Assembly (NCBI GenBank): GCA_024685385.1
Contig: JAIKVV010000113.1
Location: 1 to 64,000, forward strand
Reading direction: 5' to 3'
DNA: 64,000 bases
Origin: Saccharofermentans sp.
GTDB taxonomy: Bacteria; Bacillota; Clostridia; Saccharofermentanales; Saccharofermentanaceae
The position numbers were made by a program, and so were the translations under genes. The notes under the pieces are model-generated. The model worked only from the letters and a program-made list of their open reading frames with translations, had not been told where the DNA came from and ran no database searches. This document shows, piece after piece, positions 1 to 64,000 of the stretch (positions are counted from its first letter, which is position 1; every line of letters begins with the position of its first letter).

Positions 1-35
1 TTATCGAACTATATCCATGTTCAAGGAGGTTAATT

Positions 36-824
36 ATGGGTAATTTTTGTCCTTATTGCGGCACGCCTTTTACCGATGGTAAGTGTACTTGCGAACAGTT
101 TAAACAGAATAATCCCGGATTGTTCACAGAACCCGCTGCTCCCGTAGCTCCCGTAGCAGAACCTGCTCCTCAGGAAGCTCCCGCAGCACAGCCTGCTCCT
201 CAGGCAGCTCCTGCAGCTCAGCCTGCACCTCAGCAGCCTGTTTATGCACAGCCTGCAGCACAGGCACAGCAGGCACCGGCAGGTGAGAACGCTTTCAGCA
301 AGATGTTCAAGCTTATCGGACAGTCTTTCACAAAGCCTGTATCCACACCTTTGGGAGTTGAAGGCGTTTCAAGATTCAGCGGCATCATCTTCGCAGGTTT
401 CTTTGCTGTTGTCGCTTACATGTTTGCTTTCCTTCCCGTAGGAACTTTTGAGTACTATTCCGCATCCAGCCATGTTAAACTGGCTTTCTTCTATTTCTTT
501 GTAGTTCTTGGCGGAATTGCAGGCAAGGCCGGAATCGCTAAGATCTTCGTTAAGAATGCAAGCTATCTGGATATCTTAGGAAAGTTCGCAATGTCCACCG
601 TATATCCCGCTTGCTTCTATCTGCTTTCTTCTTTCGTCGGTGTAGTTTCTTATAAGTTACACCATCTGTTCCAGGCATTGGGCGGTGTTGCATGGACTGC
701 CATCACAACGATCATCCTCCTCGAACTCCTCAAGGATGAGAAGCCCGACAAGAAGGGTATTGCAATTGCAGCTTGCTCTGCTGCTTGCGTTCTGATCTAT
801 AACATCCTTGACTGGATCTTCTGA
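36..824 (+). CDS. zinc-ribbon membrane protein with Ala/Pro/Gln-rich linker
   Basis: The 262-residue protein starts at an ATG 8 bases after a strong AAGGAGG site. The N-terminus is a small zinc ribbon (C5, C8, C17, C19). Residues about 28-85 are a low-complexity Pro/Ala/Gln linker built on APQ and AQP units. From about residue 112 there are roughly five membrane segments, giving a soluble head tethered to a Yip1-like integral membrane domain. I do not recognise a specific function. Zinc-ribbon plus polytopic membrane proteins of this kind are common in Clostridia and mostly uncharacterised. It is followed by a terminator and is convergent with uraA. Confidence 0.85.
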   Translation: MGNFCPYCGTPFTDGKCTCEQFKQNNPGLFTEPAAPVAPVAEPAPQEAPAAQPAPQAAPAAQPAPQQPVYAQPAAQAQQAPAGENAFSKMFKLIGQSFTKPVSTPLGVEGVSRFSGIIFAGFFAVVAYMFAFLPVGTFEYYSASSHVKLAFFYFFVVLGGIAGKAGIAKIFVKNASYLDILGKFAMSTVYPACFYLLSSFVGVVSYKLHHLFQALGGVAWTAITTIILLELLKDEKPDKKGIAIAACSAACVLIYNILDWIF

Positions 825-854
825 TCCTAAGCAAATCAGTATAGATTGATCAAC

Positions 855-890
855 AGGGGCTGTTCCGAAAGGACAGCCCCTTTAACTTGC
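855..890 (+). terminator. intrinsic terminator after the zinc-ribbon membrane gene
   Basis: The arm AGGGGCTGT at 855-863 pairs with ACAGCCCCT at 873-881, extended by two further pairs around a short loop, and is followed by a modest T-rich stretch (TTTAACTT). The same GGGGCTGTC core recurs in hairpins near 28.8 and 37.0 kb. Confidence 0.75.
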
Positions 891-935
891 CTTTATCTCC
901 GGTAATGGATATTTCTGGTGTCCGCATTTGGACAG

Positions 936-967
936 ATTAAAAGAGGCTGCCCGTCTGAGCAGCCTCT
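936..967 (-). terminator. intrinsic terminator of uraA
   Basis: A perfect 9-bp stem (942-950 with 959-967, core GAGGCTGC) has an 8-base loop and, read on the minus strand, is followed by TTTTAAT. It lies 23 bases beyond the uraA stop and has the expected polarity. Confidence 0.8.
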
Positions 968-990
968 CACAGTTAATGTCTTATCAACTG

Positions 991-2535
991 TTATTTCTTT
1001 TTCTTCTTCTGGTTGTCGGGGCGTGTGACGTTATTGACGGTCACGGGCTTGCCCTTGTTGCCTGTTATGGTCTCTGTTGCAAACTGTGCCTCGGAAGTCT
1101 TATCACCGAAAACATAATCTTTTCCGGGGAGAGCCGCATTTGCGATGATACCGATGAGGGAACCTGCTGCAAGACCTGAAAGGGAGATGACAGCTGAACC
1201 TACAGGGATGTTGATCGCGCCTGCAGAGCAGTATGTAACACCGATGGCAAGGACTAAGATCAAAGCAGCGATGACAACGTTACGTGTCTTGCTGAAATCA
1301 ACCTGGTTCTCGACGATATTTCTGACACCGACAGCGGAGATCATGCCGTAGAGCACAAGGGAGATACCGCCTACAACAGGTGTAGGAATGGCAGCGATTA
1401 CTGCAGCGATCTTGGGTGAGAAGGAGAACAATACAGCGAAGGCCGCTGCGATACGGATAACGCGGGGATCGAAGACCTTGGAGATCGTAAGAACGCCTGT
1501 GTTCTCGCCGTATGTCGTATTAGCGGGAGCTCCGAAGAGGGATGCCAGTGTTGTAGCAAGACCGTCACCCATGAGTGTTCTGTGGAGACCGGGATCAGCA
1601 ATGTAGTTGATGCCTACCGTAGAAGAGATAGCGGAGATGTCTCCGATATGTTCAACGATCGTAGCAAGAGAGATCGGAACGATCGTGATTATGGAGGTTA
1701 CGAGTACATGTGTATTGACGCCGTTAGCAAAGATGGAGAATACGGTATCCTTAAACTGGAAAGGAAGACCGATCCAGGCCGCATTCTTGATGTTTTCGAC
1801 AGCACTTACGGAGAAGAGCTGTAATTCGGGAACACCTGCCAATGCATATACCAGGTTGGGCTGTTCGGCTGTTCCGACATCAACGATCTGACCTGTTGCC
1901 AGAGTAAGTATGACTGCGAGCAGACATGCTCCGAGGATTCCGAGGATGATGGGAACGATCTTGATCATGCCCTTGCCCCAGATGTTGCAGATGATGACGA
2001 TGAGGATTGCGACTATGGCGATCAGCCAGTTGGTCATGCAGTTCTCAACGGCGCTCTTGGAAAGGGAAAGACCGATGGCGATGATGATGGGTCCCGTAAC
2101 GATAGGCGGGAAGAACTTCATTACCTTGTTAATACCGAAGAGTTTAATGAGTCCTGCAAGGATCAGATAAACGAGACCTGCGCAGGCTACGCCGAAGCAG
2201 GCATAAGGCAGGAGCTGTTCCTTTGTAAAGCCTTCGACTTCAAGTCCTGCAATGGAGAAGTATCCTGCAAGGAAAGCGAAGGATGAACCCAAAAATGCGG
2301 GAACTTTTCTCTTTGTCAATAAGTGGAAGAGAAGAGTTCCCAAACCTGCGAATAAAAGTGTTGCAGATACGGATAGTCCCGTAAGAGCCGGTACGAGTAC
2401 CGTGGCGCCGAACATGGCGAACATGTGTTGTACACCTAAGACGAGCATCTTGCCGGTGCCTAATTTAGTGGCATCGTAGATTGCATCAGACTTGGTGCCT
2501 GCCCCTTGAGGGGCATTAGTGACAGTCTTGCCCAT
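991..2535 (-). CDS. uraA: uracil/xanthine permease (NCS2 family)
   Basis: The 514-residue polytopic membrane protein belongs to the nucleobase:cation symporter-2 family and imports uracil by proton symport. Family signatures visible are VEHIGD in mid-protein and the GAPANTTYGENTGV stretch, which matches the substrate-site motif of UraA-type carriers. I chose ATG at 2535, with AGGAGG about 6 bases upstream, over a TTG two codons earlier that would collide with the ribosome site. The C-terminus is a short lysine-rich cytoplasmic tail. It diverges from upp, so import and phosphoribosylation of uracil are encoded side by side and probably controlled together. Confidence 0.93.
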   Translation of the reverse strand: MGKTVTNAPQGAGTKSDAIYDATKLGTGKMLVLGVQHMFAMFGATVLVPALTGLSVSATLLFAGLGTLLFHLLTKRKVPAFLGSSFAFLAGYFSIAGLEVEGFTKEQLLPYACFGVACAGLVYLILAGLIKLFGINKVMKFFPPIVTGPIIIAIGLSLSKSAVENCMTNWLIAIVAILIVIICNIWGKGMIKIVPIILGILGACLLAVILTLATGQIVDVGTAEQPNLVYALAGVPELQLFSVSAVENIKNAAWIGLPFQFKDTVFSIFANGVNTHVLVTSIITIVPISLATIVEHIGDISAISSTVGINYIADPGLHRTLMGDGLATTLASLFGAPANTTYGENTGVLTISKVFDPRVIRIAAAFAVLFSFSPKIAAVIAAIPTPVVGGISLVLYGMISAVGVRNIVENQVDFSKTRNVVIAALILVLAIGVTYCSAGAINIPVGSAVISLSGLAAGSLIGIIANAALPGKDYVFGDKTSEAQFATETITGNKGKPVTVNNVTRPDNQKKKKK

Positions 2536-2587
2536 AAGCAACCTCCTTATTAAGTATTGTTTTAATGTTAGATATAATCTTCTTGTA

Positions 2588-2624
2588 AGTCAATTGACAT
2601 ATTTCTACTAAAGAGGGGTATAAT
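2588..2624 (+). promoter_or_regulatory. divergent promoters of uraA and upp with abutting -35 boxes
   Basis: For upp, TTGACA (2594-2599) and TATAAT (2619-2624) are separated by 19 bases. On the minus strand TTGACT (2593-2588) touches the plus-strand -35, so both lie in the 10-bp palindrome GTCAATTGAC (2589-2598). The minus -10 is weaker (TAACAT near 2570-2565). A small hairpin, ACCGT-TATG-ACGGT (2642-2655), follows in the upp leader. Confidence 0.65.
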
Positions 2625-2672
2625 TTTTGTGAAGTACGAGCACCGTTATGACGGTCAGAAAGCAGGTCAAAC

Positions 2673-3317
2673 ATGCAGTATAAAGATTATAAGAATGTAA
2701 TAGTAATGGATCACCCCCTGATCAAGCATAAAATCTCCCAGCTCCGTAAGACTTCGACGGGAACATCCGAATTCCGTCAGCTTGTAGAAGAAATCGCAAC
2801 ACTTGAAGGTTATGAGGCATTAAGAGACCTTCCTCTTGTAGAAGAAGAGATTCAGACACCTCTCGAGACTGCAATGTGTCCCGTCATCGACGGTAAGAAA
2901 CTTGCGATCGTTCCCATCCTCAGAGCCGGTCTGGGCATGGTATCCGGAGTCATGGCGCTCACTCCTTTGGCCAAGGTCGGACATATCGGTCTTTACCGTG
3001 ATCCCGAGACTCATGAACCTCATGAATATTACTGCAAACTGCCCGAGTTCATCGATCAGAGACTCGTCCTCGTAGTCGACCCGATGCTCGCAACGGGCGG
3101 ATCTGCCGTAGCAGCACTTGATTTCATCAAAGAGCACGGCGGCAAGAACATCAAGTTCATGTGCATCATCGCAGCTCCCGAAGGCATCGAGAGACTGGCA
3201 GCGGCTCATCCCGATGTAGAACTCTATATCGGCAATGTTGACAGATGCCTTAATGATCATGCTTATATCCTTCCCGGTCTGGGTGATGCGGGAGACAGGA
3301 TCTTCGGAACCAAGTAA
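2673..3317 (+). CDS. upp: uracil phosphoribosyltransferase
   Basis: The 214-residue cytoplasmic enzyme converts uracil and PRPP to UMP in pyrimidine salvage. The PRPP-binding loop [12 protein letters not shown] is at residues 134-145, and the uracil-binding C-terminal [11 protein letters not shown] is intact. Length and sequence are normal for the family. The ribosome site is weak (AAAGCAGG), but the promoter upstream is good. Next to divergent uraA it completes a uptake and salvage pair. The following zinc-ribbon gene begins only 6 bases after the stop, so upp may head a three-gene operon. Confidence 0.96.
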
Positions 3318-3323
3318 GAAGTC

Positions 3324-4127
3324 ATGCCGGACACAGTTGTTGCCCCCATCTCACTTAGGTGTAAAGTCTGCGGCGGAGATATCGTCAACGATTATCTTGC
3401 CGGCGTATGCACATGCGCGAATTGCGGAAACAAATGGTCCATAGAGGATCTTATTCCCGATTACGCTCAATACTCACGTATACTTTCAAGCTTCAATAAG
3501 GCAAGCGATACTTTATCGGGCGCAACTACTGTTGCAGCGACCAATGAAGCAAAACTCCTTTATAAAGTTGCAGCAAGTGAGTGCGGGAAGATAAATGATG
3601 CCGTATCGGCAGATCTGTTAAAACTATGTAATGAAGGTCAGGCAAAAGCTGCAGATCTAGGGATCTATATCAAGGGTAAGGATCTCTACAATAAAGCATC
3701 CTACGAAGCTGCGATCAGGGAGTTGTCCACACTCCCAGGCTATAAGGATTCGGATGAGATCATCAGACAGTGCAGGGCAAAGTTGGATGAAGAGCGCATC
3801 AAGGGGATCCCCTGGGCTGTTATATTCAGCCTCGTCGTTCCTGCCATACTTGCTATTATCCTTAAAGAGAAAGCGGGATTGCCCATATTCGTTGTTATTC
3901 CGATCTTCCTCGCCTTTTCGGCAGGCTTGGGATATGTATTATACCGCGGGGGCGTTGCTTCGATCATAATCAAGGTAATATCTTTCCTGTGTGCGACTCC
4001 GCTTCTGATATTCATCGTGCTGGCTTATTTTTTCCATCTTGGGACCGTGCCGTCCGTGATCATCGCGATCGCACTTCCGATCGTATGTTTTGTCGTATTT
4101 GCAATGTTAACTGAAAAAAATAAATAA
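3324..4127 (+). CDS. zinc-ribbon membrane protein of unknown function
   Basis: The 267-residue protein has an N-terminal zinc ribbon (C13, C16, then the C29-C34 cluster CTCANC). A helical, possibly TPR-like soluble region follows at about residues 50-155, where YNKASYEAAIRELSTLPGYKD resembles repeats seen in clostridial zinc-ribbon proteins. Four membrane segments span about residues 162-262. I assign no enzymatic role. It sits 6 bases after upp and 20 bases before the SPFH gene, all on one strand, so the three are likely cotranscribed. A role with the SPFH protein at the membrane is inference. Confidence 0.85.
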   Translation: MPDTVVAPISLRCKVCGGDIVNDYLAGVCTCANCGNKWSIEDLIPDYAQYSRILSSFNKASDTLSGATTVAATNEAKLLYKVAASECGKINDAVSADLLKLCNEGQAKAADLGIYIKGKDLYNKASYEAAIRELSTLPGYKDSDEIIRQCRAKLDEERIKGIPWAVIFSLVVPAILAIILKEKAGLPIFVVIPIFLAFSAGLGYVLYRGGVASIIIKVISFLCATPLLIFIVLAYFFHLGTVPSVIIAIALPIVCFVVFAMLTEKNK

Positions 4128-4147
4128 TGGAAAGGAATGTTTGACGT

Positions 4148-5401
4148 ATGGCTGAAGCTATTAGTGTAATCAAGTACGAAGGCAGTAATGAAGTACTGGC
4201 TCACAAGCACCCCAAAGAGGATTTCACGATCGGATCACAGCTGATCGTCCATGAATCCCAGGAAGCGCTCTTCTTCCGTGACGGTAAGGCATTGGATCTT
4301 TTCACCGCAGGAAGGCATACATTAGTGACGAATAACATCCCGCTTGTCCGTGATCTTATGAAGCTCGGCACCGGCGGAGAGAATGTTTTCCATGCCGAGA
4401 TCTACTTTATCAACATGGTCACCCAGATGGGGATCAGGTGGGGCACTGACAGCAAGGTAAGGCTTTTCGATCCCGCATCAGGTCTTAACATCGAGATCGG
4501 AGCATCCGGCAACTTCAATCTGAGAGTCGTCGACTCCCGCAAGCTGATCTTAAAACTCGTCGGCACTACTGAAGGTCTTATTCAGAGTGAGGTCGCCGGT
4601 GACGGTCTGTCTTACGGCAACTCCATGTTCAAGGCTCTGATCAACAACCGCGTTAAATCCAATCTTGCGCGCATCATCAAGGAAGAGAATCTTAACATCC
4701 TTGAGATCGATGCTTATATGGATGTCCTTTCCGAAAAGCTGAGGCTTGAGATCAACGAGACTCTCGTGGAATACGGTCTGTTCATGCCCGAGTTCTATGT
4801 GACTTCCATCGTAACCCCCGATGACGATCCCAACTTTGCCCGCTTAAAGCAGCAGTTCGCAGACAAGACCCTGAAAGTCCGCGAGGAAGAGATCAGGCGC
4901 GCTGAAGCAGAGGCTGCACAGGGCAGAAAGATAGTCGAAGCCCAGACGGAAGCCCAGCTCAAGCAGGTTAACGCCCAGGGTGAAGCTGATGCTCTCATGA
5001 TCAAGGCTAAGGCTGAGGCTGATGCATACAAGATGCAGGCAGAGGCTGAAGCTGAAGAGATGAAGATGAAGGGTTACACCTACCGTGACGAGACTGCAAG
5101 ACAGGTCGGTCTTGAAGCGATGCAAAACGGCATTACAGGCGGCAGTGGTTCAGCAGGCGGCGGTACGGTCAGCGATATCGCAGGCTTAGGCGTTACCCTT
5201 GGCGCCATGGGCGGCGTAATGAACATGACAAAAGAAGCATTAAACCCGATCATGGGTGACTCTCAGAAGATAGGTGAGGGAGTAGGTGATGTCATCTCCG
5301 GCAAGGATGCGGCTTCTACATGGAATTGCCCTTCCTGCGGGAAAACAGGGATCGATTCAAGATTCTGCCCTGACTGCGGAGCCGAGCGTCCGGTTTCCTG
5401 A
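4148..5401 (+). CDS. SPFH-domain (YdjI/virion-core-like) protein with C-terminal zinc ribbon
   Basis: The 417-residue protein has an SPFH/band-7 type domain at about residues 20-230, then an Ala/Glu/Lys-rich coiled coil at about 235-310, a Gly-rich stretch and a C-terminal zinc ribbon (C394, C397, C407, C410). No signal peptide or membrane helix is evident, as in the YdjI-like branch of the superfamily, which is thought to form membrane-associated scaffolds. The start follows AAAGGAATG. The C-terminal ribbon (WNCPSCG...FCPDCGAERP) closely resembles the one in the large helicase at 13.8 kb. It ends just before a strong terminator. The family call is firm; the biological role is unknown. Confidence 0.9.
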   Translation: MAEAISVIKYEGSNEVLAHKHPKEDFTIGSQLIVHESQEALFFRDGKALDLFTAGRHTLVTNNIPLVRDLMKLGTGGENVFHAEIYFINMVTQMGIRWGTDSKVRLFDPASGLNIEIGASGNFNLRVVDSRKLILKLVGTTEGLIQSEVAGDGLSYGNSMFKALINNRVKSNLARIIKEENLNILEIDAYMDVLSEKLRLEINETLVEYGLFMPEFYVTSIVTPDDDPNFARLKQQFADKTLKVREEEIRRAEAEAAQGRKIVEAQTEAQLKQVNAQGEADALMIKAKAEADAYKMQAEAEAEEMKMKGYTYRDETARQVGLEAMQNGITGGSGSAGGGTVSDIAGLGVTLGAMGGVMNMTKEALNPIMGDSQKIGEGVGDVISGKDAASTWNCPSCGKTGIDSRFCPDCGAERPVS

Positions 5402-5423
5402 TCTTAAGATAAAACCGTTGAAT

Positions 5424-5458
5424 AAAGATGCCGCCTCACGGGCGGCATCTTTTATTTT
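5424..5458 (+). terminator. strong intrinsic terminator, possibly bidirectional
   Basis: A perfect 12-bp stem, AAAGATGCCGCC (5424-5435) with GGCGGCATCTTT (5441-5452), has a 5-base loop and runs into TTTATTTTT. On the minus strand the stem ends in TTTATT, so it can also serve the convergent yhaM-like gene. Confidence 0.9.
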
Positions 5459-5487
5459 TGCGTGTGCGGTCTTTCTCTTCGAAAAGG

Positions 5488-6504
5488 TCAGTTCAGATAA
5501 GGAGACTTATATATCGAAGCTGCCGTATCACCGGTTATTCCGAAGATCTTATTTGTAAGTTCTCCCGTTTCGACGGTTTCATAGCCGGTCTCATACATGT
5601 ACATCCTGCTGTCGATCATGTCGATGAAGTGGAGGACCATGGCTTCCTTGATCGCAGGTTCCATGATCGCTCCCCATTCGAGAACGCCGTGATGGGAAGC
5701 GAGCATGTGCTTTAGGAGACGGATCTGCTCTTCGTCGTATTTGCTGCCGTCTTCTGCAACTTTCTTGTTGATCATGTCGATGCCGATCAAGGCATGACCC
5801 AGGAGCCTGCCGTCAACCGAATATTCGGCGGTTCCGATCGCGGATGTATTGAGCTCTGTTATCTTACCGATGTCGTGGAGAGCCGTTCCGCATACAAGAA
5901 GTTCGCGGTTAAGATCAGGATAAGCCTGACAAAGACCGACTGCGGCATCTGTCATCCTGGATGTGTGGTAAACGAGACCGCCGAAGAGATTGTGGTGCAT
6001 AGCTTTTGCAGCCGAAGATCTCATGAATGCAGTGCGGTTTTCCCATAAGATCCTGGTCGTGAGGGCCGTCAGTGAAAAATCGTCTTGCGGAACTTCAGGT
6101 GAATTGATGTCATAAGGCCTGCCTGAAGATTCCTTTACGTTCTTTAAGATGTTATAGAACAAGGTCTTGACGGAGACAGGGGGCATGAGGATCAATTTGC
6201 TCATGTCCTCATCGGAAAGATCGACCTTTCTTATAGCGTCGATCGTGTAGTTCCTGTTTTCCCTGTAAAGAGAGACGCGGATCTCACATTCAACGCAGGA
6301 GCCTGTCTCAATGCCGTCCTCTTTGAGAGCATCGATGGTGATGGAATTGAACATGTTCGCGCGGGCTGATTCCTTGCCGTCAGAAAGAGTGATCGCGCAG
6401 TAGGGGTCGCCTTTCTGTGTGACCCTTTGCTCTATGTCGGTAACTAGGAGCGTCATGTCGTAGCTCTGACCGATCGTCGTGTCTTTGAATTTGAAAAATG
6501 CCAT
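5488..6504 (-). CDS. YhaM-type 3'-5' exoribonuclease (OB fold + HD domain)
   Basis: The 338-residue cytoplasmic protein starts with an OB-fold nucleic-acid-binding domain (residues about 10-95) and continues with an HD phosphohydrolase domain (about 160-310). The HD pair is H210-D211 in ALHDIGK, with candidate ligand histidines H171, H180 and the later SHH. This layout and length match YhaM/CBF1 3'-5' exoribonucleases, which trim RNA and possibly single-stranded DNA. Start codon choice is supported by GGGAGA upstream. It is divergent from the ECF sigma gene. Confidence is high for the family and moderate for the exact substrate. Confidence 0.88.
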   Translation of the reverse strand: MAFFKFKDTTIGQSYDMTLLVTDIEQRVTQKGDPYCAITLSDGKESARANMFNSITIDALKEDGIETGSCVECEIRVSLYRENRNYTIDAIRKVDLSDEDMSKLILMPPVSVKTLFYNILKNVKESSGRPYDINSPEVPQDDFSLTALTTRILWENRTAFMRSSAAKAMHHNLFGGLVYHTSRMTDAAVGLCQAYPDLNRELLVCGTALHDIGKITELNTSAIGTAEYSVDGRLLGHALIGIDMINKKVAEDGSKYDEEQIRLLKHMLASHHGVLEWGAIMEPAIKEAMVLHFIDMIDSRMYMYETGYETVETGELTNKIFGITGDTAASIYKSPYLN

Positions 6505-6559
6505 TGGAATTCTCCCTTAATATTTTTTGATATTCTATCACATGAAAATGCAACATTCG

Positions 6560-6597
6560 AACGATACGCGTTGTATTACAATATAAAAGATATCGTT
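6560..6597 (+). promoter_or_regulatory. nested dyads between yhaM-like gene and sigma-factor gene
   Basis: The 128-bp divergent spacer contains AACGATA (6560-6566) with its inverted copy TATCGTT (6591-6597). Between them is the 11-bp palindrome TTGTATTACAA (6571-6581). These look like operator half-sites, or a sigma-dependent control region for the sigma gene. No consensus -35/-10 pair is evident for it. Confidence 0.35.
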
Positions 6598-6632
6598 TGA
6601 CGGTATAAGACAATTGAACGGAGAACGGGACT

Positions 6633-7259
6633 TTGAATACTTTGGCAAGAACATTTGATTTGCCTTACATCTTTTTAAAGATGATGGCAATGTTCTCTTC
6701 TGTCAGTGACGTGAGCCGCGAAGAATCATCTTCCGGCAAGATCGACTACTCGACATTTGACAGGGAACAGATGAACGAGAGGGCTGAATATTTATTGAAC
6801 AACTACGGAAATGCGATATTGAGACTTGCATTCTCGTATGTGCACAACAAGGAAGATGCAGAAGAGATCGTTCAGGATTCCATCCTGCAGATCTTAAGGG
6901 CGAGACCTTCTTTTGAGAATGGAAAGCATGAACTGTCATATCTTATGACGATCACTTCCAACATCTCGAAGAACAGGATCAAATATAACACAAGGCACCA
7001 GACGGTGGAACTTAATGAGGAGATAGCAACGAAAGATACGACAGATAAGAGTGATGACCATTCTTTTATCCTGGAAGCCTGTGAAAAGCTTCCGGTCAAA
7101 TATAAGGAAGTGATCCATCTGTTTTACTGTGAGGACTATTCTACGGCGGAGATATCAAAGATCCTCGGCATGAAGGAAACCACGGTAAGGTCGAACCTTT
7201 CGAGAGGCAGAGATAAGCTTAAGACTATCTTGAAGGAGGAATACGGGTATGGAATTTGA
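6633..7259 (+). CDS. ECF-type RNA polymerase sigma factor
   Basis: The sigma-70 family protein is up to 208 residues. Region 2 is at about 48-115 (NYGNAILRLAFSYVHNKEDAEEIVQD) and region 4 at about 150-203 (LPVKYKEVIHLFYCEDYSTAEISKILG), a helix-turn-helix that reads -35 elements. The TTG at 6633 has GGAG at 6620-6623; ATG at 6681 is an alternative that would remove the first 16 residues. The next gene overlaps by 11 bases and encodes a membrane anti-sigma-like protein, the usual sigma/anti-sigma arrangement for envelope stress. The signal sensed cannot be read from sequence. Confidence 0.9.
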   Translation: MNTLARTFDLPYIFLKMMAMFSSVSDVSREESSSGKIDYSTFDREQMNERAEYLLNNYGNAILRLAFSYVHNKEDAEEIVQDSILQILRARPSFENGKHELSYLMTITSNISKNRIKYNTRHQTVELNEEIATKDTTDKSDDHSFILEACEKLPVKYKEVIHLFYCEDYSTAEISKILGMKETTVRSNLSRGRDKLKTILKEEYGYGI

Positions 7260-8046
7260 TAAGCTGAGAGGAGATTATAAAGAAGCTATGGAAAGCATTG
7301 ATCTCAGTAAGGATTCTCGCGAAAGGATCCTGTCCAACATAAGGTTGGAAGACTTAAGCGTTCCCGCGGAAAAACAGGCGACCCGTAAGAGGATCCCCCT
7401 GTTCGTGATATTGCCTGTTGCAGGTGCGGCTTTTGCCGCTCTGGCTGTATTCGGCTTCATGCTGGGACTGGCAGCTCATTCGGCCGGTACTAAGAACCAG
7501 GCGGAGCTTGCTCTGAAGACTCACAATCAGCATATAGAACAGATTTCGGGAGACAAGATCGATTCATATATCGAAAATGACAAGGACGGTCCTGCAGATG
7601 AGACCCAAACCTATAAGGTCGATCAGAATTTTATCTCATCCGGAACAAAAGGAATAATCGGAGGAGACAAATCAATGCCTGCATCTGCAGCCGGAGAAAG
7701 CATACTCGGAACATTGTCTTTTCTTCCTTTTGCCGAATATACCGAGACAGTTGAAACGGATGACAGATATGGCATAGATGTCCGTCGATATAATGAGACC
7801 GGCGGCAGTGAGGATACGGTAACCGTCATTGTTTCCGGCGGTATTAACGATATCGGCGGCTCAGCAGAAGAGATAAAAGTTGACGGCAAAGATGCAATCC
7901 TCTACGGATCCAAAGATAAGGATGAATATAACAAGGCTATCTTCATCACGGATGACAATATGTTCTTTGTCATAGAATCCGGAAAAGCTTACGGAAAGGC
8001 TGTATGGGAGAATATCGTCAAGGGAGCGGCAGTAGAAGCTTCATGA
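7249..8046 (+). CDS. membrane-anchored anti-sigma factor-like protein
   Basis: The 265-residue protein has a short cytoplasmic N-terminus with the sequence KEAMESIDLSKDSRERILSNI, typical of clostridial anti-sigma regulators. One membrane helix spans about residues 50-75, and an extracytoplasmic domain of about 190 residues follows. It overlaps the sigma gene by 11 bases, so the two are translationally coupled. By analogy it should hold the sigma factor at the membrane until a surface signal arrives. The outer domain matches nothing I recognise, apart from a C-terminal part that resembles DUF4367/DUF4179-style modules. The anti-sigma role rests on context, length and topology. Confidence 0.78.
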   Translation: MEFDKLRGDYKEAMESIDLSKDSRERILSNIRLEDLSVPAEKQATRKRIPLFVILPVAGAAFAALAVFGFMLGLAAHSAGTKNQAELALKTHNQHIEQISGDKIDSYIENDKDGPADETQTYKVDQNFISSGTKGIIGGDKSMPASAAGESILGTLSFLPFAEYTETVETDDRYGIDVRRYNETGGSEDTVTVIVSGGINDIGGSAEEIKVDGKDAILYGSKDKDEYNKAIFITDDNMFFVIESGKAYGKAVWENIVKGAAVEAS

Positions 8047-8109
8047 CTTTTTGCACAAACGATAGTGTGTTTAATTGTTCATTTTGACGACTGATTCTTT
8101 TTTCTTCCG

Positions 8110-8178
8110 TCGAAAACTTATACATTTTCGATACACGCGCACGTGTTGACCATAAATCTGAAAAGTATATATTATAAC
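8110..8178 (+). promoter_or_regulatory. promoter with two upstream hairpins for the lysine-rich DUF6465 gene
   Basis: TTGACC (8146-8151) and TATATT (8168-8173) are 16 bases apart. Upstream are TCGAAAA (8110-8116) with TTTTCGA (8125-8131), and ACACG-CGCA-CGTGT (8133-8146). The second dyad abuts and overlaps the first base of the -35 box, a good place for a repressor. Confidence 0.5.
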
Positions 8179-8205
8179 CATCCAAAAAACGGAGGTTTGT
8201 ACGAA

Positions 8206-8538
8206 ATGGATGAGAAGAAAGAAGTAAAGGTTGCAGCTGAGGCTAAGAAGCCCGTTGCAAAGAAAGTAGCTGCAAAGAAGCCTGCAGCAAAGAAGACAGC
8301 TGCAAAGAAGGTTGCTGCAAAGAAGCCCGCTAAGAAGGCTGCAAAGAAGACAGTTGCTCCCAAGAAGTTCGTTATTCAGGCTATGGGCAACGAAGTATCC
8401 TACGATGCAGTAGTCAAGAAGGTTAACAAGGCTTATAAGGAAAACATCAAGACTCTTGAGATCTATGTAAAGCCCGAAGAGAACAAGGCTTACTATTTCA
8501 TCAACGGTAAGGATGACGGAAGCGTTGATCTCTTCTGA
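8206..8538 (+). CDS. histone-H1-like lysine/alanine-rich protein with DUF6465 domain
   Basis: The 110-residue protein starts at ATG 8206, ten bases after GGAGG (8191-8195); an upstream in-frame extension lies inside the promoter. Residues about 5-53 are almost entirely K, A, P and V in AAKK/AAKKP repeats, like the tails of histone H1 and bacterial H1-like or HupB-type proteins. Residues 54-110 form a compact domain (FVIQAMGNEVSYDAVVKKV...YYFINGKDDGSVDLF) that matches DUF6465. Nucleic-acid binding through the basic tail is a reasonable inference. The gene stands alone between its own promoter and a terminator. Confidence 0.88.
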   Translation: MDEKKEVKVAAEAKKPVAKKVAAKKPAAKKTAAKKVAAKKPAKKAAKKTVAPKKFVIQAMGNEVSYDAVVKKVNKAYKENIKTLEIYVKPEENKAYYFINGKDDGSVDLF

Positions 8539-8584
8539 TCTCCCGATCGTGACAGATGTTTTGATTTAAAGAGATGATAAGAAC

Positions 8585-8611
8585 CCCGGGCGGTATATGC
8601 CCGGGATTTTT
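8585..8611 (+). terminator. intrinsic terminator after the DUF6465 gene
   Basis: CCCGGGC (8585-8591) pairs with GCCCGGG (8599-8605) around a 7-base loop and is followed by ATTTTT. Confidence 0.85.
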
Positions 8612-8626
8612 ACTGAGAGGATAGTA

Positions 8627-8635
8627 TGGTATAAT
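8627..8635 (+). promoter_or_regulatory. extended -10 promoter of the LCP gene
   Basis: TGGTATAAT is a perfect extended -10 element 28 bases before the start codon, with no clear -35. The same nonamer occurs before the second LRR-SLH gene at 35142. Confidence 0.65.
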
Positions 8636-8663
8636 AGCCACGCTATCATGGGAGGAATTGATT

Positions 8664-10241
8664 ATGTTTACTAAGAAGCAATGGCTGCCTTTCGTAATAC
8701 TCATACTTATTATCCAGGCGGCAGCGGAAGCGATGATCGTATACAATGTATTGAAACTCGGCATGCTCCCGACTCATTATCTTGTCCTGTTATTTGCAGT
8801 TCTTCTGCTTCTCATGGTCATAACCATGCTCCTCCTGTGGATGGGAATAGATAAGGAAGCTTCAAAAAAAAAGAAGATCAGGAGGATATTCGGCATTGTC
8901 TTTGCCGCCATCATCGTTATCATTTCCGTTTTCGGATCGTCGGTCGTCGAGAAGGCGATCGGCGCGATCAATAAGATCACGGACGATAATTCATCACTGG
9001 AAGCATCTGTCGGCATTTATGTCCTTAAAGAAGACAGAGCCCAGACTGTAGCTGATCTTAAGGGTTATTTCTTCGGCATCATGGAAGGTTTCGATGATGT
9101 AAATACCAAGATCGCAACGGATGAGATCGAAGCGACTCTCGGCGGAAGCATACAGACTTCGCTTTATTCTTCGATAACGGAAGTTGCGCAGTCGCTCTAC
9201 GACGGTGTCGACGGCGCAGTGCTCATCAATGTCGCATATGCGGATCTTTTATCCGAGTCTGAAGAATTCTCCGATTGGGAAGACAAAGTAAGGCTGCTTT
9301 ATGAAGTTGAGGTCTCGACGGATAAGTATAATCAGTATGCTGCCGAGTACGGCGGAGGCGAACAGGATCCCGAGACACCCGCAGGAACGACAGTTGCCAT
9401 CCAGGATCAGACCAAGCCTGTTGCATCCATCTCCGAAGAACCTTTCATCATCTATGTCAGCGGTTCCGATACGAGAGCTAAGGTTTTGAAGAAGAGCAGA
9501 AGTGATGTTAACATCCTTGTTGTCGTTAATCCCAAGTCCAAGATGGTATTGCTCTTAAATACCCCGCGTGACTATTATGTACCGAACCCGGCCGGCAACG
9601 GTACCATGGATAAGCTCACCCACCTCGGTCTATACGGCGTCAACAACTCGATCAAGGCATTGGCTGATCTTTACGATTGCGAAGTCAACTACTACGGCCA
9701 GATCAACTTTACGGGCTTTGAGAAACTCATCAACTCCCTGGGCGGCATCGATGTTTATTCTCCCAAGTCCTTCAATTCCGGCAACGTCAAGGGTTACCAC
9801 TTCGATAAGGGAATGAATCATATGGACGGCGCATCCGCTCTGGTATTCGTCCGTGAGAGATATGCTTTCAGTGACGGCGATAACATGAGAGGAAAGAACC
9901 AGATGAGAGTCATCTCTGCCATCATCAAGAAGATGACATCAGGTAATTCAAAGGTCCTTATGAACTACAGTTCCATCATAGACAGCATGTCCGGCATGTT
10001 CGTAACCAACCTTGAGAGCAAGGATATTGAAGACCTCGTCAAGATGCAGCTCGGTGATAATGCCGAATGGACGATCAAGAGTTACGGCGTATCAGGTTAC
10101 GGCACATCCGCCAAGACCTATTCCATGCCCAAGATGCGCTGCTATGTCATGAAGCCGGATTCCAAGACCGTTAAGAAGGCAACTGAACTCATCGACCGTG
10201 TCGAAAGAGGAGATATCCTTACGGATGATGATGTAAATTGA
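8664..10241 (+). CDS. LytR-CpsA-Psr (LCP) family cell-wall ligase
   Basis: The 525-residue protein has three N-terminal membrane helices (about 6-25, 32-52, 66-85) and a large extracytoplasmic part. The LCP catalytic domain covers about residues 265-480. It shows SGSDTR, LLLNTPRDYYV, the central LGGIDV motif and FVRERYAFSDGDNMRGKNQ, which carry the arginines and aspartates that bind the polyprenyl pyrophosphate. Such enzymes attach teichoic acid or other anionic polymers to peptidoglycan. ATG 8664 has GGAGG 8 bases upstream. It is a single gene with its own promoter and terminator. Confidence 0.93.
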   Translation: MFTKKQWLPFVILILIIQAAAEAMIVYNVLKLGMLPTHYLVLLFAVLLLLMVITMLLLWMGIDKEASKKKKIRRIFGIVFAAIIVIISVFGSSVVEKAIGAINKITDDNSSLEASVGIYVLKEDRAQTVADLKGYFFGIMEGFDDVNTKIATDEIEATLGGSIQTSLYSSITEVAQSLYDGVDGAVLINVAYADLLSESEEFSDWEDKVRLLYEVEVSTDKYNQYAAEYGGGEQDPETPAGTTVAIQDQTKPVASISEEPFIIYVSGSDTRAKVLKKSRSDVNILVVVNPKSKMVLLLNTPRDYYVPNPAGNGTMDKLTHLGLYGVNNSIKALADLYDCEVNYYGQINFTGFEKLINSLGGIDVYSPKSFNSGNVKGYHFDKGMNHMDGASALVFVRERYAFSDGDNMRGKNQMRVISAIIKKMTSGNSKVLMNYSSIIDSMSGMFVTNLESKDIEDLVKMQLGDNAEWTIKSYGVSGYGTSAKTYSMPKMRCYVMKPDSKTVKKATELIDRVERGDILTDDDVN

Positions 10242-10268
10242 TATCTGTCCTGATCAAATGACACTAAT

Positions 10269-10298
10269 AAAGGGGTTTCTCTCGGGAAACCCCTTTTT
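10269..10298 (+). terminator. bidirectional intrinsic terminator between LCP gene and plsC
   Basis: AAAGGGGTTTC (10269-10279) pairs with GAAACCCCTTT (10286-10296) and is followed by TTGT. Because the stem begins with A and ends with T runs, it can stop both converging transcripts. Confidence 0.9.
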
Positions 10299-10320
10299 GT
10301 CAGTTTGTTTTTTCTTGATG

Positions 10321-11076
10321 TCAGTCGAATGCCAGGTCAGGATCCCAGTACTTATCCTCCATGTCGTGCATCCACTGGCAGAAGGCTGCGGTCATCTTGT
10401 GAGGATCGTTGTCGTAATCTGCAGCATGCATGGGTTCGCCTATATAGATCCTGATCTTCTTTCTCTTGAGGAAACCCTTGAAAGGGTGAGGGTGCTTTTG
10501 TGTTCTCGGCCAGATCTGATAAGCGCCGCTGATATAGACGGGTACAAGAGGGACGTTGGCCTTGATCGCAAGGTATGCCGCGCCGTCCTTCATCTCTCCG
10601 AGCTTGCCGGTATGGGATCTGGTGCCTTCGGGAAAGACAAAACAGATGTTGCCTTTCTCGACTTCTTTCTTGGCCTTGATGAGACCGCGGACCGGATTCC
10701 CGTATCTGTCGACTGCGATGCCGCGTCCGACTCTCATGATAAGACGGCCAAGATAGCCGTGATCGGTCTCAAGATCGGATGCTGCAAGACAGCACATCCA
10801 TTTGAAATGACCCTTGGGAAGATAATCGATTATAAGAACTCCGTCAGGGTAGCTCTGATGGTTGGAAGCTACTACATAGGGGTTGTTCTTAGGGAAATTC
10901 TCTTTGTGATAGCACTTCATGTCACAGGTGATGTGCGTAAGGAGAAGGAATATGTTCTTGGCTAAAACATCCATCGGACCCCTTTTGGTGGGGTACTTCT
11001 CGTCCAGAGCCGCATGGTGTTCGTTTCTTCTGGAGACCGGTTTGTCACCGGCCGCGTTTTGTGTGTTATCAGACAT
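10321..11076 (-). CDS. plsC: 1-acyl-sn-glycerol-3-phosphate acyltransferase
   Basis: The 251-residue acyltransferase makes phosphatidic acid by acylating the sn-2 position of lysophosphatidate at the membrane. The catalytic HX4D motif is H73-QSYP-D78, and the glycerophosphate-binding FPEGTRS motif covers residues 148-154. I chose ATG 11076, which has ACGGAGG 7 bases upstream, over the ATG 8 codons earlier, which has none. The N-terminal about 30 residues are polar and charged, with one hydrophobic stretch near residue 40. It is divergent from an acyl-CoA synthetase gene, so both may supply acyl chains for phospholipids. Confidence 0.9.
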   Translation of the reverse strand: MSDNTQNAAGDKPVSRRNEHHAALDEKYPTKRGPMDVLAKNIFLLLTHITCDMKCYHKENFPKNNPYVVASNHQSYPDGVLIIDYLPKGHFKWMCCLAASDLETDHGYLGRLIMRVGRGIAVDRYGNPVRGLIKAKKEVEKGNICFVFPEGTRSHTGKLGEMKDGAAYLAIKANVPLVPVYISGAYQIWPRTQKHPHPFKGFLKRKKIRIYIGEPMHAADYDNDPHKMTAAFCQWMHDMEDKYWDPDLAFD

Positions 11077-11125
11077 CGGCTTACCTCCGTTTGTTCCCAT
11101 ATATAATAATTTTCTTTTAGTTTGT

Positions 11126-11153
11126 TTGCAAGATACGGAGTTTGTGTTATATT
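11126..11153 (+). promoter_or_regulatory. promoter of the acyl-CoA synthetase gene
   Basis: TGTTATATT (11145-11153) is an extended -10, with a weak -35, TTGCAA (11126-11131), 16 bases before it. The ATG is 29 bases downstream, after GGGAGA. Confidence 0.5.
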
Positions 11154-11182
11154 TTCTATTAGTTTAAATAAGGGAGAGAAAT

Positions 11183-13054
11183 ATGAATCCTGTAACGGGA
11201 AGCGCTATATATAAAGCAAACAAGGCTAAAGACATCCATCAACTCATGGCAGAGGCCTGCGCCAAGCATAGTGAAGTTGATGCATTTATATTCAGAAGAT
11301 CTCCTCAGACTTCGGAGATACACCGCACATTTTATGAATTCGGGGAAGACATTAAGGACTTCGGCACATATCTTTTGTCGCTCGGTCTGGGTGATGTTCC
11401 GGTCGGCGTCGTAGGTGAGAACTCCTACGAATGGTTTGTGGCTTATAATGCCATCCTCGGAAGCGGTCTTACGGGCGTTCCGCTTGACAGGGCTCTTCCT
11501 GAAGACGAGCTGATCCAATTGCTTTCCAGATCCAAGACAAAGATCCTCATATATCACCATAAGCATCAGAAGATGATGGAGTCCATCGCAAAGAAGATGG
11601 ATGAGGGGCAGATCGACATCTGTGTCGAAAAGTTCGTGATCATGTACAAGGAAGGCCTTGCATCCAAAAAGAATACAGCGGATGAAGTATGGCCCGATGA
11701 TGAAAGGTTCTTTGATTTCTACGATCTTACTGCTGAGGGCGCCAAGCTCGTTGCAGCAGGAGATACATCCTACGATGAGGTCGTGATAGATCCGAAGGAA
11801 CCCAAGATAATACTCTTCACGTCCGGCACGACTTCCATGAGCAAAGGCGTTCTCCTTACGCATGATAATATCGTATCCAATGTTTTCGCGATCGCCCAGA
11901 CTTTGGATGTTCACAAGGGAGACCGCGCTTTCTCGATCCTTCCTTTGCATCATACTTTCGAGAATACATGCGATTTCTTCATCCTTTCAGCCGGCGGCTG
12001 CATCTGCATGTGTGACGGACTTCGATATATCGTAAAGAATTACGAGGAATGGAAGCCGGATGTATGCATTTCCGTGCCTCTCCTTTATGAGAATATCTAT
12101 TCCAAGCTTGAAGACGGTATCAAGGCTCAGGGCAAGGAAAGAACCATCGAGATAGCAAGGTTCGTTACCAGGTTCTTAAGAAGGTGCGGCCTTGACTTAA
12201 GGCGCAATGTCTTTAAAACGGTCCTTGATAAGCTCGGCGGAAATCTCCGCATGGTCGTAATAGGCGGTGCCGGCATCGACAAGAAGTACATAGATGCTTT
12301 TACGGATCTCGGGATCGACATGTATATGGGATATGGTCTCACGGAGACATCGCCCGTTATTTCCGTTACCAGTGAAGCCTGCAATGTCCACGGTTCCGTC
12401 GGACGCCCGCTTCCCGGAATCGAAGTTAAGATCGATCTTGACCCTTCAACCAAGAAGGCCCGCGGTCCCAAGGCTGTCGGTGAGATCATGACCAGATCCG
12501 ATTGTGTCATGACAGGATATTATGAGAATGAGGAAGCGACGGCTGAAGTTTTCGAGGACGGGTGGTTTCGGACCGGCGATATGGGCTATATCGACAAGAA
12601 GGGCTGCATCCACATAACGGGAAGAGTCAAGTCCATGATCGTCCTTACAAACGGCAAGAAGGCTTTCCCTGAAGAGATCGAGGCTGTCCTTACGGAGATC
12701 CCCGGTGTTGCCGAAGCATTTGTCTGGGGCTATTCAAATGAAAGATCCGCGATCGACATATGTGCTAAGGTCCTGATCAACCGCAAAGAGATCGGACGTG
12801 CTCTGGGAGACAAGGTCGAACCTGATGATGCAGCTGTCGAAGCATATCTTAACGACCGGATCAATGATGCAAATCACCAGATGCCTGCATATAAATATGT
12901 ACATCATTATGTTTTCTCAGAAGAAGAGATGATCAAGACCACAACGCTCAAGATCAAGCGCCCCAAGGAGCAGGAGCATATCGAATCCAGGCTTGCTGCA
13001 AGCGGCGTTACCATGCGTGAAGTGGCCGGCAAGAACTTCGACAAACTCGTATGA
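11183..13054 (+). CDS. AMP-binding long-chain acyl-CoA synthetase
   Basis: The 623-residue adenylate-forming enzyme activates fatty acids to acyl-AMP and then acyl-CoA. Visible motifs are the P-loop-like LFTSGTTSMSKG (from residue about 211), YGLTET (about 383), GWFRTGDMG (about 460) and the C-terminal TLKIKRP, which carries the catalytic lysine (about 590). It resembles the long-chain FadD/ACSL group more than acetyl-CoA synthetases. It ends in an ATGA overlap with the YgjP-like peptidase gene. The neighbouring divergent plsC suggests the acyl-CoA feeds lipid synthesis, which is inference. Confidence 0.9.
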   Translation: MNPVTGSAIYKANKAKDIHQLMAEACAKHSEVDAFIFRRSPQTSEIHRTFYEFGEDIKDFGTYLLSLGLGDVPVGVVGENSYEWFVAYNAILGSGLTGVPLDRALPEDELIQLLSRSKTKILIYHHKHQKMMESIAKKMDEGQIDICVEKFVIMYKEGLASKKNTADEVWPDDERFFDFYDLTAEGAKLVAAGDTSYDEVVIDPKEPKIILFTSGTTSMSKGVLLTHDNIVSNVFAIAQTLDVHKGDRAFSILPLHHTFENTCDFFILSAGGCICMCDGLRYIVKNYEEWKPDVCISVPLLYENIYSKLEDGIKAQGKERTIEIARFVTRFLRRCGLDLRRNVFKTVLDKLGGNLRMVVIGGAGIDKKYIDAFTDLGIDMYMGYGLTETSPVISVTSEACNVHGSVGRPLPGIEVKIDLDPSTKKARGPKAVGEIMTRSDCVMTGYYENEEATAEVFEDGWFRTGDMGYIDKKGCIHITGRVKSMIVLTNGKKAFPEEIEAVLTEIPGVAEAFVWGYSNERSAIDICAKVLINRKEIGRALGDKVEPDDAAVEAYLNDRINDANHQMPAYKYVHHYVFSEEEMIKTTTLKIKRPKEQEHIESRLAASGVTMREVAGKNFDKLV

Positions 13055-13752
13055 GTGTCGTAACAAGGACCATCGAAATAGAAGGAAAACAGATTTCCTA
13101 TACCATTACAAGGAAAAGGATCAAGCGCGTGAACATGAGGGTGAAGTCTTCATCTTCTTTTGCCGTGTCCTGTCCTTATTATGTTCCCGAAAGCGAGATC
13201 GACCGCTTCATCCGGGAGAATATTCCTTTCCTGATAAAAGGCATGCAGAAGATGCTTGAAAGGGAAGAGGAGGAAGAGAAGAACACTTCCGCAGAAGACG
13301 GCTCGATTATAAAATTCCTGGGAAAAGAACTTTTTCTGGAAGTCATCCCTTCTGCCAGGAACAATATAGAATATGACGACAACTGCATCTTTGTCTTCTC
13401 GATCCACAGTGATGATCCCGATTATGTGAGGAGGAAACTCGAACTGTGGAAAAGATCCGTTCTCAAGGATCTCGTTTTCGAACTTTGCATGAAGACCGAA
13501 AAGAGGATGAATGTCAAAAGTCCGGACAGGATAATGTTCGGAAATTATAAGTCTTTCTGGGGAGAATGCTTCCCTTCGAAGGGGACGCTCAAGTTCTCCT
13601 GCCGCCTCATCGAAAAGCCCGTGGATATCATAGAATATGTCGTTGTCCACGAGTATGCCCATTTTGCTCATCCTGACCATTCGAAGGCTTTCTGGGATGA
13701 GGTTTCCCTTTACGATCCTGACTATAAAGAGCACAGGAAACTCCTTAAGTAA
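13051..13752 (+). CDS. YgjP-like zinc metallopeptidase (DUF45, M48-like)
   Basis: The 233-residue cytoplasmic protein has the metal-binding motif H200-E201-Y-A-H204, followed by FAHPDHSKAFW, the signature of YgjP/SprT-like metalloproteases. The upstream CFPSKGTLKFSCRLIEKP stretch is also typical (WGSCS...LRLNWRL in relatives). The ATG overlaps the stop of the acyl-CoA synthetase (ATGA), so translation is coupled. Substrates of this family are poorly known. No signal peptide is present. Confidence 0.9.
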   Translation: MSVVTRTIEIEGKQISYTITRKRIKRVNMRVKSSSSFAVSCPYYVPESEIDRFIRENIPFLIKGMQKMLEREEEEEKNTSAEDGSIIKFLGKELFLEVIPSARNNIEYDDNCIFVFSIHSDDPDYVRRKLELWKRSVLKDLVFELCMKTEKRMNVKSPDRIMFGNYKSFWGECFPSKGTLKFSCRLIEKPVDIIEYVVVHEYAHFAHPDHSKAFWDEVSLYDPDYKEHRKLLK

Positions 13753-13823
13753 CTTCGATAGACCTTATTGTTTTTTTGAGTTATCATTAGGTCATGTATG
13801 CCGTATGGGGAGGATATGCTCTT

Positions 13824-16800
13824 ATGGATGAACAGCTTAAACAGTTAAGGGACAAAAAGTTTGATATGTGGGAGCGCAAGCTCCTTGACTTAAGCTTAAG
13901 GAATAATCTCTTAAACAGCAGGAAGACACAGATGATCCGTCTTCTTGTTTCCGATCCTTCACTGATGGAGGATAAGCTCAACAGCGATAAGGAGTATAAG
14001 ATCTGCCCCCTGTCCGACTGCGGATTGGAAGAGAAAGACTACGGCATGGAAGACATGCCGCAGGATGAGGAAGGCAAGTTATTAAAGGAATTCGAATCGG
14101 ATAAGATCTTTACCGACATGACGAGAGGCGCCCTTGATGACAAGATCAAGGATATGTTCCGTAAAGGCAAGGTTGCGGAAGAAGAGAACGGCGCATCGTC
14201 ACTTTACCTTGCGACTTGTTTTCTGAGATGGAGACAGAAGGATTCGGATACAGACCTTTATGCGCCCATCCTGCTCATTCCCTGCGACATTACACGTAAA
14301 TCAATAGTATTGGGATATAAGGTCAAGAGGCGCGATGAGGATTCATTGCTCAATATCACCATCATAGAAAAACTAAGGCAGGATTTCGGAATCGAGATCC
14401 CTGATTTTGCCGGGGGACTTCCCCAGGATGAATCAGGCGTTGACGTGAAGGCAGTCATCGATACTGTGAATGCCGCGATCGAAGGCCTTGAAGGCTGGGC
14501 AGTCGTAAATACCGTGCTTTTGGGCCTGTTCTCATTCAGCAGGTTCGTAATGTGGAATGACATGCATTCGAACAGGGAAATGATCGCCGAGAACGACCTT
14601 GTTAAGAGCCTTTATTCCGGAGCTGCGACGCAGGAGATCCTGGAGATAGACAGATCCGATGCTGAAGAGGAGGATGTCTTCCTGCCTCTTACTGCAGATG
14701 CATCACAGATAAATGCGATCAAGGCGGCAACTCATGATGAGACTTTCGTTCTTCACGGCCCTCCCGGAACCGGTAAATCACAGACGATCACGTCCATGAT
14801 CGCCGACGGCATCGCAAACGGCAGGACGATCCTTTTCGCTGCGGAAAAGAAGGTCGCCCTTGATGTTGTTTATTCAAGACTTGAAAAGATCGGAATCGCT
14901 CCTTTCTGTCTGGAACTTCATTCCAACAAGGCCAAGAAGAGCTACGTGCTCGAGCAGCTCCGCATCGCGAGCGAATTAAGGCTCGAAAAGCATGATCCTT
15001 CTGATTACGACCGTAAGCTCAAGGAAATGACCGAGAGAAGACGCGAACTCGACGGTTATGTCGCGGCTCTTCATAAGAGACAGGATAACGGCTATACGGT
15101 CTATGAACTCATCAACATGTATGCGCAGAACGAGACTGCGCCTGACATAGCTAATTTCCCGGACGGCTTCTTCGACGGCTTTAAAGCGGAAGACGTTACC
15201 GAGATAGAATCCCTCCTGGGCGAGATGGCTGCCGCAAGAGCAGAAGGAACGGAAGACCTTTCCTTTATCCGTGCGACGGAATATAACCAGACCATGAGAG
15301 ACTCTGTAAGACCTGCCGCAACAAGATGCAGGGAAGACATAGCTAAAGTAAGAGACGCGAAGGGAAGATTGACGGAGTCATCCGGCAGGTTCGGAGTATC
15401 ATTCCCCCAGTCCGATGAAACAAAAGAGTCTCTTGCTTCATTGGCTGAAAATGTTAAGGGCTGTCTTGCATGTTCAAGCCTGCCCTCCTATTTCCTTTCG
15501 AATGATACCGAGAAGAGCATCAATGACATCACTGCCATGAGCGATATCTATTCATCGGCATATGCCATGAAGGATGATCTTCTCACAAGATGGAATGAGG
15601 ACTTCCTGACCCGTGATCCGAAAAAACTCCTGGATGAATTCGACGATGCACAGGGCAAGATAGGTCCCTTGAAATCCATGGCAGTCAATTCTCTTTATAA
15701 GAAGATCAAGGATGCTGATAAGACTAACGGCAAGGTCAAGGATGACATGAGGGCTGAATTTACGAAACTCTCGCAATTCATCGAGACCCGCGCCAAGGCT
15801 GATTCTATCTACGATCAGTACAGGGCATTAATGCCTGCTGTCACTTCTTTTGCTGAAGCAGCCTCAGTGAAGGCAGCCGCAGATTCCGCAAGAGAGGGAT
15901 TTTCGAAAGTTTCTTCCATAAGCGGAGTATCTTCTTATATCAAGGCTTTAGCTTCTGATGCTGACGCCAGGGCTGCTGCCGAGGGCTTCATCGGATCATG
16001 TGATGAACTTGATGCATCTTATTCTGCTCTTAACGGCATACTGAACCTTGAAGGAGGAGATAACTACCTCTCTCTTGAGGAAGCAGAGAAAAAGACTGAT
16101 GTCATCCTTAATAACGAAGACCGTTTAAGATCTTATCTCCTCTTCAATTACTCGGCTTCCAGAGTAAGAGGCGCCGGAGCTGCAAATGTTGCCGAAAACT
16201 TCATCAAGGGTGAGATCAAGGAAGATGAACTGGTTCCTGCTTTCCGCAAGAAACTGTCAAGGGAACTTGCGGTAAGATCCATAGATTCCGAGGAAGCATT
16301 GAAGAACTTCTCGTCTGATATTTTCGAAGAGAAGGTAAGACAGTTTGCGAAAGCCGACGACGAGTTCGTGAAGGTCACGAGAGAAGAGATATACTTAAGC
16401 CTTCTTAAGAGACTGCCCGACCTTAAGGCTGATGCAAATTCAGGATCGGTCCTCGGCATATTGCAGCATGCGATAAAGAGCCGCGGGCGCGGTGTTTCCA
16501 TCAGGACTTTATTCTCCAACATCGGCGATTTTATCCTTAAGCTCTGCCCCTGCATGCTCATGAGCCCGATCTCCGTTGCCCAGTATCTCGAACCCGGTAA
16601 GATCAATTTCGATACGGTCATCTTCGACGAGGCTTCACAGATCCCGACGGCCGAGGCGATCGGAGTGCTCGCAAGAGGCAGAAATGCCGTTATCGTCGGA
16701 GATCCCAACCAGATGCCGCCGACGAACTTCTTCCAGGCGATGCAGACCGAAGACGAGAATGCCCTTTTCGATGTTTCAGACGACGGAATCGTATATGACG

Positions 16801-18152
16801 ATCTGGAGAGCATCCTTGATGACTGCCTTGCGATCAACATGCCTTCCATGTATCTTGCATGGCATTACAGGAGCCACCATGAGAGCCTCATCACATTCTC
16901 TAACCGCTCTTTCTACGACGGCAAGCTCTATACATTCCCTTCGGCAGACAACAGGATCTCCAAGGTTACTCTTGTGGATGCGGGAGGAACCTTTGACAGG
17001 GGCAAGAAGAGAGTCAATGAAGTCGAGGCAAAAGCGGTCGTCGATGACATTTACAGAAGGTTCAAGGAAGGCGGCGGCAAGCCCTGCAGCATAGGTGTCG
17101 TTACTTTTAACATCAACCAGCAGAACTTAATAGACGACCTTATCTCCGCCAAGTGCGGCGAGGACCGTGAATTCGAAGAATGGGTCTACGGACAGGAAGA
17201 GCCCGTATTCGTTAAGAACCTCGAAAACGTTCAGGGCGACGAGCGCGATGTCATCCTCTTCTCCGTTGCATACGGCAAGGACGAGGAAGGCAAGATCTAT
17301 ATGAACTTCGGCCCTCTCAACCGCGACGGCGGCTGGAGAAGGCTCAATGTTGCCGTAACCCGTTCAAGAGATGAGATGAAAGTATTCTCGTCCTTAAGGC
17401 CTGAAGATATCAAACTCAATGACGGAAGTTCCGACGGCGTCGTCGCTTTCAGGAGATTTTTGGATTATGCATACGGCAACAGCGCCTGGGATTACGATCT
17501 CCAGGTCGTATCCGGAGCCGATAATCAAAGCCCTGTCATCGACAGGAGCGCAGCCTTTACGGGTGTAGCCGATGAGATCATAAGAAGGCTTGAAAATGAA
17601 GGATATTCCTGCGACAGGAATATCGGCAAATCATCTTTCAAGGTCGATATCGGTATTGCCGACAAGGAGACACCCGACGTATATAAGCTCGGAATACTTC
17701 TGGACGGACCTTCCTATTTTGCTTCCAAGACTACTTCTGCCAGGGAAGTATCTCAGCCTTCGCTCCTTAAGGGTTTGGGCTGGAAACTCCTCCGTGTAAG
17801 AGTGATAGAGTGGTGGGAATCACCAGACAAGGTCATGGATGAGATAATCAGTGTCCTTAATAAGCCGGAAGAAAAAGTTCCGGAAGAAGAAACAGAAACT
17901 GTTGAACCTGCCGCAGAAGAAACGGTAATTCCTGATAATGCAGCTGACGAAGCAGTTCCCGAGGAGAATGTTGAGCAGCCTGAAATTGCTGAGCCTGCCG
18001 AATGGACCTGCGAATGCGGCCAGAGCGGAAACACGGGCAAGTTCTGCAGCGAATGCGGAAAGCCGCGTCCCGAAACTGCCGTGACGGAAGATGCAGCTGA
18101 AGTGACAGCTGAAGAAAACGCTGATGAAGGGGAAGACGTAAAAAAAAACTGA
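13824..18152 (+). CDS. DUF4011 / SF1 helicase / Vsr-like nuclease, zero-frame product
   Basis: The 1442-residue zero-frame product starts at ATG 13824, ten bases after GGGGAGG; an upstream in-frame ATG (13794) lacks an SD. Domains in order: DUF4011 (FDMWERKLLDLSLRNNLLNSR at the start); SF1 helicase with Walker A GPPGTGKS (312-319) and DEAS Walker B (about 934), then DPNQMPPT; helicase C part with QGDERDVILFSV and VAVTRSRDEM; a Vsr/MTES_1575-like nuclease domain (about 1240-1345, D1275 in KVDIGIAD); an acidic linker; and a zinc ribbon (C1396, C1398, C1408, C1411). Related helicase-nucleases are linked to phage defence or DNA processing, but the function here is unproven. It stops at 18152, directly after A AAA AAC; the family's usual C-terminal DUF3320 lies in the -1 frame. 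Confidence 0.93.
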   Translation: MDEQLKQLRDKKFDMWERKLLDLSLRNNLLNSRKTQMIRLLVSDPSLMEDKLNSDKEYKICPLSDCGLEEKDYGMEDMPQDEEGKLLKEFESDKIFTDMTRGALDDKIKDMFRKGKVAEEENGASSLYLATCFLRWRQKDSDTDLYAPILLIPCDITRKSIVLGYKVKRRDEDSLLNITIIEKLRQDFGIEIPDFAGGLPQDESGVDVKAVIDTVNAAIEGLEGWAVVNTVLLGLFSFSRFVMWNDMHSNREMIAENDLVKSLYSGAATQEILEIDRSDAEEEDVFLPLTADASQINAIKAATHDETFVLHGPPGTGKSQTITSMIADGIANGRTILFAAEKKVALDVVYSRLEKIGIAPFCLELHSNKAKKSYVLEQLRIASELRLEKHDPSDYDRKLKEMTERRRELDGYVAALHKRQDNGYTVYELINMYAQNETAPDIANFPDGFFDGFKAEDVTEIESLLGEMAAARAEGTEDLSFIRATEYNQTMRDSVRPAATRCREDIAKVRDAKGRLTESSGRFGVSFPQSDETKESLASLAENVKGCLACSSLPSYFLSNDTEKSINDITAMSDIYSSAYAMKDDLLTRWNEDFLTRDPKKLLDEFDDAQGKIGPLKSMAVNSLYKKIKDADKTNGKVKDDMRAEFTKLSQFIETRAKADSIYDQYRALMPAVTSFAEAASVKAAADSAREGFSKVSSISGVSSYIKALASDADARAAAEGFIGSCDELDASYSALNGILNLEGGDNYLSLEEAEKKTDVILNNEDRLRSYLLFNYSASRVRGAGAANVAENFIKGEIKEDELVPAFRKKLSRELAVRSIDSEEALKNFSSDIFEEKVRQFAKADDEFVKVTREEIYLSLLKRLPDLKADANSGSVLGILQHAIKSRGRGVSIRTLFSNIGDFILKLCPCMLMSPISVAQYLEPGKINFDTVIFDEASQIPTAEAIGVLARGRNAVIVGDPNQMPPTNFFQAMQTEDENALFDVSDDGIVYDDLESILDDCLAINMPSMYLAWHYRSHHESLITFSNRSFYDGKLYTFPSADNRISKVTLVDAGGTFDRGKKRVNEVEAKAVVDDIYRRFKEGGGKPCSIGVVTFNINQQNLIDDLISAKCGEDREFEEWVYGQEEPVFVKNLENVQGDERDVILFSVAYGKDEEGKIYMNFGPLNRDGGWRRLNVAVTRSRDEMKVFSSLRPEDIKLNDGSSDGVVAFRRFLDYAYGNSAWDYDLQVVSGADNQSPVIDRSAAFTGVADEIIRRLENEGYSCDRNIGKSSFKVDIGIADKETPDVYKLGILLDGPSYFASKTTSAREVSQPSLLKGLGWKLLRVRVIEWWESPDKVMDEIISVLNKPEEKVPEEETETVEPAAEETVIPDNAADEAVPEENVEQPEIAEPAEWTCECGQSGNTGKFCSECGKPRPETAVTEDAAEVTAEENADEGEDVKKN

Positions 18153-18176
18153 ATGAGGAGACTCTTTCCTGCATTC
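18127..18176 (+). other. candidate programmed -1 frameshift site
   Basis: Elements in order are SD-like AAGGGG (18127-18132), a 10-base gap, the slippery heptamer A AAA AAC (18143-18149, within nine A from 18140), a zero-frame TGA (18150-18152), and a hairpin GAATGAGGA (18151-18159) with TCCT-g-CATTC (18167-18176). After a -1 slip the reading continues K-L-N-E-E-T-L-S-C-I-P-Y-E-I without a stop into the DUF3320 frame and ends at 18739. The fused product would be 1638 residues. Transcriptional slippage on A9, or an assembly undercall of one A, would give the same fusion. Confidence 0.72.
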
Positions 18177-18208
18177 CTTATGAAATAACGTCTCTTGCTC
18201 CGCATCCC

Positions 18209-18739
18209 ATGAACATAGATGCCTTCTGCAAGGAAGGCTCCGATACTACCGTGAAGATGCTCGTGGAAGACATCCGCAGGATAGTCGAAACGGAAGCTCC
18301 CGTAAGCCTTGATATAGTCGCAAAAAGGCTTTGCGATGCATGCGGCATCGAAAAGGTCACATCCAGGGTGAGCACCAGGATCGATTACCTTGTAAGATAC
18401 GGCAAATTCTGCTGTCAGGCATCTGATGCAGGCAAGAGATTCATATACAGATCCTCATCGGATATAGGTCTGGTAAATGACTGCTACAGGACAGGAGGGG
18501 ACCGTGACATCACGGATGTCCCGCCGGAAGAACTTGCTGCTTGCGCCATTGCGGTAACTTCCGTTCAGTACGGCATGCCGGAAGAAAACCTTGCCAAAGA
18601 AGTTGCTTCGGCTTTCGGGGTCAAACGATGCGCGGTTACGTCAGCTGCTTATAAGACTGCAGCAGAAGGCGTTAAGTTTGCTCTCGATAACAGATATCTG
18701 ACGGTCGATTCCAACGGCAGGGTCATACTCGTGCCATAG
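18209..18739 (+). CDS. DUF3320-type C-terminal part of the helicase, in the -1 frame
   Basis: The ATG at 18209 would give 176 residues, but it has no SD before it and the frame is open back to the A9 tract at 18140. The segment from IPYEITSLAPHP onward (VEDIRRIVETEAPVSLDIVAKRLCDACG...PPEELAACAIAV) has the winged-helix-like pattern of DUF3320. That module normally forms the C-terminus of DUF4011 helicases, right after the nuclease domain. I therefore think it is made mainly as an extension of the 13824 protein through frameshifting. A separate protein is possible but poorly supported. Confidence 0.75.
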   Translation: MNIDAFCKEGSDTTVKMLVEDIRRIVETEAPVSLDIVAKRLCDACGIEKVTSRVSTRIDYLVRYGKFCCQASDAGKRFIYRSSSDIGLVNDCYRTGGDRDITDVPPEELAACAIAVTSVQYGMPEENLAKEVASAFGVKRCAVTSAAYKTAAEGVKFALDNRYLTVDSNGRVILVP

Positions 18740-18765
18740 GGCATGATTTGGAGTATAATCTTGTC

Positions 18766-19125
18766 ATGAGTTATTCAGATGGTGAAAGATCCGCATCAAA
18801 GCATCTTTTCGAGGTTCCCGAGAACCTCTCTTCCGACCGCCCGCTTCAGTCCGATCCCAAGGTCAACGAGAACCTTAAGATCGCAACTCATTACGGCAAA
18901 GAAGATCCCCATATCAGCTACGACAGTGAGGGGATCAGATTTTCGGATGCTTCTCATAGCGGGATAAAAGTTCAGGAAGACATTAATCTCATCGATCATC
19001 CCCGGGAGCCTGAAGATCCGGTCATCCTGACGGATCCCGTGCGTATGAGAAAACTCCTCACGGCCACCGTCGTTGTCTTCGTCATACTCTTGATATCCGT
19101 AATTGCCCTGATAATACTTCATTAA
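18766..19125 (+). CDS. small protein with one C-terminal membrane anchor
   Basis: From ATG 18766 the protein has 119 residues: about 90 polar, acidic, low-complexity residues, then a single membrane helix at the C-terminus (LLTATVVVFVILLISVIALIILH), as in tail-anchored proteins. No family is recognised. TATAAT (18754-18759) ends only 6 bases before the ATG, so a transcript from it would be nearly leaderless. GGAG at 18750-18753 is 12 bases upstream and could be a poor SD instead. It follows the DUF3320 segment by 26 bases. Confidence 0.65.
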   Translation: MSYSDGERSASKHLFEVPENLSSDRPLQSDPKVNENLKIATHYGKEDPHISYDSEGIRFSDASHSGIKVQEDINLIDHPREPEDPVILTDPVRMRKLLTATVVVFVILLISVIALIILH

Positions 19126-19135
19126 TGCCTCATTA

Positions 19136-19180
19136 TGTAACATTTATGAAATCTTACGGGCAAAGATTAAATGTTACAAT
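19136..19180 (+). promoter_or_regulatory. 11-bp inverted repeat overlapping an extended -10 promoter
   Basis: TGTAACATTTA (19136-19146) and TAAATGTTACA (19168-19178) are perfect inverted copies 21 bases apart. Inside is a second short dyad, ATCTT/AAGAT (19151-19155, 19163-19167). The right arm overlaps TGTTACAAT (19172-19180), an extended -10 element 43 bases before the GH2-like gene. A repressor or a transcript hairpin is plausible. Confidence 0.5.
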
Positions 19181-19223
19181 TACCGTAGATTATTCTCTTA
19201 AATAAAGAAGAGGGAGAACATCT

Positions 19224-22200
19224 ATGGATTTTACATATTCAAACGGCGGTTTTGTACCGTACGAGTCATTTGATTATATTTACGGCGAACGCAAGATGCC
19301 GGAGTTCGGGAGAGTCAAGTCTCCCTATGTGAAGAAACTGACTACATGGAGATTTTTGCATGTGGACAGTCTCTCTCAGGTGCCGATCGGCAGCCACAAG
19401 AAGTCTTTCGATGATTCAGAATGGGCTCTCATAGATGTTCCTTCAACTTGGCAGACTGAAGGATACGGAATGCCCCAGAACCTTCTTTACGATTATTCCG
19501 AAGTCCTTGCGGCAGACAAGAACAAGAGGGAAGAGACCATGTCGGATAAATACTATCTGAGGTCAACTTCCGACGAGGATGACGAGACCGGCATCTACAG
19601 GGCTGAAGTAACTTTTACGCCCGAAGACATAGACAGGGCTCTATATCTTGAGGCTTCAGGAATCTGCGGCCAGTTCCGCGTATATATCAACGATAAGCTC
19701 GTATGTAAGAGCCATTCCGTTCTTACGGCAAAAAGACTCTTGATTTCAGACTTTGTCCATGAGGGCGTCAACCTCATCGTCATCATAGTATCGAGATTCG
19801 ACAGGGATTCCAGAGGACATGTCATCACCGAACTCATGAATTTCGGCTTTTCGGGTATATTCCGCCCGATATCCGTCGTTTCCGAATCCCTCCTCGAGAT
19901 AAGGAATCTCCATCTTCAGCTTGAATATGTTCCCGAAGCATATGTAACCCAGATCGCCAAGATCAATCAGGTCGAGAAAGTCGCCGCCAAGAACCCCAGG
20001 GGCGATTTCATGATCAAGGTCGATTTCGGGATCCTTAATCATACCGAATACATGATCCCATATTCCGTCAGGATCTCATTGCTGGAAGCAAGGAGCGAAT
20101 ATGATCCCTATAAGCTGCCCTTCGTTAACATCAAGGATCAGGGCGAAGCGATAGCAGGTGTTGTAGATGCACACATGGAGACCCGCGCGCAGACCGACTT
20201 TATGGCTCTTGACGTTGCCCAGTGGTCAGATGCGACTCCGATGCAGTACGATCTTATCCTCGAACTTATAGGCGCCGAGGGGAATGTCATCTGCGCCAAG
20301 AAACAGAGATTCGGATTCAGGACGACCGAGATCGTCAATGACAAGCTTAACATCAACGACAGAAGGATCAATCTCAAACTTACGAAATACTATGAGTTCG
20401 ATCCCATGGGCGGTATTGCGATGAGCAGGGCTCTTGCAAGGCAGGATGTTATCCTGATGAAAAGATGCGGCCTTAACGGTGTCATCGTTAACAGTTTCCC
20501 CGTATCTGATGATTTCTTGAATCTCTGCGACCAGTACGGAATATATGTAATCGCTACCGGTGCTTCATATTTCATGAGGGACTATGTCGAATCTGCGATG
20601 AATCACCCTTCTATTGTCATGTGGGGCATCCAGGATTACGCTTTCAATCAGGATAAAGCAGTAAGAGCCAAGCAGGAATGTAAGAACATCGATAAGACGA
20701 GACCCTGGTATTGCGCTTCGGAAGATACATCCGAACATAAAGGCGCAGTCGCGGACATCAGGAGTTTCCCTACGGATGCCGGCGTCGTATTCGGACCCTG
20801 GGTGGATCTTTGCCTTGACAGAAAGAATATGTTCTCCAAGAACAAGACCGGGAAGAATCTTTTCGAGACGATAAAGGGAAGAACGAGATTTACGGATGAT
20901 GATGCCGACTATAAATGGATCCATCATGCCGATCTTGTAGGCGGCAAGAATAAGGAGAATTCCAGCATCGGTCAGGGAATCGTTGATGCAAACCGCAATC
21001 CTCACCCGATCTATGCCGACATCAGACAGCAGTGTGCATCGATCAGCATCTTCGCATCAGCTGATGACAGGACCAATCTCACTTTCAGGAACATACATCC
21101 CTTTGCATATACCGATGAGCTGGAACTTGAATGGAAAATCCTTCTGGGCGGCAATCCGATCATGAGCGGAAGAGGTCTGATGCAGGGAGTTGAGCCTTTC
21201 GGAACAAGGAATCTGAGATTCCCCGTTACGGCCGATATGTTTACGACACCGGGCTGGGGTGAAGGCAAGGCTGAATATATCGATGCATACATGAACGCCA
21301 TGTCGCATGAACTTGTTTTCGATATATCACTTAAACTGGCTCACGATACTTATTATGCCAAGGAAGGATACGAACTGGTCTTCTATCAGGATGTTCTTGC
21401 CAAGGAGGCTGCAAATCCCGTATCCGGCAAAGTCAAGGATGATGTCCTTAAGATAGACCCCGGCAAAGAGGAACTCCCTGAAGGCATGGAAGCACCGAAA
21501 GCGCTTCCCGTTGCCGATTCTTCCGACGTCAGCGAAAAGATCGAATCTGATGAGACAGGAATAACGGAAGATACTGATACCGGAGTTGCATCTGTCATGG
21601 ATGATTCCGAGATCGAAAAGATATCGGGCAGGATAGTTGGAACTGATATAACTGAAGACGGCGAAGGCGCTATAGAGGAACTGCAGTATGAGCAGAAGGA
21701 TCTGTCGGATCCCGAACTGTCTCTGGTCCAAAACAAACTTACGGTATATGCAGAACCCAAGGGCGTTTCCGTAGGCGCAGGCAAGTTCAGGATAGGCTTC
21801 TCCCGTAAAACGGGCGGCGTCAACAGCATTATGATCGACGGTAGCGATTTCCTTGCAGGAAGTTTCATGCCGAGTTTCTACAGGTGCCCTTCCAATATCG
21901 ACCGTACGGATAAGAGCTTTATCCTCGCCAAGACCATATTCTCGGGCGAGAGTGATTATGAGAACATACAGAAGACATTAAGTTATAAGAAGTCCGAATA
22001 TTCAGTAAAGAACGGCGTGTTCACCATGATCACTTCATATAAGTCCTTCGCAATGAAAGGCGATGTCATCATGTTCTATGAGATCCCGAGCGAAGACACT
22101 CTGAGGATCACGATGGACTTCACGCCCAGATATGACATGATCAGATACGGCGTAAGAGTTCCCATCGTAAAAGAAGATACTCTCTGCACATGGTACGGCA

Positions 22201-22598
22201 GAGGTCCCGGTGAATCTTATGTTGACCGTAAGAATGCAGCAAGGCTCGGCGTGTATGCAGCAGGCGCAGATAAGATATATCACCCTTATGCACGTCCTGC
22301 AGAGAATTCATCACACACCGATACACAGGTCGTTAAGATCGAAAACAGTTCAGGATCCAAACTCCTCATCAGGAGATCCGGCCCCAATGCAAGGTTTGAT
22401 TTTACCGTCCTGCCTTATACGCCCGAGCAGATGAACGAATATCTGCACGAAGAACAGCTCATGATGAATGATTCCGGAGAACTCTTCCTCGACTTCTGCA
22501 GCAAGGAGATAGAGAGAACCGTAAACAACAGGTCTTCACAGCCCTTGAAGAAGAATGTCAATTACCGCGAGACTTTCGAGATCAAACTTGAAAAATGA
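19224..22598 (+). CDS. LacZ-like glycoside hydrolase family 2 protein lacking catalytic residues
   Basis: The 1124-residue protein has the full LacZ layout: N-terminal jelly roll (FDDSEWALIDVPSTWQTEGYG), Ig-like domain, TIM-barrel region, and a C-terminal small-chain domain with WYGRGPGESYVDRKNAARLG (about 990). No signal peptide is present. The catalytic features are missing. The DEANIE-type metal loop reads ATGASYF, the SLGNES acid/base position reads GIQDYA (HPSIVMWGIQDYA starts at H461, so Glu becomes Y472), and the segment carrying the nucleophile is deleted before GPWVD (about 526). An acidic linker (about 745-830) separates barrel and C-domain. I infer a carbohydrate-binding or structural role. 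GAGGGAGA precedes the ATG. Confidence 0.85.
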   Translation: MDFTYSNGGFVPYESFDYIYGERKMPEFGRVKSPYVKKLTTWRFLHVDSLSQVPIGSHKKSFDDSEWALIDVPSTWQTEGYGMPQNLLYDYSEVLAADKNKREETMSDKYYLRSTSDEDDETGIYRAEVTFTPEDIDRALYLEASGICGQFRVYINDKLVCKSHSVLTAKRLLISDFVHEGVNLIVIIVSRFDRDSRGHVITELMNFGFSGIFRPISVVSESLLEIRNLHLQLEYVPEAYVTQIAKINQVEKVAAKNPRGDFMIKVDFGILNHTEYMIPYSVRISLLEARSEYDPYKLPFVNIKDQGEAIAGVVDAHMETRAQTDFMALDVAQWSDATPMQYDLILELIGAEGNVICAKKQRFGFRTTEIVNDKLNINDRRINLKLTKYYEFDPMGGIAMSRALARQDVILMKRCGLNGVIVNSFPVSDDFLNLCDQYGIYVIATGASYFMRDYVESAMNHPSIVMWGIQDYAFNQDKAVRAKQECKNIDKTRPWYCASEDTSEHKGAVADIRSFPTDAGVVFGPWVDLCLDRKNMFSKNKTGKNLFETIKGRTRFTDDDADYKWIHHADLVGGKNKENSSIGQGIVDANRNPHPIYADIRQQCASISIFASADDRTNLTFRNIHPFAYTDELELEWKILLGGNPIMSGRGLMQGVEPFGTRNLRFPVTADMFTTPGWGEGKAEYIDAYMNAMSHELVFDISLKLAHDTYYAKEGYELVFYQDVLAKEAANPVSGKVKDDVLKIDPGKEELPEGMEAPKALPVADSSDVSEKIESDETGITEDTDTGVASVMDDSEIEKISGRIVGTDITEDGEGAIEELQYEQKDLSDPELSLVQNKLTVYAEPKGVSVGAGKFRIGFSRKTGGVNSIMIDGSDFLAGSFMPSFYRCPSNIDRTDKSFILAKTIFSGESDYENIQKTLSYKKSEYSVKNGVFTMITSYKSFAMKGDVIMFYEIPSEDTLRITMDFTPRYDMIRYGVRVPIVKEDTLCTWYGRGPGESYVDRKNAARLGVYAAGADKIYHPYARPAENSSHTDTQVVKIENSSGSKLLIRRSGPNARFDFTVLPYTPEQMNEYLHEEQLMMNDSGELFLDFCSKEIERTVNNRSSQPLKKNVNYRETFEIKLEK

Positions 22599-23269
22599 GC
22601 ATAAGACTTGCGGTATTTGATCTTGACGGCACGATCCTCGATACGATCGGAGGACTTTACACGTCGGTCAATAAAGCAAGGGAAGAGATGGGGCTTTGTC
22701 CTCAGGATGAATCACAGATAAGATCTTTCATCGGGCGCGGAGCAGTCAATCTCATGAAACAGAGCCTGTCCTGTGACGGACTCACCTCTGATGATGATGT
22801 CCAAAGGATGCTGGAACTCTTTAATTCCGACTATAATGCCAACTGCATAGAATATACAAGGGAGTATCCCGGCATGAAGGACATGCTCCGGTCTCTAAAG
22901 GCTGACGGGCTCTTTCTTGCAGTTAATTCCAATAAGAACGATCTTCCGACAAAAAAACTGATATCACATTTTTATGGAGATGATCTGTTTTCATATGTTT
23001 CGGGACTTAAAGAAGGAGTGCCGAGAAAACCGGATCCTGCGGGAGTCCGGGCCTGCATGGAATATCTTGCGGTAGGACCTTCCGAAACTGTTTATATCGG
23101 CGATTCGGATGTGGACATAATGACGGCTGCAAATGCAGGATGTATCTCTGTCAGCGTCGGCTGGGGATATCAGAGCGAAGAGAGACTGATTTCGGCAGAT
23201 GCCAAAAGAATTTACCATAATACCGATAAACTTTGTAGGTATTTACGGGAATTAATGATTGAACACTAG
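22595..23269 (+). CDS. HAD-superfamily phosphatase (phosphoglycolate phosphatase-like)
   Basis: The 224-residue cytoplasmic hydrolase starts in an ATGA overlap with the GH2-like gene, so the two are cotranscribed. HAD motifs: motif I DLDGT (D9, D11), motif II near VNSNK (about 110), motif III lysine in PRKPDP, and motif IV GDSDVDI. The helical cap after motif I is of the Gph/PpaX/beta-phosphoglucomutase type. The substrate is not evident; phosphoglycolate or pyrophosphate and sugar phosphates are all possible. Pairing with a sugar-hydrolase-like gene hints at sugar metabolism, but this is weak. Confidence 0.9.
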   Translation: MSIRLAVFDLDGTILDTIGGLYTSVNKAREEMGLCPQDESQIRSFIGRGAVNLMKQSLSCDGLTSDDDVQRMLELFNSDYNANCIEYTREYPGMKDMLRSLKADGLFLAVNSNKNDLPTKKLISHFYGDDLFSYVSGLKEGVPRKPDPAGVRACMEYLAVGPSETVYIGDSDVDIMTAANAGCISVSVGWGYQSEERLISADAKRIYHNTDKLCRYLRELMIEH

Positions 23270-23320
23270 TCTCATGTTTGTTATAACCTTCTACAAGAAC
23301 AGAAAAAAGGAGGGATTAGC

Positions 23321-23884
23321 ATGAGTAAGAATGATAATTCCAGAAGATCACAATTAGTAAAGACAGCGACGGCCGGAGTTATGGCCGCACTGATCTTTGT
23401 AGCAACGCAGATAAGGATCCCGATCCCTACGGGTTACCTTAACTTAGGCGATGTCATGATCAACATCTGTTCTTTCATAATGGGTCCCATGGCAGCTCTT
23501 CCTGCCGCGATCGGTTCAGCTCTTGCGGATCTTGTTGCGGGATATCCAGTATATATAGCGCCTACTTTCGTTATCAAAGGTCTTATGGGCCTTCTTGCGG
23601 GACTGTTCTTTTCGAAGAGCATCAAAGCATATACAGAAGACGGTGAACATACTGTCAGGGAATATCTGCGTTCGGCTAAGCACATAGCTTTGTCAGTTCT
23701 CGTATTTACAGGAACGGAACTCATCATGGTCTTAGGATACTTTGCTTTCGAAGCGCTTCCCCAGCTCTACGGAGTTGCGGGCGCTCTGGGTTCGGTCCCC
23801 TATAATCTGATACAGGCTGCAGCAGGCATCATATTGTCTGTTCCCGTGATAAGGATCCCCGGTATCTATAAACTGAGGCTTTAA
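23321..23884 (+). CDS. ECF transporter substrate-binding (S) component
   Basis: The 187-residue hydrophobic protein has about five to six membrane helices and the S-component pattern GYLNLGDVMINICSFIMGP near residue 40, followed by AALPAAIGSALADLVAGY. In this group (HmpT/PdxU2/RibU relatives) the protein binds a vitamin or precursor and docks with a shared EcfA-EcfT module encoded elsewhere. I cannot tell the ligand; there is no recognisable riboswitch in the 51-base leader. Start is supported by AAAGGAGGG. Confidence 0.85.
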   Translation: MSKNDNSRRSQLVKTATAGVMAALIFVATQIRIPIPTGYLNLGDVMINICSFIMGPMAALPAAIGSALADLVAGYPVYIAPTFVIKGLMGLLAGLFFSKSIKAYTEDGEHTVREYLRSAKHIALSVLVFTGTELIMVLGYFAFEALPQLYGVAGALGSVPYNLIQAAAGIILSVPVIRIPGIYKLRL

Positions 23885-23921
23885 AGACAATGGCGTGAAA
23901 TCATTACTAAACGCTGCTCCC

Positions 23922-24007
23922 TTGGTTCAAAAACGCTAATTCTACCCTTATACAAGAAGGGCGGTTTGGTTTATCATATATGCATGAGCCTATGAACCAA
24001 CGGGAGG
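23922..24007 (+). promoter_or_regulatory. leuC leader with inverted repeat next to the ribosome site
   Basis: TTGGTTCA (23922-23929) pairs with TGAACCAA (23993-24000); the second arm is one base before the SD GGGAGG (24002-24007). Between them is CCCTT/AAGGG (23945-23949 with 23957-23961). If formed in RNA it would make a branched fold beside the leuC start. It is not a T-box: the AGGGTGG-type motif and specifier loop are absent. Confidence 0.4.
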
Positions 24008-24015
24008 ATCGTCTT

Positions 24016-25299
24016 ATGGGTATGACAATGTCGCAGAAGATACTGTCGCTTCATTGCGGCAGGACTGATCTCGTCCCCGGCGATCTGATCGAGGCTGACC
24101 TTGACCTGGTTCTGGGGAATGATGTTACCACCCCGCCTGCAATAAAGATCTTCGAAAAGATGGGCGTTAAGGAGCCTTTCGATCCTGACAGGATCTGCAT
24201 GATCCAGGATCATTTCACTCCGAACAAGGATATCAATTCCGCCAAGCTCAATAAGACCATGCGTGAATTTGCGCGTGCTCACAAGATAAAGCACTACTAC
24301 GAACTTGGCCGCCCTGAGATGGGTATAGAACACGTTATCCTTCCCGATAACGGTCTTGTCCTTCCGGGGGATGTCGTTATCGGAGCTGATTCCCATACCT
24401 GTACTTACGGGGCTGTCGGAGCTTTCTCCACGGGAGTGGGTTCGACCGACCTTGCCTGCGCCATGGCTACAGGGAAGACCTGGTTCAAAGTTCCTTACGC
24501 CGTTAAGGTCAACATAACTGGAAAAAAGAAAGACTTTGTTACCGGCAAGGACATCATCCTTTATCTGATCGGTAAGATCGGTGTGGACGGCGCCCTATAC
24601 GATTCGCTTGAATTTACCGGTGACGGGATCAGGGAACTGTCCATGGCTGACAGGCTAACGATCTGCAATATGGCGATTGAGTGCGGAGCCAAGAACGGCA
24701 TATTCCCCGTTGATGACATCACAAGGGAATATATCGCAAGAACGAATCCCGGAAGGTTTGCTTCAAACGACTATCTTGTTTTTGAAGCAGACCCTGATGC
24801 TGACTACGTCAAGACGGTCGATATCGATCTTAATGACGTTGAACTCTTATGCGCCATGCCGTATCTTCCTTCCAATACGCAGGCAGCAAAGGATCTTTCT
24901 GATGTCGTGATAGATCAGGTCGTCATAGGATCCTGCACGAACGGAAGGCTCGCGGATATCGAGCTCGCAGCAAAGCTCTTTGACGGCAAGACAGTTGCCC
25001 CGAATGTAAGGTGCATAGTCATACCGGGCTCCCAGAAGGTTTGGAGGACAGCCCTCGACAAAGGCTGGCTTAAGATATTCGATGACGCAGGATGCGTCTT
25101 GTCGACACCGACATGCGGACCCTGCCTGGGCGGGCACATGGGTGTTCTTGCGGACGGGGAAGTATGTGTATCCACAACTAACCGTAATTTTGTAGGCAGG
25201 ATGGGAGATACTTCTTCCAAGGTCATCCTGTCAGGCGTTCCTGTAGCCTGTGCGAGCGCTATAGCAGGACATGTGGCAGTTCCGGAAGTTGATCAGTAA
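24016..25299 (+). CDS. leuC: 3-isopropylmalate dehydratase large subunit
   Basis: The 427-residue aconitase-family subunit isomerises 2- to 3-isopropylmalate in leucine synthesis. The 4Fe-4S ligands are C307 (GSCTNG) and C367/C370 (CGPC). The length fits the shorter archaeal/clostridial HacA-LeuC type rather than the about 470-residue enterobacterial one. I chose ATG 24016 with GGGAGG 8 bases upstream; an earlier in-frame ATG (23980) lies within the leader hairpin. It heads leuC-leuD-leuB; leuA is not in the window. Confidence 0.95.
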
Positions 25300-25312
25300 C
25301 GAGGGTATATAT

Positions 25313-25810
25313 ATGACAGTAAAAGGAAGAGTACATAAATATCAGGATAATGTAGATACCGATGTTATCATTCCCGCAAGGTATCTTACGAGCGCTGACC
25401 CCGCACACCTTGCAGCTCACTGTATGGAGGACATCGATCCCTCTTTCGCGGGAAAGGTCGCTCCCGGCGATATCATCGTCGCAGGGAAGAACTTCGGATG
25501 CGGGTCTTCTCGTGAGCATGCGCCCGTAGCCATCAAGGCTTCCGGAATATCGCTTGTCATCGCATCTGATTTTGCCAGGATCTTCTACCGAAACAGCATC
25601 AATGTCGGTCTTCCGATCATGGAATGCAGTGAGGCAGCTGAAGCGATCGATAACGGAGATATCGTTGAAGCGGATTTTGACAGCGGGATCATAACTGACA
25701 TTACCAAGGGGATCTCCTTCCAAGCCGGGTCATTTCCTGAGTTCATCAAGGAGATAATGGCCGCCGGAGGACTCGTTGAATATACAAAAGGGAAGATGAA
25801 CAATGGCTGA
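25313..25810 (+). CDS. leuD: 3-isopropylmalate dehydratase small subunit
   Basis: The 165-residue swivel subunit partners Leu[17 protein letters not shown] and the substrate-binding [10 protein letters not shown] loop are typical. ATG 25313 lies 8 bases after GAGGG and 13 bases after the leuC stop. It overlaps leuB by 8 bases, so the three leu genes are translationally linked. Confidence 0.95.
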
Positions 25811-26906
25811 CAGGATAAAGATAGCAGTTATACCGGGTGACGGCATAGGCCCGGAGATCATGGAGCAGGCTCTGCTCGTACTGAATGCGGCAGGGGAAAA
25901 GTTCGGTTTTAAAGCAGATATCAGGGTCCTTCTTGCAGGAGGAGCCTCGATAGATGAATACGGAATCCCCCTGACGGGTGAAACGCTGGATGCGTGCAGA
26001 TCTTCAGATGCAGTCCTTCTGGGCGCAGTCGGAGGTCCCAAGTGGGATAATGTCGATCCCGGTATACGCCCCGAGAAAGCTTTGCTCGGATTAAGATCCG
26101 GACTGGGCCTTTATGCGAACTTAAGACCTGCCAAACTTTTCGGGGAACTTTCGCATGCATCTCCGATTAAAGGAATAAAAGATACGGATATCCTTTTTGT
26201 CAGGGAACTTACAGGAGGGATCTATTTCGGAAAGAGCGGAGAATATACCAGTGAAGATCTTCTTCCCGACGGTACTCCTTACGGGAATGTTGCTTTCGAT
26301 ACGGAGACTTATTCCGAAGGTGAGATCAGGAGGATACTTAAGATCGCATTTGATGCTGCGGGAGGAAGGAGACGCAAGCTTTCTCTTGTCGATAAGGCAA
26401 ATGTTTTAACGACCAGCAGACTCTGGCGTAAGATCTTCAATGAGATGGCCGCCGAACACCCCTCCATTGAGACGGAGTGCCTCTATGTCGATAACTGTTC
26501 CATGCAGCTGATATCCAGACCTTCAGATTTTGATGTAATAGTTACGAGCAACATGTTCGGGGATATCCTTTCTGATGAAGCAGGCATGATAACAGGCTCA
26601 GTGGGAATGCTGCCTTCAGCATCGCTTGGCGCTCCGGGTAAGCCGGGGCTCTTTGAGCCGATCCACGGTTCTGCTCCGGATATTGCGGGAACAGGCAAGG
26701 CTAACCCCTGCGCCGCGATCCTTTCTGTTGCCATGATGTTGAGATATGCATTTAATTATAATGATGCAGCCCACGCAATAGAGCGGGCTGTCAGCAAGAC
26801 GATATCAGACGGATACAGGACGGCAGATATCTATTCCGGAAGGCCTGAAGAAAAAATTTCAGATTTATGTGAAATAACCCTTGCAATTATCAAAAATATA
26901 GGGTAA
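25803..26906 (+). CDS. leuB: 3-isopropylmalate dehydrogenase
   Basis: The 367-residue NAD-dependent decarboxylating dehydrogenase converts 3-isopropylmalate to 2-oxoisocaproate. [10 protein letters not shown] at the N-terminus, the [10 protein letters not shown] motif with its substrate arginine, [31 protein letters not shown] and the NAD-binding [15 protein letters not shown] are all intact. Its start overlaps leuD. The product can be aminated by the IlvE-type enzyme at 34.0 kb. No clear terminator follows before the LRR-SLH gene 51 bases on. Confidence 0.96.
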
Positions 26907-26957
26907 CATAACTGGTTTCGAAAAAAGAAACACATTTACCCAAGGGGGTTACGTACG

Positions 26958-28775
26958 ATGAAAAGGTACTCTATGAAGGCTTCTGCAGCTGCGCTCATGT
27001 CTCTTGCTGTTGCAGGAATGGTATTTTCCGCAAATGTCAAAGCAGCGGATGATTTAAAGGATACTCAGTTCCAGGATCCCGTTTTCCGTGATTACATTTT
27101 TGCTAAATTTGATCAAGACGGAAATAAGTCTCTTTCCGAAAAGGAAATGGATGAGATCAAGGAGATCGATGTATCCGGACTGAATATTACAAGTCTTTCC
27201 GGCATCAAGCACTTCAGTAACCTTAGCAAACTGAACTGCAGCAACACGAAAGTAAAGAGCCTTGATCTTAACGACAATGAAGCGCTCCTTTCGATCGACT
27301 GTTCGAATTGTAAGATCACGTCTCTCAGCATCAGTGACTGTTATTTCCTTGAGGAACTTAATTGTTCTAACAACCAGCTCAAGAGCTTATCATTCTCAAA
27401 CGAAACGCTCACCAAGCTCAACATCAGCAATAATGCTGCTCTTAAGACTCTTGATGTTTCCAAGAACGCTCTTAAGGAACTTAATATTGAAGGCTGTACT
27501 GCTTTAACCAAGCTTGATGTAAGCAATAATGCTCTGGATGCTCTCGATGTATCAGGCAATACTGCACTTACCGATCTTGCATGCACAAAGAATGCTCTCA
27601 AGAAGATCGATGTATCCGCCAATACGGCTCTCACATCCATCGACTGTTCCGACAACAAGATCGATTCACTCGTTCTCGGAACGAACGATAAACTCACAAA
27701 GGTAGTTGCAAACGACAATATCCTTGCTTCGATCGATGTAAGCAAGTGCGTTAACCTTCTTGATCTCAAACTGAACAGAAATGAACTCAAGTCACTGAAT
27801 ATCAAGAACAACAAGGACATGAAGATCCTTGAAGTTGACGATAACAACATTCCTTCCATCGATATCACAAACAACCAGATCCTCCTCCAGACATTCATCA
27901 ACGGAGAGACAAAGGACGTTGAAGGAACAGTTACTTATGTTCTCAACAAGGACGGTATTGAAGGTGAGCTTTCTCTCGATCCCGAAGTTAAGATCATCAC
28001 AAAGGGCGCCATGGTCCTCAACAAGATGTCCACATCCCTCGTATGCGGTGATACTGAGACATTGAAGGCAACACAGAAGGGCTTTACGGCCAAGATCACA
28101 TGGAAGTCTTCCGATTCCAAGGTTGCAACAGTTGATTCCAAGGGTAAGGTTACGGCTAAGATGGCCGGTGTCACGACGGTTACTGCTACATCCAACGGCA
28201 AGACCGTAGAGTGTGTCGTAACGGTTCTCTATAAGGACGTTAAGAATACCAAGGATTTCTGGTTTGCTCCTACAAACTATCTGACAGCAAAGGGTGTCGT
28301 AAAGGGTTACGACGACCAGACAACTTTCAAGCCCGCCAACGAGTGCACACGTGCTCAGATGGTAACATTCCTCTGGAGACTTGCAGGTTCTCCCAAGCCG
28401 AAGGCTACTACAACAAACTTTACGGATGTTAAGAGCAGCGACTATTACTTCAAGCCTGTTCTCTGGGCAGTAGAGCAGGGCATCACAACAGGTAAAACAT
28501 CTACGACATTCAACCCTAAGGGTGTCTGCTCAAGAGCACAGACAGTTACATTCCTCTGGAGAATGGCCGGCAAGCCCGCTCCTAAGGCTACAAAGTCCGC
28601 ATTCAATGATGTAAAAGAATCCGATTACTTCTACAAGGCTACAATCTGGGCATCTGAAATGAAGATCGTTGCAGGTTATGACGGCGGATTGTTCAAGCCC
28701 GACGGAAAGTGCCTCAGAAGACAGATGGTAACATTCCTTTATAAGTACGATAAGTTCGTAAACGGCAAGGGCTGA
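26958..28775 (+). CDS. surface protein: EF-hand, leucine-rich repeats, BIG2 and three SLH domains
   Basis: The 605-residue exported protein has a signal peptide (cleavage near VKAADD, about 30). It continues with an EF-hand-like calcium loop D52-QDGNKSLSEK-E63, about a dozen internalin-type repeats (about 66-325, pattern LxxLxCSxNxLxxLDVSxNxxL), one BIG2 Ig-like domain (about 340-425, SSDSKVATVDSKGKVTAKMAG) and three SLH domains (about 430-605, each with CTRAQMVTFLWR-like core). SLH domains bind secondary cell-wall polymer, so the LRR part should be displayed on the surface. RBS is AAGGGGG. It is paralogous to the protein at 35.2 kb. Confidence 0.92.
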   Translation: MKRYSMKASAAALMSLAVAGMVFSANVKAADDLKDTQFQDPVFRDYIFAKFDQDGNKSLSEKEMDEIKEIDVSGLNITSLSGIKHFSNLSKLNCSNTKVKSLDLNDNEALLSIDCSNCKITSLSISDCYFLEELNCSNNQLKSLSFSNETLTKLNISNNAALKTLDVSKNALKELNIEGCTALTKLDVSNNALDALDVSGNTALTDLACTKNALKKIDVSANTALTSIDCSDNKIDSLVLGTNDKLTKVVANDNILASIDVSKCVNLLDLKLNRNELKSLNIKNNKDMKILEVDDNNIPSIDITNNQILLQTFINGETKDVEGTVTYVLNKDGIEGELSLDPEVKIITKGAMVLNKMSTSLVCGDTETLKATQKGFTAKITWKSSDSKVATVDSKGKVTAKMAGVTTVTATSNGKTVECVVTVLYKDVKNTKDFWFAPTNYLTAKGVVKGYDDQTTFKPANECTRAQMVTFLWRLAGSPKPKATTTNFTDVKSSDYYFKPVLWAVEQGITTGKTSTTFNPKGVCSRAQTVTFLWRMAGKPAPKATKSAFNDVKESDYFYKATIWASEMKIVAGYDGGLFKPDGKCLRRQMVTFLYKYDKFVNGKG

Positions 28776-28805
28776 TAAGCACACAATTAATTAAGTAAAC
28801 CTTCA

Positions 28806-28838
28806 AGGGGCTGTCTCATTCGGGACAGCCCTCTTTTT
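28806..28838 (+). terminator. intrinsic terminator after the first LRR-SLH gene
   Basis: GGGCTGTC (28808-28815) pairs with GACAGCCC (28824-28831), loop of 8 bases, then TCTTTTT. Shares the GGGGCTGTC core with the hairpins at 855 and 36971. Confidence 0.88.
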
Positions 28839-28865
28839 GTCTTGAGAGTCTAAGGCGTGTATAAT
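28837..28865 (+). promoter_or_regulatory. promoter of ppx-ppk
   Basis: TTGTCT (28837-28842) and TATAAT (28860-28865) are 17 bases apart, 34 bases before the ppx start. The -35 begins in the T tract of the preceding terminator. Confidence 0.55.
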
Positions 28866-28899
28866 ATGTAAGTATCCTGATCGATAGGCGGATCCTGAC

Positions 28900-30438
28900 A
28901 TGACGAACAAACCTGTTGCTGTAATCGACATAGGTTCGATCACTGCAAGAATTAAGATTTTCGATATAGGAGCGAAGGGCAAACCAAAGCTCATTGAAGC
29001 CGTGCGCAAAGTTATCCACATCGGATCGGGCAGCATTATCTCCGGCCGCATCGAGGCCCCGCAGGTCGATTCGTTATGCCGCTGTCTTCTCATGTTCAAG
29101 GACAAATGCAAGGAATATAAAGTATCCAAGGTCTTCTGCGTTGCAACGAGCGCTTTCCGCGATGCCGAGAATGCGGACATTGTTGTCGAAAAGATCAGGA
29201 ACAGGACGGGATTTGAGATCGAAGTCATCGATAATTCCATGGAGCGTTACTATCAGACGATAGCGGTACAGTCCATATATCCGGAATTTAAGAAGATGAC
29301 CGAGGAAGGGACCATGATCGTCGATATCGGCGCGGGCTCCATGCAGGCAACGGTCTTCGATAAGTCGGAACTGGTATTCAGCCAGAATATCCTTCTCGGT
29401 GCTTTAAGAGTATCAGAACTCTTATCCGATCTCGAAAACAGGACGACCCAATACAAGGACGTCCTCGAAGAGTTCGTAACCCAGGATCTTAACGACTATC
29501 ACGCAGTCGAACCCAAGGGCATAAGTTACAAGACCCTTATCGCTTTTTCGGGAGAGATGGGATACATAAAGAAACTTGCAGGCTTTGAGCCCATGAGCAA
29601 TGTCGTCATGACAAGGGAAGAATTCATCAAGGTCTATGAATATCTTCTTAAGGCGAGACCCACGGATCTTACGCTCAAAGATAACGTTCCTTCACCCGTA
29701 TCGCCGCTCCTCCTGCCGGCTGCGCTCATAATCAAGAACATGCTTGAATATACGGGCGTCGATATGATCCATATGCCGCATGTATCTCTTTGTGACGGCA
29801 TCATCTGGGATTACTGCCACAGGAATATGAAGCTCAAGCTTCCGGTCAAGCCTGATTCATATCTTGTATCGATGGCGCGCAATACCGCAAAACGTTACAG
29901 ATGCGATAAGAAACATATAGAATTCGTAGAGAAGGCTTCTCTTGATATCTTCGATGAGATGCGGAAACTCTCGGGTCTTTGTGACCGTGACAGGCTCTAT
30001 CTCCAGCTTGCAGCGATAATGCATGAATTAGGCAAGTTCGTTGCTGCAAGAGACTATGGTGAAGCGTCCTACGATATAATCAAGAGGATAAAGCCCATCG
30101 GACTTGATCCTGATGAACTCAACATGATAGCTCTCGTAGTAAGGCTCTATTCAAAAGAAAATCTTTACCATAACTATTACTACGGTCTGCTTACGCCTGC
30201 CCAGAAAGTTACCGTGTCCAAACTCACTGCTATCTTAAGGCTTGCGGATTCGCTCAATGCGTCTCACAAGGAGAAGGTAAAGAAGCTGTCGGTCTTCATC
30301 CAGGGCGATGATCTTCATATATCCTGCATCGCTTCGGCTGACATGTCTTTTGAAGAGTGGGCATTCGACCACAGGAGCGGACTCTTTGAAGAAGTGATGG
30401 GCATCAAGCCCGTCTTAAGAGTCAGGAGGGAGAAATAA
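28900..30438 (+). CDS. ppx: Ppx/GppA-family exopolyphosphatase
   Basis: The 512-residue protein has the ASKHA phosphatase fold, with phosphate loop 1 IDIGSITARIKIFDIG (residue about 10), and IVDIGAGSMQATVF (about 143) as loop 2. A C-terminal HD-like helical domain follows (LAAIMHELGKFVA about 375). It degrades polyphosphate from the ends or hydrolyses pppGpp; the neighbouring ppk supports polyphosphate. The canonical DxGSNS of many Ppx proteins reads DIGSIT, a small variation in the loop. The start ATG has only AGGCGG before it. It overlaps ppk by one base (TAATG). Confidence 0.9.
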   Translation: MTNKPVAVIDIGSITARIKIFDIGAKGKPKLIEAVRKVIHIGSGSIISGRIEAPQVDSLCRCLLMFKDKCKEYKVSKVFCVATSAFRDAENADIVVEKIRNRTGFEIEVIDNSMERYYQTIAVQSIYPEFKKMTEEGTMIVDIGAGSMQATVFDKSELVFSQNILLGALRVSELLSDLENRTTQYKDVLEEFVTQDLNDYHAVEPKGISYKTLIAFSGEMGYIKKLAGFEPMSNVVMTREEFIKVYEYLLKARPTDLTLKDNVPSPVSPLLLPAALIIKNMLEYTGVDMIHMPHVSLCDGIIWDYCHRNMKLKLPVKPDSYLVSMARNTAKRYRCDKKHIEFVEKASLDIFDEMRKLSGLCDRDRLYLQLAAIMHELGKFVAARDYGEASYDIIKRIKPIGLDPDELNMIALVVRLYSKENLYHNYYYGLLTPAQKVTVSKLTAILRLADSLNASHKEKVKKLSVFIQGDDLHISCIASADMSFEEWAFDHRSGLFEEVMGIKPVLRVRREK

Positions 30439-32789
30439 TGGCAACATCTGCTAAGAATTCAAAGAATACAAAAGCTTCCAAAACAAGCAAGACAGCCAAG
30501 AAGACACGTCTTTCAAGTTCTCAGAAGGAAGCCAAGGCCGGGAAGATCACCAAGTCAGGCAAGATCACCGGAAAGACGAAAGAATACAGGAACGATAAGT
30601 ATGCTTCTTTCTTAAGCGGCAATTCCAAATATTTCAACCGCGAACTTTCATGGCTGGAATTTAACGACAGGATCCTGAACGAAGCACGCGACAATAAGAA
30701 TCCCCTTCTGGAGAGACTTAACTTCCTGTCCATCACGGCTTCCAATCTTGATGAATTCTATATAGTCCGCGTCGCTTCACTCCGTGATATGGAAAGCGTT
30801 GATTTTGCGGAGAAAGATATCGCAGGCTTCTCCGTAAAAGAACAGCTCATAAGGATCGATGAGAAGACGAGACTTTCGATGGATCTTATGTATTCGACTT
30901 ATAACAGATCCCTTGTGCCGGCATTAAGGGCTGAGAATATAATCATCTCTTCTTACGATGAACTTGATGATGATGCAAAAGCTCAATCCGATGAATATTT
31001 CCAAAAGGTCCTCTATCCCATCCTTACGCCTCTTGCGATAGATGCGGCAAGACCTTTGCCTTTGATATATAACCGCATGCTCAATATGTGTGTCATGCTC
31101 GAAAACATTCCCGACGGTGAATCATTGCAAAAGCACATCAATACGGGGATAAGATCAAAGAATGATAATAAAGCGAGCGAAGAAGAATACCTCTTTGCAA
31201 CCGTCCAGATCCCTACGGTCGTAAAGCGCATGTATGAGATCAGAAGAGAAGGCATTCAGATCTTCGTTCCCATAGAGCAGATAATCAGAGCCAATATCTC
31301 AAGTCTCTTTAACGGACAGAAGGTGCTTGCGACGGGCTTTTACAGGGTCATGCGCAATTCCGATCTAGATATCGATGAAGATGAGGCTGAAGACCTCCTT
31401 AAGGAGATCGAGGAACAGGTAAGACAGAGAAGGTTCGGCGAGATCATAAGGATCGAAGTCGATGATGACATGGATCAGGATCTCTTGAAGTTCTTTACGA
31501 CGGAACTTGCGATAAAGGATTCGGATATCTTCCGCGTGTCGGGTCCGATCGATCTTACTTTCCTTTCGAAGATAAGGTCTGCATGCGAAGCAACTCATCC
31601 TGATCTTTGTTATCCTGCACATGTTCCCGCCATACCTGCAATGTTCCCTGACGGTACGGATAACATTTTCGAGAAGATAAAGGCTCATGACCGCTTTGTT
31701 CATCACCCTTATGAATCTTTCGATCCCGTGCTGGAATTCGTAAGACAGGCTGCGGCAGATCCCAATGTTCTTGCGATCAAGCAGACCCTGTACAGGGTAT
31801 CTTCGAGTTCTCCGATCATAGCATCTCTCCTTGAGGCAGCAAGGAACGGCAAGCAGGTCATGGTGTTGGTCGAACTTAAAGCGAGATTTGATGAAGAAAA
31901 TAACATTAACTGGGCAAAGATGCTGGAAAAAGCAGGCTGTCATGTTATCTACGGACTCGTGGGCCTTAAGACCCACAGTAAGATAACGCTGGTCGTAAGA
32001 GAGGAAGAAGACGGCATCAGGCGTTATGTGCATCTTGCAACAGGCAACTATAACGACATAACTGCAAAGATCTATACGGACATGGGCCTTTTTACCGCGT
32101 CGGAACCCATGGGCGAGGATGCATCCGAATTCTTTAACATGCTTTCGGGATTTGCGATCCCCGATAAGTGGAGAAGGTTCGTTCCTGCGCCTCTCTGGAT
32201 GAAGGATTATTTCAAGGCCAAGATCAAAAGGGAAGCCGATAATGCAAAGGAGGGCAAGGAAGCGAGGATAATCGCCAAGATCAATTCTCTTGTTGACGAG
32301 GAGATAATAAAGGCTCTTTATAACGCTTCCTGCGCAGGTGTCAGGATCGATCTCATCGTCCGCGGCATCTGCTGCCTCAGAGCCGGAATTCCCGGCATGA
32401 GCGAGAATATCCATGTAAGGTCGATAACGGGAAGATTCCTTGAACATTCGAGGGTTTTCTATTTCTATAACGAAGGCCATGAAGACCTTTATCTTGCTTC
32501 GGCTGACTGGATGCCCAGAAATCTTAACAGAAGAGTGGAACTCATGTTTCCGGTCGAAGATCCGGAGTGCCGCGCACGGGTCATGGAGGTATTGAATGTC
32601 GAACTTGACGACACCGTAAGAGCTCATATAATGGACTTTGACGGTACTTATCACAAGCAGGATCTTCGCGGCAAGAAGAAGGTCGACAGCCAGAAGGAAC
32701 TCATAAGGCTCGCCGATGAAGCGATGGCTGAGCTTACTGTCAACGATGAACTGGGAGAATTCATTCCCGAAGAATCATCTGAAGAATAA
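30438..32789 (+). CDS. ppk: polyphosphate kinase 1 with basic N-terminal extension
   Basis: The 783-residue enzyme polymerises the gamma-phosphate of ATP into polyphosphate. The autophosphorylated histidine is H513 in GLKTHSKITLV, and the second conserved histidine is H670 in LEHSRVFYF. The N domain begins at YFNRELSWLEFNDRIL (about 57). The first about 52 residues are an unusual Lys/Ser/Thr/Ala-rich tail absent from standard Ppk1 proteins. It is coupled to ppx (one-base overlap), so synthesis and breakdown are encoded in one operon. Confidence 0.95.
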   Translation: MATSAKNSKNTKASKTSKTAKKTRLSSSQKEAKAGKITKSGKITGKTKEYRNDKYASFLSGNSKYFNRELSWLEFNDRILNEARDNKNPLLERLNFLSITASNLDEFYIVRVASLRDMESVDFAEKDIAGFSVKEQLIRIDEKTRLSMDLMYSTYNRSLVPALRAENIIISSYDELDDDAKAQSDEYFQKVLYPILTPLAIDAARPLPLIYNRMLNMCVMLENIPDGESLQKHINTGIRSKNDNKASEEEYLFATVQIPTVVKRMYEIRREGIQIFVPIEQIIRANISSLFNGQKVLATGFYRVMRNSDLDIDEDEAEDLLKEIEEQVRQRRFGEIIRIEVDDDMDQDLLKFFTTELAIKDSDIFRVSGPIDLTFLSKIRSACEATHPDLCYPAHVPAIPAMFPDGTDNIFEKIKAHDRFVHHPYESFDPVLEFVRQAAADPNVLAIKQTLYRVSSSSPIIASLLEAARNGKQVMVLVELKARFDEENNINWAKMLEKAGCHVIYGLVGLKTHSKITLVVREEEDGIRRYVHLATGNYNDITAKIYTDMGLFTASEPMGEDASEFFNMLSGFAIPDKWRRFVPAPLWMKDYFKAKIKREADNAKEGKEARIIAKINSLVDEEIIKALYNASCAGVRIDLIVRGICCLRAGIPGMSENIHVRSITGRFLEHSRVFYFYNEGHEDLYLASADWMPRNLNRRVELMFPVEDPECRARVMEVLNVELDDTVRAHIMDFDGTYHKQDLRGKKKVDSQKELIRLADEAMAELTVNDELGEFIPEESSEE

Positions 32790-32821
32790 CAAAAACCATA
32801 TATATCCAGGAGGTCATTTCT

Positions 32822-33940
32822 ATGAGCATCACGAAAACAATCTTCAAATCAACGGAGCAGCCCGGCAAGTACGATGACGTATCTTTCCTTTACCGCATGG
32901 AATCATCCAATGGTTCTTATGCCGATATCACATCATACGGCTGCAGGGTAGTGGATCTTGTCGTAGCAGCCAAAGACGGAAGCATGACGGATGTCCTGTT
33001 GGGATTTAAGGATCTGGACGGTTATTTTGCCGACACATGTTTTCACGGTGCCATAGTCGGACGTTCGGCTAACCGTATTGCCGGCGCTTCCTGTGTAATC
33101 GACGGTGTAAGATACGACCTTCCCGTAAATGACGGTCCTCATAATCTGCACTCGGGCACGCCTTCTTTCCAGGACCAGTTCTGGGACGGTAAGATCATTG
33201 ATCCCGCCAAGGCTGATGCCATCATCGCCGAATCAGCCATAAAGGGGATCGCATCCGTTGATTCCGATGCGCTCCTTCTGCATTATGTATCGCCCGACGG
33301 TGCTACGGGTTTCCCGGGCAACCTTGATACATATATACTTTATGCATGGCTTAGTGACAATACATTCTTCATGCTCTTCAAGGGCACATCCGACAAGGAC
33401 ACCGTCTTTGCTCCCACAAACCATTCATACTTCAATCTTAACGGCCATGATTCGGGTTATGTCGGATCTCACACCATTCAGCTCGATGCAGACAAGGTTT
33501 CATTGAAAGACGACTTTAACTGCTCCGACGGAAGATCCATGGATGTAACAGGAACTGATTTTGATGCAAGAGCAGGCGTTCCTCTTGAGCAGCTGATAAA
33601 GAGCAATGATCCTCAGATCACCATGTCCAAGGGTATCGATTCCAACTTCGAACTGTCAGGATATGACGGAACATTCAAAAAGTGCGCATCTCTTACGGGA
33701 GATAAGTCCGGCATCAAGATGGAAGTCCTGACGGATCTTCCCGGTATCCAGATCTATGCGGCAAACTTCCTGGGCGGAGACCTCGGCAAGACGGATAAGC
33801 CTTATAATCCCAATTATGCCGTCTGTATGGAAGCTCAGATGTTCCCTAACGCGGTAAACATCCCCGACTTCATTTCGCCCGTGATCAAGGCTGGAGAGAC
33901 AAAATATCATGCCACGGGGTACAGATTCGTTAATAATTGA
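32822..33940 (+). CDS. galM: aldose 1-epimerase (galactose mutarotase)
   Basis: The 372-residue protein interconverts alpha and beta anomers of hexoses. Family motifs seen are FHGAIVGRSANRIAGA near residue 77, the catalytic-histidine-bearing NDGPHNLHSG, APTNHSYFNLNGH with the second histidine, and a C-terminal glutamate region (VCMEAQMFPNAVN). Start is supported by CCAGGAGG. It lies 32 bases after ppk and has no other sugar gene beside it, so it may be transcribed with ppx-ppk or from an unseen promoter. Confidence 0.93.
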   Translation: MSITKTIFKSTEQPGKYDDVSFLYRMESSNGSYADITSYGCRVVDLVVAAKDGSMTDVLLGFKDLDGYFADTCFHGAIVGRSANRIAGASCVIDGVRYDLPVNDGPHNLHSGTPSFQDQFWDGKIIDPAKADAIIAESAIKGIASVDSDALLLHYVSPDGATGFPGNLDTYILYAWLSDNTFFMLFKGTSDKDTVFAPTNHSYFNLNGHDSGYVGSHTIQLDADKVSLKDDFNCSDGRSMDVTGTDFDARAGVPLEQLIKSNDPQITMSKGIDSNFELSGYDGTFKKCASLTGDKSGIKMEVLTDLPGIQIYAANFLGGDLGKTDKPYNPNYAVCMEAQMFPNAVNIPDFISPVIKAGETKYHATGYRFVNN

Positions 33941-33963
33941 CGGGTTTTATGCCGTTTTGGTGA

Positions 33964-33992
33964 ATGACAGTATGATATGCAAGTAATATAAT
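33964..33992 (+). promoter_or_regulatory. promoter of ilvE
   Basis: ATGACA (33964-33969) and TATAAT (33987-33992) are 17 bases apart, close to consensus, 34 bases before the ATG. Confidence 0.75.
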
Positions 33993-34026
33993 TACGTGAA
34001 TAACACTAAAAAGAAGGTGATTATCG

Positions 34027-35061
34027 ATGGAAAAGAAGAATCTTGATTGGAGCAATCTCACATTCAGTTATCAGAAGACTGACAAGAGATTCGTAGCTAA
34101 CTATAAGAACGGAGCCTGGGATGAAGGCGCTCTCGTCGATGATGACATGATCGTCATGAGTGAAGACGCAGGCGTTCTCCAGTATGCCCAGACTGTTTTC
34201 GAAGGCCTTAAGGCTTATACCACAAAGGACGGCAAGATCGTAACATTCCGTCCCGACCTCAATGCTGACCGTCTGCACGATTCTGCAGTAAGACTTGAGA
34301 TCCCCCCGATCTCCAAGGAGATGTTCTTAAGATCTATCCATGAAGTAGTCGAAGCTAATGCAGCATGGGTTCCTCCTTACGGAACCGGCGCAAGCCTCTA
34401 CTTAAGACCTTACATCTTCGGTATTTCTCCCGTTATCGGTGTTAAGCCTGCTGACGACTATCAGTACAGAGTTTTTGCAACACCTGTAGGACCTTACTTC
34501 AAGGGCGGCGCTAAGCCTATTTCTGTTAAGATCTCTGACTTCGACCGTGCAGCTCCGAGAGGAACAGGCAACATCAAGGCAGGTCTTAACTATGCCATGA
34601 GCATGCATGCCATCGTTACGGCTCATAACGAAGGATTTGCAGAGAATATCTATCTTGATCCCGCTACGCGCACCAAGATCGAGGAGACGGGCGGAGCCAA
34701 CATACTGCTCGTTGCAAATGACGATACGCTCGTTGTTCCGAAGTCGGACAGCATCCTGCCTTCCATCACGAGAAGGAGCCTTGTTTATGTTGCAGAGCAC
34801 TACTGCGGCATGAAGGTTGTCGAGAGAGAAGTCTACCTCAAGGAGATCTTCGACGGCGAATTCAAGGAATGCGGTCTCTGCGGTACAGCTGCAGTTATCT
34901 CTCCTGTCGGCAAGATCACCGATCACGGCAAGGAATTCGAGTTCGCAAGCGGCATGGAGGAGATGGGTCCCTGGATGACAAAGATCCGTTCCACTCTTAC
35001 CGGAATCCAGGAAGGCGACATCGAAGCACCCGAAGGCTGGATCTATACGGTTGTAGAGTAA
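34027..35061 (+). CDS. ilvE: branched-chain amino-acid aminotransferase
   Basis: The 344-residue class IV PLP aminotransferase makes leucine, isoleucine and valine from their 2-oxo acids with glutamate. The PLP lysine is K184 in GTGNIKAGLNYA. QTVFEGLKAY near the N-terminus and EETGGANILLV are typical of the type II BCAT group. AAGAAGGTGAT precedes the ATG. It stands alone with a good promoter and terminator, 7 kb from leuCDB, and uses the LeuB product. Confidence 0.95.
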   Translation: MEKKNLDWSNLTFSYQKTDKRFVANYKNGAWDEGALVDDDMIVMSEDAGVLQYAQTVFEGLKAYTTKDGKIVTFRPDLNADRLHDSAVRLEIPPISKEMFLRSIHEVVEANAAWVPPYGTGASLYLRPYIFGISPVIGVKPADDYQYRVFATPVGPYFKGGAKPISVKISDFDRAAPRGTGNIKAGLNYAMSMHAIVTAHNEGFAENIYLDPATRTKIEETGGANILLVANDDTLVVPKSDSILPSITRRSLVYVAEHYCGMKVVEREVYLKEIFDGEFKECGLCGTAAVISPVGKITDHGKEFEFASGMEEMGPWMTKIRSTLTGIQEGDIEAPEGWIYTVVE

Positions 35062-35081
35062 TTTCAGAAATCATTAAACCG

Positions 35082-35118
35082 ACAGGCTGTCCTGCATATG
35101 CGGGGCAGCCTGTTTTTT
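35082..35118 (+). terminator. intrinsic terminator of ilvE
   Basis: ACAGGCTG (35082-35089) pairs with CAGCCTGT (35106-35113), extended inward by five pairs including wobbles, and ends in TTTTTT. Confidence 0.9.
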
Positions 35119-35141
35119 GCCGTATTTAGCCCCTGTCTGAA

Positions 35142-35150
35142 TGGTATAAT
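35142..35150 (+). promoter_or_regulatory. extended -10 promoter of the second LRR-SLH gene
   Basis: TGGTATAAT is a perfect extended -10 40 bases before the start, with no clear -35. Confidence 0.6.
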
Positions 35151-35190
35151 GTAACCCGGTACAAAAAATATATAAGAAGGTGAATCAACA

Positions 35191-36942
35191 ATGAAGAAGA
35201 TCATCCTTGCAGCCCTTATGGCTTCGACTGTCGCTCTGGCAGGTCTTAATGCTTCGGCAGATACAAAGATCAAGATATCAGATGCATTCCCGGATCAGTA
35301 TTTCAGGGAATATGTGGCAGATGAATTCGATCTTAACGGTGACGGCTACCTGTCTCAATCGGAATGTGACAAAGTTACGGAGATCTCTGCCAGCTTTTCC
35401 GTTCACAGAGTGAAGGAGCTTACCGGAATCAAATACTTTAAGAACCTCACATATCTGAATGTCATCTATCAGGATATAGAGTCTGTTGACCTTTCGAAGA
35501 ATACGAAACTTGAAGAACTCTGGATCAGGGGAAACGCTCTGTCCAAGCTTGACCTTTCAAATAATAAGGCTCTTAAAAAGCTCTCATGCGGAGAAAGCAA
35601 TCTTACGAGTTTAAATGTTGCTGATTTCACGAAACTCGAAGATATTGACTGTTTCAACAGCAAACTGACATCGATCGATATATCGGGCTGTACCGCTCTT
35701 AAGGATCTGGATGTATACGGAAACCAGATGAAGAAACTCTACATTGGGGATAATATCAATCTGGAGCGTGTCGACTGTCACAGCAATAAGATCACATCTC
35801 TTGATGTCAGCAAGAACAAGAAACTGACAAAACTCTCCTGTTACGATAACGACCTTAAGGAACTTGATATCAGCAACAATACCGAGCTTGAGTCTCTCAA
35901 CTGTTCAGATAACCGGCTGACGGAACTTGATCTTACCGGCATTCACGGACTTACTCATCTTTATTGCCATACTAACAAGATAACGTATCTTGATATCTCA
36001 CCTTCAAAGGGTCTTGTCATTGCATACCATTCCAATGAGGAATATGACGACTATAATGATCCCTCATATATCATCTACGACTACACGCCTGACGATTTTG
36101 ACCGTACGGGCAGGGGAGATTATACTCTCGAAGTCGATATCGGCGTTAAGATCAAAGCAAATTACATCAAGCTTACGGCCGACAATGAAAATCCCGTTTG
36201 CGGCAAGACCACCAAGATAAAGGTAACGAGACAAGGCATCGATAAGAATGCAATAGTAAAGTGGTCCACTTCCGATAAGACTGCCGCAACGGTCGATTCC
36301 TCGGGCGTTGTTAAAGCCAAGAAGGCAGGATATGTAACTATCACGGCTGACGTTGCAGGAGTAAGAGACAGCATAAGGCTCTTCGTTCTTTATAAGGACG
36401 TCACCAACAAGAAAGACTTCTGGTATAACCCCACGAACAGGCTCACACAGATGGGCGTCGTCAAAGGTTATGACAACATGACTCTCTTTAAGCCCGCAAA
36501 TAAGTGCACACGTGCGCAGATGGTTACATTTATCTGGAGGCTTGAGGGTTGTCCTGAACCTGATTCTGCAACCTGCACCTTCTCTGACGTGGAACCGGAC
36601 GACTATTTCTTTAAGCCTGTTATCTGGGCAGTCGAAAAAGGCATTACCACAGGATATTCCGACGGCAAGTTCAAGCCTCAGAATGTCTGCACAAGAGCCC
36701 AGACGGTAACGTTCCTTTGGAGACTTGCAGGTTCGCCTGATTACATGAAGAACTATAAGTGCAAGTTTAGTGACGTCAAAAAGAGTGATTATTATTATCT
36801 GCCTGTTATCTGGGCATCAGAATGCGGCATTGTCTCAGGCTACAAAGACAATACTTTTAAGCCCAAGGGTGAGTGCTTAAGACGGCAGATGGTCACATTC
36901 CTCTATAAATATCATCTTGTGGAGACGGATGATATGGATTGA
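35191..36942 (+). CDS. second surface protein: EF-hand, leucine-rich repeats, BIG2 and three SLH domains
   Basis: The 583-residue paralogue of the 26958 gene has the same order: signal peptide (about 1-24, LNASADTK), EF-hand-like loop D47-LNGDGYLSQS-E58, LRRs (about 75-275), BIG2 domain (about 325-400) and three SLH domains (about 405-575). The LRR region has diverged and ends in a Tyr/Asp/Asn-rich stretch (EEYDDYNDPSYIIYDYTPDDF) absent from the paralogue. It is predicted to be displayed on the cell wall. Start follows AAGAAGGTGAATC. The two copies lie 6.4 kb apart in the same orientation, separated by unrelated housekeeping genes. Confidence 0.92.
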   Translation: MKKIILAALMASTVALAGLNASADTKIKISDAFPDQYFREYVADEFDLNGDGYLSQSECDKVTEISASFSVHRVKELTGIKYFKNLTYLNVIYQDIESVDLSKNTKLEELWIRGNALSKLDLSNNKALKKLSCGESNLTSLNVADFTKLEDIDCFNSKLTSIDISGCTALKDLDVYGNQMKKLYIGDNINLERVDCHSNKITSLDVSKNKKLTKLSCYDNDLKELDISNNTELESLNCSDNRLTELDLTGIHGLTHLYCHTNKITYLDISPSKGLVIAYHSNEEYDDYNDPSYIIYDYTPDDFDRTGRGDYTLEVDIGVKIKANYIKLTADNENPVCGKTTKIKVTRQGIDKNAIVKWSTSDKTAATVDSSGVVKAKKAGYVTITADVAGVRDSIRLFVLYKDVTNKKDFWYNPTNRLTQMGVVKGYDNMTLFKPANKCTRAQMVTFIWRLEGCPEPDSATCTFSDVEPDDYFFKPVIWAVEKGITTGYSDGKFKPQNVCTRAQTVTFLWRLAGSPDYMKNYKCKFSDVKKSDYYYLPVIWASECGIVSGYKDNTFKPKGECLRRQMVTFLYKYHLVETDDMD

Positions 36943-36960
36943 TCAAGCCATAATCTGTGG

Positions 36961-37003
36961 TTTCAAAAGGGACAGCCCCGCTGACGGGGCTGTCTCTTGA
37001 AAA
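36961..37003 (+). terminator. long hairpin after the second LRR-SLH gene, weak terminator
   Basis: A perfect 10-bp stem, GACAGCCCCG (36971-36980) with CGGGGCTGTC (36985-36994), has a CTGA loop. Outer bases (TTTCA...TGAAA) can extend it. No strong T tract follows on the plus strand. Confidence 0.6.
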
Positions 37004-37054
37004 TATATGCTTCGTAGTAATAAAATATGTTAGTTTCATTTTAAGGCGGGGGAT

Positions 37055-37918
37055 ATGAAGAAGATAAGTTTAATGGTCCTGTTGATCTTTTTGATCTCAG
37101 TTATTTCGGGATGTAAGATAAATACTTCATCGGCTGCTCTGAAGGATATAAACAAGACGGCTGATAACAAGTTTACCTGCACATATGAGGGCGTAAAACA
37201 TGATTTTATCGTCTATCTGCCTGATGAATCCAAGGATGCTCCCATGGTAATACTGCTCCACGGATATGGGGAATCGGCAGAAGCTTTCAGGTCAAAGACT
37301 GATTTTCATGAAAGATCACTTGAAAGAGGATATGCTGCAGTATATGTCAGCGCTTCTTCTTCGGGATGGAATTCCGGCATAGCTGCTGACGGTAATGATG
37401 ATGTCGCCTTTCTCAAGGCTCTGGCGGGATACCTTCAGGATGAATATCACTTAAGCAAAGATAAGACATACATAACCGGTTTCAGCAACGGTGGCTTTAT
37501 GGTGCACAGGATCGCCATGGAAGCGCAGGACGTTTTTCATGGCTGCGTCAGTGTTTCAGGGAAGATGCCGAAGTCGATCTGGCAAGCGAAGAATGATGCT
37601 AACGGCGTAAGTTTTTTCCAGGTAACAGGCGAGAGGGACGATGTAGTCCCGAAGCATAGCGACAAGAGCGCGGATTCTTCCATCGATCCTGCAATAGAAG
37701 ATGTCATGGATTACTGGGTCTCGACAAACGGTCTTTCTTTGGAGTCTGAGGATGAGATCGGAAACGGATCCCATCTTAAGAAATACTCTTCAGAAGGCAG
37801 GAAGAATAAGGTTTGGGATCTTACCGTAAAGGACGGAAAACATTCCTGGCCTGATGAAGGGATCAACGGTTTTGTTATCAATGACCTGATATTGGATTTC
37901 TTTGATTCCGTTAGATAA
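37055..37918 (+). CDS. lipoprotein esterase (PHB depolymerase/LpqC-like alpha/beta hydrolase)
   Basis: The 287-residue protein has a lipoprotein signal ending in ISGC (C20), so it should sit on the outer face of the membrane. The fold is alpha/beta hydrolase: oxyanion region LLHGYGESA, nucleophile S144 in GFSNGG, acid D near GERDDVVP and histidine in GKHSWP. This matches the poly(3-hydroxybutyrate) depolymerase/feruloyl esterase-like family. The substrate is unknown; plant cell-wall esters are one possibility. RBS is GGCGGGGG. Its 3' end overlaps the convergent DUF975 gene by 8 bases. Confidence 0.88.
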   Translation: MKKISLMVLLIFLISVISGCKINTSSAALKDINKTADNKFTCTYEGVKHDFIVYLPDESKDAPMVILLHGYGESAEAFRSKTDFHERSLERGYAAVYVSASSSGWNSGIAADGNDDVAFLKALAGYLQDEYHLSKDKTYITGFSNGGFMVHRIAMEAQDVFHGCVSVSGKMPKSIWQAKNDANGVSFFQVTGERDDVVPKHSDKSADSSIDPAIEDVMDYWVSTNGLSLESEDEIGNGSHLKKYSSEGRKNKVWDLTVKDGKHSWPDEGINGFVINDLILDFFDSVR

Positions 37919-38792
37919 CTTCAGTTTCCGTTTCGGGTTCAACAGCTGATACCGTTACGGGGATCTCGCCTTCATTTATGATGTTTTCGGAAAGTGCTTT
38001 CAATTTCATCTGCTCATAGAATTCGATATAGGTTGCTTCCATGTAAGGATCAAGGAAGAGGAAACCGAGCCCGAAGAAAGTGGCAGAAGCCAGTATCATC
38101 CATCCGAGGAAAGATAATTGGAGTACGAACAGATCCCATTTTTGTCCCTTCATGGTCTTCTTACTTATCTCGAAAGCGCGTGCAACCGGGATGGAAGGGT
38201 TTTCGGCAGTGATGTAAGGCACCAGGAAATAAGAATAGCTCTTGATGATTCCCGGTATGATGAAGAGAAGAGACCACAGACCGATATAAAGGTCCCTCAT
38301 GAACATCATCTTTACGATGGAAGAATAACTGCCTCTGGTAAAGGACGTAACAAGATCACGGACTCTGCCCATGTTATTGCGGTTGTTTACATAGAAAAGG
38401 TTTTTCGAAACGGCAAAAGGATTGACCAGGAATATCTGGATCAAGGTCTTTACGATGAGGATGCAGATCATTATGAGCAGATAGACCGTAAAGAAGATGG
38501 TTACGGAAAGTATCACCAGCTGAACTGCATCATCGGCATTGGATTTTCCCACAAGGGTCTCAAAGATATTCTGAAGAGACAGAGTCGATCCGTCAGGAAG
38601 CTGTCCTTGAGCATCCTTGATCTTTCCCGCGTTGAGGATGCCAGAGATGGGCATAAAGAGGTTGCCTGATGCGGAATTAAGGCCCAGCGTGCTTATGATC
38701 GCGAATATTCCGGATACTACTACTGCCCACCAGTAGCGGTATCCCGAAAGAGCACTCTTTGCCTTGTTTTTTAGTTCTTTACGTGTCCACAT
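37911..38792 (-). CDS. DUF975 family integral membrane protein
   Basis: The 293-residue membrane protein begins MWTRKELKNKAKSAL, a hallmark of DUF975, and has about six hydrophobic segments. I chose ATG 38792, with GGGGG 9 bases upstream, over an ATG 14 codons earlier. Function of the family is unknown. It lies 46 bases downstream of glnS on the same strand, so it probably belongs to a gltX-glnS-DUF975 operon. The stop codons of this gene and of the lipoprotein esterase lie within 8 bases, on opposite strands. Confidence 0.87.
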   Translation of the reverse strand: MWTRKELKNKAKSALSGYRYWWAVVVSGIFAIISTLGLNSASGNLFMPISGILNAGKIKDAQGQLPDGSTLSLQNIFETLVGKSNADDAVQLVILSVTIFFTVYLLIMICILIVKTLIQIFLVNPFAVSKNLFYVNNRNNMGRVRDLVTSFTRGSYSSIVKMMFMRDLYIGLWSLLFIIPGIIKSYSYFLVPYITAENPSIPVARAFEISKKTMKGQKWDLFVLQLSFLGWMILASATFFGLGFLFLDPYMEATYIEFYEQMKLKALSENIINEGEIPVTVSAVEPETETEVI

Positions 38793-38838
38793 GTCGTTAT
38801 CCCCCTTATCCAAAGACCTTGTGTTACGGATCAAATTA

Positions 38839-40500
38839 TTATTCCGGCCTGTAGCTGTCCTTCAGTGACACTGCCCTGTTGAAGACGAGATGGTCAGGCG
38901 TGGAATCCTTGCTGTCACAGCAGAAATACCCTACGCGCAAGAACTGGAATCTGTCGGAGGGGTTAGTGTCCTTAAGGCTTGCTTCTACCTTGGCATCCTT
39001 GATGACCGTCAAAGAATCGGGATTGATGAAATCCAGATAATTACAGTCTGCCAGATCGGGCTGCTCGGTCGTAAAGAGACGGTCGTAGAGCCTGATCTCT
39101 GCATCGAGACAATCGGCAGCATTGACCCAGTGAATGGTTGCCTTGATCTTGCGTCCGTCAGCGGGATTACCGCCACGGCTTTCTGTGTCATATGTGCAGT
39201 GAACGGCGGTTACATTACCGTTTTCATCCTTGTCGCATCCTGTGCACTTGATGATATAAGCGGACTTGAGCCTTACTTCGTTGCCGGGGAAGAGACGGAA
39301 GTATTTCTTTGCAGGTTCTTCCATGAAGTCCTCTGCATCGATCCATAACTCTTTCGAGAAGGATACTTTCCTTACGCCGTCTGCTTCATTCTCGGGATTG
39401 TTCTCGACAGTGAATTCCTCTGTCATACCATCCGGATAGTTATCGATTATGAGCTTGACGGGATGAAGTACGGCCATGGCGCGCTTCGCTTTTTTGTTGA
39501 GATCTTCTCTTAAACAGTATTCAAGGAATGCAAAATCAACTACGGAATTGATCTTGGCAACACCGTTCCTTGTATGGAACTCGCGGATAGCTTCAGGTGT
39601 ATAGCCTCTGCGCCTTAAGCCGCAGAGAGTCGGCATCCTGGGATCGTCCCAGCCGTCAACATAACCGGACTCGATGAGATTGCGCAGCTTTCTCTTGGAA
39701 AGAACGGTGTGCGTGATGCCGAGACGGGCGAATTCGATCTGACGGGGCTTGCATTCCACGGATGTATTGTTTACGACCCAGTCGTACAAGGGTCTGTGGG
39801 ATTCAAACTCGAGAGAACAGAGCGAATGTGTAATGCCTTCGAGAGCATCCTCGAGAGGATGAGCAAAGTCGTACATGGGGTAGATGACCCATTTGGTTCC
39901 CTGTCTGTGGTGGGGAAGACGGTTGATGCGGTAAATGACGGGATCGCGCATGTTGAAGTTGCCTGATGCAAGATCGATCTTGGCGCGCAATGTCATGGAA
40001 CCGTCAGGGAATTCCCCGTTCTTCATTCTCTCGAAAAGATCGAGAGACTCCTCGATGGGACGGTCCCTGTAAGGGCTTGCTGCAGGAGTCTTGGTGTCTC
40101 CCCGCATTTCCTTCATCTGCTCAGGTGTGAGCTCGCAGACATATGCCAGGCCCTTTTTGATGAGCTCGACGGCATATTCATACATCTTGTCGAAGTAATC
40201 GGAAGCGTAGTAGAATCTGTCTTCCCAGTCATGTCCCAGCCACTTGATGTCTTCTTTTATGGCATCGACGAATTCCTCGTCTTCTTTTGTGGGGTTGGTA
40301 TCGTCCATGCGGAGATTGCACATGCCGCCATAGAGCTCGGCTGTGCCGAAGTCGATCTCCAGGGCCTTTGCGTGACCTATGTGAAGGTAACCGTTAGGCT
40401 CGGGAGGGAAACGGGTATGTACTTTCTGCCCGTAACATCTGCCGCCTTCTTTTAATTCTTCGTCGATTATCTCGTGTATGAAATTCTTTCCGTCCGCCAT
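38839..40500 (-). CDS. glnS: glutaminyl-tRNA synthetase
   Basis: The 553-residue class I synthetase charges tRNA-Gln directly. HIGH is H40-IGH43 in PPEPNGYLHIGH, and the KMSKS equivalent is VLSKRKL (about 267-273). The C-terminal beta-barrel anticodon domain is present. GGAGG precedes the ATG, 15 bases after gltX. Presence of GlnRS beside GltX implies glutamine can be charged without the GatCAB transamidation route, though I cannot see whether gat genes exist elsewhere. Confidence 0.96.
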   Translation of the reverse strand: MADGKNFIHEIIDEELKEGGRCYGQKVHTRFPPEPNGYLHIGHAKALEIDFGTAELYGGMCNLRMDDTNPTKEDEEFVDAIKEDIKWLGHDWEDRFYYASDYFDKMYEYAVELIKKGLAYVCELTPEQMKEMRGDTKTPAASPYRDRPIEESLDLFERMKNGEFPDGSMTLRAKIDLASGNFNMRDPVIYRINRLPHHRQGTKWVIYPMYDFAHPLEDALEGITHSLCSLEFESHRPLYDWVVNNTSVECKPRQIEFARLGITHTVLSKRKLRNLIESGYVDGWDDPRMPTLCGLRRRGYTPEAIREFHTRNGVAKINSVVDFAFLEYCLREDLNKKAKRAMAVLHPVKLIIDNYPDGMTEEFTVENNPENEADGVRKVSFSKELWIDAEDFMEEPAKKYFRLFPGNEVRLKSAYIIKCTGCDKDENGNVTAVHCTYDTESRGGNPADGRKIKATIHWVNAADCLDAEIRLYDRLFTTEQPDLADCNYLDFINPDSLTVIKDAKVEASLKDTNPSDRFQFLRVGYFCCDSKDSTPDHLVFNRAVSLKDSYRPE

Positions 40501-40515
40501 TTTAATCCTCCGATA

Positions 40516-41976
40516 TTATGCCTTGAGTCTTTCAAGTGATCTCTTGATCCTGTTAAGCGATTCCTCCTTGCCGACGAGCATCATGACCTCTGCTGCGCCT
40601 CCGGGGGTGACTGCAACGCCTGCCGCAGCGATCCTTACGGGCCACATTACAACAGAGTTCTTCAGTTCATGGGATTCGGCATAGTCCTTCATTACATCTG
40701 TCAGGCCCTCACGGGTCCAGTCACAATTTTCGAGAAGGGGAAGAATGTCTGTTAATACTTCAACGGAACTCTCTTTCGAAGACTTGCTCTTTTTGTGACA
40801 GAAGAGTTCAAGATCAAAGTCTGAATAACTGTTAATGAAAGACAGTTTCTCCTTGATCTGCGTGAATCTCGTGATCCTGGGCTGCAAGATCTCTATGAGA
40901 AGATCATGTGAATCTTCCTTTATACCTGCCTCATCAAAGTAAGGCTTGGCATTGCTTATGAATTCATCAGGAGACATGGCCTTGATGTGTTCTGCATTGA
41001 CCCACTCGAGCTTATCGTAGTCAAATACGGCAGGAGATTTGGAGATACCTGCTATATCGAATGCTTTGATGAGCTCATCCATGCTGAATATCTCCTGATT
41101 GTCTTTGGGAGCCCATCCCAGGAGTGCAATGTAATTGATGATCGCTTCGGGAAGGAAGCCTTCCTCGACGAGATCCATGAATCCTGTCGAGCCGTGACGC
41201 TTGGAGAGCTTGGAGATGACTTCCTTGCCTTCCTCGTCCGTTGATTTGCCCATTATGAGAGGCAGATGGATATAAACGGGAGTATCCCATCCGAATGCTT
41301 CGTAAAGAAGATTGTATTTGGGTGTGGATGACAGATACTCGGAACCTCTTACGACATGGGTAATGTTCATCGTGTGGTCATCTATGACATTTGCGAAGTT
41401 GTAGGTGGGGAAGCCGTCTGCCTTGATGAGTATCTGGTCATCAAGATCCTTGTTGGGGAAGGAGATGTGACCATATACGAGGTCATCATATTCGGTAACC
41501 CCGTCAAGCGGCATCTTCTGCCTTATGACATAGGGAATGCCTGCTTCGAGATTTGCCTTGATGACATCCTCCGGAAGATCACGGCAATGTCTGTCGTAAC
41601 CGGAAAGGCCTTCTTCGGAATCCGATCTCAAGGATTCCAGCCTCTCTTTGGAACAAAAGCACCTGTAAGCCTTGCCTTCGGCGATAAGCTGGTCGGCGTA
41701 GGGTTTATAGAGTCCCAGTCGCTCGGACTGGACGTAGGGACCGAAGTTGCCGCCTATGTCGGGACCTTCATCATGGGAAAGCCCTGCAAGTTTTAAAGTG
41801 TTGTATATAACGTCCGTGGCGCCCTCGACGAACCTCTCGCGGTCAGTATCCTCGATCCTGAGAACGAAAGTCCCGTCCTCGTGTTTTGCGATCAGGTATT
41901 CATAGAGCGCGGTCCTTAAGTTGCCTACATGCATGAAGCCTGTGGGGCTGGGTGCAAATCTTGTTCTGATGGTCAT
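40516..41976 (-). CDS. gltX: glutamyl-tRNA synthetase
   Basis: The 486-residue class I synthetase charges tRNA-Glu. The HIGH-like site is H16-VGN in SPTGFMHVGN, and the KMSKS-like site is KLSKRHG (K259). A CFCSKERLESLR segment near 105-115 lies where many GluRS proteins have zinc-ligand cysteines. GGAGGAAT precedes the ATG. It is the first gene of a likely gltX-glnS-DUF975 operon, whose promoter probably uses the minus-strand TATAAT in the palindrome at 42009-42026. Confidence 0.96.
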   Translation of the reverse strand: MTIRTRFAPSPTGFMHVGNLRTALYEYLIAKHEDGTFVLRIEDTDRERFVEGATDVIYNTLKLAGLSHDEGPDIGGNFGPYVQSERLGLYKPYADQLIAEGKAYRCFCSKERLESLRSDSEEGLSGYDRHCRDLPEDVIKANLEAGIPYVIRQKMPLDGVTEYDDLVYGHISFPNKDLDDQILIKADGFPTYNFANVIDDHTMNITHVVRGSEYLSSTPKYNLLYEAFGWDTPVYIHLPLIMGKSTDEEGKEVISKLSKRHGSTGFMDLVEEGFLPEAIINYIALLGWAPKDNQEIFSMDELIKAFDIAGISKSPAVFDYDKLEWVNAEHIKAMSPDEFISNAKPYFDEAGIKEDSHDLLIEILQPRITRFTQIKEKLSFINSYSDFDLELFCHKKSKSSKESSVEVLTDILPLLENCDWTREGLTDVMKDYAESHELKNSVVMWPVRIAAAGVAVTPGGAAEVMMLVGKEESLNRIKRSLERLKA

Positions 41977-42008
41977 TACCGGTATTCCTCCGATCGGTCT
42001 TATAGCCT

Positions 42009-42026
42009 CGTATATTATAATATACG
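42009..42026. promoter_or_regulatory. 18-bp perfect palindrome with overlapping -10 boxes in both directions
   Basis: CGTATATTATAATATACG is identical to its reverse complement. It holds TATAAT on the plus strand (42016-42021) and on the minus strand (42019-42014), between gltX (minus) and the AroB-like gene (plus). A further plus -10, TACAAT (42064-42069), is closer to the AroB-like start. Matching -35 boxes are not evident. Confidence 0.55.
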
Positions 42027-42099
42027 CGACAACACGGAATATTTTAACACTTTTGTGGTAATATACAATGTATTACGACAAGTCAGGAGACAGCTGAAT

Positions 42100-43146
42100 T
42101 TGGACAGACTGAGAGTCAATAACGGATTGGATGTATATTGCGGCAAGAATATCGCTTTCGATTTTGCCTGCAATTACATACTCGAGCATTCGGAAGACCC
42201 TAGATCGAGGCTTCCTAAAGTCGCCATAGTATCCGACAGGGCCGTTGCAGGTTATTATTATAATCTTTTCGAAAATCAGTTCATTATGCATGACATAAGA
42301 CCCAAGCTGATCTCCGTCAATGCATGTGATACGGATAAGGGTCTCAAGACCGTACTTGAGATATCGGGATACCTGTCGGAGTTCGATTTCGGCAGCAACG
42401 ACTGGGTCGTAGCGCTGGGCGGAGGCGGCGTCATAGACTGCGCAGCTTTCGCAGCAGGTCTTTACAGGTCTGGCTGCGTCAATTTCCTTGCCGTTCCCAC
42501 TACGGTCTATGCCATGACTGACTGTATCACGTCCGATAAAGCTTATGTCAATCTGGGCATGCATAAGGATGAACTGTCCTGCCCGATGAAGATCGATGCT
42601 GCGCTCTGCGATACAGAATTCCTGAAGTCGGTCCCTGCCAAATACAGGTCGAACGGATATGCCGCAGTCATAAGATATTCAGTGCTCGGTGATACGGGCC
42701 TGATCAGCAACCTCTCGGAGCCCGAAGACATGAGGGAATTCCTGGAGAGAGTTTATAAGGTCAGGAGCGACATAAGGCAATATAATCCGGTCCTTCTGAC
42801 TTTGGGCTGCGAACTTGCGTTTGCCATAGATGCTTATAACAGGTTCAATAATCTCGCTGAAGGAGCTTCCCTTGCCTTAAGCATATATTCGGCACTGCCC
42901 GAGCAGGGAAGGACTTTGATGAGAAGACTTTATTCCTCTCTCGGTCTTCCTTATGAGATCGACCCCAAGATCACGCCCATGATAAAGAGAAATCTTGAGT
43001 CATACCTCGACGGGATCGCGGAAGATACGATCAGGATCGCAGATTACGAAGACGGCAAGTGGGTCGTAAGAGATCTAAACAAGGCTGATGCAAAGAGAAT
43101 CTTCTATGACCGCTTAGAGATGATAGAAACAAAAGAGAGCAATTGA
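42100..43146 (+). CDS. 3-dehydroquinate synthase-like protein lacking metal ligands
   Basis: The 348-residue protein starts at TTG 42100 (AGGAGA 9 bases upstream); the longer open frame upstream runs over the promoter region. The fold is that of AroB: GGGGVIDCAAFAAGLYRSG with VPTTVYAMTD is the NAD-binding half. The metal site is lost. GMAEVIKY reads GYAAVIRY (Glu to A189), LGHTFGHAIE reads LGCELAFAID (both His lost; C237 and F241), and the HGEA histidine is replaced near A253. It probably does not catalyse the AroB reaction. It ends one base before the M28-like lipoprotein gene, so the two form an operon. Confidence 0.82.
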   Translation: MDRLRVNNGLDVYCGKNIAFDFACNYILEHSEDPRSRLPKVAIVSDRAVAGYYYNLFENQFIMHDIRPKLISVNACDTDKGLKTVLEISGYLSEFDFGSNDWVVALGGGGVIDCAAFAAGLYRSGCVNFLAVPTTVYAMTDCITSDKAYVNLGMHKDELSCPMKIDAALCDTEFLKSVPAKYRSNGYAAVIRYSVLGDTGLISNLSEPEDMREFLERVYKVRSDIRQYNPVLLTLGCELAFAIDAYNRFNNLAEGASLALSIYSALPEQGRTLMRRLYSSLGLPYEIDPKITPMIKRNLESYLDGIAEDTIRIADYEDGKWVVRDLNKADAKRIFYDRLEMIETKESN

Positions 43147-43147
43147 T

Positions 43148-44527
43148 ATGAAGAGAATGAGATTTGTTCCGGACAAGATTTTCGGAAGGACCGTCAGCAT
43201 GATATTGGCAGTTGTCATTGCCTTGTCATCGTCTGTCCTTTTATCCGGCTGCGGAGAAGATGAAGAGAAGGATCTTCCTGCCGATTACGGAACATACGGC
43301 GCCGATATCGCAAGACAGCTTGCCAAGGAATACCCCTTCAGGAAGGCATATTCTTCCTCAGAAGCCGGCGCGGGAGCTTTTATCGAGGAAGAAATGAAGA
43401 AACTGGGCTATACGCCTGAGGTTCAGACGTTCAGTTCGTCTTCCGGCACATCCCATAACTATGTCGTAAAGATCCCCGGCAAGGGCTTCTATATGCAGGA
43501 AAAGAACGGCAGCTACAGTCTGCAGCACCCCCTGGCCATAGTAGGCGCTCATTATGATTCGAGTTTCGATCTTAAAGGTGCCAAGGCTTTTATCGCAGCG
43601 CGCGAGTCAGCTGAAAACACGGAGACCAACGACAAGAAGAAAGATAAAAAGAAGAAGAAAAAAAACAAGGAAACGGAAGAGACAGGAGAGACTACGGTTC
43701 CCGAATACAAGATCAGTTATGACGGTCTTTCGGATAACGCATCCGGCATCGGCTGTCTGCTGACGGCGCTCGCTCACGCCAAGGAATATAAGAACATGGG
43801 CTACGACATTATATTCGTGGCTTTCGGCGCAGGCAATGATAACTTTGCGGGGGCTGAATATTTCCTTAGATCCCTTACAAAAGAACAGCAGGATTCCATT
43901 GAGGTCATGTACTGCATAGACAGCATCTACGCAGGCAGCAAGGTCTATGCTTCCGCAGGCTTAAGTTCCGTTGCTTCCAAAGGAAATAAATACGATCTGA
44001 GGCGCAAGCTCTATAAGACATATGACATATGTTACAGGAATACACTCTATTCAAATTATAAGTTTGATATCTGTTACAACGAATCCGATATCTATGCGGA
44101 TATCGACGGTGACGGAAGAGAGGACCTTTTTGCTGAGATATCCTCCAACAAGTCGGATTATGTTCCTTTCGATAATGCCAAGATCCCTGTCGTATATATT
44201 GAAAGTTATGATTACAATTTTGACAGCATTGATGAGATGAAGGATACCAAGAACCTGAATCTTAAGGATTTTGACGGAATGGTAAGAGGAACACCGCTTG
44301 ACTCTGCGGAACTTCTCGATCCCGTGCTCCATACTGAAGAGCAGGACCTCCTCCAGATCAGGGTCAACTGCATCGCATTCGTTATCATAGAGACGATAAA
44401 TGACGGTTCATCCAACGGAATGACCGAGAGTGAATATAAGACTTTCTTAGATAACCAGAAGAGGGGCGCAGAGATAGTGGAATCGCAGTCGGATGCATCC
44501 AAAGCGAAAAGCACCGGCCCTTCCTGA
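43148..44527 (+). CDS. M28-peptidase-like lipoprotein with altered metal site
   Basis: The 459-residue protein has a lipobox LLSGC (C35) and is likely anchored outside the membrane. It has the M28 aminopeptidase fold: VGAHYDS gives H135 and D137, and SDNASG gives D196. The catalytic and metal glutamates of FVAFGAEEQGL are replaced in FVAFGAGNDNF (G229, N230), and the SDH histidine is Y338 in KSDYVPF. It carries a lysine-rich insertion (about 161-175), encoded by an A-rich tract with a run of eight A. Peptidase activity therefore looks doubtful. It starts one base after the AroB-like gene. Confidence 0.82.
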   Translation: MKRMRFVPDKIFGRTVSMILAVVIALSSSVLLSGCGEDEEKDLPADYGTYGADIARQLAKEYPFRKAYSSSEAGAGAFIEEEMKKLGYTPEVQTFSSSSGTSHNYVVKIPGKGFYMQEKNGSYSLQHPLAIVGAHYDSSFDLKGAKAFIAARESAENTETNDKKKDKKKKKKNKETEETGETTVPEYKISYDGLSDNASGIGCLLTALAHAKEYKNMGYDIIFVAFGAGNDNFAGAEYFLRSLTKEQQDSIEVMYCIDSIYAGSKVYASAGLSSVASKGNKYDLRRKLYKTYDICYRNTLYSNYKFDICYNESDIYADIDGDGREDLFAEISSNKSDYVPFDNAKIPVVYIESYDYNFDSIDEMKDTKNLNLKDFDGMVRGTPLDSAELLDPVLHTEEQDLLQIRVNCIAFVIIETINDGSSNGMTESEYKTFLDNQKRGAEIVESQSDASKAKSTGPS

Positions 44528-44539
44528 CAGGATCAGTCT

Positions 44540-45265
44540 TTATGCATTTGCAAGGGATCTTAATCCCGATATCTCTTTATCAGTAAGCTTCCTTATCTTG
44601 CCGGTCTCAAGATCACCCAGCTCGATGTTGGCAAATCTGATCCTCTTCAAGCGGACAACGCGGTAGCCCAGTTCCTCACACATCCTTCTTATCTGACGGT
44701 TAAGACCCTGGGTAAGTATTATGTTGAAAGTGCGCTCTCCGGTCCTTTTTACCCTGCAGGGAAGAGTAGTCCTGTCAAGATCGGGAATGGCTACGCCGGA
44801 ACTCATCTTTTTTATGAATTCATCCGTAACCGGTTTATCGACTGCGACAGTATATTCTTTCTCATGAGCGCCTTCCGTCCTGAGGAGCAGATTGGCTGTA
44901 ATGCCGTCGTTCGTAAGAAGGATGAGACCCGTGGATTCTTTATCAAGCCTTCCGATGGTGAAGAGTCTTTCAGGATAGTTTACAAAACCGATTATATTAT
45001 CGGGATCATCGGCAGATGCCGTGCATATTATTCCGCGCGGCTTGTTGAGCATGATGTAGACATCGGTCTTGGCAGGCGTTATCAGATTACCGTCAAATCT
45101 AACTTCATCTCCGGGATTGACTTTGGAACCCATGTCGGCGGTAATCCCGTTGACCTTGATCCTGCCCTCTTCGATAAGCTTGTCTGCTGCCCTTCTTGAA
45201 CATATGCCGCAGGAAGCTATGTAACGGTTGATCCTGACGGCATCAAGGTTGTCACTGCCAGACAT
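44540..45265 (-). CDS. rluF: RluF/RsuA-family pseudouridine synthase
   Basis: The 241-residue enzyme has an N-terminal S4 RNA-binding domain (about 10-60) and a catalytic domain with D108 in GRLDKESTGL. The HEKEYTVAVDKPVTDEFIKKMSSGV and QGLNRQIRRMCEELGY stretches match RluF (23S rRNA U2604-type) better than RsuA or RluB. Start follows GGAGG and overlaps the 3' end of the sensor kinase gene by 14 bases, so it is cotranscribed with the two-component system. The plus-strand M28 gene converges on it with only 12 bases between stops. Confidence 0.9.
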   Translation of the reverse strand: MSGSDNLDAVRINRYIASCGICSRRAADKLIEEGRIKVNGITADMGSKVNPGDEVRFDGNLITPAKTDVYIMLNKPRGIICTASADDPDNIIGFVNYPERLFTIGRLDKESTGLILLTNDGITANLLLRTEGAHEKEYTVAVDKPVTDEFIKKMSSGVAIPDLDRTTLPCRVKRTGERTFNIILTQGLNRQIRRMCEELGYRVVRLKRIRFANIELGDLETGKIRKLTDKEISGLRSLANA

Positions 45266-47054
45266 TTCCGGCCTCCGCTTTGGATAAAGTGAAAGTAAAA
45301 GTCGAGCCTTCGCCGTATTTGCTGTTTACCTTAATGGATTCACCCATGTAGGTAAGCAATTCCTTGGCGATCGAAAGACCCAGTCCCGTGCCTTTCTTGC
45401 CGCGCGCACGGTCAGCTTTGAAGAACCTGTCGAATATGTTGTTGATGTCGTATTCGTGAATGCCCTGACCAGTATCGGCAACGGAGACATATACTTTCTT
45501 CTCCGCTTCGATGTAGTCCGTCATTATCGTTATGGATTTTCCGGGCGGAGTATATTTCTTGGCATTATCAAGAAGAATGATGAGGATCTGCTCAACACGG
45601 TCAGGGTTGCCCATTACCGTTGGCAGGCGTCCGGAATTAAAGATTACATTGAAGGTAAGACCTGAATCTTCGATGATGGGACGCATCTTGATCTCAAGAT
45701 CGGAGATGAGGTTGTTAAGATCGAAGGGGAAGGTCTTCAATGCCATCGTTCCCGACTGGAGCTTCGAAAGCTCTAACATGTCCGTGATCAGACGGGAAAG
45801 ACGCATCGTCTCGTCGAGTATGATGTTGTAATATCTTTTGCGGTCCTCTTCCGACTTGACCATTCCGTCAGCCAGAGGTTCGATAAGGCCTCTTAGCGTT
45901 TGGAGAGGCGTGCGCAGCTCGTGGGAGATGTTAGCAACATAATCCCTTCTGAACTGTTCGTTGCGCTGTTCGTTATATATGTCGCGGAAGAAGCCGGTCG
46001 CTCCGATGCATTCGCCGGTTTCATCGTCGAACTTGGGGATGATGGTTATCTGATATGCATATTCGCGGTCGAGGATCGTTCTTTCCTTATGTTCCTGCGT
46101 TGATATGCATTCATCAAAATCCTTCCAGACCTCATCGAAAGGTATGAGCTGCAATCTCTCCGTGAACATGTTGTTTGCTTCGGCTCTGTCAAAGATCGTA
46201 TGGATCGCTTTGTTTACGATGATCGGGTTGGACTCTTCATCGACAACTACGATGCCGTCGGATATGATGTCGAAGATATCCTGAAGTCTGTTACGCTCAG
46301 TCGTTATGTCGGAAATGGAACGTGACAGACGGTCGGCCATGGCGTTGAAAGAGGCACCTAACTCTCCGACCTCGCTGTCATCCGATTCATCGGCCCTGAC
46401 ATTGTAATTGCCTTTTGAATATTCGATGGCGACATTGTTGATCGACTGGATAGGAAGGAGGATCCTGCGGATGAAGATATAGGCAGGTATCATCATCAGC
46501 ATTCCCGCGAGCAGGGTCGATATCAGGAGAATGTTAAGGAACTTCATTACCACTGAGTTATAGATCGATGAAGCGGATACGGATACCAGATATGCCAGTC
46601 CGCCATTGAATTCCACTTCCTGGAAGATAATGAGTATCTTATTGACGGCATAGGATGAATCGATCGAAAAAGAATGTACGCCTTCGGGGATCTCGCTCTT
46701 ATCTGCCTTGCGGAATTGCTCCAGCGCCTCGTTTGTCTCTTCGGCTGAAACTTTCTGCTGACTCTTCTTGCGGGCGATAATGTTATAGTTCGCATCGATG
46801 AGATAGAAATCCTGGTCCGAAGCCGATACTGATTCGAAGAACTTATCCCTGTAGTCTTTGTTATCGAAAAAATCGCTCTTGAGACGGAATAACTGACAGT
46901 AGACTTTGTTCTGATCGATCGCGTTCTCGACTTCAGCAGAGTAGGTTTCACGTCTTCCTGCCATGAAGAAGGCGATCATGGAGATGAACATCGAAGCTGC
47001 CAATGCTCCGATAACAAGCGCGGATACTCTTCGAAGCAGTGAGCTCTGATGCAT
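45252..47054 (-). CDS. PhoR/WalK-like sensor histidine kinase
   Basis: The 600-residue kinase has two membrane helices (about 9-31 and 170-195) enclosing an extracytoplasmic sensor of about 140 residues. HAMP (about 195-250), PAS (about 258-365), HisKA with NISHELRTPLQ (about 377) and HATPase_c follow, with LLDNAKKYTPPG, DTGQGI, RFFKADR and GTGLGLSIAK. Length and order match PhoR/WalK kinases. It overlaps the upstream regulator gene by one base (TAATG). The stimulus is not evident; phosphate or cell-wall state are the usual inputs. Confidence 0.94.
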   Translation of the reverse strand: MHQSSLLRRVSALVIGALAASMFISMIAFFMAGRRETYSAEVENAIDQNKVYCQLFRLKSDFFDNKDYRDKFFESVSASDQDFYLIDANYNIIARKKSQQKVSAEETNEALEQFRKADKSEIPEGVHSFSIDSSYAVNKILIIFQEVEFNGGLAYLVSVSASSIYNSVVMKFLNILLISTLLAGMLMMIPAYIFIRRILLPIQSINNVAIEYSKGNYNVRADESDDSEVGELGASFNAMADRLSRSISDITTERNRLQDIFDIISDGIVVVDEESNPIIVNKAIHTIFDRAEANNMFTERLQLIPFDEVWKDFDECISTQEHKERTILDREYAYQITIIPKFDDETGECIGATGFFRDIYNEQRNEQFRRDYVANISHELRTPLQTLRGLIEPLADGMVKSEEDRKRYYNIILDETMRLSRLITDMLELSKLQSGTMALKTFPFDLNNLISDLEIKMRPIIEDSGLTFNVIFNSGRLPTVMGNPDRVEQILIILLDNAKKYTPPGKSITIMTDYIEAEKKVYVSVADTGQGIHEYDINNIFDRFFKADRARGKKGTGLGLSIAKELLTYMGESIKVNSKYGEGSTFTFTLSKAEAGNVWQ

Positions 47055-47743
47055 TACTGAACCTCGAACTTGTAGCCTTTACCGTAGATCGTCTGGATGC
47101 TCCAGGGAGCGTTATCGAAGGTAGTCTTCTGTCTGATCCTCTTGATGTGCGTATCAACAGTCCTGGGATCTCCCACATAATCAGTGCCCCATACGGACTC
47201 AAGGATCTGGGTCCTGTCATAGATCTGACCCGGGTGGGAAGCGAGGAGATAGAGGATCTCAACTTCCTTCGGAGTAAACTGTGTATCTTCACCGTTTACC
47301 TTGACCGAATAATTCTTGAGATTGAGGTCAAGACCGGTGTATTTGATGGTGGAAGCAGCCTCGGGCTGATCCGTGATCCTTCTCAGGACTGCTTTGATCC
47401 TTGCAAGGACTTCACGGGGGGAGAAGGGCTTTACAATGTAATCGTCCGCGCCAAGTTCCAGGCCCAGGATCTTGTCGATCTCTTCACCTTTGGCTGTCAG
47501 TATAATGATCGGCACGGTCATGGTCTTGCGTAATTCGCGGCAAACATCGAGACCGTTCATCTCGGGCATCATGACATCCAGAAGGATGAGATCGGGATTG
47601 CAGCTTGTAGCCATATCAAGAGCCTGCGCGCCGTCATAAGCATCGGCGTGCGAGAAATTGTCATTATCAAGATAAAGAGCGAGAGACTCGTGTACGACCG
47701 GGTCATCGTCGCAGATAAGTATTAAAGGAACGGATTGAGACAT
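47054..47743 (-). CDS. OmpR-family response regulator
   Basis: The 229-residue regulator has a receiver domain (acidic pocket DDDP, phosphoacceptor aspartate in LLDVMMPEMNG about 55, lysine in VKPFSPREV) and a C-terminal winged helix of OmpR/PhoB type (TPKEVEILYLLASHPGQ...RTVDTHIKRIRQKT). Start follows GAGGTG. It is the partner of the sensor kinase encoded immediately downstream. Candidates by similarity are PhoB/PhoP or WalR. Confidence 0.95.
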   Translation of the reverse strand: MSQSVPLILICDDDPVVHESLALYLDNDNFSHADAYDGAQALDMATSCNPDLILLDVMMPEMNGLDVCRELRKTMTVPIIILTAKGEEIDKILGLELGADDYIVKPFSPREVLARIKAVLRRITDQPEAASTIKYTGLDLNLKNYSVKVNGEDTQFTPKEVEILYLLASHPGQIYDRTQILESVWGTDYVGDPRTVDTHIKRIRQKTTFDNAPWSIQTIYGKGYKFEVQ

Positions 47744-47841
47744 AGTAACACCTCAAAAAACATTTTCATTGATTATATCTTATTTGCCGTCCGAAATGTA
47801 TGAATAAATAAAAAACAAAGGAGTTTTCGTGCTATTTGTTA

Positions 47842-47847
47842 TATAAT
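47842..47847 (+). promoter_or_regulatory. -10 element for the lipoprotein gene
   Basis: TATAAT lies 43 bases before the ATG at 47891, in the 147-bp spacer divergent from the response regulator. No convincing -35 is seen. Confidence 0.4.
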
Positions 47848-47890
47848 CGACTGAGAAATTGTGAAAGTGGTATGAAGGAGCAGTCCCCGA

Positions 47891-48820
47891 ATGAGCAGAA
47901 GGTCTGTTAAAGTGCGTTTTATCTCTATTGCCGTCCTTATGGCGGTATTTCTGCCATTAAACCTCTTTACGTCCTGCACTTTCCTTGAGGGGACCCGTGA
48001 CGAAGATGCCTGCATTAAGCTCGTTGAGGACATGCTTGAAGATTATTTTGCTTCCCCGGCGAGTTTTAACTGGAGCAGGGTCTGTGAGCCGGGATACAGC
48101 CCTGATCCTCTTGATGGTGACCAGGCTGAATTGCTGAGATATCTTGCCGGCAAGGTCAAATACTCTTATACGACATGCGTTTTCGACGATTCCGGATCTC
48201 AGGCTAAGGTTACTTACGAATTTAAAAAACTGCCCGATGTCAGGAAGATGACTATCGATGAAGGGACGGTCGCAAACTTTCGTAATGAGATCAAGAGCCT
48301 TGATACCATTAACCTTGAAGTGACCTTTCAGGTTATTAATTCCGACGGTAACTGGCGCTTCCATTCGCTTTCGAAATTCGGAAAATACTTTATCCACCCA
48401 TTCTGTGATCTTAAGATCACGGAAACGGAGGTTACGGAGACTTCGGTTCTGACAACGGAGTCATCCGCAGAGAACGGGGACAGCAACAGCATAAAGGATA
48501 AGTATCTGGCGTCTGTCTGGTACGGCGTTGAGACGGGCAACCCTCTGGATGAACTCGTTGTTTCGGATGCTTATGCGGTTCAAAACATCTTCTATTTCAG
48601 TGAACCCGTATCAGGGACCTTTCAGGCTGTATTAGTCGATGATTCGGGCAAAGAGATACTCAAAGGAGATTTCGCGTTGGACGGAGGAGTTACTCTCGTC
48701 TGTGATTTTTCCGCAGGACATGAAGGATGGGGAACGTTCGATCCCGGAAAATACCGTGTCGAACTCAGTTATCAGGGGCAAAAGATCGCGGTATCAGATT
48801 ATCTTACGGTGGTTAAATGA
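47891..48820 (+). CDS. putative lipoprotein of unknown function
   Basis: The 309-residue protein has a hydrophobic signal with a lipobox-like LFTSC (C29). Residues about 36-170 resemble small DUF-type lipid-anchored domains with a cystatin-like pattern (VEDMLEDYFASPASFNW...WRFHSLSKFG). A Thr/Glu linker (about 178-200) leads to a C-terminal beta-rich domain (VSGTFQAVLVDDSGKEIL...FDPGKYRVELSYQG), an Ig-like module. No enzyme motif is recognised. AAGGAG is 10 bases before the ATG. It overlaps the methyltransferase gene by 4 bases. Confidence 0.8.
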   Translation: MSRRSVKVRFISIAVLMAVFLPLNLFTSCTFLEGTRDEDACIKLVEDMLEDYFASPASFNWSRVCEPGYSPDPLDGDQAELLRYLAGKVKYSYTTCVFDDSGSQAKVTYEFKKLPDVRKMTIDEGTVANFRNEIKSLDTINLEVTFQVINSDGNWRFHSLSKFGKYFIHPFCDLKITETEVTETSVLTTESSAENGDSNSIKDKYLASVWYGVETGNPLDELVVSDAYAVQNIFYFSEPVSGTFQAVLVDDSGKEILKGDFALDGGVTLVCDFSAGHEGWGTFDPGKYRVELSYQGQKIAVSDYLTVVK

Positions 48821-49710
48821 TGTTTATTGCAGACAAATGGAAAGATTATGAGATCATGTATGCCGGATGCGGCATGAAATACGAGCGTTGGGGTGATGTG
48901 GTCCTCTTAAGGCCCGATCCCCAGGCTGTCTGGCCTGTAATGAAGGAAGGCAGAGTATGTGACTGGAAAGACATAGAAAGGCCCGATGCCGTCTATGAGA
49001 GAAGTTCTTCCGGAGGCGGAATGTGGCACAACAACCGCAAGATCCCGAATTCCTGGAATATCACATATTCATGCTGCGGAACAGATCTTAGGTTCGGTAT
49101 CGAACCCATGTCGTTCAAACATACGGGCCTTTTCCCTGAACAGGCCGCAAACTGGGACTTTATGGCAGGACTCATCAGGGCATCGGGAAGGGAAGACGTC
49201 AGGGTCTTGAACCTCTTCGGATATACGGGCGCAGCAACATGCGCTCTGGCATCTGCAGGCGCAGCAGAAGTCGTTCATTGTGATGCATCAAAAGGCATGA
49301 ACGCAAAAGCAAAACATAACATTGAACTGTCAGGTCTTACGGAAAGTTATGTGCGCTTCATTACCGAGGACTGCAGAAAATTCGTTGAGAGGGAACTGAG
49401 GCGCGGAAGGAAGTACGACGGAATAGTAATGGATCCGCCTTCTTACGGCAGAGGCCCTTCGGGTGAATTATGGAAACTCGAAGATTCTTTTTATGAACTG
49501 GCAGAGCTTGCAGGCAGGCTCTTATCGGACGATCCTTTGTTCTTTGTTGCAAGCTCTTATGCAACCGCCATTACCTGTGAAGCATCAGCCCAGATAATCA
49601 AGCTCGCAATGCCTGAGGGCAAGGTTTCGGCAGGCGAACTCGGACTTCCGGTAACGAAGATGGGGATCAACCTTCCCTGCGGCGCTTCGGCGAGATGGAC
49701 TGCCTCATGA
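48817..49710 (+). CDS. class I SAM-dependent methyltransferase (RlmI-like)
   Basis: The 297-residue protein has the SAM-binding motif VLNLFGYTGAATCALASAGA (about 128-148), acidic D after VVHCD, and the catalytic DPPSYGRG motif typical of RNA m5C/m2G methyltransferases of the RlmI/RlmK group. The PUA domain of full RlmI is absent, so it is a short version. It begins in an ATGATG overlap with the lipoprotein gene and ends in an ATGA overlap with a pseudouridine synthase gene, which suggests an RNA-modification pair. Confidence 0.85.
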   Translation: MMFIADKWKDYEIMYAGCGMKYERWGDVVLLRPDPQAVWPVMKEGRVCDWKDIERPDAVYERSSSGGGMWHNNRKIPNSWNITYSCCGTDLRFGIEPMSFKHTGLFPEQAANWDFMAGLIRASGREDVRVLNLFGYTGAATCALASAGAAEVVHCDASKGMNAKAKHNIELSGLTESYVRFITEDCRKFVERELRRGRKYDGIVMDPPSYGRGPSGELWKLEDSFYELAELAGRLLSDDPLFFVASSYATAITCEASAQIIKLAMPEGKVSAGELGLPVTKMGINLPCGASARWTAS

Positions 49711-50399
49711 CATATCAGGATAAGGGTCCGGGAAAAGGAGTTTACATCGTTTACGAGGATAACCATGTGCTGGTGGCCTTTAAGCCGGCAGGCATCCTAT
49801 CCCAGGAAGACAAGACCGGTGAAGCGGATATGCTCACCATACTGAAAGATTACATCAAAGTCCGTGACGGCAAGCCCGGAAATGTCTTTCTCGGGCTTTT
49901 GCACCGTCTGGACAGGCCCGTATCGGGACTGATGGTCTTCGCCAAGACATCCAAATGCGCATCAAGGATCTCAGACCAGATCAGGAAGCGCAAGGTCACC
50001 AAGCGCTACAGAGCAGTGGTATCAGGTCTTATGGATGTTAAAGAAGGCGAACTCGAAAACTATATTCTTAAAGACGACAAGTCCAATACAGTAAGAGTGG
50101 AAGACGCTTTCGTGCCCGGTTCAAAGAAGGCCAGACTTTCCTACAGGGTATTGGATCAGAAGGACGATATGAGCCTTATTGAAGTTGAGCTTGAGACAGG
50201 AAGATCCCATCAGATAAGGTCACAGATGGCTCATGCCGGACATCCGATCCTGGGGGACCGGAAATACGGCAAAGCAGACGGGATCAAAGACATTGCGCTG
50301 CAGTCATTTGCAATAGGCTTTTTTCACCCGGTAAGCGGTGAATACATGGAATTTAAGGAAGATCTTCCGGAATCTTCTCCCTGGAATGCCTTCTCCTAA
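49707..50399 (+). CDS. RluA-family pseudouridine synthase
   Basis: The 230-residue enzyme from ATG 49707 (overlapping the methyltransferase stop) has the catalytic D69 in LLHRLDRPVSGLMVFAKT and ETGRSHQIRSQMAHAGHPILGDRKYG near the C-terminus. There is no S4 domain; the N-terminus goes straight into YIVYEDNHVLVAFKPAG, as in the short RluA/TruC-like members. Target (rRNA or tRNA) is not evident. Confidence 0.9.
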   Translation: MTYQDKGPGKGVYIVYEDNHVLVAFKPAGILSQEDKTGEADMLTILKDYIKVRDGKPGNVFLGLLHRLDRPVSGLMVFAKTSKCASRISDQIRKRKVTKRYRAVVSGLMDVKEGELENYILKDDKSNTVRVEDAFVPGSKKARLSYRVLDQKDDMSLIEVELETGRSHQIRSQMAHAGHPILGDRKYGKADGIKDIALQSFAIGFFHPVSGEYMEFKEDLPESSPWNAFS

Positions 50400-50416
50400 G
50401 GGCTGTCTTGAAGACC

Positions 50417-50500
50417 TTGACATTCTTTCCTTGACTTTGCGTGCGATTTTCTTAATAATATAGAGTCGATTAATATTGCCGCGGCAAGTCTATGCGCGGC
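50417..50500 (+). promoter_or_regulatory. ileS promoter region and leader dyads
   Basis: TTGACA (50417-50422) and TTGACT (50431-50436) are two -35-like boxes; AATAAT (50454-50459) is 17 bases after the second. Downstream are a 12-bp palindrome TTGCCGCGGCAA (50476-50487) and GCCGCG (50478-50483) pairing with CGCGGC (50495-50500). No T-box motif is present. Confidence 0.45.
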
Positions 50501-50521
50501 CAAAATACAAAGGTGAAGAAT

Positions 50522-53500
50522 ATGTACAAAAAAGTATCAACCAACATGAACTTTACGGACAGGGAGAAGGAAGTCCTGGAATTCTGGAAGGCTAATGACA
50601 TCTACAAGAAGTCATTGAAGCCCGCCAAGGACGGAACCCCCTCATTTACGCTCTATGACGGGCCTCCGACGGCTAACGGCAAGCCCCATATCGGTCACAT
50701 TAAGACCCGTGTCATTAAGGACCTCATTCCCAGATACCATTCCATGAAGGGTGAGGCCGTAACGTTCAAGGCAGGTTGGGATACTCACGGACTCCCCGTC
50801 GAGCTTGAAGTCGAGAAGTCTCTCGGCATAAACGGCAAGCCCCAGATCGAAGAATACGGCGTTGAGCCTTTCATCAAGAAGTGTAAGGAATCCGTCTGGA
50901 CTTATAAGGACCAGTGGGAGCACATGTCCGACCGTGTAGGTTTCTGGGCCGACATGGAGAATCCTTATGTCACATACGACAATAACTATATCGAGTCTGA
51001 GTGGTGGGCATTAAAGACCATGTGGGACAAGGACCTTATCTATAAGGGCCATAAGATCGTTCCTTACTGCCCCAGATGCGGCACGGCTCTTTCCAGCCAC
51101 GAAGTCGCCCAGGGCTATAAGAAGGTCAAGGAGAATTCCGTTTTCGTAAGATTCAAGGTAAAAGGTGAGGAAGATACATACTTTGCAGCATGGACAACGA
51201 CACCCTGGACTCTTCCTTCGAACGCGGCCCTCTGCGTCAGCCCCACTGCTGAATATGCAAGGCTCAAGGTCAATAAGGACCTGGACGGCAGCGAGAAAGA
51301 AGTCCGTTACTACATGTGTAAGGACCTGATCGCATCACTTTTCGAAGATTATGAGATCGAAGAGACCTATAAGGGCACGGACCTTTGCGGCAAGGAGTAT
51401 GAGCCTTTGTTCGACTATTCCGCAACTATCGTCTCCAATTCCAAGTCCCGCGCTTTCTTTGTAGTATCCGACAACTATGTTACTACTGAAGACGGTACGG
51501 GTATCGTTCATATCGCACCCGCTTTCGGTGAAGACGACGCCAGAGTCGGAAGAGAGAATGACATCGTATTCATCCAGCTCGTTGACGAAGCAGGACACCT
51601 TCCTTCTGAATGCGGCGAGTTCGCCGGCATGTTCGTTAAGGATGCCGATCCTCTCATCATCAAGAAACTCAACATGGAAGGCAAGCTCCTGAAGAAGATG
51701 CCTTTCGAGCACGATTATCCCTTCTGCTGGAGATGTGATACTCCGCTCATCTATTACGCAAGAAGCACATGGTTCATCGCAATGAGCACCAAGAGGGAAG
51801 AGCTCCTCACATCCAACCGCATGGTCAACTGGATGCCTGAAACGATCCGTGACGGCCGTATGGGCGACTTCCTCGAAAACGTCATCGACTGGGGTATCTC
51901 CCGTGAGCGTTACTGGGGCACGCCTCTCCCGATCTGGGAGTGCGAGTGCGGCAAGCGTCACTGCATAGGTTCCATCGAGGAACTCAAGTCCATGAGCGAC
52001 GACTGCCCTGAGGATATCGAACTCCATAAGCCTTATGTTGATAATGTTCACATCAAGTGCCCTGACTGCGGCAAGCCCATGACCCGCGTTTCCGAGGTCA
52101 TCGACTGCTGGTTCGACTCCGGCGCAATGCCTTTTGCTCAGTACCACTATCCTTTCGAAAACAAGGAATTCTTCGAGTCGCACTATCCCTGCCACTTCAT
52201 TTCAGAAGCTTTGGATCAGACAAGAGGATGGTTCTATTCACTCATCGCCATCAGCACTGTCCTCTTCGGCAGGAGTCCTTTCGAGAACTGCATCGTCATG
52301 GGTCTCGTAATGGATAAGGACGGCATCAAGATGAGCAAGCACATCGGCAACGTCGTCGATCCCTGGGATGTTCTTAACGACGAAGGCGCAGATGCAGCAA
52401 GATGGTATTTCTATAACTCAAGTTCTGCATGGCTTCCTAACCGTTTCTCTCACGAGGCAGTAAGGGAAGGTCAGAGAAAGTTCATCGGAACATACTGGAA
52501 TACATACGCTTTCTATATCATGTATGCCGATATCGATAACTTCGATCCCAATCAGTACACGATCGACTACAAGAATCTGGGTGTTATGGACCGCTGGATC
52601 TTCTCCAGGCTCAATTCCCTCGTTCTTGACGTCAACAGGAGAATGGACAAGTATGACATCACTGCATCTTCAAGAGCGATCCAGGACTTCACGGACGAGC
52701 TTTCCAACTGGTATGTAAGACGCTGCCGTGACAGATACTGGGGCGGCGAGATGACTCAGGACAAGATCGATGCATACATGACGCTCTATACTGTCCTCGA
52801 GACACTTACGAGACTCGCTGCACCTTTCGTTCCTTTCGTAACTGAGGCTGTTTACCAGAACCTCGTAAGGAGCGTTAACCCCGATGCCCCCGAGTCAGTA
52901 CATCTCTGTTCTTACCCTGTCGCAGACGAGTCTCTGATCGATACAAAGATCGAAGAGAACATGGCGCTCGTTCAGAACGTCGTAGTCCTCGGAAGAGCTG
53001 CAAGAGAAGCAGGCAAGCTCAAGAACCGTCAGCCTCTGTCAGATATCTATGTCGTAACCGACAAGGATATCCCCGCTGAATATGAGTCTGTAATTCTTGA
53101 CGAGCTCAACATAAGAAAGCTCAATGTAATGGCTGATGCATCCGCATTCGTCGATTACAGTTTCAAGCCTCAGCTCAGAACCTGCGGACGCAAGTTCGGT
53201 CCCAAGCTCAATGCCGCCAAGGAAGTTATAGCTGCTCTCCCCGGTAAAGAGACAATGGCTGCAATCAAGGCAGGTCCCGTCAAGATCACTGTGGACGGCG
53301 AAGAGTTCGAGATGACGGAGGAAGATTTCATCGTCGAAACAACCCAGCCTGAAGGATTCTCCACACAGGAAGATAAGGGCCTTACAGTATCCGTCAGCAC
53401 GGTCCTCACGGAAGATCTGATCGAAGACGGATTTGTAAGAGAGATGATCTCAAAGATCCAGACCCAGCGTAAGGAGACAGGTCTTGACGTTACAGACAGG

Positions 53501-53671
53501 ATCATCCTGTCCTATGCAGATAACGATAAGCTTGCAGCCATAATCGAGCGCAAGAAGGATTTCATCGCATCCGAAGTCCTTGCATCCGATATCGTTGCAG
53601 GCAAGTCCGATAATGCCAAGGAGTGGGACATCAACGGGGAGAAGATAGTATTCTCCGTCGCAAAAGCTTAA
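50522..53671 (+). CDS. ileS: isoleucyl-tRNA synthetase (eukaryote-like type 2)
   Basis: The 1049-residue class I synthetase starts at ATG 50522 after AAAGGTGA. HIGH is H56-IGH59 and the KMSKS site is MSKH (K606). The editing (CP1) domain lies between about 200 and 400. The sequence around [27 protein letters not shown] and the lack of the C-terminal zinc finger fit the eukaryote-like IleRS2 group. That group is often insensitive to mupirocin, which is family knowledge and untested here. It heads the run ileS, M50, scpA, scpB. Confidence 0.95.
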   Translation: [1049 protein letters not shown]

Positions 53672-53699
53672 GGCATAACACAGACGCCGGGAGGTTAAG

Positions 53700-54413
53700 A
53701 TGCTGATTGAATTACTGACAGCCGATATGGAGATCGGACAGAAGATCTTCTATGCTCTTATCATGATCTTCGCATTGACTCTGTCATTCTCGATCCACGA
53801 GTTCATGCATGCTTTTACGGCAGACTGGTTAGGGGATCCGACTCCCCGCAATATGGGAAGGCTTACGCTTAACCCTATGGCTCACATGGATCCCATGGGA
53901 ACTGTCCTGCTCCTTGTGGCAGGATTCGGATGGGGTAAGCCCGTCATGTATAATCCGAGGAAACTCAACCGTTTCAAGAGTTACCGCGGAATGAACATAA
54001 TGGTGCATCTTGCCGGTGTAACGGGCAACTTCGTCCTGGCGCTTATCTGTTCCATTATCAATGTTTTTATCGTTCAGTTCGCGGATGTCAATCAGCCCGC
54101 GATAATGGCGCTTACTCTCGCATTCTCTTATACGAGCATCTTTTCGCTGATGCTCCTGGCGTTTAACCTTCTTCCGATCCCGCCTCTTGACGGTTTCCAT
54201 GTATTGGAAGAACTCTTGCCTGTAAAACTCAAGTATTCAGAAGGATACAAGAAGTTTCAGAAGTTTGCGCCCCTGATCCTCTTGATCGTATTCGTGACGG
54301 GGTCGAGGCTTCCGTTCTTGGGATCTGCCATCGAAGTGATCAAGTTCCCTTTTGCCTGGGTCATCAATGCCATCTGTAACGGACTGGTACAACTTTTGAG
54401 TAATTTCGGCTGA
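53700..54413 (+). CDS. M50-family membrane metalloprotease (site-2 protease type)
   Basis: The 237-residue membrane protein has the zinc motif H33-EFMH37 in a membrane helix, an N-proximal extension, and the second motif NLLPIPPLDGFHVL near residue 160, which supplies the third ligand. About five to six hydrophobic segments. This is the YwhC/Rv-type group without PDZ domain. It precedes scpA by 12 bases, the common ScpAB neighbourhood in Firmicutes. Substrate unknown. Confidence 0.9.
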   Translation: MLIELLTADMEIGQKIFYALIMIFALTLSFSIHEFMHAFTADWLGDPTPRNMGRLTLNPMAHMDPMGTVLLLVAGFGWGKPVMYNPRKLNRFKSYRGMNIMVHLAGVTGNFVLALICSIINVFIVQFADVNQPAIMALTLAFSYTSIFSLMLLAFNLLPIPPLDGFHVLEELLPVKLKYSEGYKKFQKFAPLILLIVFVTGSRLPFLGSAIEVIKFPFAWVINAICNGLVQLLSNFG

Positions 54414-54425
54414 CGGAGGGACATC

Positions 54426-55187
54426 TTGGATCAGACATTGGTTCCCGAACTTAAGATACAGCATTTTGAAGGTCCGATGGACCTTCTCTATCATTTGGTC
54501 GAGAAGAATGACATAGATATCTTCGATATTCCGATCGCCACTGTCTGCGAACAGTATATGGAATATCTGGACAAGATGAAGAGCCTTGATATGGAGATCG
54601 CATCCGAGTTCCTTGTCATGGCTGCATCCCTTGTCCTCATCAAGACCAAGATGATGCTCCCCGGATCCAAGGCAGGTGAGAACGGCGAGGCCGAACCCGA
54701 TCCCAGGGAAGATCTTGTAGTAAGTCTCATGAGATACAAGAGATGTAAACTTTTCGCCGAAGAATTGAAAGAGCGCCGCGAAAAGTATTCCGGCTGCCGA
54801 ACGCGTCTTCCCATGACCGCCAAGGATCTTGGCATCACGGTGCTTCCGGTCAAGCAGGAATTCTCGGTCGAAGCTTTCGATCGGGCAACGGATGATATCT
54901 GCACACGTAACGAAGTAAGGTTTGCCGATATTTCCGCGAAGATTACGCACATACTCCGCAAGGATAAGCTTTCCGTAAGGCAGAAGATGAAGAATCTCTG
55001 GAAGACCATAACTTCCAGGGGCAAGCTCTTCTTCAGCGAACTCTTCACATCCAAGAAAGGTGAAGATTATAAGATGGAGAAGATCGTTTCATTCCTTGCG
55101 GTGCTCGAACTCGTAAGAAACGACAGCATCACGGTTGAACAGAAGAGACTTTTCGACGACATACTCATAGAGAAGAAGAGGAACTGA
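54426..55187 (+). CDS. scpA: segregation and condensation protein A
   Basis: The 253-residue kleisin subunit of the SMC-ScpAB complex bridges SMC heads. ELKIQHFEGPMDLLYHLVEKNDIDIFDIPIATV at the N-terminus is the ScpA signature, and the C-terminal winged helix (KMEKIVSFLAVLELVR) is intact. TTG start at 54426 has GGAGGG 5 bases upstream. It ends two bases before scpB. Confidence 0.94.
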   Translation: MDQTLVPELKIQHFEGPMDLLYHLVEKNDIDIFDIPIATVCEQYMEYLDKMKSLDMEIASEFLVMAASLVLIKTKMMLPGSKAGENGEAEPDPREDLVVSLMRYKRCKLFAEELKERREKYSGCRTRLPMTAKDLGITVLPVKQEFSVEAFDRATDDICTRNEVRFADISAKITHILRKDKLSVRQKMKNLWKTITSRGKLFFSELFTSKKGEDYKMEKIVSFLAVLELVRNDSITVEQKRLFDDILIEKKRN

Positions 55188-55189
55188 TA

Positions 55190-55864
55190 ATGGATGAAGA
55201 GAAAGATATTATCGTAACCGCTGAAGAACTGCCTGCCGCAATAGAAGCAATGCTCTTCGTGTCAGGTGACGGCATAACGGCGCAGGAGATGTCAGAGATA
55301 ACAAATGTCCCCGTTAAGGATATTGAAGCTGTCCTTACCGATCTCATGAACAGGTTCGAGCAGAACCCCTGGAGCGGCATTACCATCCGCAAGGCAGACG
55401 ATACATATTCCATGATGACCAAGCCTTCCGTAAAGAAAGTTCTGGATCAGATGTTTGCGCCCAGAAATTCGGTTCCCCTGTCATCCGCATCATACGAGAC
55501 TCTTGCCGTAATCGCATATAATCAGCCCTGTACCAGAGCTGCCGTGGAGACCGTAAGAGGCGTATCTTCCGACAGCATAATCAGCAGGCTGCTGGACCGC
55601 GGCTGGATCGAGGAAGCGGGAACACTGGATGCTCCCGGACGTCCTGCGCTCTTCCGCACGAGCAAGCAGTTCCTTACTGAATTCGGCATATCTTCTGCCG
55701 ATGAACTTCCTTCCATGGAACTCATGAGCTATCAGACCATAAGAGACCTTGAAGATTCGCTGCGTCAGGCTGCAGGTACCAAGGATAAGCAGATAACGAT
55801 CGATAACATCATCGCAACGAATGTCGAAGCACCTGAGGAAAAAGAACAGCAGGATAAAGAATGA
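55190..55864 (+). CDS. scpB: segregation and condensation protein B
   Basis: The 224-residue protein contains tandem winged helices (AIEAMLFVSGDGITAQEMSEI and LPVSSASYETLAVIAYNQPCTRAAVETVRGV-like core). It binds ScpA in the condensin complex. It starts two bases after scpA, and its stop is one base before the RpiR-family ATG. Confidence 0.94.
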   Translation: MDEEKDIIVTAEELPAAIEAMLFVSGDGITAQEMSEITNVPVKDIEAVLTDLMNRFEQNPWSGITIRKADDTYSMMTKPSVKKVLDQMFAPRNSVPLSSASYETLAVIAYNQPCTRAAVETVRGVSSDSIISRLLDRGWIEEAGTLDAPGRPALFRTSKQFLTEFGISSADELPSMELMSYQTIRDLEDSLRQAAGTKDKQITIDNIIATNVEAPEEKEQQDKE

Positions 55865-55865
55865 T

Positions 55866-56744
55866 ATGGACATCATCGAGATAATCGAAAACAGATACCA
55901 GGACATGAGCAAGGGCCACAAGGCCATAGCCGATTATTGTCTTGAAAACTACGACAGACTGGCATACATAACCGCTGCAAGATTAGGCGAGCTTTGCGGC
56001 GTGTCCGAATCGACTGTCGTAAGGTTCCCTCAGGAACTCGGGTTTGCGGGTTATCCCGAATTCCAGAAGGCCGTAAGGGAAGAGCATAAATCCAATCTTA
56101 CGACCGTTCAGAGATTAAGTTATACCGACAGGTTCGATTCCCCTGCTGAAGCTGCCCGCGAGGTCATGAAAGCCGACATGAACAACATCAGGGAATCCAT
56201 GGAAGAAATGGATATGGATTCTTTCGACAAGGCGGTAAACTGCATCTTAAACTCAAGAAAGATCTATATCATGGGCATCCGCGCATCGGCTCCTTTATCG
56301 GAGTTCATGCATTTCTACATGACGCTTCTTTTTGACGATGTCGTTCTCGTAAAGAGCACCTGCACGAACGAACTTTTCGAACAGGTAATGTCCATTACAG
56401 ACAGGGATGTCCTTATCGGGATTTCTTTCCCCAGATATTCATCAAGAACGATCAATTCGATGGAGTTCGCCAAGAAAAAAGGCGCCTCCATAATCGCAAT
56501 AACGGATAAAGACAATACTCCCATGACCGAACATGCGGACATCAAGCTTTTCGCAAGATCGTCCATGGCATCTTTTGCAGATTCTCTGACGGCACCGCTT
56601 TCGCTCATCAACGCTCTTCTCGTAGCCCTCGGAATGAACAGGAAAGACCATATCAAGGATTCGCTTGAATCACTTGAAACGATGTGGGCCCAGTTCAAGG
56701 TGTATGAGACGGGCAACGACAGGAAAGATACTGACAGCAATTGA
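55866..56744 (+). CDS. RpiR-family transcriptional regulator (HTH + SIS)
   Basis: The 292-residue regulator starts at ATG 55866; an earlier GTG-type extension overlaps scpB. The HTH_6 domain is about 1-75 (ITAARLGELCGVSESTVVRFPQELGFAGY), and the sugar-phosphate-binding SIS domain about 115-260 (KIYIMGIRASAPLSEFM). RpiR proteins usually control sugar catabolism, but no sugar genes lie nearby; it sits inside the scpAB-cmk run. There is no strong SD, so it may be translated by coupling to scpB. The target is unknown. Confidence 0.9.
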   Translation: MDIIEIIENRYQDMSKGHKAIADYCLENYDRLAYITAARLGELCGVSESTVVRFPQELGFAGYPEFQKAVREEHKSNLTTVQRLSYTDRFDSPAEAAREVMKADMNNIRESMEEMDMDSFDKAVNCILNSRKIYIMGIRASAPLSEFMHFYMTLLFDDVVLVKSTCTNELFEQVMSITDRDVLIGISFPRYSSRTINSMEFAKKKGASIIAITDKDNTPMTEHADIKLFARSSMASFADSLTAPLSLINALLVALGMNRKDHIKDSLESLETMWAQFKVYETGNDRKDTDSN

Positions 56745-56753
56745 TGTTATAAT
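56745..56753 (+). promoter_or_regulatory. extended -10 promoter of cmk and ispH-S1
   Basis: TGTTATAAT immediately follows the rpiR-like stop codon, 39 bases before the cmk ATG. It gives the cmk-ispH operon its own start, separate from the upstream scpAB transcript. Confidence 0.65.
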
Positions 56754-56792
56754 ATGCATCGGAAAAATCATTTTCGATAAGGAGAATTGATC

Positions 56793-57461
56793 ATGGCATT
56801 TCAGATAGCGATAGACGGACCTTCAGGTTCAGGCAAGAGCACGCTCGCAAAGGGCGTGGCAAAGGAACTCGGCATCATGTATCTTGATACCGGCGCAATG
56901 TACAGGACTTGCGGACTTGCTGCTCTCAAGAGAAGGATCAGTCCCAAGGATCCCGCTGAAGTAAAGCGCATGATGGGCGAGATGAAACTTGAAGTCAAGT
57001 TCATCGACGGCGTTCAGCACATGATATTGGACGGCGAGGATGTGACGGGGCAGATAAGGACTCCCGAGGTGTCCGTTGCAGCTTCCGATATAAGCGCTCT
57101 TCCCGTAGTAAGAACAGCCATGGTCGACATGCAGCGTGACATAGCCCGTCATCAGAGTTTTGTTCTTGACGGACGTGATATCGCATCCAATGTCCTTCCT
57201 GATGCAAAATACAAGTTCTATGTGACTGCCAAAGCTTCCACAAGAGCAGAGAGAAGACTTGCGGAACTTCAGGAAAAGGGTGATTTCTCCCAGTCTTATG
57301 AGGAAGTCTTAAGAGATATCGAATACAGGGATGAGCAGGATTCCAACAGGGAATTTTCTCCTCTGATCCAGGTTCCCGAAGCGATCGTCATCGATACGGA
57401 TCTTTATACGATCGAGGGGACAAAGGAATTCCTTTTGTCTCACATAGATGAGGAAGCCTGA
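56793..57461 (+). CDS. cmk: cytidylate kinase
   Basis: The 222-residue enzyme phosphorylates CMP/dCMP. P-loop GPSGSGKST (9-17), then YLDTGAMYRT and LDGRDIASNVLPDAKYKFYVTA are the family signatures. I chose ATG 56793 with AAGGAGAA upstream over TTG 56787. It overlaps ispH-S1 by one base (TGATG), as in many clostridia. Confidence 0.95.
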   Translation: MAFQIAIDGPSGSGKSTLAKGVAKELGIMYLDTGAMYRTCGLAALKRRISPKDPAEVKRMMGEMKLEVKFIDGVQHMILDGEDVTGQIRTPEVSVAASDISALPVVRTAMVDMQRDIARHQSFVLDGRDIASNVLPDAKYKFYVTAKASTRAERRLAELQEKGDFSQSYEEVLRDIEYRDEQDSNREFSPLIQVPEAIVIDTDLYTIEGTKEFLLSHIDEEA

Positions 57462-59629
57462 TGCCCGTTATCAAGGCTAAAGACTGCGGTTTTTGTTTCG
57501 GTGTAAAGAATGCCGTTGCAAAAGCGTTCGAGATGGCAGAAGCCAAGTCATCTTCGGACAGTCTTGTCATGCTCGGTGAACTTACCCATAACAGCATCGT
57601 CATGGACAGGCTTAAGAGCGAAGGATTCATTATCGTAGACGATGCAAAAGATGTCCCTTCGGGATCCAAGGTCATCATTAGGGCGCACGGTGTTCCTCCG
57701 TCACAACTTGAGATCCTGAAAGAGAAGGGCTGCGACATCCTGGACTGCACATGTCCTTTCGTAACAAAGATCCATAAGATCGTATCCGATGCAGCCCGTT
57801 CCGGAAAGAATATCATCGTATGCGGAACACCCGGTCATCCCGAAGTTACCGGAATATGCGGCCAGGCCGAAGAATATCCTGATGTAAAGGTTGCTGTAAT
57901 ATCGTCTGCAGAGGACCTCGAAAACGTTGAATTTCCTATGGATTCGGCCGTTTTGGTATCCCAGACGACCTTCTCTACGGAAAAGTTTAAAATAATTTGT
58001 GCAACTGTAGAAAATAAAATTGAAAAAAATCTTGTTTTTGATACAATATGTATTACGACTGAAAATAGGCAAAAAGAAGCGGCCTCGATTTCAGAGCGTG
58101 CAGACGTGATGTTAGTCATCGGATCGGCGCACAGTTCTAATACGAAAAAGCTGATGGATGTCTGTTCAGGTCGTTGTGCGAGAACGTATCTCATCAGTGA
58201 CGCCAATGGGTTGGCTGGACTATTGTCCTCCGGTCTCATCAGGCCGTCTGACACGGTCGGTATCACTGCGGGAGCTTCTACGCCGGAAGATATCATTTTG
58301 GAGGTTGTTCAAACAATGAACGAAGAAGACGTAAAGAACATCGAGGGACAGGAGATCCCGGAAGAGAACTCAGGCAACGAGTTCACAGACTATGTTAACA
58401 GCATTTCTCAGATCAGAAGGGGCGCTGTCGTGGAAGGAGAAATAACTTCGGCAGATGCTGATTACGTTTACGTTGACGTTCATGACAAATCCGAAGGTAA
58501 GATTCCGATCGAGGAGTTCCAGGGTGAGAATGAGATCGATCTTGATGCTGCTATCGCTGAGCACAAGACTGTTAAGGTAGTAGTTAAGAAGGTCCGCAAT
58601 ACTGATCAGGGCAAGGACATCGATCTTTCCATGACAGCCGTTGACTATGAGAAGTACAAGGGCGAAGTCAAGGAAGCATATGACAGCAAGACTCCCATTA
58701 CACTGAAACTCATCCGCACCGTTAAGGATGGTCTTATCGGTTCCTATCACGGTGTAGAGGTTTATATCCATAAGTCTCAGATCAAGTTTGGCGAGGTTAA
58801 GGATCTCGAGTCCTACATCGGCAAGGAACTTGAAGTTGTTATCACAAAGTTCGAGACAGAGAAGAACCGTTTGAGGATCTCCGGATCTCACAGACAGCTC
58901 GCTGCTCGTGAGAAGGCTGCCAAGGCTGCCAACATCTGGGATAACATCGAAGTAGGCAAGAGATATACAGGTGTCGTAAGAAGCCTTCCCGAGTTCGGTG
59001 CTTTCGTTGACATCGGCGGAGTTGACGGTCTCGTTCACGTATCCGAGATCACATGGGTCCGCAATCAGAAGCCTTCTGATGTTCTCAAGGTAAACGACGA
59101 GATCGAAGTTTATGTAAAGAGCTTCGATAAGGATTCCAAGAAGATCTCACTCGGCTACAAGAAGGAAGAGGATGATCCTTATTACAACATCACAGAGAGG
59201 ATCCCTGAGGGTTCTGTTGTCGAAGGTAAGGTCGTAAGGATCTGTGACTTCGGTGCATTCATCGAGCTCGAGCCCGGTATCGATGCACTCTGCCACATCT
59301 CCCAGATCTCCGATAAGAGACTTGATAATCCTGCAGAAGTTCTTTCCAAGGGTGATGTTGTCCGCGCAAGAGTAGTCAAGGTCGATCCCGAGGGCAGAAG
59401 GATCTCCGTATCCATCAAGGATATCGCTCCCATCAATCCTCCTGAAGCTGAAGAGGCTGAGGATGAGGAAGCAGCTGATGAAGTCGTTGAAGCACCCGTA
59501 GAGGCTGCAGAGGCTCCTGTTGAAGCAGCAGTTGAGGCTGTAGAAGAAGCAGCAGCTCCCGCTGAGGAAGCCGTAGAGGCTGCAGAAGAAGCTGTTGCAG
59601 AGGCTCCCGCTGAGGAAACAGCTGAGTAA
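57461..59629 (+). CDS. ispH: IspH (HMBPP reductase) fused to four S1 domains
   Basis: The 722-residue fusion combines the last enzyme of the MEP isoprenoid pathway with an RpsA-like protein. IspH occupies about 1-285: iron-sulfur cysteines C12, C98 and C197 and the GELTHN and GVPP histidine motifs are intact, at positions close to E. coli IspH. Residues about 320-690 hold four S1 domains (third and fourth, GVVRSLPEFGAFVDIGGVDGLVHVSEI and GKVVRICDFGAFIELEPGIDALCHISQI, are best conserved). A long Ala/Glu/Val tail follows. The fusion is known in Clostridia. An internal AT-rich patch contains a promoter-like site, and ATG 58316 with GGAGG could start a separate S1 protein. Confidence 0.95.
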   Translation: MPVIKAKDCGFCFGVKNAVAKAFEMAEAKSSSDSLVMLGELTHNSIVMDRLKSEGFIIVDDAKDVPSGSKVIIRAHGVPPSQLEILKEKGCDILDCTCPFVTKIHKIVSDAARSGKNIIVCGTPGHPEVTGICGQAEEYPDVKVAVISSAEDLENVEFPMDSAVLVSQTTFSTEKFKIICATVENKIEKNLVFDTICITTENRQKEAASISERADVMLVIGSAHSSNTKKLMDVCSGRCARTYLISDANGLAGLLSSGLIRPSDTVGITAGASTPEDIILEVVQTMNEEDVKNIEGQEIPEENSGNEFTDYVNSISQIRRGAVVEGEITSADADYVYVDVHDKSEGKIPIEEFQGENEIDLDAAIAEHKTVKVVVKKVRNTDQGKDIDLSMTAVDYEKYKGEVKEAYDSKTPITLKLIRTVKDGLIGSYHGVEVYIHKSQIKFGEVKDLESYIGKELEVVITKFETEKNRLRISGSHRQLAAREKAAKAANIWDNIEVGKRYTGVVRSLPEFGAFVDIGGVDGLVHVSEITWVRNQKPSDVLKVNDEIEVYVKSFDKDSKKISLGYKKEEDDPYYNITERIPEGSVVEGKVVRICDFGAFIELEPGIDALCHISQISDKRLDNPAEVLSKGDVVRARVVKVDPEGRRISVSIKDIAPINPPEAEEAEDEEAADEVVEAPVEAAEAPVEAAVEAVEEAAAPAEEAVEAAEEAVAEAPAEETAE
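58020..58318 (+). promoter_or_regulatory. candidate internal promoter and start for a stand-alone S1 protein
   Basis: Inside ispH, TTGAAA (58020-58025) is 16 bases before TACAAT (58042-58047), preceded by TG to form TGATACAAT. GGAGG (58300-58304) is 11 bases before the in-frame ATG 58316, which begins 437 residues starting just before the first S1 domain. The 57985-58100 patch is much more AT-rich than its surroundings. Confidence 0.45.
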
Positions 59630-59652
59630 AAAAGAAAGTTTTTAAGCTTATG

Positions 59653-59682
59653 AAGGGGCATCTTCGTGACGCCCCTTTTTAT
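59653..59682 (+). terminator. intrinsic terminator of ispH-S1
   Basis: AAGGGGC (59653-59659) pairs with GCCCCTT (59671-59677) around a TTCG-type loop, then TTTTATATT. Confidence 0.85.
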
Positions 59683-59755
59683 ATTCTTAACATTGGCACT
59701 TGCATAATCGGCAGAGTTGTAATATCATAATTTAGCCTGTGATTTGGAAAGACTC

Positions 59756-59831
59756 CGGGGTGTGGCTCAGGTGGTAGAGTGCTTGCTTCGGGAGCAAGAG
59801 GCCGCGAGTTCGAGTCTCGCCACTCCGACCA
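59756..59831 (+). tRNA. tRNA-Pro (anticodon CGG)
   Basis: The 76-base tRNA includes an encoded CCA. Acceptor CGGGGTG pairs with CACTCCG; the anticodon stem is CTTGC/GCAAG with loop TTCGGGA, so the anticodon is CGG at 59789-59791 (reads CCG). T loop TTCGAGT is normal. It is followed 26 bases on by a second proline tRNA. Confidence 0.95.
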
Positions 59832-59857
59832 TTTTTCAAATCTCATGCATAAGATAC

Positions 59858-59934
59858 CGGGGTGTAGCTCAGGTGGCTAGAGTGCTTGCTTAGGGAGCAA
59901 GAGGTCGTGGGTTCGAGTCCCGTCACTCCGACCA
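59858..59934 (+). tRNA. tRNA-Pro (anticodon AGG)
   Basis: The 77-base tRNA with encoded CCA is a close relative of the preceding tRNA: identical acceptor and anticodon stems, but the loop is TTAGGGA, giving anticodon AGG at 59892-59894. In bacteria A34 is usual only in tRNA-Arg(ACG), where it is deaminated to inosine, so a proline tRNA with A34 is unusual. If deaminated it would read CCU, CCC and CCA. The T stem GTGGG/CCCGT contains two G-T pairs. A terminator follows at once. Confidence 0.93.
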
Positions 59935-59935
59935 A

Positions 59936-59966
59936 AGAGTTGTCTTGAAAGAGGCAACTCTTTTTA
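59936..59966 (+). terminator. intrinsic terminator of the tRNA-Pro pair
   Basis: AGAGTTG (59936-59942) pairs with CAACTCT (59955-59961), extended by inner pairs, then TTTTATTT. It begins two bases after the tRNA CCA end. Confidence 0.88.
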
Positions 59967-59992
59967 TTTGCTCTTAAAGCCCTTGCTTGTAA

Positions 59993-60031
59993 TGAAATGA
60001 TTTCAATGTTATTATACCAGTAGAGTAATAA
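59993..60031 (+). promoter_or_regulatory. candidate operators upstream of the BlaI-like repressor
   Basis: TGAAATGATTTCA (59993-60005) is a 13-bp palindrome. TTATTA (60009-60014) and TAATAA (60026-60031) form an inverted repeat with an 11-base spacer. Both lie 28-66 bases before the ATG, as expected for BlaI-type autoregulation, but differ from the classical TACA-TGTA operator. Confidence 0.4.
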
Positions 60032-60058
60032 ATCTGTTACCGCGAAAGGGATCCGCAT

Positions 60059-60439
60059 ATGAATAGTGAAATAAATCTTACCGGCAGTGAATGGGACATC
60101 ATGAAGATAATATGGGAAAAGCAGCCCTGCACTTTAAGGCAGATATGTGATGCCGTAAAAAAGCAGCACGACTGGTCCCGCCATGCCGTAATATCTTTTC
60201 TTAAGAGAATGGAGACAAAAGGCACCATTTACGTTGAAGATGCCGATCCCGTTAAATTATATACCGCAGCCGTATCGCAGGATGATGCCATCCGTCAGGA
60301 GATGGGATCTACGATGTCGCGTCTGTTTAACGACAGCCCCATGATGCTGGTTTCCTATATAGCCCAGTCAAACAGATTTACCGATAAAGAGATAGAACAG
60401 ATGATAGATATCCTTAAAGAGGGGGAAGACAGGAAGTGA
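60059..60439 (+). CDS. BlaI/MecI-family transcriptional repressor
   Basis: The 126-residue protein has the BlaI winged helix (LTGSEWDIMKIIWEKQPCTLRQICDAV, then WSRHAVISFLKRMETKG) and a C-terminal dimerisation helix (about 95-120). Such repressors bind palindromes upstream of their own genes and are inactivated by cleavage by a BlaR1/MecR1 partner. It overlaps the M56 gene by 4 bases. RBS is AAAGGGAT. Confidence 0.93.
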   Translation: MNSEINLTGSEWDIMKIIWEKQPCTLRQICDAVKKQHDWSRHAVISFLKRMETKGTIYVEDADPVKLYTAAVSQDDAIRQEMGSTMSRLFNDSPMMLVSYIAQSNRFTDKEIEQMIDILKEGEDRK

Positions 60440-61824
60440 TAAGACTTATCTTACAGCTTCTGATTCAGACCGTTATTCAGTCATCGCTCCTTGCACTGGT
60501 CGTGCTTATGGTGCGAAGGCTGTTTAAGGTGAGGCTCGACAAGAGATATCTAAGCCTTTTATGGCTTCCTGTTTTGCTGCGTCTTTTCATTCCTTTCGGA
60601 ATAGAAAGTTCATTCAGTCTGATGAATCTGTTTTCGAGGATCCCTGAGGACAGGTTCATCAATTCTCCTGTATATATTTCATCGCAGGAAAAGACTGCAG
60701 TTGCTGCTGCGGCATCTGATGCTCTGCAATTGAGCACGGTCCTTTTTGCCGTGTGGATCTTAGGCGTTGCTTTGACCGCTTTTGTGACCATATTTAACAA
60801 CATCAGGTTCATGTCTAAGATCAGATCCTGCCGTAAGGAAGTTGATTCTGAGTTATTTAATGATCTTTGCCGTGAAGCGGGTATTAAGCGCACTCCGAAA
60901 ATATACTGTTCATACAAGATACAATCTCCCTGCGCAGCCGGCATATTCCGTCAGGCGATCTACATGCCTGATTGGGAAGAGGGAGGAGAAGAGCTCCGTT
61001 ATATCTTCATGCATGAACTCACGCATGTTAAGCGCTGTGACAATCTGTTTGCAGTAATAGTCTCGGTGGCATGTATCTTATATTGGTTCGATCCTCTTGT
61101 ATGGATCATGGCGCATATCTCCCGTCAGGACCGTGAGCTCGGATGTGATGCCCAAGTCATGAAAGGACTGTCATATGATGAGAGGCAGGATTACGGCATG
61201 ACCCTTATATCCGTATTAAGGAGACAGAACGTTAGAAGCAGATTGACCTGTGTCTCAGGTATGGCATCAACGAAGAAAGAGATGCATGAACGCCTTAAGG
61301 CCATTAAGAACTCTAGGCCGGCATCTGCTCTTGTTGCTGTTTTGATAATCGTTGCCATGGTTATCGCATCTGTAACACTAGGAACATCAGCCAAGACCGT
61401 TAAGGCGGCAAAGACTGATGCCGGTGATCTTAAGTCTGAAGTGCTTCCCGCAGAGAAAGTCCTGGCATATGTTTCTTCATCCGAATTTGACAAGGAAGAA
61501 GATTATTTCGGTACTGTCAGATTGAATGACGAAATGGCGATCAACAGACTTTATGATTGCCTCATGAGCGGAGACGGATGGACCGGAGATGATAAGGTCG
61601 TATTAGGATCTAATGATCCTATAGAAGCATATTATTTTATCACTGTTCCTGAGGACAACGGCGTAAAGGAAAAAGGAAAGGTTTTCCAGGTATATGATTT
61701 CGGTAACAGATGCTATGTTATCGATCAGGATCTTCCCTATAGCAGTTCCGGGATAATGTGTCACCGCATGTCTGACGAATGTTACGAAGAGTTCAGGATG
61801 CTTATGAAAGAAGCGGCTGACTAA
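60436..61824 (+). CDS. BlaR1-like M56 membrane metallopeptidase without penicillin-sensor domain
   Basis: The 462-residue protein starts at GTG 60436 inside the end of the repressor gene. N-terminal helices are followed by a cytoplasmic zinc protease domain with H193-ELTH197 (FMHELTHVKRCDNLFAV) and another helix near 300. Unlike BlaR1 it lacks the C-terminal beta-lactam-binding domain (no SxxK/KTG); instead a domain of about 145 residues with no recognised family (YVSSSEFDKEEDYFGTVRL...) is outside. So the pair probably senses something else. Function of the signal is unknown. Confidence 0.9.
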   Translation: MIRLILQLLIQTVIQSSLLALVVLMVRRLFKVRLDKRYLSLLWLPVLLRLFIPFGIESSFSLMNLFSRIPEDRFINSPVYISSQEKTAVAAAASDALQLSTVLFAVWILGVALTAFVTIFNNIRFMSKIRSCRKEVDSELFNDLCREAGIKRTPKIYCSYKIQSPCAAGIFRQAIYMPDWEEGGEELRYIFMHELTHVKRCDNLFAVIVSVACILYWFDPLVWIMAHISRQDRELGCDAQVMKGLSYDERQDYGMTLISVLRRQNVRSRLTCVSGMASTKKEMHERLKAIKNSRPASALVAVLIIVAMVIASVTLGTSAKTVKAAKTDAGDLKSEVLPAEKVLAYVSSSEFDKEEDYFGTVRLNDEMAINRLYDCLMSGDGWTGDDKVVLGSNDPIEAYYFITVPEDNGVKEKGKVFQVYDFGNRCYVIDQDLPYSSSGIMCHRMSDECYEEFRMLMKEAAD

Positions 61825-61893
61825 GCTTTTCCGAAGATAAATATCCGTATTGTGTTAATGATGATACAGAAACGTTACATATGTTCTGTTTTG

Positions 61894-61922
61894 TTGAATT
61901 GTCCTCCAAAGCCTTGTATAAT
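61894..61922 (+). promoter_or_regulatory. promoter of the SleB-like hydrolase gene
   Basis: TTGAAT (61894-61899) and TATAAT (61917-61922) are 17 bases apart. The predicted start of transcription is near 61929, about 27 bases before the GTG. Confidence 0.65.
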
Positions 61923-61955
61923 TTTGTAACCGAATGAAGATCAGGCGATTTATGG

Positions 61956-62738
61956 GTGTTTTCGGCTGATGACAGAAAGAGGTACATTATTTTAAAGCAA
62001 AAGATTACGGCTATAATACTTGCTGTTGTAGTAGTATTTACAAGTCTTTCCATGGACGGCGTCACGGCGCTGGCCTTTGATCGCGATTTCGATCTCATAG
62101 ATTATAAGCCCAAGAAGACAAGTGAAGAGACTTTGCAGATGTACGATCTCATGTGGCAGTATTCCACCGATGAGCAGCGTTACTTTTTTTCTTCTGAAGT
62201 TAAGGCCAGAGCATGCGGCATGAAGGTCAAGGAGTTTGAACTCTTTGCGCGTGTTATCGAGGGCGAAGGGGCATTCTGCAAAAATGACATTACCGACAAG
62301 ACCATGATCGCTTGTGTCGTTCTTAACAGGATCAACTGCAAGAGATGGCCTACCAAGACCGTAACCAGAACGGTCCTCCGTCCCAACCAGTTTCATGCAG
62401 TCAATCAGAAGAGACACGAATGCTATAAGGCAAGATCTCTCGATTCGGAATGGGCTATCGTCGAAGCAATAAGGCTTGTATCCGAAAAGAAAGTAGACTG
62501 CCATATGGTCTATTTCAATTCGAAAGGTTTCACCGGCTATTCAAGAGCTTTCATAAATTATGTCGACTGCGGTTACTGCAGAGGAAACTACTTCTCCTGT
62601 GTTAAGAAATGCAAGTGTGATTATTGTACAAACTGGGATCCTGACTGGAGTCCCGACAAGGTTACGATGTTCACCGAAAAGATCGAGCGTCCGATTGGTC
62701 CCATCGAAAGATCTGAACTTATCTTCCCCGGAAAGTGA
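61956..62738 (+). CDS. exported SleB-like cell-wall hydrolase with Cys-rich tail
   Basis: The 260-residue protein has an N-terminal signal or anchor (about 15-33) and a SleB/CwlJ-type hydrolase domain (about 90-185; FARVIEGEGAFCKNDITDKTMIACVVLNRI contains the likely catalytic glutamate). The C-terminal part is rich in cysteines (CGYC, C, CKC, CDYC), odd for an exported lysin. The start is uncertain: GTG 61956 lacks a strong SD, while AAGAGG (61977-61982) precedes only ATT or TTA codons. Cell-wall (not necessarily spore) hydrolysis is likely. Confidence 0.8.
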   Translation: MFSADDRKRYIILKQKITAIILAVVVVFTSLSMDGVTALAFDRDFDLIDYKPKKTSEETLQMYDLMWQYSTDEQRYFFSSEVKARACGMKVKEFELFARVIEGEGAFCKNDITDKTMIACVVLNRINCKRWPTKTVTRTVLRPNQFHAVNQKRHECYKARSLDSEWAIVEAIRLVSEKKVDCHMVYFNSKGFTGYSRAFINYVDCGYCRGNYFSCVKKCKCDYCTNWDPDWSPDKVTMFTEKIERPIGPIERSELIFPGK

Positions 62739-62755
62739 TCCTTCCGGGTTTTTTA
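62727..62755 (+). terminator. intrinsic terminator overlapping the stop of the SleB-like gene
   Basis: CCCGGAAAG (62727-62735) pairs with CTTCCGGG (62741-62748), loop containing the stop TGA, followed by TTTTTTATTT. The 5' arm encodes the last three residues. Confidence 0.88.
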
Positions 62756-62837
62756 TTTCTCATTTTTACTTGGTCAATATAGACTATATGAGGATATGAT
62801 TATTTGGAAAATCGATTGATGATTAAGTTCTGCATAA

Positions 62838-62846
62838 TGTTATAAT
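62838..62846 (+). promoter_or_regulatory. extended -10 promoter of thyA
   Basis: TGTTATAAT is an extended -10; a TTGATG (62816-62821) 19 bases upstream is a possible -35. The ATG is 34 bases downstream. Confidence 0.6.
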
Positions 62847-62880
62847 TTTCTTATCATGTTTTTTTGTGAGGAGTTTATTT

Positions 62881-63711
62881 ATGAGCAGAGCTGATGATAT
62901 CTTTATCGAGAATATCCGCACGATCCTTAACTCCGGTTATACAACGGAGAATGAGAAGGTAAGGCCTCATTGGGAGGACGGTACTCCGGCTTATACCTAC
63001 AAGGCTTTCTGCATCGTTAACAGATATAACCTTGCAGAAGAATTTCCCATGCTCACCCAGCGATATATCAATTTCAAGGGAGCAGTTGACGAGCTTCTCT
63101 GGATCTGGCAGAAGAAGTCCAATAATGTCCATGATCTTTCCACCCACATCTGGGATGCCTGGGCCGACGAGACTGGTTCGATCGGCAAAGCTTACGGATA
63201 TCAGCTCGGCGTTAAGCATCAGTATAAGGAAGGCGAGATGGACCAGGTCGACAGAGTCCTCTATGACCTCAAGAACAATCCTTCTTCAAGAAGGATCTTA
63301 ACGAATATATATGTTCATCAGGATCTGCACGAGATGAATCTTTATCCCTGTGCATACTCCATGACTTTTAACGTTACGGGCAATAAGCTCAATGCCATAC
63401 TTAACCAGCGTTCTAACGATATGCTTGTTGCCAACGGCTGGAATGTCTGCCAGTATGCGGTCCTCACGCACCTCATGGCAAGATGCTCGGGGCTTGAAGT
63501 CGGTGAATTTGTCCATGTTATTGCCGATGCTCATGTTTACGACAGGCATGTTCCGATCGTTAAAGAGGTTATCGCAAGACCCACATTCCCGGCGCCCAAA
63601 CTCGTGATCGATGAAGGTATCACCGATTTCTATCAGTTCTCGACGGATAACATAAGGCTCGAAGGATATGAATACGGCGATAAAGTCAAGGGTATCCCCG
63701 TAGCTGTCTGA
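62881..63711 (+). CDS. thyA: thymidylate synthase
   Basis: The 276-residue enzyme methylates dUMP to dTMP with methylene-tetrahydrofolate. The catalytic cysteine is C157 in LYPCAYS (LPPCH in most relatives, so the neighbouring residues vary). RRILTNIY, QRSNDMLVANGWN and HVYDRHVPIV are conserved binding motifs. ATG 62881 has GAGGAG 7 bases upstream; the earlier GTG is inside that site. The next gene starts 20 bases on. Confidence 0.94.
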   Translation: MSRADDIFIENIRTILNSGYTTENEKVRPHWEDGTPAYTYKAFCIVNRYNLAEEFPMLTQRYINFKGAVDELLWIWQKKSNNVHDLSTHIWDAWADETGSIGKAYGYQLGVKHQYKEGEMDQVDRVLYDLKNNPSSRRILTNIYVHQDLHEMNLYPCAYSMTFNVTGNKLNAILNQRSNDMLVANGWNVCQYAVLTHLMARCSGLEVGEFVHVIADAHVYDRHVPIVKEVIARPTFPAPKLVIDEGITDFYQFSTDNIRLEGYEYGDKVKGIPVAV

Positions 63712-63731
63712 TCTGAGGTGTTACCGGGAAT

Positions 63732-64000
63732 ATGAAACTCATTATCGTAAGACACGGCGACCCTGATTATGTTTCGGATTCGCTTACCGAGAAGGGCAGG
63801 AGAGAAGCTGAAGCCTTAGCAAAGAGAGTTAAGAACTGGGACATGGCAGGATGTTATGTGTCTCCCTTGGGAAGAGCTAAAGAGACCTGTGCCATCTGTC
63901 TTAAGGATCTTGATATCGAAGCTACGGAATTTGAATGGCTCCAGGAATTCTATTTCAGGATCTTAGACCCCGAGACAGGCGAATCCCGCATAGCATGGGA
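63732..64000 (+). CDS. histidine phosphatase (phosphoglycerate mutase-like), 5' part
   Basis: The open reading frame from ATG 63732 runs off the window edge (first about 89 residues). MKLIIVRHGDPDY contains the RHG motif with catalytic H8; LTEKGRREAEALAKRV and SPLGRAKETC are typical of histidine phosphatases. It lies 20 bases after thyA, possibly in the same operon. Whether it is a mutase or phosphatase cannot be told from this part. Confidence 0.85.
   Translation, partial: MKLIIVRHGDPDYVSDSLTEKGRREAEALAKRVKNWDMAGCYVSPLGRAKETCAICLKDLDIEATEFEWLQEFYFRILDPETGESRIAW

What the first reader, a model, noticed from the sequence alone, without database searches (positions are those of the whole stretch)
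13824..18739. Programmed -1 frameshift (dnaX-like) may join a DUF4011 helicase-nuclease to its DUF3320 domain
The helicase stops at 18152, one codon after a slippery A AAA AAC (18143-18149, within nine A). SD-like AAGGGG sits 10 bases upstream (18127-18132), matching the spacing in E. coli dnaX, and a hairpin follows (18151-18176). The -1 frame is open from 18140 through 18739 and encodes a DUF3320-like segment, which in other DUF4011 helicases is part of the same protein. Its own ATG (18209) has no ribosome site. So the gene likely makes 1442- and 1638-residue forms, the short form ending after the zinc ribbon and lacking DUF3320.
Basis: partly seen in the sequence, partly recalled or inferred. 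Interest (0 to 1): 0.85.

Follow-up and report, generated by a model that had tools for sequence, protein, structure and literature searches.

The report
Slippery A9 tract making two helicases
A run of exactly nine A's, kept across a whole bacterial genus while the reading frames around it flipped at least seven times, most likely makes RNA polymerase slip so that one gene yields two versions of a phage-defence-type helicase-nuclease, with and without its DNA-binding tail.

Summary
The window's DUF4011 helicase-nuclease stops right after A9C, and its DUF3320 (tandem winged-helix) tail lies in the -1 frame. I read this junction in 71 loci (70 relatives plus the window). Sixty-one carry a tract: A9C in 56, A9G once, A10G once, A7 in three. 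In 25 loci DUF3320 is out of frame and needs slippage (24 need -1). In 36 it is in frame, and the -1 and +1 frames stop within 1 and 5 codons, so slippage gives the short form. Both layouts predict a long and a short protein. Frame status changed at least 7 times on the tree while the tract stayed at nine. The tract opposes codon usage and is often the only A9C in the genome. Its codon phase varies and A9 loci share no hairpin, which favours RNA-polymerase slippage (Thermus dnaX-like) over the proposed heptamer-SD-hairpin ribosomal frameshift. One sub-clade instead has A7, an invariant 8-bp stem 5 nt downstream and SD-like motifs: a plausible switch to ribosomal frameshifting. No expression data exist.

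The parts
13824..18152 (+). DUF4011 - SF1 helicase - MTES_1575 (Vsr-like) nuclease - acidic linker with zinc ribbon; 0-frame short form, 1442 aa
18140..18149 (+). A9C slippery tract (GTA AAA AAA AAC in 0-frame)
18150..18152 (+). 0-frame TGA immediately after the tract
18127..18132 (+). AAGGGG, SD-like; not conserved across the genus's A9 loci, possible local stimulator
18151..18176 (+). possible weak hairpin, not above chance and not conserved
18149..18739 (+). -1 frame: DUF3320, predicted tandem winged-helix region; C-terminus of the 1638-aa long form
13051..13752 (+). YgjP-like metallopeptidase, conserved upstream neighbour in the genus (context)
11183..13054 (+). AMP-binding enzyme, conserved neighbour in the genus (context)

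Best explanation
A conserved nine-A tract between the nuclease domain and the DUF3320 tandem winged-helix tail of a DUF4011 helicase is a programmed slippage site. RNA polymerase, whose RNA-DNA hybrid is about 9 bp, slips on it and produces mRNAs with 8, 9, 10 or more A's. In the window, 9-A mRNA is translated to the 1442-aa short form and 10-A mRNA to the 1638-aa long form; in relatives with DUF3320 in frame, 9-A mRNA gives the long form and lengths that shift the frame give the short one. Every tract-bearing species is therefore predicted to make both. Some ribosomal -1 slippage on the same A's may add to this in split loci, and in one sub-clade (A7, stem-loop, SD-like site) it probably replaces polymerase slippage. 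Function (inferred): the long form has the likely DNA-binding tail, the short form keeps helicase and nuclease, and a fixed mixture tunes assembly or activity, as tau/gamma do in DnaX or the long and short forms of McrB. Shown: anatomy, conservation, closed alternative frames, no reinitiation signal. Inferred: polymerase as the slipping machine, the ratio, and the biological role.
For: Tract at the same junction in 61 of 71 loci, A9C in 56; tract-bearing loci form one clade (95/95) with at least 7 changes of frame status and at least 7 of tract phase. All 36 in-frame loci stop within 1 codon in -1 and 5 codons in +1; 1.7% of control positions do so. Split loci close the 0-frame 0-21 codons after the tract. 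Tract against codon usage: Lys AAA 19%, Gln CAA 6%, AAA-AAA 4 of 197 Lys pairs. In 220 kb of loci only one other run of eight or more A's and none of T; the junction is the only A9C in 24 of 56 genomes. No start codon with an SD in the DUF3320 frame in 22 of 24 split -1 loci by my scan, and pN/pS 0.31 in the -1 frame directly after the tract, so translation enters through the tract. No common hairpin in A9 loci (mean z -0.2 in frame, -0.7 split). Literature: A9 slippage in Thermus dnaX with stops in both other frames; nine as the length at which selection against slippage appears in many genomes.
Against: No RNA or protein data. All three phases still contain A AAA AAA, so ribosomal slippage is possible everywhere. 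SD-like sites are enriched in split A9 loci (11 of 21 against 20% background; related species, not independent), which hints at a ribosomal part. Slippage behaviour of this genus's RNA polymerase is unknown. The loci come from draft, mostly metagenome, assemblies.
Confidence: 0.75

Rival explanations
1. Programmed -1 ribosomal frameshifting on the A's (A AAA AAA or A AAA AAC), as in E. coli dnaX, is the main mechanism in all species, including the window.
For: Heptamer present in every phase; the window has an SD-like AAGGGG 10 nt upstream; SD-like sites in 11 of 21 split A9 loci against about 20% background; the A7 clade has A AAA AAA, an invariant 8-bp stem 5 nt downstream and SD-like sites.
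Against: A ribosomal heptamer needs seven A's in one register; the two extra A's are kept in all three phases. A9 loci lack a common hairpin. In A9 loci the +1 frame is also closed within 5 codons, which a one-way -1 shift does not need; in the A7 loci it stays open for 14-24 codons.
Confidence: 0.17
2. The tract is a phase-variation switch: replication slippage changes its length and turns DUF3320 on or off heritably.
For: A homopolymer at a frame junction is a classic contingency locus; L036 has A10 beside the A9 of its close relatives L078 and L098.
Against: Length is nine in 57 of 58 loci with eight or more A's; frame status differs through changes outside the tract, not through tract length.
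Confidence: 0.04
3. Split genes are two genes: DUF3320 is made separately by reinitiation or translational coupling after the helicase stop.
For: The 0-frame stop lies close to or overlaps the DUF3320 frame.
Against: No start codon with an SD near the stop in 22 of 24 split loci; the -1 frame is under protein constraint from the tract onward; in 36 tract-bearing relatives the two parts are one frame.
Confidence: 0.02
4. Assembly or sequencing error, or a decaying gene.
For: All genomes are drafts.
Against: A9 in 57 separate species assemblies, with intact downstream frames, protein constraint and a syntenic locus.
Confidence: 0.01

Closest known systems
Thermus thermophilus dnaX (A9 transcriptional slippage; PMC5009743, PMC1088944)
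   Same: Nine A's late in the coding sequence; long and short forms; nearby stops in both other frames (our in-frame relatives)
   Different: Different gene; here many species have the mirror layout in which slippage is needed for the long form; RNA not yet measured
E. coli dnaX (-1 ribosomal frameshift: SD, A AAA AAG, stem-loop)
   Same: A7 sub-clade L039/L066/L076: A AAA AAA, stem 5 nt downstream, SD-like site; two products with a shared N-terminus
   Different: In E. coli the shift gives the short form, here the long one; the window and other A9 loci lack the conserved stem and a fixed register
Two-ORF dnaX genes of some bacteria (GeneTack, PMC3711429; PMC5009743)
   Same: Frame change at poly-A needed for the longer product
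   Different: Those carry 7-10 A's in dnaX; here length is fixed at nine in a helicase-nuclease
Shigella mxiE and spa13 (slippage gives the longer product)
   Same: Two overlapping ORFs joined by polymerase slippage
   Different: Secretion genes, other tracts; no mirror-image relatives described in the passages read
DUF4011 helicase-nucleases: NCBIfam ProA (NF058533), Hhe (NF042953), PADLOC PDC-S37
   Same: Domain order and strong profile matches
   Different: Outside this genus DUF3320 is nearly always in frame without a tract; scores below the ProA and Hhe cut-offs
McrB long and short forms in E. coli (own knowledge)
   Same: A defence NTPase made with and without its DNA-binding part
   Different: McrB uses an internal start and loses the N-terminus

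Membership tests
DUF4011 helicase-nuclease (PDC-S37 / ProA-like) | DUF4011, SF1 helicase, MTES_1575 nuclease, DUF3320 in this order | tested here: met
   PDC-S37 985 bits for the short form and 56 bits for the DUF3320 part
NCBIfam ProA equivalog | Whole-protein score of at least 1500 bits | tested here: not met
   1335 bits for the short form plus 66 for the DUF3320 part, about 1400 together
NCBIfam Hhe equivalog | Whole-protein score of at least 2000 bits | tested here: not met
   694 bits
Anti-phage defence system | Protects against phage | not testable with these tools
   Only profile resemblance; neighbours are metabolic genes and the locus is syntenic in the genus, not a defence island
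A9 transcriptional slippage (Thermus dnaX type) | Run of nine or more A's in the sense strand | tested here: met
A9 transcriptional slippage (Thermus dnaX type) | Tract kept regardless of phase; other frames closed nearby | tested here: met
A9 transcriptional slippage (Thermus dnaX type) | Long A runs rare elsewhere in the genome | tested here: met
   four places with nine or more A's in 2.37 Mb, two of them in coding sequence
A9 transcriptional slippage (Thermus dnaX type) | mRNAs of mixed A number | not testable with these tools
   no RNA data
dnaX-type -1 ribosomal frameshift (window) | Slippery heptamer in 0-frame register | tested here: met
   A AAA AAC at 18143-18149
dnaX-type -1 ribosomal frameshift (window) | Stem-loop 5-8 nt downstream | tested here: not met
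   Fold starts 1-2 nt after the tract, z -1.3, not shared by relatives
dnaX-type -1 ribosomal frameshift (window) | Conserved upstream SD | tested here: inconclusive
   2 of 36 in-frame and 11 of 21 split A9 loci, background 20-24%
dnaX-type -1 ribosomal frameshift (relatives L039, L066, L076) | Heptamer, SD-like site and stem at 5 nt | tested here: met
   frameshifting itself not measured
Phase-variable homopolymer | Length varies between relatives | tested here: not met
   nine in 57 of 58 loci with eight or more A's

The most novel reading that the evidence does not exclude
Within one bacterial genus the same helicase-nuclease has kept a two-product output while everything around it changed: the genomic frame flipped repeatedly between long-by-default and short-by-default, and one sub-clade uses ribosomal frameshifting (A7, stem-loop, SD-like site) where the others use polymerase slippage (A9, no hairpin). 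A further step, with no evidence here, would be that the ratio responds to phage-altered transcription or translation.
Probability: 0.55. Interest if true: 0.85.

Novelty: new variant of a known kind. Interest (0 to 1): 0.74.

Why it matters
Conserved, functional slippage in bacterial genes other than dnaX, secretion genes and IS elements is seldom documented, and I found no report for DUF4011 helicases (open-access papers only). About 60 species give a natural experiment: fixed tract, three phases, two mirror layouts and a probable change of mechanism, which helps to separate polymerase from ribosome slippage by comparison alone. If confirmed, gene callers split this protein in roughly 40% of tract-bearing species (25 of 61) and miss the short form in the rest, and the isoform ratio becomes a testable control point of a defence-type helicase-nuclease.

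Tried and rejected
Assembly error: rejected by 57 separate A9 assemblies. Reinitiation of DUF3320: no SD-preceded starts in 22 of 24. Phase variation: no length variation beyond L036. Shared hairpin or SD as the general stimulator: not found in A9 loci. dnaX of this genome as another A9 user: a 718-aa open frame, and none of the genome's A9 sites lies on its contig. Wider spread of the tract: of 80 loci fetched by similarity 4 are from the genus; among the other 76 only Apibacter (32% GC) has A9 near the junction, in frame. The following-base letters printed are mis-indexed; searches give the right ones. The regular expression for zinc ribbons failed (it missed the window's own), so the zinc-ribbon statement rests on reading seven linkers by eye. 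Sequence search of DUF3320 against solved structures: no match; best Foldseek E 0.006 and VIA Z at most 8, so only winged-helix folds in general are indicated.

Full report
What is in the window. The gene at 13824-18152 encodes DUF4011, a split SF1 helicase and an MTES_1575 (Vsr-like) nuclease, then an acidic linker with a zinc ribbon, and stops at TGA immediately after GTA AAA AAA AAC. DUF3320 follows in the -1 frame to 18739. The profile matches are PDC-S37, ProA and Hhe, all anti-phage or candidate anti-phage helicases, but the scores lie below the ProA and Hhe cut-offs. The neighbours are an AMP-binding enzyme, a YgjP-like peptidase and a beta-galactosidase; one or both window upstream neighbours were found at 18 of the 29 relatives' loci searched, so the locus is inherited in place and is not a defence island.

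It is not an error. The genus has 85 held genomes; the helicase is found in 71 and DUF3320 in 69. I read the junction in 70 relatives (68 of the genus, 2 of other families) plus the window. Sixty-one have a tract: A9C in 56, A9G in L078, A10G in L036, A7 in L039, L066 and L076; ten, all with DUF3320 in frame, have none. Runs of nine A are rare here: four places in the 2.37 Mb genome, one other run of eight or more A's in 220 kb of loci, and in 24 of 56 genomes the junction is the only AAAAAAAAAC. The tract opposes codon usage: AAA is 19% of Lys codons, CAA 6% of Gln codons, and AAAAAA 4 of 197 Lys-Lys pairs.

Two mirror layouts. In 24 loci including the window DUF3320 is in the -1 frame and the 0-frame ends 0-21 codons after the tract; in L036 (A10) it is in +1. 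In 36 loci DUF3320 is in frame (typically CAA AAA AAA ACT GAC), and the -1 frame stops within 1 codon and the +1 frame within 5; at control positions in the same genes both hold in 1.7%. So slippage gives the long form in the first layout and the short form in the second. A tree of the helicase-nuclease region groups all tract-bearing loci (95/95), with at least 7 changes of frame status and 7 of tract phase. The counts cannot tell gain from loss.

Translation does pass through the tract. In split loci there is almost never a start codon with an SD before the conserved domain (22 of 24 have none in the stretch scanned). In one clade the -1 frame directly after the tract has pN/pS 0.31, against about 1 or more in the other frames (seven species, short stretch).

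Polymerase or ribosome. For polymerase: the nine A's are kept in phases 0, 1 and 2, including positions a ribosomal heptamer would leave free; both other frames are closed; no shared hairpin exists. This is the Thermus dnaX pattern (PMC5009743; PMC1088944). Against a pure polymerase reading: SD-like sites are more frequent in split A9 loci (11 of 21) than elsewhere in their linkers (20%), and rare in in-frame loci (2 of 36), so ribosomal slippage may contribute in the window. The window's own hairpin is weak, starts too close and is not conserved.

A probable change of mechanism. L039, L066 and L076 have A7 in the register NNA AAA AAA, an identical hairpin CCCGCAGG-(5 nt)-CCTGCGGG starting exactly 5 nt later, and SD-like motifs upstream, while the sequence on both sides has diverged. 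Their nearest relatives L087 and L091 have A9C without it. Three sequences with an invariant stem give no covariation test, so this is inference.

Outside the genus. Of 80 loci fetched by similarity, 4 are from the genus. Most of the other 76 are in-frame fusions without a tract. The tract therefore looks like an innovation of this genus.

What the tail is. AlphaFold2 gives DUF3320 with confidence (pLDDT 95) as two winged-helix units, about 28-104 and 105-196, agreeing with the wHTH assignment in PMC3710099. DNA binding is inferred from the fold class. The role of a long/short mixture, as in DnaX or McrB, is my inference.

Noticed in passing
window 8864-8872: Second A9 (A9G, TCA AAA AAA AAG) in coding sequence, in the LytR-CpsA-Psr gene 8658-10241; likely a Lys stretch after a membrane helix. 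One of only two coding A9 sites in the genome, both in this window.
   Followed up: partly
window 8206-8538: Small protein with Lys/Ala-rich repeats (AKKPVAKKVAAKK...), histone-H1-like.
   Followed up: no
L036 (G006), junction: A10G where close relatives have A9; DUF3320 then needs +1. Real length change or assembly slip.
   Followed up: partly
L039, L066, L076 junctions: Identical hairpin 5 nt after A7, conserved while flanks diverged.
   Followed up: yes
L120 (Apibacter muscae), junction: A9T in frame (CAA AAA AAA ATG) with -1 stop after 2 and +1 stop after 6 codons; convergent or chance in an AT-rich genome.
   Followed up: partly
L119 (Candidatus Lachnoclostridium stercoripullorum): DUF3320 in another frame than the nuclease without any long A tract.
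   Followed up: no
L190 (G043, other family): DUF3320 itself broken across two frames mid-domain; perhaps a decaying copy.
   Followed up: partly
window 18000-18080 and L082: Zinc ribbon in the linker before the tract, seen in the window and L082 but not in L081 or the four other linkers read by eye.
   Followed up: partly
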